From Rhodococcus opacus (lineage in GTDB: Bacteria > Actinomycetota > Actinomycetes > Mycobacteriales > Mycobacteriaceae): a DNA stretch of 64,000 bases. Position 1 is the first letter of the stretch, and the number at the start of each line of letters is the position of its first letter. Below, one piece after another: positions 1-64,000 of this stretch. The stretch lies in NCBI RefSeq assembly GCF_012396235.1, contig NZ_JAAXPA010000003.1, positions 248,001 to 312,000 of the forward strand, in the 5' to 3' direction. The translations under genes and the position numbers were made by a program. Below the pieces are notes generated by a model. That model searched no databases. It was not told where the DNA came from and was given only the letters and a program-made list of their open reading frames with translations.

Positions 1-674
1 TGGTGACGGCCGGTCTCGTGGTGCTGCAGTCGGCGGAGAACCTGCAGGAGGCGCGACGCCGGCTGGCGTCCGTGCGACTGGAGGAGCGGCAGATGATTCG
101 CCGCGAACTGCACGACGGGCTGGGTCCGTCGCTGGCGGGTATCCGACTCGGCCTGCAGGGCGCCCGGAACCTGCTCGGCTCGGACCCGGCCGCCGCCGCG
201 GAACTCATCGGCGCGTTGCAGGAGCAACTCGACCATCAGGTGGAGGGCGTCCGGCAGCTGTCCCGCAGCATGTTCCCGCCGGTGCTCGACGAGCTCGGAC
301 TGGTCCCGGCGCTGCACGAACTGGCAGCCAACCAGTCGCGCAGCGGATTCCAGCTGCGGGTGCAGGCCGATCCGCCGCCGAGGCTGGGTGCGGAGATCGG
401 CGCCGCCGCGTACGGGATCGTCGTCGAGGCCGTCACCAACGCGCGCAGGCACAGCGGCGCCGACGGCTGCCGGGTCGACGCCACGTTCGCACGGGAGATG
501 CTCACGGTCGTCATCCACGACGACGGGTGCGGGTTCGATCCGGCCGGGGGCGGCGGCGTCGGGACCCGGTCGATGCGCGAGCGGGCCCACGAACTCGGCG
601 GCACGCTCCACATCGAATCCGGCCGTCCGACAGGCACGGTGGTCACGGCCCGGTTACCGTTGACCGCATCATGA
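1..674 (+). CDS. NarL-type sensor histidine kinase, C-terminal part (cut by window start)
   Basis: This is the transmitter half of a two-component sensor that would phosphorylate the response regulator encoded next. A HisKA_3 dimerisation/phosphoacceptor segment is visible (RRELHDGLGPSLAG, with the His expected to be phosphorylated). It is followed by a HATPase_c domain with the N-box EAVTNARRHSG and the G-box HDDGCGFDP. The reading frame is open at base 1, so the sensory N-terminus lies outside the window and the GTG at base 3 is probably not the real start. The stop overlaps the regulator's start (ATGA at 671-674), indicating translational coupling. The signal sensed cannot be told from this part. 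Confidence 0.9.
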   Translation, partial: VTAGLVVLQSAENLQEARRRLASVRLEERQMIRRELHDGLGPSLAGIRLGLQGARNLLGSDPAAAAELIGALQEQLDHQVEGVRQLSRSMFPPVLDELGLVPALHELAANQSRSGFQLRVQADPPPRLGAEIGAAAYGIVVEAVTNARRHSGADGCRVDATFAREMLTVVIHDDGCGFDPAGGGGVGTRSMRERAHELGGTLHIESGRPTGTVVTARLPLTAS

Positions 675-1345
675 GCGCAGGCACCACGAATTCCACCACG
701 TCGTCCATCCGGGTCGCCGTCGTCGACGACCACCCGGTGTTCCGGCTGGGGATGGTCGCGTTGCTGTCGACGCTGGATGGCATGGAGGTGGCCGCGCAGG
801 CCAGCTCCGTCGCGGAGGCGCTCGACGTCGTCGACGGCGACGTCGACGTGGTGCTGATGGACCTCGAACTCGGGGACGGTTCGGGGGTGGACGCCACCCG
901 GCGGCTCCTTGAGCGGCACCCCGCACTGCGGGTGCTCGTGGTGACCATGCACGAGGACGACGAGTCGCTGGTCGCGTCGGTGCGTGCCGGGGCTCGCGGC
1001 TACCTGGTGAAGGGGGCCGATCCAGGGGAGGTCGAACGGGCGGTCCGGGCGGTCGCCAACGGGGAGGTGATCCTCGGCGCCGCGGTGGCGGCGCGCGCGA
1101 TGAGCTTCATGGCCGCCTCACGCAGGGTGGGGCCCACGGTGTTTCCCGAGCTGACCGACCGGGAGCGTGAGGTCCTCGACCTCGTTGCCCGCGGCTACGA
1201 CAACGCGAGCATTTCGCGGCGGCTCGTGCTGAGCCCGAAGACGGTGCGCAACCACGTGTCGAACGTGCTGGCCAAACTCGGTGTGCCCGACCGTCCCACC
1301 GCGATCGTCCGGGCGCGGGACGCGGGTCTCGGCCTCGACGCCTGA
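671..1345 (+). CDS. NarL/LuxR-family response regulator
   Basis: This 224-residue DNA-binding response regulator is the partner of the preceding kinase. The receiver domain (about 13-130) has the acidic pair in VVDDHPVF, the phosphoacceptor Asp64 in VLMDLELGDG and the conserved Lys114 in YLVKGAD. A C-terminal LuxR helix-turn-helix follows (LTDREREVLDLVARG ... LSPKTVRNHVSNVLAKL). The ATG at 671 overlaps the kinase stop by 4 bases, which fixes the start. The next gene is convergent and begins only 10 bases after the stop, so no separate terminator fits here. The regulon is unknown. Confidence 0.93.
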   Translation: MSAGTTNSTTSSIRVAVVDDHPVFRLGMVALLSTLDGMEVAAQASSVAEALDVVDGDVDVVLMDLELGDGSGVDATRRLLERHPALRVLVVTMHEDDESLVASVRAGARGYLVKGADPGEVERAVRAVANGEVILGAAVAARAMSFMAASRRVGPTVFPELTDREREVLDLVARGYDNASISRRLVLSPKTVRNHVSNVLAKLGVPDRPTAIVRARDAGLGLDA

Positions 1346-1355
1346 CCGCGCGAGG

Positions 1356-3005
1356 TCACACTGCCGCGGTCGACGTCGTCGGCACGAACCGGATGCCCGG
1401 GCCCGTGTCGTTTGTGTTGGTTGCGGTCGGTCCGGCACCGGGGGCTGCCACCCGCACCTCGGGGATCCGCCGCGGCGACGGACCGATCGGCGGCGTGTCC
1501 CGCCACACCGGCTGCGCCTCCTGCAGTTCCAGGACGATGGAGATCAGCGACGCCTCGGACCACGGAACCCCGCCCAGTTGCACCCCGAACGGAATGCCGG
1601 TGGCCGCGGACCGGCCCACCGGGGTGCAGACGACCGGTGCTCCCGTGTAGTTGGCCCAGAAGTAGTTTTCCCGCGCACCGGCGAACACGCTCGAATCGGA
1701 GAGTGCGTCGCGCCGCACCCCGTTGGTGAGGGCGCCGGGACGCAGAATCGCATCCAGCCGGTGCTCGGCGAACATCCGGTTGTAGTCGTGCTGGAAGCGC
1801 AGGCGTGCGCGTTCGAGAGCGAAGTAGTCCGCGACAGGGAGGGCGAGGCTCGCCATCGCCGCGGTCGCGGCGATCGCCGACTCCGGACCGTACGCCGGGA
1901 GCCGGTCCGCGAACTGCCGGTGGTACGAGCCGAACTCGGCATAATCTCCGCTCAGCAGCCCCTTCGGGACGTCGGGCACGGTCACGTCGACGATCTCGCC
2001 GCCCAGCGCGCGGACGAGGTCGAGGAACGCGGAGAACAGGGACCCGATCGGGCCGGGCAGCTCGTCGGCGACACCTCGCGGCAACCCGAAGCGCGTGCCG
2101 GACAGTGGGCGTGACCCGCCCGCGGCGGTCAGCGGGTAACCCTCCGCGGGAACGTCCGGACCCACCGACGTGCTGGGATCGTCGACGTCGACACCCGCCA
2201 TGTGGCTCAGGAGCAGCGACGCGTCGGCGACACTGCGTCCCATCGGGCCGGTGTGATCGCGCGTCCAGGTCAGCGGAATCACCCCGCTGGTGCTGCACCG
2301 GCCGAACGTCGGTTTGATCGACGTGATCCCGCACGCGCTCGCGGGAATGCGCAGCGACCCGCCGGTGTCGGTTCCCACCGCACAAGGCGCGAATCGTGCG
2401 GCGAGGGCGGCGGCGCTGCCACCGGACGAACCACCCGGCGAGTACTCGACGTCCCACGGGTTCCCCACCTGCGGTGTGGCGGTTCCGACGGCGAACTCAT
2501 GGGTGTGCGCGTGGCCCATCAGCACCATGCCCGCGTCGCGCAGTTGCCGCCACACCCCGGAATCGCCGGCGGCGATGTTGCCCTCGAGGACGCCGCTCGA
2601 CGCCGTCACGGGCAGCCCGACCACCGCGTACAGGTCTTTCAGTGCGATCGGCAATCCGCAGACCGGCGGCGCGGACCCTGCCGCCAGCCGATGCGCGGCC
2701 GACTCCGCGGCCTCGTACGCCTGCTCGGGATAGATGCGGATCCACGCCCCGATGCCGCCGTCGTGCGCGGCGCTGCGTGCCAGGCACGCGTCGAGCAGTT
2801 CGCGCGGATGCAGCGCCCGGGACTGCAACAGCGACGCGGCCTCGACCGCACTGAGGAGAGCCGGATCGGACGCGGTGATCGCGCCAGGGGACGGCAGTCG
2901 GAGAGCCGGGTTCCCGGACGCTGCGGCACGCCCCAGCCCGGCAACGGTCACCGCACCCGCGGTCGCGGCGCCGAACAGTTGCCGACGGGACAGTCGGGTG
3001 GTCAC
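1356..3005 (-). CDS. Tat-exported amidase (amidase-signature family)
   Basis: This 549-residue enzyme of the amidase-signature family hydrolyses carboxamides. The catalytic triad can be placed at Lys123 (LPIALKDLY), cis-Ser193 ([12 protein letters not shown]) and nucleophile Ser217 ([13 protein letters not shown]). The N-terminus carries a twin-arginine motif ([12 protein letters not shown]) followed by a hydrophobic Ala/Gly/Val stretch, so the protein is probably exported folded by Tat and acts outside the membrane. Family members act on many amides and the substrate cannot be predicted. It is monocistronic, convergent with the response regulator and divergent from fadA. Confidence 0.88.
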
Positions 3006-3143
3006 AGCGTGTTCTCCTCCGCTCGGATCGGGTCGAGCGCCGCGTCATTACAGCACGAAAGGTCGGGCCGGGCATGGTGGAGACCGGCCGATCGTGATCG
3101 CCTGGGTCACGATCCAGGATCGCTTCGGTCCTTCCTTCCGTTT

Positions 3144-3157
3144 TGCAACACGTTCTA
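3144..3157. promoter_or_regulatory. KstR-like operator upstream of fadA
   Basis: The 14 bases TGCAACACGTTCTA match the published mycobacterial KstR consensus TNNAACNNGTTNNA at every defined position. The site lies 83 bases before the fadA GTG, a plausible promoter position. KstR represses sterol side-chain catabolism genes in mycobacteria and rhodococci. Regulation of this fadAB copy by KstR is inferred from the motif alone. Confidence 0.5.
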
Positions 3158-3240
3158 AGGTGAACGTGCCGGGGTATGCCCCGTGCAGAGCGCCGTGTGC
3201 ACGGTCGGCGTCGACGCAGATAAGGAAGGAACACTCCACA

Positions 3241-4455
3241 GTGACCACAGAGGCATTCATTTATGAAGCCATCCGCACCCCGCGTGGCCGCGGAAAGAAG
3301 ACCGGTTCGCTGCACTCGGTCAAGCCGATCTCGCTGGTCACCGGCCTGATCGACGAGCTCCGCGCCCGCTTCCCCGACCTCGACGAGGATCGCATCTCGG
3401 ACCTGATCCTCGGCGTCGTCACCCCGGTCGGCGACCAGGGCATGGACATCGCGCGCGTCGCGGTCAACGACGCCGGACTGCCCGACACCGTCGGTGGCGT
3501 CCAGCTGAACCGGTTCTGCGCATCCGGCCTCGAGGCCGTCAACACCGCCGCGCAGAAGGTGCGCTCCGGCTGGGACGAACTGGTCATCGCCGGTGGCGTC
3601 GAGTCGATGTCCCGCGTGCCGATGGGCTCCGACGGTGGACCGTGGGCGCTCGACCCGGCCACCAACTACGACAACTACTTCGTTCCCCAGGGTGTGGGCG
3701 CCGACCTGATCGCCACCATCGAGGGCTTCTCCCGCGAGGACGTCGACGCGTACGCCGTCCGCTCGCAGGACCTCGCCGCGAAGGCGTGGACGGGCGGTTA
3801 CTTTGCCAAGTCCGTCGTCCCGGTCAAGGACATCAACGGCCTCACCGTCCTCGATCAGGACGAGCACATGCGTCCCGGCACCACACTCGAGAACCTCGCG
3901 GGCCTCAACCCGTCGTTCGCCGGCGTCGGCGAGATGGGCGGCTTCGATGCCGTGTCGCTGCAGAAGTACCACTGGGTCGAGAAGATCAACCACGTCCACC
4001 ACGGCGGCAACAGCTCCGGCATCGTCGACGGCGCCGCACTGGTCCTCGTCGGATCCGAGCAGGCGGGCAAGGACATGAGCCTGACCCCGCGCGCCCGCGT
4101 CGTCGCGACGGCCACCAGCGGTGCCGACTCCACGATCATGCTCACCGGCCCGACCCCGGCCTCGAAGAAGGTGCTCGCCGCCGCCGGTCTGACCGTCGAC
4201 GACATCGACCTGTTCGAGATCAACGAGGCATTCGCGTCCGTCGTGCTCAAGTTCCAGAAGGACCTGAACATCCCCGACGAGAAGCTCAACGTCAACGGCG
4301 GTGCCATCGCGATGGGTCACCCGCTCGGAGCCACCGGCGCCATGATCACCGGCACCATGATCGACGAGCTCGAACGCCGCAACGCCCGGTACGCCCTCAT
4401 CACCTTGTGCATCGGCGGCGGTATGGGCGTCGCCACCATCATCGAGCGCGTCTGA
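3241..4455 (+). CDS. fadA: Acetyl-CoA acyltransferase (thiolase), beta-oxidation
   Basis: This 404-residue thiolase cleaves 3-ketoacyl-CoA with CoA, the last step of beta-oxidation. The nucleophilic Cys is in [12 protein letters not shown]. The other thiolase signatures are [24 protein letters not shown] (catalytic His) and the C-terminal CIGGGMG (second catalytic Cys). The GTG at 3241 is chosen because AAGGAAGGA sits about 10 bases before it and the N-terminus [15 protein letters not shown] is typical; upstream in-frame extension is non-homologous. fadB follows after 29 bases, so the two probably form a trifunctional-type complex like M. tuberculosis FadA/FadB (Rv0859/Rv0860). Confidence 0.95.
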
Positions 4456-4484
4456 CCGCCCGGACCATCAGGAGACTTGAAGCA

Positions 4485-6623
4485 GTGAGCGAGCAGAACA
4501 TCATCAACTGGGAGCAGGACGCCGACGGCATCGTCGTGCTCACCATCGACGATCCCAACCAGGGCGCGAACACCATGAACGACGCCTACATCTCCTCGAT
4601 GAAGGCGACCGTCGACCGCCTCGTCGACGAGAAGGACTCCATCACCGGTGTCGTCATCACGTCCGGCAAGAAGACGTTCTTCGCCGGCGGCGACCTGAAG
4701 AACATGATCAAGGTCGGCCCGGAGAACGCCGACGAGATCTACAGCCACAGCGTCGCGATCAAGTCGGACCTGCGCCGACTCGAGACGCTCGGCAAGCCCG
4801 TCGTCGCCGCCATCAACGGTGCCGCGCTCGGTGGCGGACTCGAGATCGCCCTGGCCACGCATCACCGCGTCGCCGCGGACGTGAAGGGCGTCAAGATCGG
4901 CCTGCCCGAGGTCACCCTCGGCCTGCTGCCCGGTGGTGGTGGCGTCGTGCGCACCGTCCGCATGCTCGGCCTGCAGAACGCGCTCATGCAGGTGCTGCTC
5001 CAGGGGCAGCAGCGTGGACCGGTGCAGGCCAAGGAGGTCGGACTGATCGACGAGGTCGTGTCCTCGGTCGAGGAGCTGGTGCCCGCCGCGAAGGCGTGGA
5101 TCCAGGCCAACCCTGAGGGCGGCGTCCAGCCGTGGGACAAGAAGGGCTACCGGATCCCCGGCGGCACCCCGTCCACCCCGGCGTTCGCAGCCAACCTGCC
5201 CGCGTTCCCCGCGAACCTGCGCAAGCAGCTCAAGGGTGCTCCCATGCCGGCACCGCGCGCCATCATGGCCGCCGCCGTCGAGGGCTCGCAGGTCGACATC
5301 GACAACGCGCTCCTCATCGAGGCCCGCTACTTCACGTCGCTGGTCACCGGCCAGGTTGCGAAGAACATGATCCAGGCGTTCTTCTTCGACCTGCAGGCCA
5401 TCAACTCCGGCGCCTCCCGCCCCGAGGGCATCGAGAAGACCCCGATCACCAAGGTCGGTGTGCTCGGTGCCGGAATGATGGGCGCGGGCATCGCCTACGT
5501 GTCCGCGAAGGCCGGCTTCGACGTCGTCCTCAAGGACGTCACCATCGAGGCCGCCAACAAGGGCAAGGCGTACTCCGAGGGCATCGAGGCCAAGGCCCTC
5601 TCGCGTGGCAAGACCACCGAGGAGAAGTCGAAGACGCTGCTCGACCGCATCACCCCGACCGCCGACCCCGCCGACTTCGCCGGTGTCGACTTCGTCATCG
5701 AGGCCGTGTTCGAGTCGCAGGACCTGAAGCACAAGGTGTTCCAGGAGATCGAGGACATCGTCGAGCCGACGGCCCTGCTCGGCTCGAACACGTCGACCCT
5801 GCCGATCACCGGCCTCGCGACGGGTGTGAAGCGTCAAGAGGACTTCATCGGAATCCACTTCTTCTCCCCCGTCGACAAGATGCCGCTCGTCGAGATCATC
5901 CGCGGCGAGAAGACGTCCGACGAAGCCCTCGCGCGCGTCTTCGACTACGTGCAGGCCATCCGCAAGACGCCGATCGTCGTCAACGACTCGCGTGGCTTCT
6001 TCACCTCGCGCGTCATCGGCACGTTCATCAACGAGGCCATCGCCATGCTGGCGGAGGGCATCGAGCCCGCCACCATCGAGCAGGCAGGCATGCAGGCCGG
6101 CTACCCCGCGGCACCGCTGCAGCTGTCCGACGAGCTGAACCTCACGCTGATGCAGAAGATCCGCAAGGAAACCGCGGAAGCTGCGAAGGCCGAAGGCAAG
6201 GAACTGCCCGCCGATCCGGCAGGCGACGTCATCAACACGATGGTCGACAAGTTCGACCGCAAGGGCAAGCTCGGTGGCGCCGGCTTCTACGACTACGCCG
6301 ACGGCAAGCGCACCGGCCTGTGGTCCGGTCTCCGGGAGAACTTCGGTTCCAAGGAACTCGAGGTGCCGTTCCAGGATCTCATCGAGCGCATGCTGTTCAT
6401 CGAGGCCATCGAGACGCAGAAGTGCTTCGACGAAGGCGTGCTCCTCACCACCGCCGACGCCAACATCGGCTCCATCATGGGTATCGGCTTCCCCGCCTGG
6501 ACCGGCGGTGTGTCGCAGTACATTCAGGGCTACGAAGGCGGCCAGGCCGGCTTCGTCAAGCGCGCTGAAGAACTCGCCGCCAAGTACGGTGAGCGCTTCA
6601 CCCCGCCGGCCTCGCTGAAGTAG
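4485..6623 (+). CDS. fadB: Bifunctional enoyl-CoA hydratase / 3-hydroxyacyl-CoA dehydrogenase
   Basis: This 712-residue alpha-subunit of the beta-oxidation complex hydrates trans-2-enoyl-CoA and oxidises the 3-hydroxy product with NAD. The N-terminal crotonase domain (about 10-300) shows the oxyanion-hole regions [14 protein letters not shown] and [14 protein letters not shown]. The NAD-binding Rossmann motif [14 protein letters not shown] begins near residue 325, followed by [17 protein letters not shown] and two C-terminal 3HCDH domains. The GTG at 4485 has CAGGAG 11 bases upstream and gives the usual N-terminus. The stop codon TAG (6621-6623) is followed directly by the first 46-bp palindrome region. 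Confidence 0.95.
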
Positions 6624-6626
6624 CAG

Positions 6627-6684
6627 GCGGCTCCGCCGCCCGTGCGCCTTTTTGGTAGCTGCAACAACCAAAAAGGCGCACGGG
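6627..6684. repeat. 46-bp palindrome family, copy 1, with GC hairpin flank
   Basis: The 46-bp unit at 6639-6684 starts CCCGTGCGCC and ends GGCGCACGGG. Its 18-bp arms are perfect around a 10-base loop (AGCTGCAACA). It is preceded by a short GC hairpin, GGCGGCTCCGCCG (6627-6639). Nearly identical 46-bp units lie at 7793-7838 (inverted) and 33491-33536, conserved in loop as well as stem. Position right after the fadB stop suits a terminator, but the conserved primary sequence marks it as a dispersed repeat. It is the left flank of the first AbiEi/DUF559 cassette. Confidence 0.9.
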
Positions 6685-6689
6685 GCGGG

Positions 6690-6735
6690 TTATCCACAAC
6701 TTCGCGGTTATCCACAGGCAGCGTGGATAACCGCG
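6690..6735. promoter_or_regulatory. Cluster of three DnaA boxes before the first AbiEi/DUF559 gene
   Basis: There are two perfect TTATCCACA boxes on the plus strand (6690-6698 and 6708-6716) and one 8/9 box on the minus strand (6722-6730). The last two form a perfect 13-bp inverted repeat with a 7-base spacer (6703-6715 / 6723-6735). The first box starts 5 bases after the palindrome end, the same spacing as at 15507. No dnaA, dnaN or AT-rich unwinding region is nearby, so control of the adjacent gene by DnaA, or of this DNA segment, is more likely than an origin. Confidence 0.7.
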
Positions 6736-6771
6736 TTTTTGTCGGCATCGGAGTCGGACGAGCATCGCACG

Positions 6772-7818
6772 ATGCGCCGTATGACCGACATCGACCTCCA
6801 CGACTTTCAGCGCCTCGTCGACACCCAGTTCGGGATCGTCACGCAATCCCAACTCGAGCCGTTCGGCTTCTCCAGAGGGAGGGTTCGCCATCTCCTCGAC
6901 TCGGGGCAGTGGCGCCGTGTCCTCCAAGGCGTCTATGCCGTCACCAACGGCCCGTTGACCCGAAACATGATCCTGTCCGCCGCTCTCCTCTACGGCGGCG
7001 GCCATTCGATGCTCAGCCACATCACCGCGGCGGAGGAATGGGGGATGGTCCCTCGCCGCGACGGCGAACCGATCCACATCACCGTGCCGTACGGGAAATC
7101 GTCGCGGTGCCAGAGCTCGACGGGCATGCGTCCGTCGCGTAAGCCCGGCAATCCGATCGCTCCGTCCTCGCCGTTGCATCCGGGAGTTGTCGTGCACAGG
7201 TCGAGGGCCCACGATTACATCGCCGTCGACACGGATCCGCCTCGTACGGCGCGAGCCGACACTGCACTCGACCTCGCGATTGCCGAGCCCACGGCCCGTG
7301 ACGCATACACCAGGCTCATCGCCCTCGTGACCAATGCCCGGATCCCCCTGCGCGACATCCGGCGACGCATGGAGGAGCGACGACCACGTCGGTATGGCAA
7401 GGCGCTCGTGGATGCGGTACGACTGCTCGCCGACGGCGTCCAGTCGGTGCTCGAGTACCGCTACGCCACCGACGTCGAGGATGCGCACGGGCTTCCACGG
7501 GCGCGGCGCCAGTCACCCGTTGTCGTGGACGGGCGGACCCTCTTCGAGGACTGCGACTACTCCGACCACGGTGTGCCGCTCATCGTGCGACTCGACGGTC
7601 GCCGCGCGCATGCCATGGCGGAGGTCGCGTTCCGGGACCGCCGACGCGACAATGCCGCGGAACTGCAGGGACGGCCGCGACTCGTCTACGGATTCGACGA
7701 GGTGACGAAGAATCCGTGTGTGGTGGCCCGTGAAGTGGAGACCGTGCTCGTGCGGGAGGGGTGGATCAGGCCCGGCGAGAGGCCCTGCCCGGCCTGTGCG
7801 CCTTTCTGGTTGTCCTAG
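6772..7818 (+). CDS. AbiEi-like winged-helix protein with DUF559/Vsr-type nuclease-fold C-terminus (paralogue 1)
   Basis: The protein has 348 residues. The N-terminus (about 10-80) matches the AbiEi antitoxin winged-helix domain (GIVTQSQLEPFGF ... VLQGVYAVTNGPLT). The C-terminus has the layout of DUF559/very-short-patch-repair nucleases: LEYRYATDVE, LFEDCDY, VRLDGRRAH, RDRRRDN. The usual catalytic Glu of IExDG is Arg here (IVRLDG), so nuclease activity is doubtful. No AbiEii partner is adjacent. The start may be ATG 6772 or ATG 6781; in-frame codons further upstream run through the DnaA boxes and are rejected. The end CPAC-APFWLS and the TAG stop are encoded inside palindrome copy 2. A paralogue in the same arrangement lies at 15578-16591. 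Confidence 0.8.
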   Translation: MRRMTDIDLHDFQRLVDTQFGIVTQSQLEPFGFSRGRVRHLLDSGQWRRVLQGVYAVTNGPLTRNMILSAALLYGGGHSMLSHITAAEEWGMVPRRDGEPIHITVPYGKSSRCQSSTGMRPSRKPGNPIAPSSPLHPGVVVHRSRAHDYIAVDTDPPRTARADTALDLAIAEPTARDAYTRLIALVTNARIPLRDIRRRMEERRPRRYGKALVDAVRLLADGVQSVLEYRYATDVEDAHGLPRARRQSPVVVDGRTLFEDCDYSDHGVPLIVRLDGRRAHAMAEVAFRDRRRDNAAELQGRPRLVYGFDEVTKNPCVVAREVETVLVREGWIRPGERPCPACAPFWLS

Positions 7819-7851
7819 CTACCAAAAAGGCGCACGGGCGGCGGAGCCGCC
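7793..7851. repeat. 46-bp palindrome family, copy 2 (inverted relative to copy 1)
   Basis: The 46-bp unit at 7793-7838 is the reverse complement of copy 1 with six differences, mostly in the loop and one arm end, followed by GCGGCGGAGCCGCC. Together copies 1 and 2 form inverted repeats of about 58 bp flanking the AbiEi/DUF559 gene. The gene's TAG stop (7816-7818) lies in the loop region. On the minus strand the stop of the methyltransferase gene abuts the outer GC hairpin. It can act as a bidirectional terminator between convergent genes. Confidence 0.88.
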
Positions 7852-9152
7852 TACTTCCACCACGGACGCAGCGGCACATGCGCCTCGCCCTTGGGGCCGA
7901 GCTTGACGGCGAGGACCTGGTGCAGCTGAACGACGTTGCGTTCGAAGCCCAGTCGCGACCCGGCCATGTAGAGACCCCACACACGTGCGGTGCCTTCGCC
8001 GACCTCGGCGACGCAGGCGTCCCAGTTGTCGACGAGGTTCTGGCACCAGCCGGCGAGGGTGAGTGCGTAGTGCTCGCGCAGATTCTCCTCGTGCCGCACC
8101 TCGAGTCCGACGTTCTGGATCTCGGAGATGATGCGTCCGGAGCCGGTGAGTTCGCCGTCGGGGAAGACGTACCGGTCGATGAAGCCGCCTGCGCGTGCCT
8201 GACTCTGGTTGTCGGGCCGGGTGATGCAGTGGTTCAGCAGCCGGCCGCCCTCGCGGAGCTTGCTCTGCAGCAGTCCGAAGTAGGCGGGGTAGTTGCCGAC
8301 GCCGATGTGCTCGGTCAGGCCGATCGAGGAGATGGCGTCGAATCCGGTCTCGGGGACGTCACGGTAGTCGGAGAACCGGACCTCGGCGAGGTCGGACAGT
8401 CCTTCTTCGGCGATGGCCTTCTGTGCCCATTCGGCCTGTTCGCGGGACAGGGTGGCGCCGATGACCTTGACGCCGCGGCGGGCGGCGTACCGGACCATCG
8501 ATCCCCAGCCGCAGCCGATGTCGAGCAGTCGGTCGCCGGGCTGGAGGCCGAGCTTCTCGAAGACGAGGCGGTACTTGTTGTCCTGTGCCTCTTCGAGGGT
8601 CTGCTCGACGTTCTCGTAGCAGGCGCACGTGTACGTCATGGACGGGCCGAGGACGTACTCGTAGAAGGTGTTCGAGACGTCGTAGTGGTGGTGGATGACC
8701 TCGGCGTCGCGGGACTTGGAGTGCCGCAACCCTTCCGCGACTCGACGCCACCGCGGGAGGTGCTCCTGCGGGGGAGGGGCGATGGGGCGCAGCAGATCCC
8801 AGCCGAGCGAGCGCGTGATGGCGGCGAGCGTGAGCGCGGACGGACGGCGGAAGTGCAGTTCGTCGCCCATCACGCGGAGGATCTCGTACGGGTCGCCGGG
8901 GTGGACGCCGCGGGCCTCGAGGTCGCCGGACACGTAGGCCCGGGCCATGCCGAGGTCGCCGGGGGCGGTCGCCAGGTAGGTGGTGCCCCGGGTGGTCTTG
9001 AGGTGGAGACCGTAGGGGGCGTCCTCCGGGCCGGCGGCGCTGCCGTCGTAGGCGGAGAACCGCAGGGGGAGCATGCCGTCGGACAGAGTTTCGAGAATCT
9101 CTGCGATGGTCAGCTTGTGGTCTTGGGAGCGTGAAGCTTTCAGAGTTGTCAT
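7851..9152 (-). CDS. bfaB: SAM-dependent cyclopropane-synthase-family methyltransferase (10-methyl fatty acids)
   Basis: This 433-residue methyltransferase has the SAM-binding motif LLDIGCGWGSMV, with HHHYDVSNTFYEYVLGPSMTYTCACY upstream in split form (HHYDVSN ... SMTYTCACY), typical of cyclopropane-fatty-acid synthases. Paired with the FAD oxidoreductase that precedes it, it fits the BfaB/TmsB enzyme. That enzyme methylates the oleoyl double bond of phospholipids to a 10-methylene intermediate on the way to tuberculostearic acid. Its ATG overlaps the oxidoreductase stop by 4 bases (9149-9152), so the two are co-translated. The M. tuberculosis counterpart by position would be Rv3720. A mycolic or cyclopropane-forming role is less likely because of the partner gene. 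Confidence 0.82.
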   Translation of the reverse strand: MTTLKASRSQDHKLTIAEILETLSDGMLPLRFSAYDGSAAGPEDAPYGLHLKTTRGTTYLATAPGDLGMARAYVSGDLEARGVHPGDPYEILRVMGDELHFRRPSALTLAAITRSLGWDLLRPIAPPPQEHLPRWRRVAEGLRHSKSRDAEVIHHHYDVSNTFYEYVLGPSMTYTCACYENVEQTLEEAQDNKYRLVFEKLGLQPGDRLLDIGCGWGSMVRYAARRGVKVIGATLSREQAEWAQKAIAEEGLSDLAEVRFSDYRDVPETGFDAISSIGLTEHIGVGNYPAYFGLLQSKLREGGRLLNHCITRPDNQSQARAGGFIDRYVFPDGELTGSGRIISEIQNVGLEVRHEENLREHYALTLAGWCQNLVDNWDACVAEVGEGTARVWGLYMAGSRLGFERNVVQLHQVLAVKLGPKGEAHVPLRPWWK

Positions 9153-10633
9153 CGACGTTGCACCGCCTTGGAGAAAAGGTCCAGTAATCGTGATTTCGGG
9201 TCGTAGCGTTTTTTCAGTTCCGTGTATCGATCGCCGCCGTAGTAGAGGCGTTCGAAATCTTCTCGTGAATAGTACGAATCGGAGTAGAGGGACTTGTGTC
9301 CGTCGAAGTCACTGACCTTGTCTTCGATCAGCCGATTCGCGGCGCCCTCGGGTCGGCCCGGAACGATGGGCACCGATGACCAGAATCCGATGTTCACGTA
9401 CGTGCGTTTCGGTTCGAGGGGGTACAGGGGCCAGGGGCGTTGCGAGGACGCGCCGGCGGGGGCAGGTTCCCGCAACCGCAACGGGCACAGCCACAGCGGT
9501 TCGATCGGGATTTCGTCGAGGAACCAGCGGACGAAGTCCGCGGTCCGCTCGATGGGCACTTCGACGTCCTGCACGACGCGTTCGCGCGGCGGGTTGCCCT
9601 TGCGCTTCTCGAGGCGGTCGCCGATGTCGTACTTGTGGTCGAGGGCGATGAGCTTCCAGTAGAAGCTGCTGCGGAGGAGGTTCTTCGGCCACAGCCGGCG
9701 GATGGTGGGGTTCTGGGCGCCGAAGGCGCGTGAGCACCAGAACCAGTCGGTGTCCCAGCGCCACAGGTAGTCTCGAATGGTGAGTTTGTCCGTTTTGGGG
9801 TGGTTCACGGAGCTGTGCTGGATGGACCGGTAGAAGATGTTCAGCCCGGTGTAGTCGCTGACGGGGCCGCCCTCGTCGGTCTGATGGCCCAGCGTCAGGT
9901 AACTCTCGGACGCGGTGAACACGACGCCGTCCAGGTAGTCGACGGGGATGCCGTTGTGGACGCGCTCGGTGACGATGCGGTCCATCGCCGATTGCAGCTC
10001 GTCCAGGGAATCGAAACGCAGATGTCGCAGTGCCACATACCGTTTGACGGGCTCGAGCTGGATGCGCAGTCGTGTGGAGTAGCCGAGGGTTCCGTAGGAG
10101 TTGGGGAACCCCCAGAACAGGTCGGAGTTCTCGCCTTCTGGTGTCGCGGTGACGATGTCGCCGCTGCCGGTCAGGACGTCGATCTCGAGGACCGATTCGT
10201 GGGGGAGCCCGTTGCGGAACGACGTCGACTCGATGCCGAGGCCGGTGACCGCGCCGCCGAGTGTGATGGTCTTGAGTTGCGGAACCACCAGCGGCGCCAG
10301 CCCGTACGGCAGGGTGGCGTCCACCAGGTCTTCGTACGTGCACATTCCGGCGACATCCGCGGTCCGGGCCTGCTCGTCGACCGAGATGACTCCGCCGAGC
10401 CCGGAGACGTCGAGGCCGGGTGCGCTGGTCTGGGCCCGCGCCCGGAACAGGTTGGACGTCTTCTTCGCGAGTCGCACGGTGGCGTCCGTGGGAATCGCGC
10501 GGTAGGACGCGAGAAGCCGTTCGACGCCGGCGCGGTGAGCGTCGATCCCGGTGACGGGCAGAGTGCGATGCGCACGGAAGGGGCGTCCACCCTCCCGCAT
10601 GCTTTTCAGTAGTTCAACCGAAGAGGCAGCCAC
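9149..10633 (-). CDS. bfaA: FAD-binding oxidoreductase, partner of the 10-methyl fatty acid methyltransferase
   Basis: This 494-residue protein is of the FAD-linked oxidase type (FAD_binding_4). The FAD-binding region includes VISVDEQARTADVAGMCTYEDLV, split here as VAGMCTYEDL, and LKTITLGGAVTGLGIESTSF. A DHCR24-like C-terminal half contains WLCPLRLREP. In the BfaA/TmsA model it reduces the 10-methylene acyl chain to 10-methyl with NADPH. The GTG at 10633 starts the operon and the methyltransferase follows with a 4-base overlap. A Crp/GlxR-like site lies about 105 bases upstream. M. tuberculosis Rv3719 is the expected counterpart. Confidence 0.8.
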   Translation of the reverse strand: MAASSVELLKSMREGGRPFRAHRTLPVTGIDAHRAGVERLLASYRAIPTDATVRLAKKTSNLFRARAQTSAPGLDVSGLGGVISVDEQARTADVAGMCTYEDLVDATLPYGLAPLVVPQLKTITLGGAVTGLGIESTSFRNGLPHESVLEIDVLTGSGDIVTATPEGENSDLFWGFPNSYGTLGYSTRLRIQLEPVKRYVALRHLRFDSLDELQSAMDRIVTERVHNGIPVDYLDGVVFTASESYLTLGHQTDEGGPVSDYTGLNIFYRSIQHSSVNHPKTDKLTIRDYLWRWDTDWFWCSRAFGAQNPTIRRLWPKNLLRSSFYWKLIALDHKYDIGDRLEKRKGNPPRERVVQDVEVPIERTADFVRWFLDEIPIEPLWLCPLRLREPAPAGASSQRPWPLYPLEPKRTYVNIGFWSSVPIVPGRPEGAANRLIEDKVSDFDGHKSLYSDSYYSREDFERLYYGGDRYTELKKRYDPKSRLLDLFSKAVQRR

Positions 10634-10738
10634 ACCCTGACGCTATCCCTCTCCGCGGGTTCAGGCCACGCATATCGGCGCGGTCGACCGAAGATTCACA
10701 CAAATGTCTCATCAATGTGCGGGTCGTGACCACGTCGA

Positions 10739-10754
10739 AGTGAGCTACCTCACA
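10739..10754. promoter_or_regulatory. Crp/GlxR-like binding site between divergent genes
   Basis: AGTGAGCTACCTCACA matches the actinobacterial cAMP-receptor consensus TGTGANNTANNTCACA at every defined base except the first. It lies in the 215-bp divergent region, about 105 bases from the bfaA start and 95 from the SRPBCC start, so it could serve either promoter. Function is inferred from sequence only. Confidence 0.5.
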
Positions 10755-10848
10755 ATAGATTGCCACGTCATCGCCCGGACTCGCGGACGGAAGGCAGGAT
10801 GAGAGGAGGAAGCAGTTTCGTACAAATCGTACAAGAGGAGTCAGAACA

Positions 10849-11283
10849 GTGGGCCAGGTCAGCGCGAGCAGTTCGATCACCGTCGCAGCCACACCGGAGA
10901 AGGTGCTCGCGGCCTTGACGGACTACGAGACGGTGCGTCCGCGCATCCTCTCGGAGCAGTACCTGGACTACCGCGTCCTCGAGGGAGGGCAGGGTGGCGG
11001 CACCGTCGCGCAGTGGACGTTGAAGGCCACCGAGAAGCGGTCCCGCGACATCAAGGCCACGGTCACCGTGGCGGGCAACACGATCACCGAGACGGACGCG
11101 AACTCGTCGCTCGTCACCACCTGGGTCGTCGCCCCGAGCGGCAGCGGTTCGACGGTCACCACGACCACCGGGTGGAAGGGCGCGGGCGGCATCGGGGGCT
11201 TCTTCGAGAAGACGTTCGCCCCGCTGGGTCTGAAGAAGATCCAGGGGCAGGTGCTGGCGAACCTCGAGCGCGAACTCGCCTGA
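10849..11283 (+). CDS. SRPBCC (START/polyketide cyclase-like) protein
   Basis: This 144-residue single-domain helix-grip protein has a hydrophobic cavity fold that usually binds lipids or other hydrophobic ligands. The fold is recognised from the start SASSSITVAATPEKVLAALT, with a central beta-rich part and the C-terminal helix KIQGQVLANLERELA. By position it corresponds to M. tuberculosis Rv3718c. The GTG start is preceded by AGAGGAG. It sits between the divergent 10-methyl fatty acid operon and ybaB; its ligand is unknown. Confidence 0.82.
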   Translation: MGQVSASSSITVAATPEKVLAALTDYETVRPRILSEQYLDYRVLEGGQGGGTVAQWTLKATEKRSRDIKATVTVAGNTITETDANSSLVTTWVVAPSGSGSTVTTTTGWKGAGGIGGFFEKTFAPLGLKKIQGQVLANLERELA

Positions 11284-11305
11284 CGCGACGCCGGTTCGCT
11301 CCGGC

Positions 11306-11331
11306 GCCGTCGTGGTGAGTCCCACGACGGC
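11306..11331. terminator. Hairpin downstream of the SRPBCC gene
   Basis: Perfect 10-bp stem (GCCGTCGTGG / CCACGACGGC) with a 6-base loop, starting 22 bases after the stop. There is no T-tract, so it may be an intrinsic terminator of the U-less actinobacterial kind. The ybaB promoter would lie between it and 11400. Confidence 0.5.
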
Positions 11332-11400
11332 GTCGGCGCCGGACCGCGCCGACGGTCACGGTCTACGCTGGCAGGGGAAACAGCAGAAAGGACCACGTCA

Positions 11401-11742
11401 GTGCAACCAGGTGGACAACCCGACATGTCGCAGCTCCTCGCGCAGGCACAGCAGATGCAGCAGCAGCTGATGGCCGCTCAGCAGGAGATGGCCGAGGCCG
11501 AGGTCACCGGGCAGGCCGGTGGCGGACTCGTGACCGCGACGGTCAAGGGGACAGGTGAAGTGGTCGGTCTGAAGATCGATCCGAAGGTCGTCGATCCCGA
11601 CGACGTGGAGACTCTGCAGGACCTCGTGATCGGTGCGATCGAGGACGCGTCGAACAAGGCGCAGGAGATCGCGGCGCAGAAACTCGGTCCGCTCGCGGGT
11701 GGATTCGGTGGGGGAGGCCTGCCCGGTCTCCCCGGTTTCTAG
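11401..11742 (+). CDS. ybaB: YbaB/EbfC nucleoid-associated protein
   Basis: This 113-residue DNA-binding protein forms tweezer-like dimers. The N-terminal helix is rich in Gln and Met ([20 protein letters not shown]). It is followed by the family core [20 protein letters not shown] and a Gly-rich tail. It lies 9 bases before recR, the near-universal ybaB-recR pairing that links it to DNA repair. The GTG start has AGAAAGGA upstream. Confidence 0.93.
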
Positions 11743-11751
11743 AGGCGCGGC

Positions 11752-12360
11752 GTGTACGAAGGTCCGGTTCAGGATCTGATCGACGAGCTCGGCAAGCTGC
11801 CCGGCGTCGGGCCGAAGAGCGCACAGCGCATCGCGTTCCACCTGCTCAGCGTCGAGCCGCCGGAGATCGACCGGCTCAAGAATGCGCTGCAGCGGGTGCG
11901 CGACGGCGTCCAGTTCTGTGTGGTGTGCGGCACGGTCTCCGACAAGGAGCACTGTCGCATCTGCGCCGATCCGCGCCGTGACCGCACGGTGATCTGTGTG
12001 GTCGAGGAGCCGAAGGACGTCCAGGCCGTCGAGCGCACGCGCGAGTTCAAGGGCCGCTATCACGTTCTGGGCGGCGCGCTGGATCCGCTGTCCGGGGTGG
12101 GTCCCGATCAGCTCCGTATCCGGGAGTTGCTCGCGCGCATCGGCAATCAGGAGGACGGCGTCGACGTCTCCGAGGTGATCATCGCGACCGACCCCAACAC
12201 CGAGGGGGAGGCCACCGCGACGTATCTGGTGCGGATGCTGCGGGACTTCCCCGGGCTGACGGTCAGCAGGCTCGCGTCGGGTCTGCCGATGGGCGGCGAC
12301 CTCGAGTTCGCCGACGAGCTCACGCTGGGCAGGGCGTTGTCGGGGAGACGCACGCTGTGA
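11752..12360 (+). CDS. recR: Recombination mediator RecR
   Basis: RecR (202 residues) works with RecO and RecF to load RecA at single-strand gaps. It has an N-terminal helix-hairpin-helix ([20 protein letters not shown]) and a zinc finger with Cys56, Cys59, Cys68 and Cys71. The Toprim domain follows ([14 protein letters not shown] ... [18 protein letters not shown]), with a C-terminal [16 protein letters not shown] motif. Length is normal for the family. It starts at GTG 11752, and its stop overlaps the GTG of the TetR gene by 4 bases. Confidence 0.96.
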
Positions 12361-12929
12361 CGTCGGATCCGGGCACTGCCGCGCCGGTGAAGCGGACGGC
12401 CGAGCAGTCGCGGTCGCTGATCGTCGACGCGGCGGGGCGGGCGTTCGCGACACGTCCGTATCGGGAGATCACGCTCAAGGACATCGCCGAGGACGCCGGG
12501 GTCAGCGCACCGCTGATCATCAAGTACTTCGGGTCGAAGGAGCAGCTGTTCGACGCGCTCGTCGATTTCCGCGCCGCCGCGGAGATCGTGTTCAGCGGTC
12601 CGCTGGACGGTCTCGGTGAGCGGATGGTGTCGATGTTCGCGCGGCCGCTCGAACCGTACAAGCCCCTGTCGTTGAACATTCTGTTCATGAGCGGGCCGAG
12701 CGAGGAGAGCAGCCGCAAGCTCCGCGCCAACTATTCGGCGCAGATGATCGACGCGCTGGCCGAACGACTACCCGGGCCGAATGCCCGGCTGCGCGCCGAA
12801 CTGGTGATGTCGATGCTGACGGGTCTCGCCGTCATGCGTCGCAAGATGATGCAGGAGCACGCGACAGGCACCCCGGAAGAGGTGGTGGCGCACTATGCCC
12901 CGCTGGTGCAGGAGTTGCTCGACGGCTGA
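12357..12929 (+). CDS. TetR-family transcriptional regulator
   Basis: This 190-residue repressor has an N-terminal helix-turn-helix ([28 protein letters not shown], split: [19 protein letters not shown]) and an all-helical ligand domain. The GTG overlaps the recR stop, so it is translated from the ybaB-recR transcript, and a separate promoter is not obvious. A perfect 42-bp palindrome lies 22 bases after its stop and just before the MFS exporter gene, so the natural inference is that it represses the exporter. Confidence 0.9.
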
Positions 12930-12951
12930 GGGCGGATTGTCCGGCTTGCGG

Positions 12952-12993
12952 GGTAAATGGTTGTTCACCTAATCTGGTGAACAACCATTTACC
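12952..12993. promoter_or_regulatory. 42-bp perfect palindrome, probable TetR operator
   Basis: The 18-bp arms (GGTAAATGGTTGTTCACC and its exact complement) are separated by 6 bases (TAATCT). It lies between the TetR gene and the MFS start at 13014. The arm AT content and absence of a T-tract suit a protein site better than a terminator. It is long enough for two TetR dimers. Confidence 0.75.
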
Positions 12994-13013
12994 AGCTGTG
13001 CAAGGGGTGACGC

Positions 13014-14471
13014 TTGACGATCTCGTTGCCGCGCCCACTGTCGGCGCTCGCGGATCAGCCGGTCGCACCGCCGGACTCTGCCGGCGGATCGCGTTACCTC
13101 TTCCCGATTCTCGCGTTCGCGGGCGTGTTCCAGGCCGTCCTGCAAACGGTCATGGTGCCCCTCCTGCCCAGCATGCCGACGTTCACCGGCGCGAGTCAGA
13201 CGTCGGTGTCCTGGCTGATCACCACCACCCTCCTGGTCGGCGCGGTCGTCACCCCGATCTTCGGCAGGCTCGCCGACATGTTCGGCAAGAAGCGGATGCT
13301 TCTCGTCGCCTTCGTCTTCATGACGCTCGGCGCGTTGATCTGCGCCGTGACGTCCGACATCGCGTTCCTGATCTTCGCGCGAGGACTGCAGGGGGCAGGC
13401 GCCGCCGTCATCCCGGTCGGAATCTCGATCCTCCGCGACGAATTGCCGCGGGAGAAGGTCAACGGCGCCATCGCCATGATGAGCTCGACCCTCGGGATCG
13501 GCACGGCGCTCGGACTGCCGTTCGCGGCGTCCGTCGCCGAGTACTCCAACTGGCACGTCCTCTTCTGGGTCATCGCGGGAATCGGGCTCGCGGTCACCAC
13601 AGCCGCGGTGCTGTTCATCCGCGAGTCCGAGGTGCGGTCGGGTGGGCGGTTCGACGGTGTCGGTGCCGTCGGTCTGACCGCCGCCCTCGTCTGCCTGCTC
13701 GTCCCGATCACCCAGGGCAGCTCGTGGGGCTGGGGAAGTCCCGCGGTGCTGGGCATGTTCGCGTCCGCGGTGTTCCTGTTCGCGTTGTGGGGACATCAGC
13801 AGCTGCGCAACCGGAACCCGCTCGTGGACCTGCGGGTGTCGGCGCGACGGTCGGTGCTGCTGCCGCACGTCACGGCGCTTCTCGTCGGGTTCGCGTTCTA
13901 CGGAAACGCGCTCATCACCACACAGCTGCTGCAGGCGCCCCGCGGAGACGCCGGCTACGGCCTGACGATCCTCCAGGCCGCGGTGTGCCAGCTGCCGACG
14001 AGTCTGTCGATGATCGTCTTCGCGCAGGTCGGCGCCCGGGTGTCCGAGCGTTACGGGTCGAAGGTGACGATCCTGTCGGGCGCGATCTGTCTCGTCCTCG
14101 GCTACGCGCTGCACACCGTGCCGCACAAGGAGTTGTGGATGGTGATCGCGGCGCTCGGTGTCGCGGCCGTCGGCACCGCGCTGGTGTACAGCACGCTGCC
14201 GATGCTGATCGTCCGGGCTGTGCCGTCCACGCAGATGGCCGCGGCCAACGGCGTCAACGTCCTGCTGCGGACGATGGGTACCACCATGTGCAGCGCGGTG
14301 GTCGCGACGGTTTTGGCGGCGAGCATGGTGGGCGGTGTCGCCTCGGCCGCCGGTTTCTCGATCGCCTACGGGGTGTGCGCGGTGCTGGCGGTCCTGGTGT
14401 TCGTGGTGTCCCTGGCCCTGCCGGGGCACGATCGGATGAAGAAAAGTCCGGTAGAGCCACTTGTGACGTAG
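13014..14471 (+). CDS. MFS drug exporter, DHA2 (14-TM) type
   Basis: This 485-residue proton-coupled efflux pump has about 14 hydrophobic segments. Motif A (GRLADMFGKKRM) lies in the loop after TM2 and a motif-C-like region (GIGTALGLPFAASVAEY) in TM5, both typical of EmrB/QacA-type exporters. It starts at TTG 13014 with AAGGGGTGA before it; no better ATG or GTG is present. The adjacent TetR gene and the 42-bp palindrome suggest inducible expression by a toxic substrate. The substrate cannot be deduced. Confidence 0.88.
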   Translation: MTISLPRPLSALADQPVAPPDSAGGSRYLFPILAFAGVFQAVLQTVMVPLLPSMPTFTGASQTSVSWLITTTLLVGAVVTPIFGRLADMFGKKRMLLVAFVFMTLGALICAVTSDIAFLIFARGLQGAGAAVIPVGISILRDELPREKVNGAIAMMSSTLGIGTALGLPFAASVAEYSNWHVLFWVIAGIGLAVTTAAVLFIRESEVRSGGRFDGVGAVGLTAALVCLLVPITQGSSWGWGSPAVLGMFASAVFLFALWGHQQLRNRNPLVDLRVSARRSVLLPHVTALLVGFAFYGNALITTQLLQAPRGDAGYGLTILQAAVCQLPTSLSMIVFAQVGARVSERYGSKVTILSGAICLVLGYALHTVPHKELWMVIAALGVAAVGTALVYSTLPMLIVRAVPSTQMAAANGVNVLLRTMGTTMCSAVVATVLAASMVGGVASAAGFSIAYGVCAVLAVLVFVVSLALPGHDRMKKSPVEPLVT

Positions 14472-14548
14472 GTCACTCACGTGTATCGTCAGTGATGCGG
14501 ATCGAGGAAATGTACCTGTGAGCAGAGAAAACTCGAGAAGCAGAGATC

Positions 14549-14600
14549 CGGCCGAGAATGCAGAAGCATTCCCGGCCGAACCCCTGTCTGGGGTCTTTAC
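14549..14600. terminator. Double hairpin between convergent MFS and ArsR genes
   Basis: A 13-bp stem with one mismatch (14549-14561 / 14566-14578, loop AGAA) is followed by a second stem ACCCC-TGTCT-GGGGT and CTTTACT. Placement between convergent genes suits bidirectional termination. Confidence 0.7.
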
Positions 14601-14929
14601 TCCTCCATCGATTCCGCGATCTGTTTGATGGCGGCCAGCCGGCGATCCCACTCGGCGCCGATTCGTTCCAGCGTCCGCGCCGTCTTGTTGAGCTCGGCGC
14701 CCAGCGCGCGGTAGCGGATCTCGCGGCCCACCTTCACCGACTCCACCAGTCCGCAGGCCTGCAGCGCATTCAGATGCTTCGCGATGGCCTGCCTCGACAC
14801 CGGAAGCCGGGTGGCGAGCGACGACGCCGACTGGTCGGCCCGCCCGAGTTCGGTGAGGATCTCCCAGCGGGTCTCGTCGGACAGCGCCGCGAACACCGAG
14901 GCCAATTCGGCGTACGTGCCCACTGTCAT
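14597..14929 (-). CDS. ArsR-family transcriptional regulator
   Basis: This 110-residue winged-helix repressor has a recognition region SASSLATRLPVSRQAIAKHLNALQACGLV and a C-terminal helix with an Arg/Glu-rich dimer surface. No metal-binding CxC motif is seen in helix 3. It belongs to the ArsR type found with AHSA1/SRPBCC genes. Its ATG overlaps the stop of the AHSA1 gene by 4 bases, so it is the second gene of the operon. Tandem inverted repeats upstream of the operon are the likely operator. Confidence 0.88.
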   Translation of the reverse strand: MTVGTYAELASVFAALSDETRWEILTELGRADQSASSLATRLPVSRQAIAKHLNALQACGLVESVKVGREIRYRALGAELNKTARTLERIGAEWDRRLAAIKQIAESMEE

Positions 14930-15372
14930 GCCTTCACGCCGTGCAGGTACGCGACCAGTTCGTCGAGTTCGGCGTGCCAGCCCTGGACGTTGCCCTCGCG
15001 GGCCCGCTTCTGGTCGGCGACGTCGCGGTCGAGGGTGTCGAACCCGGTCTCGGCGACTGTCAGTTCGGTGCCGGCCGCGTGCTCGGACAGCGTGAACCGC
15101 ACCAGGGTGGAGTTGCCGATCACCGGGTCTGCTTCCATGTCGGCTGCCCAGCGGAAGCCGAACGCGTTCGGTTCGTCGACCTCCGTGACGACGGCGCGGG
15201 CGGTGCCGTGCTCGTCCCAGGTGAAGGCGGCCTTGCCGCCGACGCTGAGGTCGAGCGACGTGCGCTGCCCGAACCACTGGCTGATCTTGTCGGGATCCGT
15301 GATCGCCGCCCACACCGCCGATCTCGGGGCGTTCACGACAACGGTCCGGGTGATGCTGCTCGATGCGTCCAT
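14926..15372 (-). CDS. AHSA1/SRPBCC-domain protein
   Basis: This 148-residue activator-of-Hsp90-homologue domain protein is recognised by the start SSSITRTVVVNAPRSAVWAAITDPDKISQWFG and the C-terminal GWHAELDELVAYLHG. The ATG at 15372 is chosen because upstream in-frame sequence has no homology and crosses the operator. It is first in a two-gene operon with ArsR; the usual order is regulator first. The biochemical role of these proteins is not established; a ligand-binding role is inferred. Confidence 0.85.
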   Translation of the reverse strand: MDASSSITRTVVVNAPRSAVWAAITDPDKISQWFGQRTSLDLSVGGKAAFTWDEHGTARAVVTEVDEPNAFGFRWAADMEADPVIGNSTLVRFTLSEHAAGTELTVAETGFDTLDRDVADQKRAREGNVQGWHAELDELVAYLHGVKA

Positions 15373-15401
15373 GGTGGGCCACCTTTTCGACGACGGTTGA
15401 T

Positions 15402-15452
15402 GTGCAACTCCATGGTTGCACTCTTTACGACGTTCTGCAACCCTTTGGTTGC
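15402..15452. promoter_or_regulatory. Tandem inverted repeats, probable ArsR operators
   Basis: Site 1 is GTGCAAC-TCCATG-GTTGCAC (15402-15421) and site 2 is GCAACC-CTTT-GGTTGC (15437-15452). Both share the half-site GCAAC/GTTGC, with centres about 33 bases apart. They lie 30-80 bases upstream of the AHSA1 start. Repeated half-sites of one sequence strongly suggest a single repressor, most simply the operon's own ArsR. Confidence 0.65.
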
Positions 15453-15461
15453 GCTCGGCAG

Positions 15462-15501
15462 GTGAGTGCCGATGTGTACCCGGATGGACATCGGTACTCA
15501 C
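15462..15501. repeat. 40-bp palindrome family, copy 1
   Basis: Exactly 40 bp, GTGAGTGCCGATGT ... ACATCGGTACTCAC. The 14-bp arms pair throughout with one G-T wobble. It is the left flank of the second AbiEi/DUF559 cassette, and the DnaA box begins 5 bases after it. Confidence 0.85.
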
Positions 15502-15506
15502 AGGGT

Positions 15507-15527
15507 TTATCCACAGGCTGTGGAAAA
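15507..15527. promoter_or_regulatory. Convergent DnaA boxes before the second AbiEi/DUF559 gene
   Basis: A perfect TTATCCACA (15507-15515) faces a minus-strand TTTTCCACA (15519-15527) across 3 bases, forming TCCACA-GGC-TGTGGA. The spacing from the preceding palindrome (5 bases) equals that at 6690. The gene starts 50 bases further on. Confidence 0.65.
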
Positions 15528-15577
15528 ATGGTGGGAAGGGGCGGTTCCTGTCGGGGCGGGCCGACACCGTTCCGGGC

Positions 15578-16591
15578 ATGGAACACGACTCATGGCAGTC
15601 CATTCTCGACGCCCAGGACGGCGTCGTCACCACGGCACAGCTCCGGGCGCACGGCGTCAGTGCCACCGCACTCCGGCATCGTGTGGTGTCCGGTCAGTGG
15701 CTGCGGGTGCTGCCGCGCGTCATCGCGGTCACCAACGGTCCGCTCACCCGCCCGATGGCCCTCTCCGCCGCACTCCTGTACGGCGGCCGGGCGATCCTGA
15801 GTCACCGGACCGCGGCCGAGGAATGGGGACTGCTCCGCGTCGACGACCCGTCGGCACCGGTCCACATCACTGTCCCCTACAACTGCTCGGCGGTGAATCA
15901 GGGGCAGACGGTCCGCTCACCCGGCAGTCGGCGCCCGACCTCGGTCGGCAACGCACTCGTTCATGGTGGCGTCGTGGTCCATCGGTCTCGCGCGTTCGAG
16001 CACATCTCGGTCCCGTTCCGTCGGCCACGGACATCGTTGGCCGACACGGTGATCGACCTCGCGGTGTCCGAGGCCACCCCGCGGGAGGCGGCCCTCCGGT
16101 TCATCGAGGCCGCCACAAGTGGCAAGGTCCACGTCGAGGTGCTCCGGCGGAAACTCGAGGTCCGGCGTCCACACCGGTATGCGACCGACATCGCCGACGC
16201 CGTGATGCTGCTCGGCGACGGCGTTCAATCGGCCCTCGAACACCGCTACGCACTCGACGTCGAACGGGCGCACGGGCTGCCGAGCGGAAAACGTCAGATG
16301 CCGCACGTCGTGGACGGCCGGATTCTGTACGAGGACGTCGATTACAGCCCCATGGGTGTGCCGCTGATCGTCCGGCTCGACGGGCAGCAGTATCACAGCG
16401 CGCAACAGTCCCGTTTCCGTGACCGTCGGCGCGACAACGCGGCGGAGCTGGCCGACCGTCCACGGCTGGTCTACGGGTGGGATGAGACGACCCGCGACCC
16501 CTGCGGGGTATTCGAGGAAGTGCGCCGGGTGTTGGTCCGCGAAGGATGGGCCGATATGTCGCGCCGCTGTCCAGCCTGCCCACGTGAGTGA
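15578..16591 (+). CDS. AbiEi-like winged-helix protein with DUF559/Vsr-type nuclease-fold C-terminus (paralogue 2)
   Basis: The protein has 337 residues and is clearly paralogous to the protein at 6772-7818 over its whole length, sharing VTNGPLTR, ALSAALLYGG, ITVPY, VVVHRSRA, DGVQS.LE.RYA.DVE, GVPLIVRLDG and RDRRRDNAAEL. The AbiEi winged helix is N-terminal. The nuclease-like part again has Arg where DUF559 has the catalytic Glu (IVRLDG). ATG 15578 is the first start after the DnaA boxes. The C-terminus CPAC-PRE and its TGA stop (16589-16591) run into a 40-bp palindrome. No toxin partner is adjacent, so a classical AbiE toxin-antitoxin role is not supported. Confidence 0.8.
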   Translation: MEHDSWQSILDAQDGVVTTAQLRAHGVSATALRHRVVSGQWLRVLPRVIAVTNGPLTRPMALSAALLYGGRAILSHRTAAEEWGLLRVDDPSAPVHITVPYNCSAVNQGQTVRSPGSRRPTSVGNALVHGGVVVHRSRAFEHISVPFRRPRTSLADTVIDLAVSEATPREAALRFIEAATSGKVHVEVLRRKLEVRRPHRYATDIADAVMLLGDGVQSALEHRYALDVERAHGLPSGKRQMPHVVDGRILYEDVDYSPMGVPLIVRLDGQQYHSAQQSRFRDRRRDNAAELADRPRLVYGWDETTRDPCGVFEEVRRVLVREGWADMSRRCPACPRE

Positions 16592-16623
16592 GAAAGAGTG
16601 CCCCGCCACTCTTTCTCACTCAC
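16584..16623. repeat. 40-bp palindrome family, copy 2 (supplies a stop codon)
   Basis: Exactly 40 bp with perfect 17-bp arms (GTGAGTGAGAAAGAGTG and complement) and the loop CCCCGC. The AbiEi/DUF559 paralogue 2 terminates at the TGA at bases 6-8 of this element. Confidence 0.88.
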
Positions 16624-16631
16624 CTGCGGAG

Positions 16632-16671
16632 GTGAGTGAGAAAGCGTGCGGGACGACGCTTTGCCACTCAC
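16632..16671. repeat. 40-bp palindrome family, copy 3
   Basis: Exactly 40 bp, GTGAGTGAGAAAGCGT ... ACGCTTTGCCACTCAC, with two mismatched pairs in 16-bp arms. It is 8 bases after copy 2 and 4 bases before the gatD stop, so the pair lies between convergent genes. Confidence 0.85.
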
Positions 16672-16675
16672 GTGC

Positions 16676-17386
16676 TCAGACGCGCAGGCGCTCCCGGCGC
16701 AACTGCTCGACCTCGGGCAGGTCGAGGGGCGCGAGTTCGTCGACGCCCAGCGCCCGCTTCAGGAGCAGGTCGGCGAGTTCGGGGTTGCGGGCGAGCGCGG
16801 GTCCGTGCATGTACGTGCCGATCACGGAACCCTGGACGACGCCTTCGAGCCCGTCCCCGACGCCGTTGCCGACGCCGTGCGTGACCCGGGCCAGGCCGCG
16901 GGCGTCGGAGCCGAGTGTGGTTCCGCCGCGGTGGTTTTCGAACCCCGTGAGCGGCTGCGTCAGCCCGTCCATCCGTGGTGCCGTGATCACTTCACCGATG
17001 GAACGCGTCGCCTGCGGGGACGTGGTGACGTCGAGCATCGAGACGCCGTCGACGCGTTCGCCGCTCGACGTCTCGTACCAGTTGCCGAGCACCTGGATCG
17101 CGGCGCAGATCGCCAGGACGGGGGCGCCGCGTTCGGCGGCCTTCTGCAGTCCGGGGTACTTGGCGAGGTGCCGGGTGGCGAGGCGCTGCGCCGAGTCCTC
17201 GGCCCCACCGAGCGTGTAGACGTCGAGGGACTCCGGGACCGGATCGTTCAGCGTGATCTCGACGATCTCCGCGTCGTATCCGCGCATGCGCAGTCGCTGC
17301 CGGAGGATCAGGGCGTTGCCGCCGTCGCCGTAGGTGCCCATCACGTCGGGCAGCACCAGGCCGATGCGTACGGTCGAGTCAGGCAT
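16676..17386 (-). CDS. gatD: Lipid II isoglutaminyl synthase, glutaminase subunit
   Basis: This 236-residue CobB/CobQ-type glutamine amidotransferase releases ammonia from glutamine for MurT to amidate the alpha-carboxyl of D-Glu in lipid II. The catalytic Cys94 (VLAICAAIQVLG) and His193 (GTYMHGPALARNP) are both present; Cys94 is at the same number as in S. aureus GatD. The start overlaps the murT stop by 8 bases, consistent with a stoichiometric MurT-GatD complex. It corresponds to M. tuberculosis Rv3713 (annotated cobQ2). The enzyme works in the cytoplasm on membrane-bound lipid II. Confidence 0.93.
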   Translation of the reverse strand: MPDSTVRIGLVLPDVMGTYGDGGNALILRQRLRMRGYDAEIVEITLNDPVPESLDVYTLGGAEDSAQRLATRHLAKYPGLQKAAERGAPVLAICAAIQVLGNWYETSSGERVDGVSMLDVTTSPQATRSIGEVITAPRMDGLTQPLTGFENHRGGTTLGSDARGLARVTHGVGNGVGDGLEGVVQGSVIGTYMHGPALARNPELADLLLKRALGVDELAPLDLPEVEQLRRERLRV

Positions 17387-18632
17387 TGCGCGCCTCCTTC
17401 GCGATGGCGGTGTTCAGGTCGCGGAAGGCGGTGTAGTTGGCGAGCACCTCGACGCGTCCGGGCGGGCAGGACGCGATGGCCCGCAACGGGTTCGGGTCGA
17501 GCGTGTGCTCGACGCCGGCGTACGTGAGGCGGACGGCCAGGTCGGTGCCGCGTTCGCCGGCGGCCACCACCTTGACGCCCTCGAAGTGCTCGAACCGCAC
17601 GTCCCACAGCCAGGACAGATCCTCGCCGTCGGGAACCTGCCCGTTGACGGCGATCACGAGTCCGTCGACGGTGGGGTCGATCATCGACAGCGCTTCCTGC
17701 CAGCCGGCGGGGTTCTTGGCGAGCAGCATGTGCACGGAGTGCGACCCGACCTCGACGGTGCTGTAGCGGCCCGCGACCTCCTGGACGGTGGCCGCGGCGG
17801 CGACGGCGTCCTCCGCCTTCGCGCCCATCGCAACGGCCGCAGCGACGGCCTGTGCGGCGTTGCCGCGGTTGGCGCGTCCGGGCAGGGCGAGGGTCATCGG
17901 GATCTTCAGGCCGTCGGGCCCGTACAGGTTTTCGTCGTCCAGCCACCAGTCGGGGGTCGGGCGCGCGAAGTCGGAACCCGTGCTGCGCCAGTGCGAGCCC
18001 TCCCACACGATGGGTTCGCCGGTGCGCGGACAGCTGGCGGCGTCGCTGGCCCATCCGCCCCCGGCAGCGACCCAGACGACGTTCTTCGCGTCGTAGGCCA
18101 CCGAGGTGACGAGGACGTCGTCGCAGTTGGCGATCACGACGGCCTCCGGGTGCGCGGCGACGCAGGCGCGGAGTTTGCGTTCGATCATGTTGATCTCGCC
18201 GACCCGGTCGAGCTGGTCGCGGCTGAGGTTGAGCAGAACCAGGGCCTCGGGGTTGACGGCGTCGCTGACGTGCGGGACGTGGAGCTCGTCGACCTCGAGG
18301 GCGGCGAGGGGCGCGTGGACGCGGGTGCTGAGCGCCGCGACGATGCCGGCGTCCATGTTGGCGCCGTCGGCCTGCGTCGCGACCTCACCGAGGGTGGAGA
18401 GCGCCGCCGCGGTCATCCGGGTGGTGGTGGACTTGCCGTTGGTGCCGGTGATCACCGCGGTGCGTCGGCCGGCGCCGAGCTGCTCCATCAGGGTCGGGTC
18501 GATCTTCAGGGCGATCAGTCCGCCGATCATCGAGCCCTTGCCCCGGCCCGCCTTCTGCGACGCCCAGGAGGCCGCCGCCGCTGCGCGCAGGGCGAGCTTG
18601 CCGCGCGTCGTGATCCCAGTTCCAGTACTCAC
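17379..18632 (-). CDS. murT: Lipid II isoglutaminyl synthase, Mur-ligase-like subunit
   Basis: This 417-residue ligase has the ATP-binding P-loop ITGTNGKSTTTRM, the Mur-ligase central domain (LNLSRDQLDRVGEIN) and a C-terminal DUF1727 domain. It activates the D-Glu carboxylate of lipid II and uses ammonia from GatD. The GTG at 18632 (STGTGITTRGKLALRAA) is chosen because upstream codons run into a palindrome. The zinc ribbon inserted in the family's central domain, normally with four Cys, keeps only the first here (CPRTGEP; positions of the other three are non-Cys around GSDFARP). It corresponds to M. tuberculosis Rv3712. Confidence 0.92.
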   Translation of the reverse strand: MSTGTGITTRGKLALRAAAAASWASQKAGRGKGSMIGGLIALKIDPTLMEQLGAGRRTAVITGTNGKSTTTRMTAAALSTLGEVATQADGANMDAGIVAALSTRVHAPLAALEVDELHVPHVSDAVNPEALVLLNLSRDQLDRVGEINMIERKLRACVAAHPEAVVIANCDDVLVTSVAYDAKNVVWVAAGGGWASDAASCPRTGEPIVWEGSHWRSTGSDFARPTPDWWLDDENLYGPDGLKIPMTLALPGRANRGNAAQAVAAAVAMGAKAEDAVAAAATVQEVAGRYSTVEVGSHSVHMLLAKNPAGWQEALSMIDPTVDGLVIAVNGQVPDGEDLSWLWDVRFEHFEGVKVVAAGERGTDLAVRLTYAGVEHTLDPNPLRAIASCPPGRVEVLANYTAFRDLNTAIAKEARNA

Positions 18633-18657
18633 TCCGCGAGTTTTGCACAGGGTCCGG

Positions 18658-19584
18658 TCAGACGCCGACTCGCGCGGGGGCACGTGAGCGCGAAAGTGTG
18701 CTCGGACGCACCCTGCCACTCACCTGGGTGGCGGCGGCACCGGCGATGACGACGGCCCCGCCGATCAGCGACAGGATGCTCGGCTCCTCGTGCAGCACCA
18801 GCCAGGACGCCCCGATCCCGACGATGGGAACCAGCAGGGAGAACGGCGCGACCATTCCGGCGGGGTAGCGGCTGAGCAGCGCCGTCCACAGGCCCGAGCC
18901 CGCGACCGTGCCGAGGATCACGATGTAGGCGAGGCCTGCGAGCGCGAGCGGGCCGTTGCCGTCCAGTGACGACGTCAGGGAGTCCCAGCCCGCCGACGGA
19001 CCCTCGACGCCGAACGACAGCGCCAGCATCGGCAGCGGCGGAATGACGCACATCCACAGCATCAGGCGCATCGGCTGATCCGACGCGGCCTTGCGGTTGC
19101 CGATGTTGCCCAGCGCCCACGACAGTCCCGCGAGCAGCGTCAGGGCCACCGGCAGCAGCGCGGCGTGCTGGGCGCGGTCCCAGCCGATGACTGTCATCCC
19201 GGCCATCGCCACCAACAGTCCGCATACCTGCGTCGGCCGCAGTCGCTCCCGCAGCAGGACCGCGCCGAGGACCACGGTGAACGGTGCGGACGACTGCAGG
19301 ACCAGCGATGCCAGCCCGGTGGGCATGCCGACGTGCATGGCCCAGAACAGGAAGGCGAACTGGCCGACGCCGAACCCGAGGCCGTACACCAGCAGCCACT
19401 TCGGCGGGACCTGTGGCCGGGGAATGAACAGGATGACCGGGATCGCGATGACGAAGAATCGCAGCGCGGCGAAGAAGAACGGTGGGAAGTGGTCGAGGCC
19501 CGCGCGAATGGCGAGGAAGTTGAGCCCCCACAGGACGACGACGGTGAGTCCGAGCAGCCGGTCGCGGGAGGTCATGCCTTCCAT
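18658..19584 (-). CDS. EamA/DMT-family transporter
   Basis: The protein has 308 residues from the ATG at 19584 (TTG 19602 and ATG 19575 are alternatives). Ten hydrophobic segments form two EamA repeats, beginning LLGLTVVVLWGLNFLAIRAG and, in the second half, LTLLAGLSWALGNIGNRKA. Such proteins export amino acids, metabolites or purines; many resemble E. coli YdcZ/RhaT-type carriers. The C-terminal tail after about residue 290 is read through a 40-bp palindrome, so it is probably an extension acquired with the repeat. The gene is divergent from a LysR gene across 63 bases, suggesting that this regulator controls it. Confidence 0.85.
   Translation of the reverse strand: MEGMTSRDRLLGLTVVVLWGLNFLAIRAGLDHFPPFFFAALRFFVIAIPVILFIPRPQVPPKWLLVYGLGFGVGQFAFLFWAMHVGMPTGLASLVLQSSAPFTVVLGAVLLRERLRPTQVCGLLVAMAGMTVIGWDRAQHAALLPVALTLLAGLSWALGNIGNRKAASDQPMRLMLWMCVIPPLPMLALSFGVEGPSAGWDSLTSSLDGNGPLALAGLAYIVILGTVAGSGLWTALLSRYPAGMVAPFSLLVPIVGIGASWLVLHEEPSILSLIGGAVVIAGAAATQVSGRVRPSTLSRSRAPARVGV
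18684..18723. repeat. 40-bp palindrome family, copy 4 (inside the EamA 3' end)
   Basis: Exactly 40 bp, GTGAGCGCGAAAGTGT ... CCCTGCCACTCAC. It is the most degenerate copy, with several mismatched pairs in the middle of the arms but intact ends. It lies within the last 66 bases of the EamA gene and encodes part of its C-terminus. Confidence 0.72.
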
Positions 19585-19632
19585 CGTGAGGGCCGGAAAC
19601 AATCAGGACAAGCGCATTAAAGTGCATCATCG

Positions 19633-19649
19633 ATGTAGTTTTGCTACAT
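19633..19649. promoter_or_regulatory. Palindrome over the lysR start codon
   Basis: ATGTAG-TTTTG-CTACAT, a perfect 6-bp inverted repeat that includes the first bases of the lysR ATG. The position suits autorepression by the LysR-type regulator and control of the divergent EamA gene. Confidence 0.45.
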
Positions 19650-20541
19650 GGATGCGACCCGGTTGCGCGTGCTGCGCGAGCTGGCGGACCGCGGGACGGT
19701 GGCGGCGACCGCGCAGGCGTTGTCGATGACGCCGTCGGCGGTGTCGCAGCAGCTCAAGATCCTGTCGCGGGAGGCCGGGGTGACCCTGCTCGAACCCGCC
19801 GGCCGCCGGTTGCGGCTCACCGATGCCGGTCAGGCGCTCGTCGTCCGCGCCGACGACGTCGTGGCGGCCCTGGACCGTGCGGCGGCGGAGATGAGCGCCT
19901 ACCGCGGTTCGCCGCGCGGCCGCGTGCGGGTGGCGCTGTTCCCGTCCGGTGCCGCGCTGCTGCTGCCCGGACTGCTGGACGCGCTGGAAGGCAGTGGGGT
20001 GGACGTGCAGGCGCGCGACGAGGACCTGCCCGCCGCCGCGGTGCCCACCCTGCTCGCCGATTACGACGTGGTGCTGACGCATCGCGACGAGCGGGCCCCG
20101 GACTCGTCCTCGCCGCGGGTGACGGCCGAACCGCTGATGCGCGAACCCATCGACCTCATCCTGCCGCCCGGCCATCCGCTCGCCGGACAGGATGCGGTTC
20201 GCCCGGACCAGTTGGCGGACGAGAGGTGGATCAGTGTGCGCGGCGGTTTCCCCGTCGACGACGTGCTGATGTCGGTGGCCGCCGCGACCGGGGTGCAGCC
20301 GCATGTGGTGATGCGCATCAACGACTTCCGGGTCATCGAGGAACTCGTCGCCGGCGGTCACGGCGTGGCCCTGCTGGCCCGCCATGCGGTGACGAGCCGC
20401 ACGGTGGTGCAGCTGCCGCTCGCCGGGGTGCGCGCGGCCCGGATCTACGAACTGGCCCGGCGGCCCGCAGCCGACGACGTTCCCGCGGTGGCCACGGTGC
20501 TGCAGGCGTTCCGGGACGTCGCGGCACGGGTGCGGGACTGA
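19648..20541 (+). CDS. LysR-family transcriptional regulator
   Basis: This 297-residue regulator has an N-terminal winged helix (GTVAATAQALSMTPSAVSQQLKILSREAG, split: AQALSMTPSAVSQQLKIL) and a LysR substrate-binding domain from about residue 90. It is the likely controller of the divergent EamA transporter, as LysR/exporter pairs usually are; LysE/ArgP-type export control is a comparable arrangement. The effector is unknown. A strong terminator follows its stop. Confidence 0.9.
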   Translation: MDATRLRVLRELADRGTVAATAQALSMTPSAVSQQLKILSREAGVTLLEPAGRRLRLTDAGQALVVRADDVVAALDRAAAEMSAYRGSPRGRVRVALFPSGAALLLPGLLDALEGSGVDVQARDEDLPAAAVPTLLADYDVVLTHRDERAPDSSSPRVTAEPLMREPIDLILPPGHPLAGQDAVRPDQLADERWISVRGGFPVDDVLMSVAAATGVQPHVVMRINDFRVIEELVAGGHGVALLARHAVTSRTVVQLPLAGVRAARIYELARRPAADDVPAVATVLQAFRDVAARVRD

Positions 20542-20554
20542 CCCCCGACAGCAC

Positions 20555-20580
20555 GAAGGCCCGCACCGGGGCGGGCCTTC
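20555..20580. terminator. Terminator between lysR and the SHOCT gene
   Basis: Perfect 10-bp stem GAAGGCCCGC / GCGGGCCTTC with a 6-base loop, located between convergent genes. It can serve both strands. Confidence 0.8.
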
Positions 20581-20598
20581 GACGGTGACGGTGCGGGG

Positions 20599-20976
20599 TC
20601 AGGCCAGTGCCTTGGCTTTCAGCGTCTCGTACTCCTGCTGAGTGATGGTGCCTGCATCGAGCAGTGCCTTCGCGTCCGCGATCTGCTCGGCCGAGGACTT
20701 GCCCGCGACGGAACGGATGTAGCTGTCCTGCGCCTGCTTCACCTCCTGCGCGGCCGCCATCGAACGCTGGGCCATGCCGTCGCTCTTGACGATGAGATAC
20801 ACGAGCGCGGTCAGCAGCGGGATGAAGAACAGGAAGATGATCCAGATGGCCTTCGCCCAGCCCGACGTCTTATGGTCGCGGAACAGGTCGGTGATGATGG
20901 AGAACAACAGGATCAGGTAGGCCACGAAGCCGAAGGTGACGATGATCACCCAGAGAAAGTCCCAGAAAGAGTCCAT
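20599..20976 (-). CDS. Small membrane protein with PLDc_N and SHOCT domains
   Basis: The protein has 125 residues. Two membrane helices at the N-terminus (FLWVIIVTFGFVAYLILLFS and AIWIIFLFFIPLLTALVYLI) form the phospholipase-D nuclease N-terminal-like hairpin. The C-terminus is a SHOCT motif (AEQIADAKALLDAGTITQQEYETLKAKAL, split: LLDAGTITQQEYETLKAKAL), a short helix pair often at the end of membrane or secreted proteins. No enzymatic residues are present. The role is unknown; an envelope-associated adaptor is an inference. Confidence 0.85.
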   Translation of the reverse strand: MDSFWDFLWVIIVTFGFVAYLILLFSIITDLFRDHKTSGWAKAIWIIFLFFIPLLTALVYLIVKSDGMAQRSMAAAQEVKQAQDSYIRSVAGKSSAEQIADAKALLDAGTITQQEYETLKAKALA

Positions 20977-21099
20977 TGCAGCGCTCCATTCACAGTCGAA
21001 TTCACTCTGCGCCGACTATCGCACCGGGCCGGGGCGCCCGCGTCATCCGAAACAGGTGAAATGTGGCCGGTGCCGACCCCGCCCGCGGTCGCGAAACGC

Positions 21100-21137
21100 C
21101 GAACGGCCGCGACACCGGTAGGTGCCGCGGCCGTTCG
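21100..21137. terminator. Terminator downstream of the single-chain carboxylase
   Basis: 17-bp stem with one mismatch around the loop GGTA, 8 bases past the carboxylase stop on the minus strand. Confidence 0.8.
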
Positions 21138-21145
21138 GGTAGGGA

Positions 21146-26635
<5,490 letters not shown>

Positions 26636-27051
26636 CTGTTATCGCTCCGTTTCCGTAAAACTCATTGATCCGCAGAGTGTTTCGATGGCCAAGGCCATGT
26701 CCGCCGAGGACTGGGTGCCGCCTTCGCGGACACGTGCACCCCTGCACAACCCACTTGACTACCTCCAGGGGCGCCCCGAACGCGATCGTCGGACCTGCGC
26801 CATTGCGGGACCGATGCTCGGGGAATGCGAGCATAACGTCGAAAATTTGTACCCGCGCGTAACTTCTGCGAGGCCCCGATCTGCTTGTCAAGCGTTCAAG
26901 GACTTGCGTGTCGACGCTACGAGGGAGTAATGCGGCCGGAATTCCGCCGAACTGGGCGTCCTCCGGAGAGGTATCTGCAACCCATTGTCACAGAGTCGTT
27001 TTCGTCCGGTTCCTCGAGAAGCTCTCGGGGAAAGGAACTTTCACGCAGAAG
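26636..27051. other. Intergenic region upstream of the carboxylase
   Basis: 416 bases with no supportable gene on either strand; short frames here have no family resemblance. It is more AT-rich near 26830-26860 (GCATAACGTCGAAAATTTGT) and should hold the carboxylase promoter on the minus strand. No palindrome longer than about 6 bp was seen. Confidence 0.55.
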
Positions 27052-28791
27052 TTACTGGCGGTTCACCTTCGGATCGGCACCCGCCGGTTCGGTCGCGTGC
27101 GCCACCGCGCCCCGCACACCGACGTGTGCCTCGCGGTGCATCCGGTCGACCATGTGCGGATAGTGCAGTTCGAACGCGGGCCGCTCGGAGCGGATGCGCG
27201 GCAGCTCGGTGAAGTTGTGCCGCGGCGGCGGGCACGTCGTTGCCCACTCCAGGGAGTTGCCGAACCCCCACGGATCGTCCACCGTGACCACCTCGCCGTA
27301 GCGGTAGCTCTTGAAGACGTTCCAGACGAACGGCACGGTCGACGCGCCCAGGACGAACGCGAACACCGTGGAGACCGAGTTGAGGACGGTGAAGCCGTCC
27401 GAGGGCAGGTAGTCGGCGTAGCGGCGCGGCATCCCCTCGGCGCCGAGCCAGTGCTGGACGAGGAACGTGCCGTGGAAACCGGTGAACGTGGTCCAGAAGT
27501 GCCATTTGCCGAGACGCTCGTCGAGCATGCGGCCCGTCATCTTCGGGAACCAGAAGTAGATGCCCGCGTACGTGGCGAAGACGATCGTCCCGAACAGCAC
27601 GTAATGGAAGTGGGCGATCACGAAGTAGCTGTCGGTGACGTGGAAGTCCAGCGGCGGGCTCGCGAGGATGACACCGGTGAGGCCGCCGAAGATGAACGTG
27701 ATGAGGAAGCCGAGCGAGAACAGCATGGGGGTCTCGAACGTCAGCTGCCCCTTCCACATGGTGCCGATCCAGTTGAAGATCTTCACCCCGGTGGGTACCG
27801 CGATCAGGAACGTCATGAAGGAGAAGAACGGCAGCAGCACCGCGCCCGTCGCGTACATGTGGTGCGCCCACACGGCGATCGAGAGGGCGGCGATGGCGAT
27901 CGTCGCGTAGACGAGCCCGCTGTAGCCGAAGAGCGGCTTGCGGCTGAAGACCGGGAAGATCTCCGACACGATGCCGAAGAACGGCAACGCGACGATGTAC
28001 ACCTCCGGATGGCCGAAGAACCAGAACAGGTGCTGCCACAGCAGCACGCCGCCGGTGGCCGGGTCGTACAGATTGCCGCCCAGATGGCGGTCGACGAACA
28101 GCCCCATCAGCGCTGCGGTGAGGATCGGGAACGCCACCAGGATCAGGATGCTGGTGATGAAGATGTTCCACGTGAAGATCGGCATCCGGAACATGATCAT
28201 GCCCGGGGCTCGCAGGCAGATGACGGTCGTGATCATGTTGACCCCGCCGAGGATGGTGCCGAGACCGGACAGCGCCAGCCCCATGATCCACAGATCGGCG
28301 CCGACGCCCGGCGCATGCAGCGCGCTCGTCAGCGGCGAGTACGCCGTCCAGCCGAAGTCCGCGGCGCCACCCGGGGTGATGAAACCCGCGATCGCGATGG
28401 TGCCGCCGAACAGGAACGCCCAGTAACTGAACGCGTTGAGACGGGGGAACGCGACGTCGGGGGCGCCGATCTGCAGTGGCAGGATGTAGTTGGCGAACCC
28501 GAACACGATCGGCGTCGCGTACAGCAGCAGCATGATCGTGCCGTGCATCGTGAACAGCTGGTTGTACTGCTCGTTCGACAGGAACTGCAGACCCGGAACG
28601 GCGAGCTCGCCGCGGATCAGCAGCGCCATCAGACCGCCGGCCATGAAGAAGACGAACGACGTGATCAGGTACAGAATCCCCAGATCCTTGGGATCCGTCG
28701 TCGTGATCATCTTGTAGAAGAAGCTGCCCTTGGGGCGGCGCCGGGCCGGATACGGACGGACCGGAAGATGCTGTTGAAATGCCAGATTCAC
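27052..28791 (-). CDS. ctaD: Cytochrome c oxidase subunit I (aa3 type)
   Basis: This 579-residue membrane subunit of the terminal oxidase holds heme a and the heme a3/CuB centre and pumps protons. The ligands are present: heme a His in [12 protein letters not shown], CuB His plus the cross-linked Tyr in [13 protein letters not shown], the His pair in [10 protein letters not shown], and the heme a/a3 His pair in [10 protein letters not shown]. About 12 membrane helices are seen. The GTG at 28791 is the first start of the frame and gives the usual actinobacterial N-terminus ([12 protein letters not shown]). It is monocistronic here; rhodococci often carry more than one ctaD, so this may be one of several. 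Confidence 0.94.
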
Positions 28792-28895
28792 GACGCCCCC
28801 CGAAGGGTCCGAGGCGGTTCGGGTCCGGTGTGGACTCCGTTACCAGGGTAGTCACCCGAAGCCCGGAGGGAGCCGCTTTCCGTGGCCGGAAACGA

Positions 28896-28934
28896 CGCTG
28901 CCGCAGGTGCGCGTGGTGCGCGCCTGCGGCAGCG
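28896..28934. terminator. Terminator downstream of leuA
   Basis: 17-bp stem with one mismatch (CGCTGCCGCAGGTGCGC and its near complement), 15 bases past the leuA stop on the minus strand and upstream of ctaD. Confidence 0.78.
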
Positions 28935-28949
28935 AGGGTCGGGAAGCGG

Positions 28950-30851
<1,902 letters not shown>

Positions 30852-30867
<16 letters not shown>

Positions 30868-30893
30868 CAACCAAGGAGGAGTGCGCGCTGCAT
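30852..30893 (-). CDS. leuL: leuA leader peptide (13 residues)
   Basis: The peptide MQRALLLGCRDGV has three consecutive Leu codons (CTC CTC CTT). It ends inside the upstream arm of the terminator stem, about 90 bases before leuA. Ribosome stalling at the Leu codons under leucine limitation would free the leader from forming the terminator. Short leucine-rich leaders before leuA are known in actinobacteria. It is too short to judge by coding statistics; the evidence is the Leu run, its position and the hairpin. Confidence 0.75.
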
Positions 30894-30961
30894 ACTCAGC
30901 ACTGTACTCCGGGCACCATCGTTCGCGTGCCGGGGTTCGAAGTCCGAGTGAGGAGACAGCG

Positions 30962-31990
30962 GTGGGCCGCAGCGCGACGGTGGTAACACCGCTGGTGGCC
31001 GCACTTTTTGCGGCACTGCTCGCGTCGTGCGCCGGGGTGGTCGAGGGGGCGCCGAGCGTCGCCGGCGTCGGCGAGCCGATCTACGGCCTGCCCGTGAGCG
31101 ACCACAGCCGCGTCGAGTTGGCCGTCGCCGCCGCGGCCCGCGACATCGCGCCGTGCGGACTGCTCGACCAAAATCTCGTCGCCTCGCTCGGGCAGGTCAC
31201 TGCATTCGGGCCCGTCGGCGATCTGTCCACCTGCCACGCCGAGTTGGTGCCTCCCCGCGGCACACCCGCCAACCCCGTCTGGGTCGAGGTGACGGTGGGC
31301 GAACGCGAACCCACGGAAGACACCGGTGCCGGCGAGGTGACGTCGGGAATCGAGGTGCGTCCCGCGGTCGGCGCGCTCCCCGGCACGTGCACCCTCTACT
31401 TCTCGCTGCCGCCGGTTCCGGGAGTGCCGGACGACGACACCGCCCCGGGCCGGTGGGGGCACGTGTCGTATCTCGACGGGGCAGGCGGAACGGGTGACTC
31501 CGCCGGCGGCGACGACTGCGCGGAGGCCCGTACGGTCCTCGGATCGGTCGCCGGCAGGCTGCGCACCCCGGTGCCGGTGCGTTCGGATATTCCTCTCGCG
31601 CAGCAGGATCCGTGCCGGGTGGTCGAGAAGATGTCCGGACGGGGCGTCGAGACGTTCTCTCCGGGTAGCCGTCCCTACGAATGTCTCCTGACGCTCCGCG
31701 GCGGCGACGCGGCGTCCGTGCAACTGGCGCTGTCGCCCGAACCGTCGCAGACCGGCGGCCCCGAAGCGGTCGAACTCGACGGCAAGACGTTCACGTACTT
31801 CCGGGACGCACTCGAATGTCACTACTACTTCTACCCGGGGGCGGTGTTCGACACGAACCTGCCGTCGAGTCCGGTGAGCGAACGGGACAAACGCAGCAAT
31901 CGGCTGACCGCGTCCGTGGCGGCGTCCGCGCCTAGCTGCGACGACGCGGAAACGCTGGTGCTCGCCGCAGCCGAAATGTTCGACTACTGA
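30962..31990 (+). CDS. Predicted secreted lipoprotein, unknown function
   Basis: The protein has 342 residues. The GTG at 30962 is chosen because it gives a proper lipoprotein signal (VVTPLVAALFAALLASC, lipobox LASC) and has a GAGGAGA ribosome site before it. The mature part shows two similar Cys-containing halves (APCGLLDQNLVASLG ... STCHAEL and QDPCRVVEKMSGRG ... YECLLTL), reminiscent of duplicated DUF3558-type lipoprotein modules, though I cannot confirm that family. It should be anchored to the outer face of the membrane. The next gene starts 1 base after its stop, so they are probably co-transcribed. Confidence 0.75.
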   Translation: MGRSATVVTPLVAALFAALLASCAGVVEGAPSVAGVGEPIYGLPVSDHSRVELAVAAAARDIAPCGLLDQNLVASLGQVTAFGPVGDLSTCHAELVPPRGTPANPVWVEVTVGEREPTEDTGAGEVTSGIEVRPAVGALPGTCTLYFSLPPVPGVPDDDTAPGRWGHVSYLDGAGGTGDSAGGDDCAEARTVLGSVAGRLRTPVPVRSDIPLAQQDPCRVVEKMSGRGVETFSPGSRPYECLLTLRGGDAASVQLALSPEPSQTGGPEAVELDGKTFTYFRDALECHYYFYPGAVFDTNLPSSPVSERDKRSNRLTASVAASAPSCDDAETLVLAAAEMFDY

Positions 31991-31991
31991 C

Positions 31992-32342
31992 ATGAACACA
32001 CAGGTCGATGTCGCCCGGGCCTACCTGGACGCGTTGCTCAGCCACGACGGCAACACGGTGCCCATCGAGCCGCGGGCCGTGCGGTACGAGGTGGGGCTGA
32101 AGACGGCGTTCTCCGGAAATCACCTGCGCCGAAGCCTGTCCGGCGGCCCCCAGTACCGGGTGATCCGGGCGATCCGCGACTGTGTGTGGACGGTCGACGG
32201 CGACGACGTCACCGTCGACTACCTCCTCGACGCCGGACTGTTCGGCCGCACCCTCGTGACGGTCCGGGTGATCGAGACGTTCCGGATCCCGCAGGACGAC
32301 CTACGGATCCACCGCATCGACGCGAAGATCCGGCGCCCCTGA
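31992..32342 (+). CDS. Small NTF2/SnoaL-like cytoplasmic protein
   Basis: This 116-residue protein starts with a helix typical of NTF2-like folds (VDVARAYLDALLSHDG). It continues with a beta-rich core (YRVIRAIRDCVWTVDGDDVTVDYLLD) and the end VIETFRIPQDDLRIHRIDAKI. The pattern resembles SnoaL/DUF8021-type proteins, but no catalytic residues can be named. It is coupled to the lipoprotein gene upstream. Function is unknown. Confidence 0.72.
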   Translation: MNTQVDVARAYLDALLSHDGNTVPIEPRAVRYEVGLKTAFSGNHLRRSLSGGPQYRVIRAIRDCVWTVDGDDVTVDYLLDAGLFGRTLVTVRVIETFRIPQDDLRIHRIDAKIRRP

Positions 32343-32382
32343 GTGGGGCGCCGAATCGTCTGTCACGCATTGTCTTCCGCAC

Positions 32383-32422
32383 GTGAGTGGCATTGTGTGC
32401 CCCGCCACGCTTTGCCACTCAC
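32383..32422. repeat. 40-bp palindrome family, copy 5
   Basis: Exactly 40 bp, GTGAGTGGCATTGTGT ... ACGCTTTGCCACTCAC, loop region GCCCCGCC. It lies between convergent genes, 6 bases before the pirin stop. A small GC hairpin (GGCGCCCC-TGAGT-GGGGCGCC) at the end of the preceding gene probably terminates on its own. Confidence 0.85.
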
Positions 32423-32428
32423 ATGGGG

Positions 32429-33394
32429 TCAGTCGAGCGTTTCGTGCGCCGCGGGAACGGAACCCAGGCGGCCGGCCTGGAAGTCCTCGAACGCCTGCAG
32501 TACCTCGGCCTTGGTGTTCATGACGAACGGTCCGGCCATCGCGACGGGCTCGCGGATCGGCTTGCCGCCGAGGAGGAACACCTCGAAGGACTTGGTCCGC
32601 GAATCCTGTGTGTCAGCCGCGGCGATCGTGAGGGTGTCACCGCGTCCGTAGACGGCCGTCTGGCCCATGCGGATCGGACGACGTTCCGAACCGACGAGCC
32701 CCTCGCCCGCGAGGACGTAGGCGAGCGCGTTGAACTCGGGGTTCCACGGCAGCGTCAGACTCGCACCCGGTGCGATCGTCGCGTGGACGAGGCTGATCGG
32801 CGTGTACGTGGACCCGGGGCCGTGGTGTCCGTCCACGTCACCGGCGATCACCCGAACGAGAGCGCCGCCGTCGGACGAGGACAGCAGGGCCACCTTCTGG
32901 CCGGTGATGTCCTGGTAGCGGGGCGCGGCCATCTTGTTGTCGCGCGGCAGGTTCACCCACAACTGGACGCCGTGGAACAGGCCACCGCTCATCACCAGGT
33001 GCTCGGGCGGGGTCTCGATGTGCAGGATGCCGCCGCCCGCGGTCATCCACTGGGTGTCGCCGCCACCGATGGTGCCGCCGCCGCCGTTGGAATCCTGGTG
33101 CTCCATGATGCCGTCGATCATGTAGGTGACGGTCTCGAAGCCGCGGTGCGGATGCCACGGGGTGCCCTTGGGTTCCCCGGGTGCGTAGTCGACCTCGCCC
33201 ATCTGGTCCATGTGGATGAACGGGTCGAGGGCCGTCAGGTCGATGCCGGCGAACGCGCGGCGAACCGGGAAGCCTTCGCCCTCGTAGCCGACGGGTGCGG
33301 TGGTGAGCGAACGGACCGGGCGGTCGACGGCGCCGGGAGCGGGTGCGTCGATACGCGGCAGGGCAAGGATGTTGTCGACCGTCACGGCAGGCAT
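32429..33394 (-). CDS. Pirin-family protein
   Basis: This 321-residue bicupin is of the pirin type. The N-terminal cupin has the metal-site pattern HPHRGFETVTYMIDG and, further on, GGGILHIETPP; the C-terminal cupin lacks an obvious metal site. Some bacterial pirins oxidise quercetin and others modulate metabolic enzymes; which applies here is unknown. The operator-like motif just upstream (33417-33434) is shared with the LLM oxidoreductase gene at 50738-51748, hinting at a redox- or phenolic-responsive regulon. Confidence 0.9.
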   Translation of the reverse strand: MPAVTVDNILALPRIDAPAPGAVDRPVRSLTTAPVGYEGEGFPVRRAFAGIDLTALDPFIHMDQMGEVDYAPGEPKGTPWHPHRGFETVTYMIDGIMEHQDSNGGGGTIGGGDTQWMTAGGGILHIETPPEHLVMSGGLFHGVQLWVNLPRDNKMAAPRYQDITGQKVALLSSSDGGALVRVIAGDVDGHHGPGSTYTPISLVHATIAPGASLTLPWNPEFNALAYVLAGEGLVGSERRPIRMGQTAVYGRGDTLTIAAADTQDSRTKSFEVFLLGGKPIREPVAMAGPFVMNTKAEVLQAFEDFQAGRLGSVPAAHETLD

Positions 33395-33416
33395 GGGGTG
33401 TCTCCTCGTACTCAGG

Positions 33417-33434
33417 TAATTGATTGTTCAACTA
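33417..33434. promoter_or_regulatory. Operator-like motif upstream of pirin
   Basis: TAATTGATTGTTCAACTA contains TTGA-N4-TCAA and lies 22 bases before the pirin start. Its reverse complement matches 51769-51786 at 16 of 18 bases. The form is typical of MarR-family sites. Confidence 0.55.
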
Positions 33435-33477
33435 CTTCATGGTGTGTAACACCCGCTGCGTCCAGGTATTCCCACAG

Positions 33478-33536
33478 GGCGGCTCCGCCGCCCGTGCGCC
33501 TTTTTGGTAGCTGCAACAACCAGAAAGGCGCACGGG
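33478..33536. repeat. 46-bp palindrome family, copy 3
   Basis: The 46-bp unit at 33491-33536 differs from copy 1 by one base and is preceded by the same GGCGGCTCCGCCG hairpin. On its other side a different GC hairpin, GGCGC-GAA-GCGCC on the plus strand as GCGCGAAGCGC, abuts the stop of the DUF732 gene, so it can terminate that minus-strand gene. It is not next to any AbiEi/DUF559 gene. Confidence 0.88.
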
Positions 33537-33552
33537 CGCGAAGCGCCTACTA

Positions 33553-33963
33553 CTAGTTGAGGACGTTCTCGTGATCGGGGCAGTACCGCGTGATCGCGCC
33601 GATGATGTACGGGTAGACGCCGTCGTTGGTGAGCATCGGCGTCCACTCCTCACGCACCTGATCGAGGGGCTTGCCTGCGTCGAGGGCGGTGCAGATCTCA
33701 CCGGCCTGATGGACCGCGAGGTCGTCGTCGGTGACGGTCTGGTTGTTCGCGCGCAGGTAGGCCAGGTAGTCGGCGGCCGTCTGCGGGTCGTCGGCGACCG
33801 AGAACACGCGGCTGCCGGGGGCGGTGGCGGCGGTCGTCCTCGCCGCCACGGAAGCCGAGGCGGACGTCGTCTCGGAGGCGGCGGTGTCGCTGTCGCCACC
33901 GCAGGCGGTGAGGATTGCCGCGGAGCAGACGGTGAGGGCGGTCAGAGCAAGGGTGCGGCGCAT
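33553..33963 (-). CDS. DUF732-domain lipoprotein
   Basis: The protein has 136 residues. A signal peptide with lipobox LTAC (TALTVCSAAILTACGG) is followed by a Ser/Thr/Ala-rich linker. The DUF732 domain follows (DYLAYLRANNQTVTDDDLAVHQAGEICTALDAG ... AITRYCPDHENVL in outline), with its two conserved Cys. DUF732 proteins are abundant, secreted and of unknown function in mycobacteria and relatives. The stop is immediately followed by the palindrome region. Confidence 0.87.
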   Translation of the reverse strand: MRRTLALTALTVCSAAILTACGGDSDTAASETTSASASVAARTTAATAPGSRVFSVADDPQTAADYLAYLRANNQTVTDDDLAVHQAGEICTALDAGKPLDQVREEWTPMLTNDGVYPYIIGAITRYCPDHENVLN

Positions 33964-34057
33964 GGGGCGTGTGATTCCTTTCGAGGCCTGTGACGGCGAC
34001 GATCGTATCGCCTGCGGGGCCGGTGTTCCCGGCGGCGATCACCCGCACTGTTTCGGG

Positions 34058-37000
34058 TCAGAGACCGCGATCGATGAGGTCGAGGATCTCCTCACTCGTC
34101 GCGGCGTGAATCTTGTCGACCGCGGCCGCATGCGCGTCGTCGGACGTGCCGACCTCGGCCAACAGGCTTCCGAGGCGCTGCGCGATGGCCGACCGTGCCT
34201 CGCTGTCCTCGCCGAGTTCGGCGATCGTCGCGCGCAGCCGGTCGACGTCGGCGAGAGCAACGGACATCGGATCCGGGACGAGTTCCGAGCGCAGGAACTC
34301 GGCGACCGCGCGCGGACTCGGGTGGTCGAACACCATGGTCGGCGGCAACCGCAGCCCCGTGGCGGCACCGAGATGGTTGCGGAGCGCAACCGCCGCCAGT
34401 GAATCGAAGCCGAGTTCCTTGAACGCCTGGTCGGGGTCCACCGAGTCCGACGCGTCGTAGCCGAGCACCGTGGCGGCTCCGCTCCGCACCAGATCGAGCA
34501 TCAGGTGCCGCTGTTCGGGGATCGACCGGTCGGCGAGGCGCTGCGCCCAATCCGAGGGTCCGGACCCGCTCGCACCGGTCACGACCGCGTCCGACCCTGC
34601 GGCGTGCGGGCGCGATTCCCGGATCAGGCCACGCAGCGGGGCGGGAACGTACGGTGCGGCCGAACCGGAGTGGTCGAACCGTGCGGCCGCGACCGTGGGT
34701 GCACCGGCGGCCAGAGCGCTGTCGAAGAGGGCCAGGCCGTCGGCCGCGGGCATCGGAATCATTCCGCTGAGGCGGGCTCGGGCGAGGTCGATCGCGCCGA
34801 GGTTGTCGGTCATGGCGCTGGGTGCCGCCCACATGCCCCACGCGATCGAGAGCCCGGGCAGCCCGAGGGCGTGGCGGTGATGGGCGAGGGCGTCGAGGAA
34901 CATGTTCGCGGCCGCGTAGTTCGCCTGCCCGGGGGCCCCGAGGATGCCGGCGAGCGACGAGAACATGACGAACGCCCGCACGTCGCTGTTCGCGGTCAGC
35001 CGGTGCAGGTTCCAGGCCGCATCGACCTTCGGTCGCAGGACCGCGCCGAGCCGCTCGGGGGTGAGCGACGCGAGGGTGCCGTCGTCGATCACGCCGGCGG
35101 CGTGGATCACCGCCGTGAGCGGGTGTTCGGGTGGTATCCCGGCCAGCAGCGCGGCGACCCCCGACTCGTCCGCGGTGTCGCAGGCAACGATGCTCACCTC
35201 GGCACCCAGACCGCGCAGTTCGCTGCGCAGTCGGTCGCTGCCCTCGGCGGCGGGTCCGTGCCGGCTGGTCAGCAGCACGTGCCGTGCCCCGTGCTCGGTC
35301 ACCAGGTGCCGGGCTACGAGAGATCCCACCGTGCCGGTGCCGCCGGTGACCAGAACGGTGCCGTCGGGATCGAACGGGGTCGGTTCGTCGACGGCGGGCA
35401 TGCGCCGCAACCGCGGTGCGCGCAAGGTGCCGTTCCGGGCCGCCAATTGCGGTTCCCCGCTCGCCAGTGCCGACGTGATCGCGGCCTCGGCGTCCGATGC
35501 GTCGTCGAGGTCGATCAGTACGAACCGGTCCGGGTTCTCGTTCTGTGCGGAGCCGACGAGACCCCACACCGCCGCGGCCGCGAGGTCGGGACGAGCGTCG
35601 TGGTCCTGCCCGTCGTCGGTCACCATGGCGTTGCGCGTCACGATCACGAGCGGGTTGTCGGCGACAGCCTCGTCGTCGAGCCACTCCTGGAGCAGTCGCA
35701 GTACCCGAGCGCACAGGTCGTGGGTCGCGTCCGGACCGTGGTCGCCCTCGGTCGCACACCCGACCAGCACCGTCCACGGACGCAGGTCGTCGTCGTCCGG
35801 CCTGGACTCCATCACGGTGCGCAGCGCCTCCAGGTCGGGATAGCGCGGGAACGTCGAACCGACACCCGGGTCGCCGAACCCCTCGGCGCCGAGGACCACC
35901 GCCGGACCGGGGGGCCGTTCGGACGTGGCCACCTCCACCGGGATCCAGGCGGCCCGGTGCAGTCGCAGAGCCGCCGACCGGCCTGCGTCCTGTCCGTCGC
36001 CCGTCCTCTGCGTCACCCGCAGCGCATCGACGGTCAGCACCGGCTCGCCCGCGGGGTCGACGGCGGCAACGCGGTACCGTCCGTCCTCGCCTGCAGTGAA
36101 CCGGGCGGTCATCGCCTCTGCGCCGACGGTGTGCAGACGGATCCCCGACCAGGTCAGCGGCCAGCCGTCCCACCCGAGGAGGGGTTCGATCGCCGCCTGC
36201 AGCAGTTCCGGGTGAATACCGAAACCACTCGTGTCGGTGCCGTCGTCGAGGCGCACCTCGGTCTCGGTGTCGCCCGGGTCCTGCTGCGGCACACCGGCGG
36301 CAGGGCCGACGACGTCGTCGATCGTCGCCGAAGCGTTCCGGACCCAGCTGTCCGGGCCGTCGGTGTCACCCGACTTCGACGAGATCGTGACGGTGCGAGC
36401 GCCGTCGGTGCCGGGCGGCGACACCAGCACGCGAATCGAGGCCAGTCCCGACGGCGGGAGGACGAGCGGGTGGTGCAGGGTGAGTTCGTCGATGTGGTCG
36501 AGACCGACGTGGTGGGCCGCGTGCAGGGCGAGTTCGACCGGCACGGCAGGCAACAGCGTCTTCGCTTCGACGGTCGACGGCTGGTCGCCGTCGTCGATCG
36601 TCGGTGGCACGAGCCATGGATCCCGGTGCAGGGACAGCTGTCCGGTGAACAGGGTCGCGTCGTCGTCGAGGGTCACCGCGGCACCGAGCAGCGGATGATC
36701 GGCCGGGGTCAGACCCAGTTCGGTCGGGTCGCCGGTATGTCGGGTGGACGCCGTCGGCCAGTAGGAGCGGCGTTGGAATGCGTAGGTGGGCAGGGCCACC
36801 CGGCGGCGACCGGGCAGCACCCGATCCCAGTCGATGGTGGCGCCCTGCACGTAGGCGGCGGCGACCGCCTCGATGATCCCGTGTGCCTCGTCTCCGCGTC
36901 CGGGCAGCGTGGCGATCGTGTTCGGGACGACCTCGGCGGCGAGCGCCGCCAGAGCCGCGCCGGGACCGACTTCGACGAGGCGGGTGACGCCGAGTTCGTC

Positions 37001-40000
37001 GAGGGCGCAGACGCCGTCGTGGAAACGCACCGCGTGCCGGATGTGCCGGGTCCAATAGTCCGGGGACACGAGTTCCTCGGCGGTGGCGACGCGCCCGGTG
37101 ACGTTGGAGACGACCGGAATCGTCGGCGGCTGCGCCGTCAGCCTCGACACGACGGCGGCGAACTGGTCGAGGATGGGGTCCATCAGGGTCGAATGGAAGG
37201 CCCGCTCGACCCGCAGGCTCGTGGTCTTCAGACCGGCGGCGGACAATTCGGAGGCGACGGCCTGCACGTCGCGTTCGGCGCCCGCGAGGACGACGGAGTC
37301 GGCGCCGTTGACGGCCGCGAGATCGACGCGGCCGTCGATCCGCGGGAGGATGTCCTCCTCGCGTGCCCGTACGGCGATCATCAGACCCGGTTTGGTCGAC
37401 TGCATCAACCGCCCACGGTCACCCACCAGAGCGGCGGCATCGGGCAGGCTGAACACTCCCGCGACGTGTGCCGCGGTGATCTCGCCGATCGAATGGCCGA
37501 TCAGGTAGTCGGGGGTGATGCCCCAGTCCCGCAGCAGCCGATAGAGCGCGACCTCGATGGCGAACAGTGCCGGTTGGGTGTATTCGGTGCTGTCGAGCTT
37601 CGCACCGCCGCCGTCGGACTCGTCCCAGATCACTTGCCGTACCGGGGTTTCCACGTGCTCGTCGAGTGCGGAGCAGACCTCGTCCAGTGCCCTCGCGAAC
37701 ACCGGGTACGCCTCGTAGAGGTCGCGGCCCATCCCGATGCGCTGCGCACCCTGGCCGGTGAACATGAAGGCCGTCTTGCCGCGGGCGCTCGTGCCGGTGA
37801 CGACGTTGGCGCCGGGTCGCCCCGTGACGATGCGGGCGAGACCGTCGCGCAGGTCGGCCAGTGTTTCGCCGATCACCGCGGCGCGGTGGGTGAATCCGGA
37901 TCGGGTGGTGGCCAGTGAGTAGGCGAGGTCGGCCGGATCCGGGAGTTCGGACTCGTCCGTGTCGAGAAACTCCGCCAGCCGGGTGGCCTGCGCCCGCAGC
38001 GCGTCCCCGGTTTTTCCGGAGATCACCCAGACCAGCGGCGACGTCGACGGAGAGACCTCCGGCGCCGTGTCCTCGGGCGGCTGTTCGAGGATCATGTGCG
38101 AGTTGGTGCCGCTGATACCGAACGACGAGACGGCCGCCCGCCGGGGTCGTCCGGTCTCCGGCCAGGCAACCGATTCGGCGAGCAGCGAGACCTCGCCCGC
38201 GGTCCAGTCGACGTGCCGGGTGGGGACGTCGCCGTGCAGGCTGGGTGGCAGCATCCCGTGCCGCATCGCCATCACCATCTTGATCACCCCGGCGACGCCC
38301 GCCGCCGCCTGGGAGTGGCCGATGTTCGACTTGACGGAACCGAGCCACAGCGGCCGGCCCTCCCGGCCCTGCCCGTACGCGGCCAGCAGTGCCTGCGCCT
38401 CGATCGGGTCGCCGAGCGTGGTGCCGGTGCCGTGCGCCTCCACGGCGTCGATGTCTGTGGGGCCGAGCGCGGCGTCCGCCAGCGCCTGGCGGATGACCCG
38501 TTCCTGGGACGGCCCGTTCGGGGCGGTCAATCCGTTGGACGCCCCGTCCTGGTTGACCGCCGATCCGCGGATGATCGCCAGCACCCGGTGGCCGTTGCGC
38601 CGGGCGTCGCTGAGCCGCTCCAGCACCACCATTCCCGCGCCCTCGCTGAGCCCGGTGCCGTCGGCCCGGTCGGAGAACGGTTTGCAGCGTCCGTCCGAGG
38701 CGAGCCCGCGCTGGCGGCTGAACTCGATCAGCACACCGGGTGTGGCCATCACCGTCGCCCCGCCGGCCAGCGCCAGCGCGCATTCCCCGTCGCGGAGGGC
38801 CCGCGCCGCCAGATGCATGGCCACCAGCGACGACGAGCAGGCGGTGTCCACGGTGACCGCGGGACCGGTGAAGCCGAGGGAGTAGGAGATCCGGCCGGAC
38901 GCCACGCTGTTGCTCGTCCCGGTCATCAGATAGCCCTCGGCGTCGACGTTGCGCTGAGTCATCAGGTGGAAGCCGTAGTCGCCGCCCATCAGCCCGACGT
39001 ACACGCCGGTGTCGGTGAGGCCGGGCGCGGTCGGCCGGATTCCGGCCTGCTCCAAGGCTTCCCAGGCGCTCTCGAGAAGCAGCCGGTGCTGCGGGTCCAT
39101 CGCGATCGCCTCGCGCGGGCTGATCCCGAAGAACGCGGCGTCGAATTCGTCTGCGTCGTAGAGGAACCCGCCCTCCTTCATGTACGTGGTGCCGACCCGG
39201 TTCGGGTCGGGGTCGTACACCTCGTCGAGATTCCAGCCCCGGTTGTGGGGGTACGCGCCCACGGCGTTGCGGCCGTCGCGGACGAGTCGCCACAGGTCCT
39301 CCGGGCAGTACACCTTGCCCGGGTATCGGCAGGCCATTCCCACGATCACGATCGGGTCGTCGTCCCTGCGGGCACGTGTCGGCCCGGCCGGCTGCGGAGC
39401 CGCATCGTCGCCGAGCAGGCGCGCCACCAGCTCCTGGGTCAGCGCGTCCGCGGTGGGATGGTCGAACACCACAGTCGCGGCCAGTCGCACACCGGTGGCG
39501 GTCGCCAGCTGATTGCGCAGTTGCACCGCGGTCAGCGAGTCGAAACCGAGTTGTTTGAAAGCACGTTCCGGGTCGATCGCCTCCTTGCCTTCGTGACCCA
39601 GCACGGCCGCCACGTGGGTGGTGACGATGTCGAGCACACGGCTGTGCCGCTCACCGGGGTCCAGCGCCCGCAACTCCTCGGCCAGTCCGGTCGGGGAATC
39701 GGCGGCAGCGGCGCGGCGACGGCGGACGCCGAGCACCCGGCGCAGGATCGGCGGCAGCGACTCACCGTCGGATCGGGAGGCCCTCGTCGAGAGCCGTATC
39801 GGCACGATCAACGGACGGTTCACGGCAAGGGCAGCGTCGAACAGGGCCAGACCCGACTCCGGACTGATGGTGTCGATGCCACTGCGCTGCAACCGGTCGA
39901 GGTCGGCCGCATTCAGATGGGACGTCATGCCGCTGGGCCGGTCCCACAGTCCCCAGGCCATGGACGTCGCGGGCAGCCCGCGGGAGCGGCGGTGCTGCGC

Positions 40001-43000
40001 GAGTGCGTCGAGGAAGACATTCGCCGCCGCATAGTTCGCCTGGCCTGCGCCGCCGAGCACACCCGCCGCCGAGGAGAACAGCACGAACGCCGACAAGTCG
40101 CGGTCCCGGGTGAGTTCGTGCAGATGCCAGGCACCGTCCACCTTGGGACGAAGGACGGCGTGTAACTGGTCTTCGGTCAGGGTGGCGGCGGTGGCGTCCT
40201 CGAGCACCCCGGCGGCGTGGATCACGCCGGACAGGTCGGGAATGCCCGCAAGGAGAGCGGCCACCGCGGCGCGGTCGGCCACGTCGCAGGCGACAGCGTT
40301 GACCTCCGCCCCCGACTCGGCGAACTCGGCACGCAGTTCGGCCGCACCCTCGGGATCGAGCGCGTGCCGCCCGGTCAGCAGCAGCCGGCGCACCCCGTGC
40401 CGCGCGACGAGGTGGCGGGCGATCAGTCTGCCGATGGTTCCCGTGCCGCCGGTGATCAGGACCGTGCCGCCCGGGCCGAAGATCGCGGGTACCGGTTCGG
40501 GTGCCGCCGCAACGGGTGTCACCGCGGCGAGCATGGGAGCCAGCAGTACGCCGTCCCGGATGGCCAGCTGAGGCTCGTTGCAGGCCAGGGCCATGGAGAT
40601 CAACGAAGGGTCACCGGCGTGTGCATCCAGGTCCACCAGGGTGATGCGGTCCGGGTGCTCGTTCTGCACCGCGCCGATCAGTCCCCATGCGGGGGCGGCG
40701 GACACGTCGTCGACGGGATCGTCGTCGCGGACCGCCACCGCGAGCCTCGTCGTGACCAGCAGGCGGGTCTCGGCCAGGCAATCGTCGCGGAGCCAGGACT
40801 GGACCGCCCGCAACGTCGCCTCCGCGGCGGCGTGCGCCCGAGCCGGCGTGTCCGGTTCGTCGCCCGGTTCGCGGTCGAGCCACAGCACGCGACCCTCCGG
40901 ATCACCGCCGGCAAGCGCTTCCTCGAGCGGCATCAGGTCTGCCGGGGCGGTGCTGGACGCACCCACCGGCATCCACTCCACGCGGTAGAGGCTGTCTCGC
41001 ACCCCGGCGGCAGGCACGCCCGCGTCCCCGAGCGGCCGCAGCGCTAGCGATTCGGCGGTCAGCACCGGTCTGCCGGCCGCGTCGTACGCGGAGATCCGGT
41101 AGCGCTCGGGTCCGGTCGTGTTGACGTGCACGCGCAAGGCGGTGGCGCCTACGGCGTGCAGTTGCACCTTGTCCCATGCGAACGGCAGCCGGACACCGGA
41201 GTCTGCGGCTCCCAGCGCAATCACGTGCAGGGCTGCGTCGAGCACCGCCGGATGGATCCCGTATCCCGCGACCGCCGCAGCCGGGTCCTCTCCGCTCAGC
41301 CGCACCTCGCCGTACAGGTCGTCGCCGCGCCGCCACGCCGCGCGGAGACCACGGAAGGCGGGGCCGTACTCGTAGCCGGCCTCGTCGAGCACGTCGTACA
41401 GGCCTCGAACGTCGATCGGCGTGGCATCGGCGGGCGGCCAGGGCTGTTCGGGGGAGTCGGCGGTGTCCACGGCCGCCGCGAGCGTGCCGGTGGCGTGCCG
41501 GGTCCACGGGGTGTCCTGCGCGGCATCGGCAGGCCGGGAGTGCACCGACACCGTGGTTCGGCCCGCTGCACCGTCGGCGAGCACGCTCACCTGCAATGCC
41601 ACCTCACCCTCGGCGGGGATCACCAGGGGTGCCTCGATGGCGAGTTCCTCGAGCCGGCCGCACCCCACGCGGTTCCCCGCGTGGAGGGCGAGCTCTACGA
41701 AAGCCGTGCCCGGCAGAATGACGGTGCCCCTGACGCCGTGGTCGCTCAGCCATGGAAGGCGTTGTGGCGACAGCAGTCCCGTGAACACCGCGCCCCGGCC
41801 GTCGCCGAGCTCGACCGACGCGGCGAGCATCGGGTGTCCACCCGTTTCCATGCCCGTCGACGCGAAATCGCCCTGTGGAACCGGACTTTCCAGCCAGTAG
41901 CGGCGGTGCTGGAAGGCGTACGTGGGGAGGTCCACCCACTGCTGCCGATCGTCGTGTCGAGCCCAGCGCACCCGATCCCACTCGACGTGCAGCCCGTGCA
42001 CCTGTGCCTCGGCGAGTGCGGCGGTGAACTGGCGGAGGCCCGCGCGGTCGCGCCGGATGGTGCCGATGGCGCGGCCGGCGACACCCGCCGCGTCGAGGGT
42101 TTCCTGCAACGGCACGGTGAGGACGGGGTGGCTGCACGACTCGACGAACAGTCGATACCCGTCCGCGGCCAGTGATCTCGTCGCTTGCTCGAACCGGACC
42201 GTCCGTCGCAGATTCCGGTACCAGTAGTCCGCGTCCAATGCGGTGCCGTCCAGCACACCACCGGTCACCGACGAGTAGAACGGAATTCGCGACCGGCGGG
42301 GCGTGATGGAGGCGAGGACGTCGAGAATGGGTTCCCGCAGAACGGAGACGTCCGCGCAATGCGACGCGTATTCCACCGCGATCCGCCTGGCCTGGACGCC
42401 GTCGCCCTGCAACTGCCCGACCAGGAGGTCGAGGGCGTCGACGGGTCCGGAGATCACCGTCGCGGACGGCCCGTTGATCGCCGCGACCTCGACGGCGCCG
42501 GCCCAGGGCTGAATCGTTTCCCGCACGATGTCCGCCGGCAGAGCCACCGAGGCCATTCCCCCGCCCCGCCGGGCCGACGCGCCGATCACCCTGCTGCGCG
42601 CGGCCACGACGAGTGCCGCGTCCGGAAGGCTCAGCGCACCCGCGACATACGCGGCCGCGATCTCGCCCTGTGAATGTCCGACGACGGCCGCCGGTTCGAC
42701 GCCGTGGGAGCGCCACAGCTCCGCGAGACCGACCATCATCGCGAACAACGCCGGTTGCACCACGTCGACCCGGTCCAGCGCCGCGGGATCGCGGTCGCGC
42801 AGCACGTCCAGCAGCGAGAAGTTGGTGTACGGGGCCAGCGCGTCGGCGCACTCCCGCACGGTGTCGGCGAACACCGGCGACGTGTCCAGTAACTCGGTGG
42901 CCATGCCCACCCACTGCGAACCCTGGCCGGGGAAGACGAACACCGGCCGGTCGCCCGCTTCCAACGCCACACCGGTGACGACGTCGGCGCTGGGCGCACC

Positions 43001-44641
43001 TCGGCCGAGTGCGTCGAGGCCGCTCAGCAGACTCTGGGGCCGTGCGCCGATCACGGCGGCGCGGTGATCGAACGCGGCACGGGAACCCAGTAGTGCGCCT
43101 GCCACCGCGGCGGGCGTCAGCTCGGGGTGCTCGGTGACGTAGTCGCGCAGCCGCTCGGCCTGGGCGCGCAGCGCGAGCTCGGTGTGGCCCGAAAGGAACC
43201 AGGCCACGACTTCGTCCGGGGGAGTAGCTGATTCGGAAGTTGTCGGCTCGACCGGTGGGGACTCCTCCAGGACGACGTGCGCGTTGGTGCCGCTGATGCC
43301 GAATGACGAGACCGCCGCCCGCCGGGGCCGATCGGACCCCGGCCACTCCCGGTTCTCGGTGAGCAACGACACCGAACCGGCGGACCAGTCGACGTGCGGG
43401 GTCGGCCGGTCGACGTGCAGCGTCTTCGGCAGGACACCGTGCCGCATCGCCATGATCATCTTGATCACCCCGGCCACGCCGGCGGCCGCCTGGGTGTGCC
43501 CGAGGTTCGACTTCACCGAGCCGAGCCACAGCGGCCGGTCGGCGGGGCGGTCGCGGCCGTAGCCGGCCAGCAGGGCGGACGCCTCGATCGGATCGCCCAG
43601 TTTCGTGCCGGTGCCGTGCGCCTCGACCACGTCGACATCGCCCGGGCCGAGTCCCGCATTGGCCAGCGCCTGCGCGATCACCCGCTCCTGAGCCTGCCTG
43701 TTCGGGGCGGTCAGGCCGTTGCTGGCGCCGTCCTGATTCACCGCGCTGCCGCGGATGACGGCCAGTATCCGGCGACCCTTGCGCTCTGCGTCGGACAGCC
43801 GTTCCAACGCGACCATCCCCGCACCTTCACCCCACGCCGTTCCGTCCGCAGCGGCGGAGAATGCCTTGCACCGGCCGTCCCGGGCCAGTCCGCGCTGGCG
43901 GCTGAACTCCACGAACACCGCGGGGGTCGCCATGACGGTCGCCCCGCCCGCCAGCGCCAGTTCGCACTCGCCGCTGCGCAGCGCCTGCATGGCGAGGTGG
44001 ATGGACACCAGCGACGACGAGCACGCGGTGTCCACCGTGATCGCGGGTCCGTTCAGGCCGAAGCTGTAGGCCACTCGGCCGGACGCGACGCTCATGGCGT
44101 TGCCGGTGATGAAGTACCCCTCGAGGTCCTCGGGCGGCATGCCGCCCGCCCGCGCCGCGTAGTCGATGCCGGACAGCCCCGTGAAGACGCCGACCTGGCG
44201 GCCGTGCACCGACCGCGGATCGATGCCGGCGTGTTCGAACGTCTCCCAGCTCGTCTCGAGGAGAAGTCGCTGCTGCGGGTCCATCGCCAGCGCCTCGCGC
44301 GGCGAGATGCCGAAGACCTCGGGGTCGAACCCCGCCGGGTCGTCGAGGAAGCTGCCCTGCACCGTGTATGTCTTGCCGGCCTGCTCGGCCGTCGGATCGT
44401 AGAGGTCCGCCAGGCCCCAGCCCCGGTCCTCGGGGAACCCGGCGACGGTGTCGGTGCCGGACTCCACCAGGCGCCACAGGTCCTGCGGCGATCGCACCCC
44501 GCCGGGGAACCGGCAGCCCATCCCGATGACGGCGATCGGTTCACGGCTCACACCCTCGACCTCGCGCAGCTTCTCCCGCGCTTGGTAGAGCTCCGCGGTG
44601 ACTCGCTTCAGATAGTCGAGGAGCTTCGCCTGATCGGCCAT
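34058..44641 (-). CDS. Bimodular type I polyketide synthase, KS-AT-DH-KR-ACP x2
   Basis: This 3527-residue synthase has an N-terminal docking coiled coil ([19 protein letters not shown]). Module 1: KS (about 33-455, TACSSS, HGTGT), AT (GHSQGE; YASH, predicting methylmalonyl-CoA), DH ([10 protein letters not shown] and LDAALH intact, near 967), KR (GGTGTIG, Tyr in GQANYAAAN), ACP (GFDSL near 1700). Module 2: KS (about 1760-2185), AT (GHSIGE; RAFHS, predicting malonyl-CoA), DH lacking both catalytic residues, KR (IDD, B-type) and ACP (near 3411). The C-terminus looks like a docking domain; no thioesterase or ER is present. Expected additions are an alpha-methyl enoyl unit, then a beta-hydroxy unit. 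No partner synthase, loading module or PPTase is in the window. Confidence 0.93.
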
Positions 44642-44990
44642 ATCGGGGTCCTATCCGAGATCCGCCTCTGGTAGCGCGGAAACCTCGATTGTATCCGCCA
44701 CCACCATGCGGAGGCAGCGGTCCGAGCATCACCTTCGATCGATCTGCCTGGTCAATTCGGGCAGGTCACATGGGATACCCGCCACTGCTCCGGTCCACAC
44801 CACTTCCAGTTATTCGGCTGCCCGGCGACCGCTGAGGGAGGTAGTGTGGCGACTCCGAGCAGGATCCGTATCGAGGAGGTGAGACCTGTGTCCGTTCGTT
44901 CAGTTCGGGTGCTCTCACTCCGCGACCGCGCGGTCGTACCGACATAAGGTGACCGGGAGAGCGCCCATCGGCATTCCGGAAGGCTCTCCC
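44642..44990. other. Divergent promoter region between the PKS and the PrmC-like gene
   Basis: 349 bases without a supportable gene. It should contain the PKS promoter (minus strand) and the methyltransferase promoter (plus strand). No strong palindrome or regulatory consensus was recognised. Confidence 0.5.
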
Positions 44991-45782
44991 ATGTCAATGT
45001 CTCTCTCACCGTCCCTCGAATTCGTTCTCGTCACGAGGCTTCGCGCCGCCGGCTGTGTGTTCGCCGAGGACGAGGCCCGCTTGATCGTCTCCGCGGCCAG
45101 GACGTCCGACGAACTCGCGTCGATGCTGGACCGCCGCGTCGCAGGCGTCCCCCTCGAACACGTCCTCGGCTGGGCCGAATTCTGCGGGCTCCGGATCGCG
45201 GTCGATCCGCGGGTGTTCGTTCCGCGCCGCCGCACCGCGTTCCTCGTCGAGCAGGCCGGCGCCCTCGCGTGCCCGCGCGCTGTCGTGGTCGACCTGTGTT
45301 GCGGTTCGGGCGCGGTGGGTGCCGCGCTCGCCGAGACGCTGGGGGACGGCATCGAGTTGTATGCGGTGGACATCGACCCCGCCGCGGTCCGGTGCGCGCG
45401 ACGCAACGTCCCAGACCCCGGCCGGGTGTTCGAGGGCGACCTGTACGAACCGTTGCCCACCACGCTGAGGGGAAGCGTCGACGTCCTGGTCGCCAACGCA
45501 CCGTACGTGCCCACCGACGCGATCCGGTTGATGCCGCCGGAGGCCCGGTTCCACGAACCACGGGTCTCGCTCGACGGCGGCGCGGACGGACTCGACACCC
45601 AGCGGCGGGTGACCCTCGGGGCGCGCGACTGGCTCGCGCCGGGTGGTCATCTACTGATCGAGACCAGTGCGAGCCAGGCCGCGCTCACCGCCGAAGCTTT
45701 CGCCGAGGCCGGGTTGATCACCCGGATCGAGATCTCGGACGACATGGACGCCACCGTCGTCGTGGGCGCCAACCCCAGGTGA
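44991..45782 (+). CDS. PrmC/HemK-related N5-glutamine methyltransferase
   Basis: This 263-residue protein starts at ATG 44991 (GAAGG about 8 bases upstream; GTG 44949 is an alternative). It has SAM motif I VVDLCCGSGAVGAALAE and the acidic VDIDPAAVRCARRN. The catalytic loop is NAPYVPT rather than the NPPY of true PrmC, a form seen in the PrmC-related subfamily. True PrmC modifies release-factor GGQ glutamine; this relative may have another protein substrate. Its TGA stop lies in a 40-bp palindrome. Confidence 0.82.
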   Translation: MSMSLSPSLEFVLVTRLRAAGCVFAEDEARLIVSAARTSDELASMLDRRVAGVPLEHVLGWAEFCGLRIAVDPRVFVPRRRTAFLVEQAGALACPRAVVVDLCCGSGAVGAALAETLGDGIELYAVDIDPAAVRCARRNVPDPGRVFEGDLYEPLPTTLRGSVDVLVANAPYVPTDAIRLMPPEARFHEPRVSLDGGADGLDTQRRVTLGARDWLAPGGHLLIETSASQAALTAEAFAEAGLITRIEISDDMDATVVVGANPR

Positions 45783-45818
45783 GTGCCGAAGCGTCCCGGG
45801 GCACGCTTTGTCACTCAC
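45779..45818. repeat. 40-bp palindrome family, copy 6 (stop codon for both flanking genes)
   Basis: Exactly 40 bp, GTGAGTGCCGAAGCGT ... ACGCTTTGTCACTCAC. The TGA at 45780-45782 ends the PrmC-like gene. On the other strand, the TGA at 45813-45811 ends the convergent regulator gene. Confidence 0.87.
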
Positions 45819-46497
45819 ATGCGGGTGGCTGCTCACTTTCGATCCGCACGCAGCAGTACCCGTCGGCGGGTGCCAGTGTGGCGCGGCGATCCTCGCATCC
45901 CGCGCCGTCGAGCAGTCCGGAGAGCAGCGCGAGGTTCATTCCGCACACCATGTCGGTGTGCTGCCGGGCGAGCGTGTGGAACGGGCAGTTGACCAGGACG
46001 ATGGTGCCGTCGCTGCGGCGCGGTTCGTAACCGCACGTCGCGAGCGCCGCGAGCAGATCGTCGTCCGTGCAGCCGGTGTCGGCGCCGAGGCCGCGCCCGA
46101 AGTCGTGGGCACGCGCGGAGAGGGCCGCCCGCGGCGATGCGCCGGTGGCGTCCGCGTCCTCGATCGCCCGGGCGAACAACTCGCCGGCGAGTGCGTACGC
46201 CCGCTCGGGCAGGTGTACGGAGAATTCACGGTCGGATCGTCGGTAGAGCTTGGCGGGCCGCCCCGCGCCCGGACCCGACCGCCCCCCGCGCCGCGCGAAC
46301 TCGACCGCCAGTAGCCCCTCGTCGGCCAGCTTCTCGAGATGGAACGCGGACGTCGAGCGAGCGAGTCCCAGCGCCTCGGCGACGTCGTCGCGGCTGACCG
46401 GCGTCGTCTGCGTACGCACGTGGTCGTACACCCGCCTGCGCACCGGCTCGTCGAGGGAGGAGACGGCCGAGACGTCCGAGCGTGGAGTGTCACCCAT
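45811..46497 (-). CDS. Winged-helix regulator with Cys cluster (COG2345/SufR-like)
   Basis: The protein has 228 residues. The N-terminal helix-turn-helix (VSRDDVAEALGLARSTSAFHLEKLADEGLL, split: LARSTSAFHLEKLADEG) is followed by a helical linker. The C-terminal domain carries Cys in NCPFHTLARQHTDMVCG and GAGC, spaced 13 and 15 residues, then CC near the end. This pattern resembles SufR-type Fe-S-sensing regulators, but binding of a cluster is inferred. It is divergent from the DoxX-like gene across 85 bases with a strong promoter, which it probably controls. Confidence 0.8.
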   Translation of the reverse strand: MGDTPRSDVSAVSSLDEPVRRRVYDHVRTQTTPVSRDDVAEALGLARSTSAFHLEKLADEGLLAVEFARRGGRSGPGAGRPAKLYRRSDREFSVHLPERAYALAGELFARAIEDADATGASPRAALSARAHDFGRGLGADTGCTDDDLLAALATCGYEPRRSDGTIVLVNCPFHTLARQHTDMVCGMNLALLSGLLDGAGCEDRRATLAPADGYCCVRIESEQPPACE

Positions 46498-46522
46498 GGA
46501 CCCATTGTAAAACCGAGAACCG

Positions 46523-46555
46523 TTGACTTAATTGTGCGGGAAATTCTATAGTCAA
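46523..46555 (+). promoter_or_regulatory. Promoter of the DoxX-like gene
   Basis: TTGACT (46523-46528), 18 bases, TATAGT (46547-46552). The -35 box and the sequence over the -10 box form the inverted pair TTGACT / AGTCAA, so a repressor could bind here. The ribosome site AGAAGGAG precedes the ATG at 46583. Confidence 0.65.
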
Positions 46556-46582
46556 TACACATAGTTTTTAGAAGGAGTCGTC

Positions 46583-47020
46583 ATGGCTACCAACACACCC
46601 CACGAGGTCAGCCACGGTTCGCACACCCTGGCCGACCCCGGCTATCAGGCCTTTCTCGTGCTGCGCACGGTCTTCACCGTGGCGCCGATCGTGTTCGGGC
46701 TGGACAAGTTCACGAACTGGCTCACCGACTGGCCGGCCTACCTCGCGCCGTGGATCGACGGCATCCTGCCGGGAACCGCGCAGCAGGGCATGTACGCCGT
46801 CGGCGTGATCGAAGTGATCGCAGGAATCCTCGTCGCCGTGGCGCCGCGGATCGGCGCCTGGGTCGTCGCGGCCTGGCTGGCCGGAATCATCGTCAACCTG
46901 GTCACGCTGTCCGGGTACTACGACGTCGCACTGCGCGACTTCGGGTTGCTCGCCGGTGCCGTCGCTCTCGGCCTGCTCGCCGCGGAGTACGGGCGCCCGC
47001 TCCACCGCCCCCACACCTGA
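46583..47020 (+). CDS. DoxX-like four-helix membrane protein
   Basis: The protein has 145 residues. Four hydrophobic segments (VLRTVFTVAPIVFGLDKF, GMYAVGVIEVIAGILVAVAP, IGAWVVAAWLAGIIVNLV, FGLLAGAVALGLLAAEYG) fit a DoxX/SURF4-like membrane protein. It is expressed from its own strong promoter and is divergent from a Cys-rich regulator, suggesting a redox- or stress-linked role. DoxX relatives in mycobacteria join a membrane oxidoreductase complex; no partner gene is beside this one. Confidence 0.8.
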   Translation: MATNTPHEVSHGSHTLADPGYQAFLVLRTVFTVAPIVFGLDKFTNWLTDWPAYLAPWIDGILPGTAQQGMYAVGVIEVIAGILVAVAPRIGAWVVAAWLAGIIVNLVTLSGYYDVALRDFGLLAGAVALGLLAAEYGRPLHRPHT

Positions 47021-47067
47021 TCGGTACCGCGCACCGCACGTGAGATGCACCTCATCGACTGTTTCCA

Positions 47068-48711
47068 GTGACTCGACCGCTCGTAGTCTGTGTGGTCGTG
47101 TCGGTAGGAGCGCAGGACCAGGGGACCGGGTCTCGGGATCACGGTGTGCCGATCCCTGCGCCGGCGCCGGCACGCTCGTTGCTCCTGGGGGTACCCAAAC
47201 AGGGTCGGCGCTGGCCGAGCGTGGTCCGCGCCGCGGTGGCCGTGTGCCTGCCCGCGCTGGTGGGCGTCGCGCTCGGACACTCTGCGGTCGCCGCGACGGC
47301 GACGCTGGGAGCCTTCGCCGTCGTCTACGGCGAGGGCAGGGCGTACCGGGTGCGGTGGCGGGTGGTCTCGATCGCCGCCGCCGTGATGGTGCTCCTCGCC
47401 GGTGTGGGCGCGGCGGTCGGTGCACTCGTGCACGACGCGACGTCGGCGGGCGGTTCCGCGCAGTGGGGGATGGCGCTCGTCCTCACGATGACCGTCGTCG
47501 TGGCCGTCTGCGCCTTCGTCGTCGACGGGCTGCGGCTGGGAGCGCCCGGTGCCTTCCTCCCGCTGCTGACGGTGGAGATCTCGTCCGCGCTGCCCGCCCT
47601 CGGTGTCTCCGTGGCCGAGGTGACGTCCTGGGCGGCGGCCGGCGCGGTGTCGGCGTTGCTCGTGTCGATGTCGGGGCTGCTCGCGCGTCCACGCACCCCC
47701 GAGCGTGCCGCAGTCGCGACCGCGGTCGCCGCAGTCGAGGCCGCACTCTCCGACACCCCCGCACCGAATTCCCGTCGGGACGCGGTGCGGTCGCTGCACG
47801 CCGCGTGGCAGTGCCTGCACGACGCCGCCCTCGTCGGGCGTGACCATCCACTGACCCGCACGTTGCGCGCGGCTCACCTGCGGTGCGCGGCCACGGTGCA
47901 CGGTCTCGGCGCGGACCACGCCTCCGACGAAGACGACCTGCGGCCGCAGGTCCCGCTGCCCAGGCCGTCGATCCGCTACCGGCTCGCGCGGGCGGCTCAC
48001 CTCCGGGGCCGGTCCTGGACGATCGTCGCCCGACTGCTGGTCGCGTGCCCCGCCGCCGGTCTCCTGGCGCTGGGTCTCGGTGTCGCCCGTCCCGACTGGG
48101 CCGTGATCACCGCGGCGATGATCCTGCATCAGGGCCCGGATCGGGTGCTGGGGACGTACCGCGGGCTGCACCGGTTCTTCGGAACGGTGCTCGGACTCGT
48201 TCTGCTCGCCACGCTCGCGACGCTCGACCTGTCGGCGGCGGCGCTGGTACTCGTCGTGGCGCTCCTGATGGCGGGGACGGAAGCGTTCCTCGTCCGCAAC
48301 TACGGCCTGGCGATGGTGTTCATCACCCCGCTCGCGTTGGTTCTCGGCGGTCTCGGAACGCACGTCGACCTCGTCGCCGTCACCCGGGACCGGCTTCTCG
48401 AGACCGTCCTCGGTGTGGCGGTGGCGCTGCTCGTGTTGTGGACCGTGCTTCCGGGTTCGTATCGGCGGATCCTGCGCGACGCGGACGAGCAGGTGGCCGG
48501 GACGATCGGGCGGCTCGGCGATGCGCGGGAACCGGATGCCGTCGCGGAACTCGGCCGGGATCTCGAGTTCGATCTGCATGCGTCCACCACTGCCGCGATC
48601 ACCGCCGCCCACACCGACCCGGCGTGGACCCGCGACCGGTGGCCCGAGCACCACCACCTCCACGAGCTCGGCTACCGAATCCTCACCCGGCACTTCGGAC
48701 CTCGTCTTTAG
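47068..48711 (+). CDS. FUSC-family membrane transporter
   Basis: The protein has 547 residues in the longest frame. GTG 47098 is an alternative start, and the choice is uncertain because no clear ribosome site precedes 47068. Two sets of about six membrane helices (about 48-200 and 330-470) flank a soluble middle region, the FUSC/aromatic-acid-exporter (AaeB/YccS) layout. The second half contains RPDWAVITAAMILHQGPDR, typical of the FUSC_2 repeat. Such proteins export aromatic acids or similar small acids; the substrate here is unknown. The stop is 37 bases before the GGT start. Confidence 0.82.
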   Translation: MTRPLVVCVVVSVGAQDQGTGSRDHGVPIPAPAPARSLLLGVPKQGRRWPSVVRAAVAVCLPALVGVALGHSAVAATATLGAFAVVYGEGRAYRVRWRVVSIAAAVMVLLAGVGAAVGALVHDATSAGGSAQWGMALVLTMTVVVAVCAFVVDGLRLGAPGAFLPLLTVEISSALPALGVSVAEVTSWAAAGAVSALLVSMSGLLARPRTPERAAVATAVAAVEAALSDTPAPNSRRDAVRSLHAAWQCLHDAALVGRDHPLTRTLRAAHLRCAATVHGLGADHASDEDDLRPQVPLPRPSIRYRLARAAHLRGRSWTIVARLLVACPAAGLLALGLGVARPDWAVITAAMILHQGPDRVLGTYRGLHRFFGTVLGLVLLATLATLDLSAAALVLVVALLMAGTEAFLVRNYGLAMVFITPLALVLGGLGTHVDLVAVTRDRLLETVLGVAVALLVLWTVLPGSYRRILRDADEQVAGTIGRLGDAREPDAVAELGRDLEFDLHASTTAAITAAHTDPAWTRDRWPEHHHLHELGYRILTRHFGPRL

Positions 48712-48748
48712 CCGGTCGGCACCGGATCTCCGCTGTTAGGGTTCGGTG

Positions 48749-50719
48749 ATGGGTCCTGTGACGGGAATCGGAACAGCTATTCGGGCCTCGTTGGCCGCGG
48801 CTCTCTGCGTCGGCATGCTGGCCGCGTGCGCGTCGGACGAGGAACCGCAGAGCGATCCGGCGGCCACCTGTGCGGACGTTCCCAACGGCACCCCGATCGC
48901 CAAGGCACCGCCGCCCCCCGGTCCGGCGCCGACCACCCAGAACCTCGCGACCAACCCCGAGATCGCCACCGTGTACCGCTCCGGGATGGTGCCGGTGAGC
49001 ACCGCGTCGTATGCGGTCTCCACCGCCAATCCCGTGTCGACGCAAGCCGCGTGCGAGGTGTTGCGGGACGGGGGCACGGCCGCCGACGCGCTGATCGTGG
49101 CCCAGACCGTTCTCGGCCTCGTCGAACCGCAGTCGTCCGGAATCGGGGGCGGGGCGTTCCTGCTCTACTACGACGCCGGGCAGAAGAGTGTCGAGGCGTA
49201 CGACGGGCGCGAGGTCGCGCCGATGGCGGCGACGGAGAACTACCTGCGCTGGATCAGCGACACCGACCGCACCGAGCCCAAGCCCGACGCCCGGGCGAGT
49301 GGCCGGTCCATCGGGGTTCCCGGGGTGGTGCGGATGCTCGAGCTGGCGCACCGCGAACACGGCCGGGACCAGTGGCGGGAACTGTTCGACCCGGCCATCT
49401 CGCTCGCGGACCAGGGACTCGAGGTCAGCCCCCGGATGGCCGGGCAGATCGCCGAGTCCGCTCCCGATCTGGCGCTCGACGAGCCGTCGAAGGCGTACTT
49501 CCTCAACCCGGACGGCAGCCCCAAGCCGGCAGGCACGAAGCTGACCAACCCGGCCATGGCCAAGACGCTCGGCGCGATCGCGGCGGGCGGTGCCGACGCC
49601 TTCTACACCGGGGCCATCGCCCAGGGCATCGTCGATGCGACGGCGACGGCGTCGGGTGGGCGCACTCCCGGACAGATGACTCTCGACGACCTCGCGAACT
49701 ACCAGGCGAAGAAGCGGACGGCGCTGTGCACGCCGTATCGGGATCACGAGATCTGCGGCATGCCCAACCCGTCGTCCGGTGGCACGGCGGTCGCGGCGAC
49801 GCTCGGCATCCTGGAGAACTTCGACCTGTCCGAATACGGGCCCACGAACCTCGACGACAACGGCGGCAAGCCGACGGCGGAGGCCGTGCATCTCATCTCC
49901 GAGGCGGAGCGACTGGCGTACGCCGACCGGGACAAGTACGTCGCGGACTCCGATTTCGTTCCGCTGCCGGGCAATTCCCTCGACACGCTGCTGAGCGAGG
50001 ACTACCTGAAGCAGCGGGCCGGCCTCATCGACCCCGGCAAGAGCATGGGCACCGCGCAACCGGGCAACTTCGGGCCGGTCCCGCTCGGTGTGCAGCCGCA
50101 GGACAAGGAACACGGCACCAGCCACATCTCGATCGCCGACAAGTACGGCAACGTCGCGTCGATGACGACGACGGTGGAATCGGCGTTCGGCTCGTTCCAC
50201 ATGACGGACGGCTTCGTGCTCAACAATCAGCTCACCGACTTCTCGGCCCAGCCCGTCGGGCCGGACGGGACGCCGCTCGCCAACCGTGTCGAACCGGGTA
50301 AGCGGCCCCGCAGTTCGATGGCCCCGACGCTCGTCTTCGACCGCGGCAGCGACGGTTCGCTGGGGGACGTCCAGTACGTGACGGGGTCGCCGGGCGGTTC
50401 CGTGATCATCCAGTTCGTCGTGAAAACGCTCGTGGGAATGCTGGATTGGGGTCTGAACCCGCAGCAGGCGGTGTCGGCGGTCGACTTCGGAGCGGCCAAC
50501 ACCCCGGTCACCGGCGTCGGCGGGGAGCATCCGAACATCAATGCGGCCAACGACGGCGCCGACGACCCCCTGATCGTGCAGTTGCGGGCGATGGGTCACC
50601 AGGTGTCGGTCGCGCCGCAGTCCAGCGGGCTCAGCGCGCTGCAGCGCCAGGACGCGGGTTGGGTCGGCGGCGCGGACCCACGCCGGGAGGGCGCGGTGAT
50701 GGGTGACGGTACGGGTTAG
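48749..50719 (+). CDS. ggt: Gamma-glutamyltransferase, lipoprotein form
   Basis: This 656-residue N-terminal-nucleophile hydrolase cleaves gamma-glutamyl bonds of glutathione-type compounds. A lipoprotein signal is visible (AALCVGMLAAC), so it is exported and anchored. The gamma-glutamyl site region is QSSGIGGGAFLLYYD, and the autocleavage Thr is in EHGTSHISIADKYGN. Substrate-binding SRP-like residues lie in PGKRPRSSMAPTLVF, and GSPGGSVIIQF follows. ATG 48749 is preferred over GTG 48746. Actinobacteria use mycothiol rather than glutathione, so the natural substrate may be another gamma-glutamyl compound. Confidence 0.92.
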   Translation: MGPVTGIGTAIRASLAAALCVGMLAACASDEEPQSDPAATCADVPNGTPIAKAPPPPGPAPTTQNLATNPEIATVYRSGMVPVSTASYAVSTANPVSTQAACEVLRDGGTAADALIVAQTVLGLVEPQSSGIGGGAFLLYYDAGQKSVEAYDGREVAPMAATENYLRWISDTDRTEPKPDARASGRSIGVPGVVRMLELAHREHGRDQWRELFDPAISLADQGLEVSPRMAGQIAESAPDLALDEPSKAYFLNPDGSPKPAGTKLTNPAMAKTLGAIAAGGADAFYTGAIAQGIVDATATASGGRTPGQMTLDDLANYQAKKRTALCTPYRDHEICGMPNPSSGGTAVAATLGILENFDLSEYGPTNLDDNGGKPTAEAVHLISEAERLAYADRDKYVADSDFVPLPGNSLDTLLSEDYLKQRAGLIDPGKSMGTAQPGNFGPVPLGVQPQDKEHGTSHISIADKYGNVASMTTTVESAFGSFHMTDGFVLNNQLTDFSAQPVGPDGTPLANRVEPGKRPRSSMAPTLVFDRGSDGSLGDVQYVTGSPGGSVIIQFVVKTLVGMLDWGLNPQQAVSAVDFGAANTPVTGVGGEHPNINAANDGADDPLIVQLRAMGHQVSVAPQSSGLSALQRQDAGWVGGADPRREGAVMGDGTG

Positions 50720-50737
50720 GCACCGCCACCGCAGGAA

Positions 50738-51748
50738 TTATGCCTGCTCGACGAGCGGGGCCACCTTGGTGCCGAGCAGTTCGATCGCGCGCATCACCTG
50801 GTTGTGGGGCAGCGGCCCGACGCTGGGGTGCAGCATGAACCGCTCGATGCCCAGGGTGTCGCGCATGCCGGCGATCTTCTCCGCCACTTGCTCGGGGTTG
50901 CCGAGCACGAGCGAACCGCCGGGTCCGCGCAGACCGTCGAATGCCTGCGGGTTCATCGGCGCCCACCCGCGTTCGCGTCCGAGGCCGGTCATGGCCGCGG
51001 CGTACGACGGGTAGAACTCCGAAACCGCCCGGTCCTCGGTGTCCGCGACGTAACCGTGCGCGTGGACGGCGATGGGCTGCGGTTCGTGCCCACCCTCCGA
51101 CACGGCACGGCGGTGCAGGTCGGCCAGCGGTGCGAAGCGGGCGGGTTGTCCGCCGATGATCGCGAGCGCCATCGGCAGGCCGAGGAGTCCGGCGCGGGCC
51201 ACCGACTCGGGATTGCCGCCGACCCCGACCCAGATGGGAAGGGGACGTTCGGGCCGCGGGTAGACGGACTGGTCCGTCAGCGCCGACCGGTGCCGTCCCG
51301 ACCAGTTCACGGTCTCGGAGTCGCGGAGGGCGAGCAGCAGGCCGAGTTTCTCGACGAACAGTTCGTCGTAATCGGCCAGGTCGTAACCGAACAGCGGGAA
51401 CGACTCGGTGAACGAGCCGCGACCGGCCATCACCTCGGCGCGCCCGTCGGAGATCAGGTCGAGGGTCGCGAATTCCTCGAACACGCGTACCGGGTCGTCG
51501 GAGCTCAGGACGGTGACTGCGCTGGTCAATGCGATGCGGGACGTCCGCGCGGCGGCGGCCGACAGCACGACTGCGGGCGCCGACGCGGCGAAGTCCGCCC
51601 GGTGGTGCTCACCGACGCCGTACACGTCGAGGCCGACCTGCTCGGACAGGACGACCTCTTCGAGCAGATCCTTCAGGCGCTGCCGCGGCGACACCGCCCC
51701 GGCTCCGCCGGAACCGACCTCGGCGAACGTCGTCAACCCGAGTTCCAT
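50738..51748 (-). CDS. LLM-class (luciferase-like) flavin-dependent oxidoreductase
   Basis: This 336-residue TIM-barrel protein is of the bacterial luciferase superfamily: start ELGLTTFAEVG, QVGLDVYGVGEHH, LTSAVTVLSSDDPVRVFEEFATLD (split: AVTVLSSDDPVRVFEE) and LPIWVGVGGNPESVARA. The cofactor would be FMN or F420; no reductase partner is adjacent. The start is ATG 51748. An 18-bp motif upstream (51769-51786) is shared with the pirin gene, suggesting common control. The substrate is unknown. Confidence 0.9.
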   Translation of the reverse strand: MELGLTTFAEVGSGGAGAVSPRQRLKDLLEEVVLSEQVGLDVYGVGEHHRADFAASAPAVVLSAAAARTSRIALTSAVTVLSSDDPVRVFEEFATLDLISDGRAEVMAGRGSFTESFPLFGYDLADYDELFVEKLGLLLALRDSETVNWSGRHRSALTDQSVYPRPERPLPIWVGVGGNPESVARAGLLGLPMALAIIGGQPARFAPLADLHRRAVSEGGHEPQPIAVHAHGYVADTEDRAVSEFYPSYAAAMTGLGRERGWAPMNPQAFDGLRGPGGSLVLGNPEQVAEKIAGMRDTLGIERFMLHPSVGPLPHNQVMRAIELLGTKVAPLVEQA

Positions 51749-51768
51749 GCCACACCCCTCGCTAGTGA

Positions 51769-51786
51769 TAGTTGAATCATCAATTA
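51769..51786. promoter_or_regulatory. Operator-like motif upstream of the LLM gene
   Basis: TAGTTGAATCATCAATTA contains TTGA-N4-TCAA and lies 20 bases before the LLM start. It agrees with the reverse complement of the pirin upstream motif at 16 of 18 bases. Confidence 0.55.
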
Positions 51787-51862
51787 GATGGTGTAACTGC
51801 GCGGACGGACGGGATATTCCGTCCGATGATTCAGACCGGAGTCGGCGGGGAACCCGACGACC

Positions 51863-52054
51863 ATGGCGAAATACCGAGTGATCGATCCCCGGGGCACTGT
51901 GGTCGAAACGAAGGAGATCCCGAGCGCCGACGACGCGCACGCATGGTTGGTCGACGTTCGCGCAGACAATTCCGAGCTCGGATGGCGGATGGAAGTCGAC
52001 GAGGACGGCACCTGGGCGTTCTTCGACGACACCGAGGGTGCCACAGAGAAATAG
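51863..52054 (+). CDS. Small conserved hypothetical protein (63 residues)
   Basis: MAKYRVIDPRGTVVETKEIP... is an acidic, soluble 63-residue protein with a plausible beta-alpha-beta core (DDAHAWLVDVRAD, GWRMEVDEDGTWAFFDD). No signal peptide or membrane segment is seen. The next gene starts 9 bases after its stop, so they are probably co-transcribed. I do not recognise a family; coding quality and position support it as real. Confidence 0.68.
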   Translation: MAKYRVIDPRGTVVETKEIPSADDAHAWLVDVRADNSELGWRMEVDEDGTWAFFDDTEGATEK

Positions 52055-52063
52055 AGGCACATC

Positions 52064-54448
52064 GTGCTCGCCAGCGACCCACGCAAAGTGGGGGTCGAGG
52101 AGGAATTCCACCTCATCGATCGCAAGACCCGGCGCCTGACCACCCGCGCGCCGGAGTTGCTTGCACGACTTCCCGACGGCGTGTTCGTCGACGAACTCCA
52201 GCAGTGCGTCGTCGAGGTCAACAGCGGTGTGTACGCCGACCTCGACGGCCTGCGGACCGACCTGGAGCGGCATCGGAGAGTGCTGATCGACGCGGCCGAG
52301 GGGCTCGGCATCGGCGTGGCGGCCGCGGGCTCGATGCCGCTGGCGCTGCCCGCCGAGATGCACGTGACGGGGACGCAGCGCTACCGGCGCATGCTCGCGG
52401 ACTACCAGGTTCTCGCCCGCGAGCAGCTGATCTGCGGCACGCAGGTTCACGTCGACCTGCCCGACCGCGACGAGGCCGTGCAGGTCGCGCACCGCGTCGC
52501 TCCGCTGATGCCCGTCCTCCTGGCGCTCAGCGCGAGTTCCCCGTTCCGGTCCGACGGTGCGGACACCGGCTACGCCAGCGCGCGGACCCTTCTGTGGTTG
52601 CGCTGGCCGAGCACCGGTCCGGCCGCGCCCGTCTCCTCGGCCGCCGAATACGGCACCCTGATCGACGACCTGGTCGCCAGCGGGGTGATCAGTGACCCCG
52701 GTATGGCGTACTTCGACGTCCGGCCGTCGGTGAAACTTCCGACCCTGGAGTTGCGGGTGTGCGACAGCTGCCCGCGATTGGACACGGTCGTGCTCGTCGC
52801 CGCCCTGTTCCGTGCGCTCGTCGAACGCGAGGTGGAGGGTCTGCGCGCCGGGACGAAGGGCGTCGAGGTCGTCCCGACCCTGACCAGGGCGGCACTGTGG
52901 CGGGCGGCCCGGTCGGGGTTGGAGGAGGAACTCGTCGACGTGACGGTTCCGCAGGCACGTCCTGCGGCGGAACTCGTCGGCGACTTCGTGAATTCGCTGC
53001 GGCCGCAGCTCGAGGAGACCGGCGACTGGGACACCGTGGTGGAGCTGTCCGCCGAGGCCACCACCCACGGCAGCTCCGCCGCCCGGCAACGTCAGGCGCT
53101 CGGTCGCCGCGGCCGGCTCACCGACGTGGTCGATCTGCTGCTCGCGGAGACGGCGGGCCGCTCCGAGCACCTTCCCGAAGTGGAGACGCCACCCGCGCCG
53201 CGCGAGCTCGGCCCGAGGTCGACCGGTGCCGGCCGGACCCGGCGATACTGGAGCGCGAGGTTCTGGGACCGCGGCGAGACCGCCGACATGACGTGGACGG
53301 AGTCGACGGAGCTCGACGAGAAAAAGCTGATCGAGTGGCGCCGGGATCTGCACGCGCACCCGGAACTGTCGTTCGAGGAACGCAGGACAACCGGCGTCGT
53401 GCGGGCCCATCTCGTCGGTCTCGGGCTCGCACCCGTCCTGATGCCCGGCGGGACCGGCCTGTGGTGCGACCTCGGTCCGGACACGGGCGAGTGCATTGCG
53501 CTGCGCGCCGACCTCGACGCGCTGCCGATCGCCGAGACGACCGGTCTCCCGTTCGAGTCGAGGGTGCCCGGAGTGTCACACGCGTGCGGTCACGACGCCC
53601 ACACCACCATGTTGATGGGGGCGGCATCCGTCCTCACGAAATACCCGCCGCCGTCCCGGGTCCGGCTCATCTTCCAGCCCGGGGAGGAGACCACCCCGGG
53701 CGGCTCGGTCGACACGATCGCCGCGGGCGCGCTCGACGGTGTGTCGAAAATCTTTGCACTGCACTGCGACCCGAATCTCGAGGTCGGAAAACTGGCCACC
53801 CGGACCGGGCCGATCACATCCTCCAACGACTCCGTCACCGTGCGGTTGTGGTCGGCGGGGGGACATACCGCGCGACCCCATCTGACCGGCGATCTGATCC
53901 ATGCCGCGGCCGTCCTGGTGACCGGTCTGTCGTCCGTGCTCGACCGCCGAATCGACGCCCGCACCGCGACCGTCCTCACGTGGGGGAAGGTGGCCGCCGG
54001 GCAGGTCGCGAACTCCGTTCCCGAATCGGGTGAACTGGTCGGCACCCTGCGCAGCGCGTCCCGTGAGACGTGGGCCTCGCTCGAACCGCTGGTCACGGAC
54101 ACGATCTGTCACCTGCTCGCGCCGTACAACGTGCGGTACGAACTCTCCTACCTGCAGGGCGTCCCGCCCGTCGTCAACGATCCCGACTGCACCGCCGACC
54201 TCCGGGAGGCGATCGAATCGGTCGTCGGCTTCGACCACCTGGCCGAGGCACATCAGTCCAGCGGCGGCGAGGATTTCGCGTGGTACCTCGAGAAGGTTCC
54301 GGGCGCGATGGCCAGACTCGGCGTGTGGGACGGGATCGGCACCCGGCAAGAGCTTCACCAGCCGGCGTTCAACCTCGACGAACGCGCAATGATCCACGGG
54401 GTCCGGACGCTGGTCGCGCTCACCCGGCTCGAAGACCAGTCCGGGTGA
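52064..54448 (+). CDS. Fusion of a YbdK/GCS2-type carboxylate-amine ligase and an M20 amidohydrolase
   Basis: A single 794-residue frame. Residues about 5-375 match the YbdK-type glutamate-cysteine-ligase-2 family (VGVEEEFHLID, CGTQVHVDLPD, LELRVCDSCPRLDT). Residues about 410-794 match M20D amidohydrolases, with metal-site motifs HACGHDAHTTMLMG, FQPGEET, ALHCDPN and SSGGEDFAWYLEKV. The GTG at 52064 has AGAGG upstream. An internal ATG (53288) at the domain join could start the hydrolase alone but has no clear ribosome site. One half is expected to make an amide bond and the other to break one, so the substrates may differ or the product may be processed. Confidence 0.88.
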   Translation: MLASDPRKVGVEEEFHLIDRKTRRLTTRAPELLARLPDGVFVDELQQCVVEVNSGVYADLDGLRTDLERHRRVLIDAAEGLGIGVAAAGSMPLALPAEMHVTGTQRYRRMLADYQVLAREQLICGTQVHVDLPDRDEAVQVAHRVAPLMPVLLALSASSPFRSDGADTGYASARTLLWLRWPSTGPAAPVSSAAEYGTLIDDLVASGVISDPGMAYFDVRPSVKLPTLELRVCDSCPRLDTVVLVAALFRALVEREVEGLRAGTKGVEVVPTLTRAALWRAARSGLEEELVDVTVPQARPAAELVGDFVNSLRPQLEETGDWDTVVELSAEATTHGSSAARQRQALGRRGRLTDVVDLLLAETAGRSEHLPEVETPPAPRELGPRSTGAGRTRRYWSARFWDRGETADMTWTESTELDEKKLIEWRRDLHAHPELSFEERRTTGVVRAHLVGLGLAPVLMPGGTGLWCDLGPDTGECIALRADLDALPIAETTGLPFESRVPGVSHACGHDAHTTMLMGAASVLTKYPPPSRVRLIFQPGEETTPGGSVDTIAAGALDGVSKIFALHCDPNLEVGKLATRTGPITSSNDSVTVRLWSAGGHTARPHLTGDLIHAAAVLVTGLSSVLDRRIDARTATVLTWGKVAAGQVANSVPESGELVGTLRSASRETWASLEPLVTDTICHLLAPYNVRYELSYLQGVPPVVNDPDCTADLREAIESVVGFDHLAEAHQSSGGEDFAWYLEKVPGAMARLGVWDGIGTRQELHQPAFNLDERAMIHGVRTLVALTRLEDQSG

Positions 54449-54456
54449 CCGCGGCG

Positions 54457-54840
54457 TCAGGCCGGTTTGGCGGCGGCATCCGCCAGTTTCGGCACCGTCG
54501 CCTCGACGGCGTACGGGAGGCTGAGGACATTCCAGACGAGGACGTCGATGTCGAACTGCTCCTTGCTGATGGTGAACGCGTCCTGGTCGGCTGCGAGTTG
54601 CGCGATCTGCTCCGGGACGACGAACCCGAGCGACGTCATCAGACGTGAGCGCGGGTCGTTCGGGGAGCGGACGTAGAACGTTCGCCTCGTACGCGAAACG
54701 GCCTCACCGGTGAACTGTCCGCGGTTGAAGACTTCGGGGTGCGTCCCACCGAGCGCGTCCTGGGCCCAGAGCCACGTGGCGTCGGCCAGGCCGACCCCGG
54801 CACTCACCGTCAGGAACTTGCGGCGGTCGAGCGTGCGCAT
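54457..54840 (-). CDS. Tat-type secreted hypothetical protein
   Basis: This 127-residue protein starts RTLDRRKFLTVSAGVGLADA, a twin-arginine-like signal with a weak hydrophobic core (WLWAQDALGG follows). The mature part has no recognised domain; FTISKEQFDIDVLVWNVLSLP is the most hydrophobic stretch. Its stop is 8 bases from the stop of the ligase/hydrolase gene (convergent). It may form an operon with the proline-rich gene just upstream on the same strand. Function is unknown. Confidence 0.72.
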   Translation of the reverse strand: MRTLDRRKFLTVSAGVGLADATWLWAQDALGGTHPEVFNRGQFTGEAVSRTRRTFYVRSPNDPRSRLMTSLGFVVPEQIAQLAADQDAFTISKEQFDIDVLVWNVLSLPYAVEATVPKLADAAAKPA

Positions 54841-54869
54841 CCACGTACCTCCCTGTAGGTGAGGCTGAC

Positions 54870-55130
54870 CTACAGGGAGCGGTCCCGGCCGTGCATCTGC
54901 GGCGGAAACGGGGGAGTCGGCTCGGGAATCGGAGGCGTCGGCGGAGGTCCCGGAGGTCCCGGCGGTTCCGGCTGTGGTCCGGGTTCGGGAGGTGCAGGTT
55001 CGGGGCCCGGCTCGGGCGGAAACGGGTGAGGCGGCGTCGGCGTCGGCGGCACCGGAGGAGGGCCCGGATCCGGCGGCACCGGCTCCGGGTCCGGCACGGG
55101 ATTGCCGAGCTCGTCGTGGGCACTCGTCAT
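54870..55130 (-). CDS. Small proline-rich protein
   Basis: This 86-residue protein starts at ATG 55130 (MTSAHDELGNPVPD) and is then almost entirely Pro, Gly, Glu and Thr in short PEP/PGP/PTP repeats, ending QMHGRDRSL. A ribosome site AGGTGG precedes the start. There is no signal peptide. Low complexity makes coding status less certain, but the short, well-started frame and operon-like spacing to the Tat protein gene support it. Confidence 0.55.
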   Translation of the reverse strand: MTSAHDELGNPVPDPEPVPPDPGPPPVPPTPTPPHPFPPEPGPEPAPPEPGPQPEPPGPPGPPPTPPIPEPTPPFPPQMHGRDRSL

Positions 55131-55307
55131 CAACTGACCACCTTCTGATCGGCTGATTGAGTGGTACCCGGAACGGGCATCCCGCAATCACGGGACGAGC
55201 TGTGGCCGCCCGGGAACAAAACGCGGGATCGGTGCGTTGTCTAGCAACCGTGCCCCGCAAGTGTGGAATTTCACGACACGGGGAACATGAGCCAAAGGGA
55301 GGAAGTC

Positions 55308-55607
55308 ATGGCAACCGACTACGACGCACCACGGGTTACCGTCGACGACGAACTCGCCGCGGACTCGCTCGAAGAATTGAAGACACGGAGGAACGACTCG
55401 CAGTCGTCCGTCGTCGACGTCGAGGAGACCGACACGGCGGAGTCCTTCGAACTGCCCGGCGCCGACCTGTCCGGTGAGGAACTCACGGTCCGCGTCGTCC
55501 CGAAGAGGGCCGACGAATTCACTTGCAGCAGTTGCTTCCTGGTCCATCATCGGTCGCGTCTCGCGTCCGAAGAGGGCGGACAGCTGATTTGCCGCGATTG
55601 CGCATAG
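55308..55607 (+). CDS. DUF4193-family zinc-ribbon protein
   Basis: This 99-residue protein resembles a conserved actinobacterial family (M. tuberculosis Rv2699c type, from memory). It has DYDAPR at the start, SLEELKTRRNDSQSSVVDVE, and a C-terminal zinc ribbon with Cys pairs in FTCSSCFLVHH and LICRDCA. ATG 55308 follows GGGAGG at good spacing. The function is unknown; the zinc ribbon suggests nucleic-acid or protein binding. Confidence 0.92.
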   Translation: MATDYDAPRVTVDDELAADSLEELKTRRNDSQSSVVDVEETDTAESFELPGADLSGEELTVRVVPKRADEFTCSSCFLVHHRSRLASEEGGQLICRDCA

Positions 55608-55616
55608 GAGGCCCGA

Positions 55617-56051
55617 GTGGCCGAGGTCAGTAGAACGTTCACCGTCGCCGCACCGCTCGAGAAAGTCGTCGCGTACCTGCGCGACTTCGCGAACACCACG
55701 GCCTGGGATCCCGGGACCGACAAGTGCGAGCAGACCACCCCCGGCCCGGTGGGGGTGGGCACGGAATGGCACAACGTGTCGTCGTTCTTCGGACGCACCA
55801 CCGAACTCACCTACCGCATGACCCGCGACGACCCCGATCACGTCGTCTTCGAAGGCCGCAACAAGACCGCAGCCACGTCGGACGATCTGGCGTTCGAGAA
55901 GGTGGACGACGCCTCCACGTCGATCACCTACCGCGCGCAACTCCACTTCACCGGCCTGGCGCGATTCGCCGACCCCGTCGCCCGCCTCGCATTCGAGGTG
56001 CTCGCGGCCAAGACCGTCAAACAGATGACCGGGGTTCTCGAAGCGAGGTAA
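55617..56051 (+). CDS. SRPBCC-family protein
   Basis: This 144-residue helix-grip protein (VSRTFTVAAPLEKVVAYLRDF, GVGTEWHNVSSFFGRTTELTY, C-terminal VLAAKTVKQMTGVLEAR) may bind a lipid or hydrophobic ligand. The GTG at 55617 has AGGAGG directly upstream, and the gene follows the DUF4193 gene by 9 bases, so they form an operon. A strong terminator follows. Confidence 0.85.
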   Translation: MAEVSRTFTVAAPLEKVVAYLRDFANTTAWDPGTDKCEQTTPGPVGVGTEWHNVSSFFGRTTELTYRMTRDDPDHVVFEGRNKTAATSDDLAFEKVDDASTSITYRAQLHFTGLARFADPVARLAFEVLAAKTVKQMTGVLEAR

Positions 56052-56069
56052 GCGGTACCACGATTCACC

Positions 56070-56100
56070 AGCGCCCTCACTCTCGACGAGTGAGGGCGCT
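56070..56100. terminator. Bidirectional terminator
   Basis: Perfect 13-bp stem AGCGCCCTCACTC / GAGTGAGGGCGCT, loop TCGAC, followed by TCGT; it lies between convergent genes. Confidence 0.88.
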
Positions 56101-56113
56101 TCGTCCCCTCGGA

Positions 56114-57022
56114 TCAGGGTATGATCCGGTCCTCGTGATCCGAAAAGATCCGCCGCACACTGTGTTTGCGGGTGACCGGGTCGAAACTGCGCGTGGGTAT
56201 CCAGACCGCGAAGTACATCGCCCGGACCAGCCACACACCGATCCACGAGACGCGTGCCTGCTTCGTCAACCCGTGGGCGCGCAGCGTGCGGGGGAGTGAT
56301 GCCGTGTACTCGAAATACGACTTGCGAGACGACAGCATCCGCCGGCCGGACACCTGTACCTTCATCCCGGGCAGCATTGCGATCTTGATTCCCGCACCCT
56401 GGAGTGAGAGCGAGATGTCCGAGTCTTCCCAGATGCCCCGGCCCTCGTGCAGTGCGGGAAGGATGGTTTCCCACGCGCTCTTGCGCACCGCCATATTCGC
56501 CCCGTACACGCCGCGAGCTTCCTGAACCCCGGCGTCCTTCTTCGTGTCGGATGCCACGCGCACCATGAATCGCTGGACGCCCTGGAGTGGCATGTCGTAC
56601 TGCTCGAACGGGCCGAGTGCGGCCCCGAACTCCGGGTCGGCGGCGGCGAAGAACTCGCGGATCGAGTGCGCCCAACCCGGCTGCACGACGGTGTCGGCGT
56701 CGATGCGCGCGACGATCGGCGTCTTCGCTGCTGCGATACCTGCGTTGCGGGCGGGGATCAGGCCGGGCTGTTCCTCGGTGATGATGCGAAGTCTGCCCGC
56801 GGCTTCGTGTGCCTGGGCCACGGCGACGGTGTCGTCGGTGCAGTTGTTGTCGACGACGATGATCTCGTCGATTTGGTCGCCCTGTGCAACGAGCGCGTCG
56901 AGCGCTCGACCGATGGTGGCCTCTTCGTTGTAGACCGGTATGACGACGGTCAGTGTTGGTGCAGGTCGAGGCTCGTTCTCCGGTGGGTTCTGCTGCTGCC
57001 CATCGGTGGGGGGCTGCGTCAT
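56114..57022 (-). CDS. Family 2 glycosyltransferase
   Basis: This 302-residue GT-A fold enzyme has the nucleotide-binding start LTVVIPVYNEEATIGRALDA, VDNNCTDDT, the metal-binding DAD in ARIDADTVVQPGW and the acceptor-site ED in GIWEDSDISL. A hydrophobic C-terminal helix (IGVWLVRAMYFAVWIP) suggests membrane association. ATG 57022 is chosen for its AAAGGA ribosome site. The sugar donor and acceptor are unknown; an envelope glycan or glycolipid role is inferred. Confidence 0.87.
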   Translation of the reverse strand: MTQPPTDGQQQNPPENEPRPAPTLTVVIPVYNEEATIGRALDALVAQGDQIDEIIVVDNNCTDDTVAVAQAHEAAGRLRIITEEQPGLIPARNAGIAAAKTPIVARIDADTVVQPGWAHSIREFFAAADPEFGAALGPFEQYDMPLQGVQRFMVRVASDTKKDAGVQEARGVYGANMAVRKSAWETILPALHEGRGIWEDSDISLSLQGAGIKIAMLPGMKVQVSGRRMLSSRKSYFEYTASLPRTLRAHGLTKQARVSWIGVWLVRAMYFAVWIPTRSFDPVTRKHSVRRIFSDHEDRIIP

Positions 57023-57457
57023 CGCACGATCCTTTGGTGGAGGGTGGTCGAAGAGCACTCTACATACTCACGGGTTTGGTTGTGGTTGAGGTGGGAACAC
57101 GACCGACGATACGACCGCCGAGGCACGAGTGCAGGATGGCGCCGATCTATCGGTGATGTTTCGGAGTGTGGAGCGCGTGCCGGCATCGTCCGCCCACCGG
57201 GGTCTACCGTGGGTAGACCGCGAAGATGTTTCGCGGTGTGCGCGCGGTCCCCGCCGGGATCGCCCGGTGGGTTCGTGACCCCCGACAATCCGCCAACTCT
57301 CTCCGAGACTGCTCGATTCTTCAATCACTTCCCACGGCGGATCGGCGAGGGATCCTTCGCGGGGGACTCGCGCTGCAGTCGGCTCCCGTGCTACTGCTCG
57401 AAGGGGCCGGATCCCCAGTCGATCGAACGTCGTCCACGCAGAAGGAGCGCTGAGAAA
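57023..57457. other. Intergenic region with two adjacent hairpins
   Basis: 435 bases without a supportable gene. At 57202-57218 is GTCTACC-GTG-GGTAGAC, and at 57218-57236 CCGCGAA-GATGT-TTCGCGG; both stems are perfect and share one base. They could be operators or a leader structure for the WS/DGAT gene. The glycosyltransferase promoter is at the left end. Confidence 0.55.
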
Positions 57458-58855
57458 GTGAAGTTGGCACCACGCGACGCCGCATGGGTGTACCTGGAGC
57501 AGGAGAACACCCCGTTACTCAGCATCGCGATGTACGTCTTCGACACGTCGACGGATCCGCGAGGTTCGATGACCCCGGGCGAGGTCAGGGCGTTCGTTGC
57601 CGAGCGGGTGACCACGGTGGACGTGTTCACGCGTCGACTGCAGCGTGTGCCCCTCGATCTCGACCACCCGAGCTGGGTGGCGGACCACGACTTCGACATC
57701 GACAACCACCTCGAGGTCACCGATGCGCGAGGCGGAGGGTGGGGCGAGCTCCGCCGCATCGCCTCGGAGTTCGTTGGCCGCGGGTTGGATCTGCAGCGTC
57801 CGCCTTGGGAGATGCAAGTCGTTACCGGGTTGACGGACATCGATGGTGTCGCGGACGCGTCGGCGGTGCTGTTGAAGTTCCACCACTCGGTGGGCGATGG
57901 CACGGCCACCCTGGAGATGACCCGACGACTCTTCGCCGCTCAGGTTGACCGAGAGCAGGTGACGGGGCCGCAAACGCCAGTCGGGCCGAAATCGGTCAGG
58001 CAGGCGATACCGACGATCTCACGGCAGTTGCGCGCGTTCGTGCGAGGCATCCGGCACGTCTCGGCCGCGGGCAAGGAAGTGAAGGCCGCGGTCGACAGCG
58101 GAGACGTCCGGATGCCACCGAGGACGCGACCGGCCACGAGGTTCAACGGGAGCGTGGGCCCGGAGCGGACGTTCGACGCCGCTTCGTTCCTGCTCGACGA
58201 CGTCCGGGCCATCCGAGCCGCAGGGGACGCGACGGTCAACGACGTGGCATTGACGGTGGTCTCGGGCGCCCTCCGCGACTACCTACGGGAAGTCGGCGAG
58301 GAAACCGAAGAATCGTTGGCGGCGAATGTTCCCATGTCGCTCCGGTCGCTCGGACACTTGGAGTCGGCAAACCAGATCACGGTCCTGCAGGTCGATCTTC
58401 ACACCGACATCGACGACCCCCTCGAGCGGCTCCGCGCGATCCACACCTCCACAGCGGCGGAGCGGGACCGCAAACAGCGCGCCGAGGTTCTGCGTTCCGA
58501 GTCGCTGGTCGACGTGACTCCAGGTTTCGTCGTGCGGGCGATCAACTGGATCGCATCACGGTTGCCGTCCTCTACCTCGTCGGTTCCATACTTCAACGTC
58601 GTGACGACCAACGTCGCACGCGGTGGCGTTGATCTGTGGCTGCGGGACGCGCAGGCCGTGTCGACGTACGGTGCCGCGGCGCTGACGGACAGACAGGGTC
58701 TCACACATGCGATCCATTCGCTCGGCGACACACTGACCATCTCGGTTCTCACGACTCCGAACATGATGGACGACCCCGAGCGCTACGTGGCGCTGATCCA
58801 CGCACAGTTCGACTCCCTGGCGGCGGCAGTGGGGGCATCGACCTCGACCATATGA
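57458..58855 (+). CDS. Wax ester synthase / diacylglycerol acyltransferase (WS/DGAT)
   Basis: This 465-residue bifunctional acyltransferase transfers acyl groups from acyl-CoA to diacylglycerol or fatty alcohols, making storage triacylglycerol or wax. The active-site motif HHSVGDG is in LLKFHHSVGDGTATLEM, near residue 145. The PLW-region equivalent and the C-terminal NVVTTNVARG are also present. The GTG at 57458 has GAAGGAG upstream. Rhodococci carry many paralogues (atf genes), so this one need not be the main TAG synthase. Confidence 0.9.
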   Translation: MKLAPRDAAWVYLEQENTPLLSIAMYVFDTSTDPRGSMTPGEVRAFVAERVTTVDVFTRRLQRVPLDLDHPSWVADHDFDIDNHLEVTDARGGGWGELRRIASEFVGRGLDLQRPPWEMQVVTGLTDIDGVADASAVLLKFHHSVGDGTATLEMTRRLFAAQVDREQVTGPQTPVGPKSVRQAIPTISRQLRAFVRGIRHVSAAGKEVKAAVDSGDVRMPPRTRPATRFNGSVGPERTFDAASFLLDDVRAIRAAGDATVNDVALTVVSGALRDYLREVGEETEESLAANVPMSLRSLGHLESANQITVLQVDLHTDIDDPLERLRAIHTSTAAERDRKQRAEVLRSESLVDVTPGFVVRAINWIASRLPSSTSSVPYFNVVTTNVARGGVDLWLRDAQAVSTYGAAALTDRQGLTHAIHSLGDTLTISVLTTPNMMDDPERYVALIHAQFDSLAAAVGASTSTI

Positions 58856-58869
58856 CCGGTGCGCGCCTG

Positions 58870-58898
58870 GGCGCCCCGCACCGGTGATGCGGGGCGCC
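58870..58898. terminator. Bidirectional terminator
   Basis: Perfect 11-bp stem GGCGCCCCGCA / TGCGGGGCGCC with a 7-base loop, between the convergent acyltransferase and monooxygenase genes. Confidence 0.85.
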
Positions 58899-58916
58899 GC
58901 TGCATGTCGGGGGCGA

Positions 58917-60740
58917 TCAGCTGAGGTGATGCACCTCCTGCAGCCCGTAGACCGGTGTCGGGATCTCCTCGTGCCGGGCCTTGAGCTGCAGAGCGAGATA
59001 CAGCGAGTAGTGCCGCGACTGGTGCAGGTTGCCGCCGTGGAACCACAGCGCTTCCTGCTGGGTCGGCTTCCACATGTTGCGCTGCTCGCCCTCCCACGGT
59101 CCGGGGTCCTTGGTGGTGTCGGAGCCGAGGCCCCAGCACTTTCCGACCTTGTCGGCCACTTCCTGACCCATGAGGTCGGCGGCCCAGCCGTTCATGGACC
59201 CGTAGCCGGTGGCGTAGACGACGAGGTCGGCCGGCAGTTCCGTCCCGTCGGTGAGAACCACGGCGTCCTCGATGAGATGGTCGACCTGTCCGGACACGAG
59301 GTGGATGCTGCCGTCGGCGACGAGGTCGGACGCGCCGACGTCGATGTAGTAGCCGGACCCACGGCGCAGGTACTTCATGAACAGACCGGACCCGTCGTCA
59401 CCGAAATCGAGCTTGAATCCGGCCTTTTCCAGTCGGTCGTAGAAGTCCCTGTCCCGTTCGGCGATCTTCTGATAGATCGGGATCTGGAACTCGTGCATGA
59501 TCTTGTACGGCAGCGACGCGAACGTGAGGTCGGCCTTCTCCGTCGTCATTCCCGCCGCGACAGCGCGCTCCGAGTAGAGGTCGCCGAGGCCGAGATCCAT
59601 CAGGGACTCCGACTTCACGATGTGCGTGGACGACCGCTGCAGCATCGTCACGTCGGCGCCGTTCTCGAAGAGCGCCTTGCAGATGTCGTGAGCCGAGTTG
59701 TTGGCTCCCACGACGACGACGCGCTTCCCCACGTAGGCGTCCGGACCGGGGTGCTGACTCGAATGGTGCTGCTCGCCCCGGAAGACGTCCTGACCCGGGA
59801 ACGACGGGATGTTCGGCTTGCCCGACATGCCGGTGGCGAGCACCAGCTGCTTCGGGTGGAGTACCACGTCCTCGCCGTCGCGGTCGAGGACGACGGTCCA
59901 CTCCTCGGTCTCCTCGTCGAACGTCGCGGACGTGCAGGTGGTGGACGACCAGTACGGAATCTCCATCACCTTGGTGTACATCTCCAGCCAGTCGCCGATC
60001 TTGTCCTTCGGCGCGAAGACCGGCCAGTTGTCCGGGAACGGCATGTAGGGCAGGTGGTCGTACCAGACCGGGTCGTGCAGGCACAGCGACTTGTAGCGGT
60101 TGCGCCACTGGTCGCCGGGGCGTTCGTTCTTGTCCACGACGATGGCCGGGACCCCGAGTTGGCGCAGCCGCGCGCCGAGCGCGATGCCGCCCTGGCCACC
60201 GCCGATCACGAGAACGTACGGCTGGCGGGTGTAACCGAGTTCCCGCTCCTCGATCTCCCGTTTCTCCGCCCAGCTCAGGGTCTCGCCGCCGGAGCCGTGA
60301 ACTGCACCCTTGACGCGGTTCCGTCCCCGGCGTTCCTCGTGGCCCTTCAACTCCTGCAGTGTGGTGAGGAAGGTCCACGCCTCGTCACCCTTCAGGCGCA
60401 GGTGTCCCTTGCCCCGGCCCGTCGCGGTCTCGAATTCGATCCACGCCGAGGTGACGCCGTCGGCCTCGTCCGGTGTCTCGGTGGTGCGGAAGTTGACGGG
60501 GTCGGTGTCGTCCAGGCGTGCGTGCAGCATCGCGGCGACGGCGTCGCGTCCCTCGACCGTCTTGAGGTTCCAGGTGAACGCCACCAGGTCGCGCCAGAAG
60601 CTGTCGACTGCGAACATGCCCGCGGCGCGGTCGACGTCGCGCGCGGCGAGAGCGGATTCGAAGCTCGCCAACCACAGGTCGACTCGTTCCTGAGGTGTCA
60701 GGGACGTCTGCACCGCAGTCGGCTGGACCGTCTGTGTCAT
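58917..60740 (-). CDS. Flavin-containing monooxygenase with N-terminal NTF2-like domain
   Basis: The protein has 607 residues. The N-terminal part (about 10-150) is NTF2/SnoaL-like (RVDLWLASFESALAARDVDRA ... VAFTWNLKTVEGRDAV). The FAD motif VLVIGGGQGGIALGARL and the NADPH motif VVVVGANNSAHDI follow. An FMO fingerprint-like stretch, FRGEQHHSSQH, and ATGYGS near the C-terminus are also present. ATG 60740 is chosen; upstream codons are non-homologous. It would oxygenate N, S or carbonyl groups; the substrate is unknown. The fused N-terminal domain may shape the substrate pocket. Confidence 0.87.
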   Translation of the reverse strand: MTQTVQPTAVQTSLTPQERVDLWLASFESALAARDVDRAAGMFAVDSFWRDLVAFTWNLKTVEGRDAVAAMLHARLDDTDPVNFRTTETPDEADGVTSAWIEFETATGRGKGHLRLKGDEAWTFLTTLQELKGHEERRGRNRVKGAVHGSGGETLSWAEKREIEERELGYTRQPYVLVIGGGQGGIALGARLRQLGVPAIVVDKNERPGDQWRNRYKSLCLHDPVWYDHLPYMPFPDNWPVFAPKDKIGDWLEMYTKVMEIPYWSSTTCTSATFDEETEEWTVVLDRDGEDVVLHPKQLVLATGMSGKPNIPSFPGQDVFRGEQHHSSQHPGPDAYVGKRVVVVGANNSAHDICKALFENGADVTMLQRSSTHIVKSESLMDLGLGDLYSERAVAAGMTTEKADLTFASLPYKIMHEFQIPIYQKIAERDRDFYDRLEKAGFKLDFGDDGSGLFMKYLRRGSGYYIDVGASDLVADGSIHLVSGQVDHLIEDAVVLTDGTELPADLVVYATGYGSMNGWAADLMGQEVADKVGKCWGLGSDTTKDPGPWEGEQRNMWKPTQQEALWFHGGNLHQSRHYSLYLALQLKARHEEIPTPVYGLQEVHHLS

Positions 60741-60827
60741 GTACCTCTCCTTCGCTTGGTATGTGACATACAGCACACTCCGGAGTGGGGCGGGCGGCAA
60801 GCGTTGCATCGTGTTGCAATCCCGCCC

Positions 60828-60867
60828 GTGAGTACTTGTCAACGTCCCGCGGTTGATAAGTACTCAC
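60828..60867. repeat. 40-bp palindrome family, copy 7
   Basis: Exactly 40 bp, GTGAGTACTTGTCAAC ... GTTGATAAGTACTCAC; arms pair fully with one G-T wobble, and two more paired bases lie on each side (60826-60869). Arm sequence differs from other copies apart from the ends, yet pairing and length are kept. It lies in a divergent intergenic region, not at a gene end. Confidence 0.82.
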
Positions 60868-60960
60868 GGGGCGAATGTCGAAATCCGTGGTGGCCCGTTC
60901 GACGTACTGTGTGAGTCCACGGCAAGAAGGCCTGGACCGACCACAATCGAGGAGGAAATC

Positions 60961-61401
60961 ATGCGGGTCATGGTGATGATCGAGGGTGCAGGTGCCGACG
61001 AAGACAAGATCGCCCCGACCGAGGAAATGCTGGCCGCGATGGGCGCGTACAACGAGGAATTGGTGAACGCGGGCATCATGCTCGACGGCCAGGGTCTGAA
61101 GCCGACCAGCGCAGGGGCGCGGGTGGTGTTCGAGGGCGGCACGACGTCGGTGGTCGACGGCCCGTTCACCGAGTCGAAGGAGATCATCGCGGGCTACTGG
61201 ATCTGGGAGGTGCGATCCCTCGAAGAGGCGATCGAGTGGGTCAAGAAGTGCCCCGCCGACCCCGGCACCGGAATGCGCCAGCTGATCGAGGTGCGGCCGA
61301 TCTTCGAGTCGGAGGACTTCGGGGACGAGTTCACTCCGGAGCTGCGGGAGAAGGAAGAGGCACTCGCGGCGCGGATCCGCGAGCAGCACCCGAACGGCTG
61401 A
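60961..61401 (+). CDS. YCII/DGPF-domain protein
   Basis: This 146-residue protein is of the YCII-related type with the hallmark DGPF in TTSVVDGPFTESKEIIAGYWI and a C-terminal EVRPIFESEDFG. It has GAGGAGG before its ATG. DGPF proteins are the constant genomic partners of ECF42 sigma factors, and one follows after 5 bases. The biochemical role is not established; a sensor or effector linked to the sigma factor is inferred from this association. Confidence 0.9.
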   Translation: MRVMVMIEGAGADEDKIAPTEEMLAAMGAYNEELVNAGIMLDGQGLKPTSAGARVVFEGGTTSVVDGPFTESKEIIAGYWIWEVRSLEEAIEWVKKCPADPGTGMRQLIEVRPIFESEDFGDEFTPELREKEEALAARIREQHPNG

Positions 61402-61406
61402 GTCCG

Positions 61407-62659
61407 GTGGACGTCCAGCGCACGGTCGAGGCGGTGTGGCGCATGGAGTCTCCGCGCCTCATTGCGTCGCTCACCCGCCTCGTCCGTGACGTCGGGATCG
61501 CCGAGGAGATCGCTCAGGACGCGTTCGTGCTCGCGCTCGAACAGTGGCCGGAGCAGGGCATCCCCGGCAAACCGGGTGCGTGGCTGACGGCCACGGCCAA
61601 GCACAAGGCGATCGATCGCATTCGCCGTGAACGATCGCGGCAGTCGAAATATACGGAGATCGCCGTCGATCCGTCCGCGCAACCGCCGAGCGCCCTGCCC
61701 GCGCCGGACGCCGTCGACGGCGTGGAGGACGACCTGCTGACCCTGGTTTTCGTGGCATGTCATCCGGTGCTTCCCCGGGAATCGCGTGTGGCACTGACCC
61801 TTCGACTGGTCGGGGGACCGACGAGATCGCGCGGGCGTTCCTCGTCCCCTCGGCGACGATGGGGCAGCGGATCAGCAGGGCCAAGCGGACGCTGTCGGAG
61901 GCGAAGGTCCCATTCGAAGTGCCCGCACGCGAGGAACTTCCGGCACGGTTGTCGGCGGTGCTCGAGGTGGTCTATCTGGTGTTCAACGAGGGGTACTCCG
62001 CCACGTCGGGTGAGGACTGGATTCGGCGTGACCTCGCGTCGGAGGCGATGCGGCTCGCCCGTGTCCTCGCCGGCCTGCTGCCCCGGGAACCGGAGGTGCA
62101 CGGACTGGTGGCGCTCACCGAGTTGCAGGCGTCACGGTTCGCCGCCCGGGTGGGTCCCGACGGTGAGCCGGTCCTGCTGCAGGATCAGGACCGGTCGCGG
62201 TGGGACCGAACCCTTCTGACGCACGGCAATGCCGCGCTGGAACGGGCAGTCGGGCTCGGCCGCCCGCTCGGCCCCTACTCGCTGCAGGCCGCGATCGCCG
62301 GGTGTCATGCCCGGGCGCCACGTTTCGAGGACACCGACTGGGAGGCGATCGTCGCCCTGTACGACGCGCTGGCGCAGGTGGCGCCGTCGCCGGTGGTGGA
62401 ACTCAATCGTGCGGTGGCGTTGCTGCATTCGGACGGACCCGAGGCGGCGCTCGCTGCTCTCGACGCCGTACGGGACGACCCTCGGCTGGCGCGCCACCAC
62501 CTCTACGGCGCCGTGCGGGGCGAAGTCCTCGAACGCCTCGGTCGTTACGACGAGGCGGCCCGGACCCTCGAGGACGCCGCGGCGACCGCACCCACCCACC
62601 GTGAACGGAACCTCCTCATGGCCCGCGCCGCCGCCGCGTCGGAGCACGCCGAGCCGTGA
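61407..62659 (+). pseudogene. ECF42-type sigma factor, frameshifted
   Basis: The N-terminal half (GTG 61407: VDVQRTVEAVWRMESPRLIASL ... split; sigma2 motif AWLTATAKHKAIDRIRRER) reads in one frame to LTLRLVGG at about 61816. The family's continuation (TDEIARAFLVPSATMGQRISRAKR, split: DEIARAFLVPSATM) and the long C-terminal TPR-like domain read in another frame from about 61817 to 62659. Relative to the family pattern about 7 bases are missing in a G-run (GTCGGGGGACC). Fused length would be about 415 residues, normal for ECF42. A true mutation or an assembly error cannot be told apart. Confidence 0.82.
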
Positions 62660-62672
62660 GTCTCGACCGTTG

Positions 62673-62690
62673 ATTCATGATTTCCTGAAT
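62673..62690. promoter_or_regulatory. Inverted repeat upstream of the CmtR-like gene
   Basis: ATTCA-TGATTTCC-TGAAT lies 26 bases before the ATG in an AT-rich patch. A possible ArsR-family operator; weak on its own. Confidence 0.35.
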
Positions 62691-62716
62691 ACAGAAACCG
62701 ATGTACAGTCAGGATC

Positions 62717-63046
62717 ATGGAGACACTGGTCCACCGGGACGCCCTCGCGCGTTTCGGGTACGCGCTGTCGGACACCACCCGCACACAGATTCTGCTGAGC
62801 CTGCGGTCCGGGCCTGGGTATCCGTCGGAGTTGGCCGAGAAGATCGGGGTGTCCCGGCAGATCCTGTCGAATCATCTGTCGTGCCTGCGTGGCTGCGGTC
62901 TGGTCGCCGCGGTGCCGGAGGGAAGGCGGAGCCGGTACGAACTCGCCGACCCGCGGATCGGACGTGCCCTCGACGACCTGCTCGGCCTGGTGCTCGCGGT
63001 CGATCCGTCCTGCTGCCCGGACGCGGAGACCGAAGGCTGTTGCTGA
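62717..63046 (+). CDS. CmtR-like ArsR-family metal sensor
   Basis: This 109-residue winged-helix repressor has Cys56 and Cys60 in the recognition helix (LSCLRGCGLV) and a Cys-rich C-terminus (Cys99, Cys100, Cys108, Cys109). M. tuberculosis CmtR binds Cd(II)/Pb(II) through Cys57, Cys61 and Cys102, so the ligand set matches closely. Its stop overlaps the start of a cation exporter by one base, so metal-induced export is the probable role. Confidence 0.85.
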   Translation: METLVHRDALARFGYALSDTTRTQILLSLRSGPGYPSELAEKIGVSRQILSNHLSCLRGCGLVAAVPEGRRSRYELADPRIGRALDDLLGLVLAVDPSCCPDAETEGCC

Positions 63047-63735
63047 TGGCGTCCGAACTCGGCATGCCCACCAGGCCGTCCGGCGAACGCAGGCAGGTCC
63101 TGTCCCGCCGGATCAGGTTCTTCGTGGCCGCGACGATCACCTACAACGTGATCGAAGCGATCGTGGCACTCACCGAGGGTGCGCGGGTGTCGTCGACGGC
63201 GTTGATCGGGTTCGGCCTGGATTCGGTGATCGAGGTGTCGTCGGCGGCCGCGGTCGCGTGGCAGTTCGCGGGACGCGATCCCGAGTCGCGGGAGAAGGTC
63301 GCGCTGCGCGTCATCGCGTTCTCGTTCTTCGGGCTCGCCGCGTACGTGAGCGTCGACGCGGTGCGGTCACTGCTGGGGGTCGGCGAAGCGCAGCACTCGA
63401 CGGTCGGAATCGTGCTGGCCGCAGCGAGTCTGGTCGTGATGCCGGTCCTGTCGTGGGCGCAGCGGCGGGCCGGTCGTGAACTCGGTTCCCTGTCTGCGGT
63501 GGCGGATTCCAAGCAGACCCTGTTGTGCACGTACCTGTCCGCGGTGCTGCTGGTCGGGTTGCTGCTCAACAGCACCCTCGGCTGGTCGTGGGCCGATCCG
63601 ATCGCCGGCCTGGTGATCGCGGTCATCGCGGTGAAGGAAGGCGTCGACGCGTGGAAGGGCGACACCTGCTGCCCCGCGCGGGTCGGTGCTCGCGCCGCGG
63701 ATCAGGATCCCGGCGGCGACTGCTGCGACTTGTGA
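63046..63735 (+). CDS. Cation-diffusion-facilitator-like metal exporter
   Basis: This 229-residue membrane protein has about six hydrophobic segments and charged pairs in helices (GFGLDSVIEVSSAAAVAW and VADSKQTLLCTYLSAV) typical of this short CDF-like family. The C-terminal tail has Cys pairs (GDTCCPARVG and GDCCDL) that could bind soft metals, matching the Cys-rich tail of its regulator. Translational coupling to the CmtR-like gene supports export of Cd, Pb or a similar metal. The 3' end overlaps the convergent crotonase gene by 34 bases. Confidence 0.85.
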   Translation: MASELGMPTRPSGERRQVLSRRIRFFVAATITYNVIEAIVALTEGARVSSTALIGFGLDSVIEVSSAAAVAWQFAGRDPESREKVALRVIAFSFFGLAAYVSVDAVRSLLGVGEAQHSTVGIVLAAASLVVMPVLSWAQRRAGRELGSLSAVADSKQTLLCTYLSAVLLVGLLLNSTLGWSWADPIAGLVIAVIAVKEGVDAWKGDTCCPARVGARAADQDPGGDCCDL

Positions 63736-64000
63736 TCGCCGAACGGCTCGTCGCGTTCGCGGACGGCCTCACGGAATCCGGCTGTGGCCGAGCGTAATTG
63801 GAACGCGTATCCCTCGCGGGTGTGCCGGGACATGCCGTCGAAGACGGTGCTCACCATCGTCGAATTCGCGACGCCCTGCGCCAGCAGTGCGCTGTTCAGT
63901 GCGAGTTTCACCATCATCAGCTGATTGACGGGCATCCTCGCGATCCGCTCGACGAGGTCCTCGGTGCGCCGGTCGAGTTCCTCCGCGGGCGCCGACTCCA
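63702..64000 (-). CDS. Crotonase/enoyl-CoA hydratase family protein, C-terminal part (cut by window end)
   Basis: The frame is open to base 64000 on the minus strand. The visible 99 residues (ELDRRTEDLVERIARMPVNQ, LMMVKLALNSALLAQG, STVFDGMSRHTREG, FREAVRERDEPFGDH) match the C-terminal helices of the crotonase superfamily. The active-site region lies outside the window, so hydratase, isomerase or other activity cannot be assigned. It may be another beta-oxidation or CoA-thioester gene. Confidence 0.82.
   Translation of the reverse strand, partial: ESAPAEELDRRTEDLVERIARMPVNQLMMVKLALNSALLAQGVANSTMVSTVFDGMSRHTREGYAFQLRSATAGFREAVRERDEPFGDHKSQQSPPGS

Follow-up and report, generated by a model that had tools for sequence, protein, structure and literature searches.

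Locus 1 and the other palindromes of the window

The window, that is, the whole 64-kb stretch of Rhodococcus opacus DNA that was analyzed, carries two members of one gene family, accompanied by palindromes with 40-bp cores and by DnaA boxes. These features are located as follows.

6622..6689, plus strand: left end of a terminal inverted match (68 nt); a mini-hairpin, GGCGGCTCCGCCGCC, adjoins the core
6642..6681: upstream 40-bp palindrome core, class A (GTGCGCCTTTTTGGT...), within the 46-bp palindrome 6639-6684
6690..6698, plus strand: DnaA box 1, TTATCCACA
6708..6716, plus strand: DnaA box 2, TTATCCACA, 18 bp from box 1
6722..6730, minus strand: third box, TTATCCACG, one mismatch
6781..7818, plus strand: gene for a 345-aa protein, its N-terminal half AbiEi-like and its C-terminus predicted to be a Vsr/DUF559-like nuclease
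7788..7855, minus strand: right end of the terminal inverted match (68 nt)
7796..7835: downstream 40-bp palindrome core, class A, containing the stop codon 7816-7818
15462..15501: 40-bp core, class C, upstream of L003
15507..15527: DnaA boxes upstream of L003, TTATCCACA (plus) and TTTTCCACA (minus)
15578..16591, plus strand: paralogue L003, the second member of the family, with 57% identity to the first
16584..16623: 40-bp core, class C, overlapping the end of L003
16632..16671: 40-bp core, class C
32383..32422: dispersed 40-bp core, class C
33494..33533: dispersed 40-bp core, class A
45779..45818: dispersed 40-bp core, class C
60828..60867: dispersed 40-bp core, class B (the class of paralogue L002)

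The initial annotation had described a cassette of palindrome, DnaA boxes, nuclease-like gene and inverted palindrome at locus 1, and each of these elements was found in place. The arms of the 46-bp palindrome (6639-6661 and 6662-6684) are 91% complementary; its inverted copy lies around 7785-7838, with the gene's TAG stop codon (7816-7818) inside it. A perfect box, TTATCCACA at 6690-6698, follows the first palindrome after five bases, and boxes 2 and 3, in opposite orientation, sit in an inverted repeat of 13 bp without mismatch (6703-6735). The gene may alternatively start at an in-frame ATG at 6772. In the window as a whole, there are 7 DnaA box sites with at most one mismatch against 2.14 expected, and 14 palindromes of the quality of 6639-6684 against 0 to 1 in five block shuffles. 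The palindromes of the window are above chance, yet not peculiar to the locus 1 gene, and the observation at locus 1 is real and one part of a larger phenomenon. A different 42-bp palindrome at 12952-12993 (GGTAAATGGTTGTTC...) is nearly unchanged in R. jostii and R. koreensis. Elsewhere in the genome, two divergent paralogues, L004 (C33:126881, minus strand) and L005 (C77:72829), are 30% and 26% identical over the N-part. A palindrome precedes each gene, along with two boxes: at L005 both are exact TTATCCACA, 18 bp apart, and at L004 one is exact and the other imperfect. The window's genome contains 2 copies of the L004-type palindrome.

The two ends of locus 1, 6622-6689 and 7788-7855, match at 90% across 68 nt, and the sequence 5' of the gene differs among Rhodococcus, Prescottella and Rhodococcoides homologues, as might be expected of a composite mobile element in which gene and flanking palindromes transpose as a unit. 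However, as read by eye, several Rhodococcus species have the gene at one position, behind the end of the same fadB-like gene; R. jostii and R. koreensis both carry the gene with its palindromes in their colinear stretches; and the two flanks can be of different classes, as at L036. We therefore give little credence to such an element. The mobile gene unit proposed in the initial annotation was likewise not borne out, given the shared position and a whole-gene dN/dS of 0.07 to 0.30 (ten pairs).

As to the protein, PF13338 (the AbiEi_4 N-domain) matches it with an E value of 4e-7 and matches 24 of 29 family members in a Pfam scan; an AbiEi-like middle domain is also present. The Vsr-like nuclease fold that had been proposed agrees with the predicted structure. 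The DUF559 score of the C-terminal part is 13.7 bits (cut-off, 20.6), with DUF559 matches at E≤1 in 8 of 18 members, and sequence searches against solved structures gave no meaningful match, a negative to which we attach no weight. Residues E224, D256, H276 and D285 (alignment numbering) do not vary among 29 sequences; E-D-x-H-D is presumably the catalytic motif of Vsr-like/DUF559 nucleases. In Rhodococcus sp. IEGM 1409 (L050), the homologue frame stops at 125 aa, and it is probably a broken copy.

A stand-alone defense or restriction-type nuclease, for which the genomic palindromes mark self or serve as decoys, would fit the predicted Vsr-like fold and the PADLOC AbiEi models, which match 29 of 29 members. 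As the initial annotation had stated, there is no AbiEii toxin partner, nor is there a defense gene, among the three neighboring genes tested (3HCDH/ECH, CMAS and FAD_binding_4 proteins). These absences, and the position of the gene, kept behind one and the same gene end across several Rhodococcus species, make a defense role improbable.

Palindromes and DnaA boxes across the gene family

Palindromes and boxes are enriched at the homologues, as the initial annotation had expected. Among 41 loci, five from the window's genome and 36 named homologues, 33 have a palindrome upstream of the gene and 33 have one at its end, and elsewhere in the same loci there are 12 palindromes in 170,848 nt. Palindromes of the same gene resemble each other, with a pair similarity of 29.1 compared with 10.5 between genes (0 of 10,000 permutations; 32 of 41 loci, the other nine being without a pair; the set retains incorrect palindromes for L041, L045, L058 and L071).

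The core family comprises 49 loci, namely 39 from the earlier homologue sets and L074 to L083. A GTG...CAC core was found on 90 of their 98 flanks. Its length is uniquely 40 bp on 60 flanks, tied with 40 among the lengths on 26 and different on 4, in a count that did not favor 40 bp in ties. The 40-bp length is kept in Rhodococcus and Pseudonocardiaceae despite differing inner sequence; the R. trifolii homologue has a 36-bp palindrome. The flanks of L064 and L076 are identical, and the two may be one species. A flank of the second R. erythropolis paralogue (L282), GTGCGCCTTTATTAACC, resembles class A ends with a class B middle.

In random 265-bp windows, a core of any length occurred in 157 of 2,000 and a 40-bp core in 33 of 2,000. 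An ordinary gene that chances to adjoin common intergenic repeats could be suspected from the 40-bp cores at 118 of 1,190 predicted gene 3' ends and in 55 of 1,190 5' regions. Nevertheless, cores on both sides occur at just 8 of the 1,190 genes, in contrast to the high flank count of the family, and the upstream and downstream copies are alike in sequence, so that chance adjacency is scarcely credible.

Exact TT[AG]TCCACA on either strand was found within 150 bp upstream of the gene in 37 of 49 core loci, compared with 34 of 20,000 random windows, so that DnaA boxes specific to the family are borne out. Where two exact boxes form a direct pair at core loci, their spacing is 18 to 19 bp in 9 of 11 cases. 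PMC4285127 lists TTGTCCACA as the DnaA box of high affinity in M. tuberculosis and S. coelicolor. The paired boxes may couple expression of the gene to the replication cycle.

An association general to all AbiEi_4 proteins was considered and rejected because few class-wide loci have palindromes or boxes. A class-wide sample of 79 genomes returned 30 loci, of which 9 at contig ends were skipped; palindromes were present on both sides in 3 of 21 and a box in 6 of 21. Among 29 order-wide loci, core and divergent, 14 have an upstream and 15 a downstream palindrome, against a background of 18 in 68,282 nt. From these counts, the association therefore belongs to the core family and some relatives and not to the whole Pfam family. 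Five distant AbiEi_4 relatives (L091, L092, L311, L329 and L332) have palindromes of other sequence on both sides, and these are mutually alike.

Dispersed copies and their exchange in place

The palindromes are also dispersed. The class A arm GTGCGCCTTTTTGGT has 35 matches in the window's genome, and every Rhodococcus class is dispersed too, mostly just 3' of stop codons. Across 1.58 Mb of sequence drawn from three genomes (the window's, R. jostii and R. koreensis), 124 of 152 cores measure exactly 40 bp; the stretches are orthologous, and the sites are therefore not independent. A reversed-sequence control gave 37 cores, 1 of them of 40 bp.

Copies of class B (GTGAGTACTT) number 80 in the window's genome, 89 in R. 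jostii, 79 in R. wratislaviensis and 87 in R. koreensis, and 0 to 3 in 15 other genomes. The orthologue of L002 (92 to 100% identity) is present in exactly these four class-B-rich genomes among 15 searched, the next best match being 63% identical. Of 24 homologue genomes, 7 have class A arms, and each of the 7 is a Rhodococcus or Prescottella. The dispersed classes of R. jostii and R. erythropolis do not match their gene.

Next, the distribution of one class was surveyed in 298 genomes of the order, 10 of which have the core gene at E≤1e-100. Palindromes of the form CGTGAGTG...CACTCACG reach at least 10 copies in 8 of these 10 genomes, compared with 6 of the 288 others. The six others all belong to genus g40, where 4 other species carry the core gene. 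By genus, at least 10 copies were found in 5 of 7 core-gene genera versus 0 of 70 without it, so that in this survey every genus with 10 or more copies of the CGTGAGTG palindrome also has the core gene. Within genera, G188 (with the gene) has 47 copies and G247 (without the core gene) has 1, and G160 (with the gene) has 17 and G067 (without) has 0. In G250 and G274, the two genomes that have the core gene but few copies (3 and 1, respectively), the gene is flanked by palindromes of other sequence. The six g40 genomes (G076, G118, G168, G271, G278 and G282) hold 11 to 183 CGTGAGTG palindromes with no core gene (best E value, 2e-12); their palindromes may be orphans or served by another enzyme.

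Comparison of Rhodococcus species at about 92% identity, with the window's genome as source, yielded 77 site comparisons, of which 48 were classifiable at both ends. These are 9 A-A, 2 D-D, 9 A/D swaps, 12 B-B and 16 C-C (one C-C target being counted twice), and none of the 48 is a swap between the A/D, B and C groups. Among the remaining comparisons, 23 had no flanks and 6 had no classified 40-bp core, three of the latter being D-like by eye. At three swap sites (own 161494, window 33494; own 135796, window 7796; and 102049 of the C22 stretch), the swapped cores share 15 to 20 of 40 bases, and 16 to 20 of the 20 bases on each side match. The R. koreensis counterpart of the core at 33494..33533, for example, is of class D and that of R. 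jostii is D-like, with flanks largely kept. Classes A and D both flank orthologues of the window gene. Mini-hairpins like GGCGGCTCCGCCGCC flank many class A and D cores, e.g., directly left of 6642 and 33494, and those beside 40-bp cores are often retained when the core is swapped; in the swaps at 94547, 81245 and 310477, one adjacent mini-hairpin changes as well.

No clean empty site was found for the core classes in orthologous stretches of the window's genome, R. jostii and R. koreensis. A site of L004 type (own 7341) is absent from R. koreensis inside a larger gap, and R. koreensis has a class C copy (244978) that the window's genome lacks along with about 100 bp. Synteny breakpoint sides lay near a 40-bp core in 31 of 118 cases against 3.2 expected; this link was dropped, as the odds ratio was 2.5 (P = 0.015) relative to other gene 3' ends and 1.27 (P = 0.63) relative to other intergenic gaps.

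The palindromes could instead be host elements, such as 3'-end terminators or mRNA stabilizers, with the protein a regulator that binds the flanking and dispersed copies and a nuclease fold that is inactive or used elsewhere. By a simple home-made gene caller, 117 of the 124 40-bp cores are intergenic, and the median distance from core to nearest stop codon is 7 bp (n = 100). Moreover, five palindromes fold as single-stranded DNA at -17 to -23 kcal/mol, and AbiEi antitoxins are described in PMC7319586 as autoregulating via promoter inverted repeats. However, a T-rich tail (at least 5 T in the next 10 nt) follows at just 3 of 248 core sides, the nuclease-domain residues are invariant, and terminators would not be expected to measure exactly 40 bp, to be confined to core-gene genera or to swap classes in place. 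Overall, we regard host elements as unlikely, while finding in them a reading that deserves weight.

A putative palindrome-reading enzyme and its likeness to REP/RAYT

The two parts of the protein have diverged unequally. Between the window protein and its R. koreensis orthologue, identity per 30 residues is 33 to 60% up to about residue 150 and 83 to 100% from there to about residue 330, and for the pair R. jostii and R. koreensis the N-part has a dN of 0.41 and the C-part one of 0.034. Trees were built for 28 of 47 aligned loci, with class taken from the upstream palindrome (downstream for L041). In the N-domain tree, a single clade for the six close species (that of the window's genome, R. 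jostii, R. wratislaviensis, R. koreensis, R. tibetensis and a Rhodococcus MAG) was rejected (P = 3e-70), and single clades for class A (5 rows, without L071) or class D were not rejected (P = 0.43 and 0.29), neither being strongly supported. In the C-domain tree, the six species form one clade (98/97), and single clades for A or D were rejected (P = 2.7e-5 and 4e-41). Over 47 loci, the partial correlation with palindrome similarity was 0.25 for the N-domain (0 of 2,000 permutations) and 0.07 for the C-domain. This agreement is the best evidence that the N-domain may read the palindrome, and such recognition appears well supported by the sequence comparisons.

The initial annotation had drawn an analogy to REP palindromes and their RAYT enzymes, which holds in that the gene is flanked by its own dispersed palindromes. 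In REP/RAYT systems, as described in PMC3686654 and PMC3733652, a dedicated gene is flanked by its own short palindromes, which have many dispersed, mostly extragenic copies, and REP abundance seems tied to the cognate gene, departures being ascribed to loss of the gene. Like these REPtrons, the AbiEi-Vsr gene is flanked by its own repeat class, the palindromes are mostly extragenic, and their abundance follows the cognate gene, with exceptions in g40, R. jostii and R. erythropolis. Unlike RAYT, the protein joins an AbiEi half to a Vsr-like nuclease and has no Y1 tyrosine transposase match, Y1 being absent among the 13 Pfam families found up to E 1 in 29 members. Also unlike REP, which has a GTAG tag at one end, the 40-bp GTG...CAC element is palindromic at both ends; the swaps of class in place and the DnaA boxes at the gene are further differences. 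The AbiEi-Vsr system would function like REP/RAYT but is not a member. CGTC-tagged REPs, apparently without a dedicated transposase according to PMC3733652, are likewise dispersed palindromes without RAYT; here, however, a dedicated candidate enzyme is present. The words Actinobacteria and Rhodococcus are absent from the main text of that paper, and a literature search over portions of open-licence papers found no description of this gene-palindrome system.

With the AbiE type IV toxin-antitoxin system (AbiEi antitoxin 6y8q, Rv2827c), the protein shares the AbiEi_4 N-domain and the AbiEi-like middle domain. It differs in having no AbiEii nucleotidyltransferase toxin among the three neighbors tested, a predicted extra C-terminal nuclease domain and dispersed palindromes. 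From the Vsr-like homing endonuclease I-Bth0305I (3r3p) and the endonuclease-like protein 3hrl, entries to which the names Vsr-like, EDxHD and DUF559 apply, the protein differs in its fusion to AbiEi and in its tie to 40-bp palindromes instead of an intron or a mismatch.

Our best reading is a REP/RAYT-like partnership with an unrelated enzyme, whose N-domain would read the palindrome. We consider it fairly probable that the protein is a dedicated palindrome enzyme, in which an AbiEi-like DNA-reading half and a Vsr-like (DUF559/EDxHD-type) nuclease are joined, flanked by the 40-bp palindromes that it recognizes; our confidence stays moderate because the N-domain clades are compatible with palindrome class and do not strongly support it. 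As far as sequence comparison reaches, the 40-bp length, the pairing of gene and class, the fit of the N-domain to class and the A/D swaps in place are established, as is, for the class surveyed, abundance only in core-gene genera.

Mechanistically, the N-domain would bind its own palindrome class, possibly in the form of a hairpin or cruciform that extrudes as the DNA replicates. The nuclease would nick the bound palindrome, and repair from another copy could replace or add palindromes, which may thereby spread in a homing-like or REP-like process. Replacement is seen in the alignments, and we infer insertion, cutting and the role of the enzyme. Against this mechanism stand the palindrome-rich g40 genomes without the gene, the class mismatch in R. 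jostii and R. erythropolis, and the lack of clean empty sites in the stretches compared. We tentatively propose, as a plausible extension that is itself open to doubt, a RAYT-independent homing-like system of actinomycetes in which the AbiEi-Vsr nuclease reads one class of 40-bp palindromes and drives both their conversion in place and their spread, with specificity changed by exchange of the N-domain and the flanking palindromes.

If true, this would be a second enzyme-palindrome partnership beside REP/RAYT, with an unrelated enzyme, and would account for large palindrome families in Rhodococcus and some Pseudonocardiaceae. Classes A, B, C and D would offer natural pairs with exchanged recognition domains for direct tests of recognition and spread.
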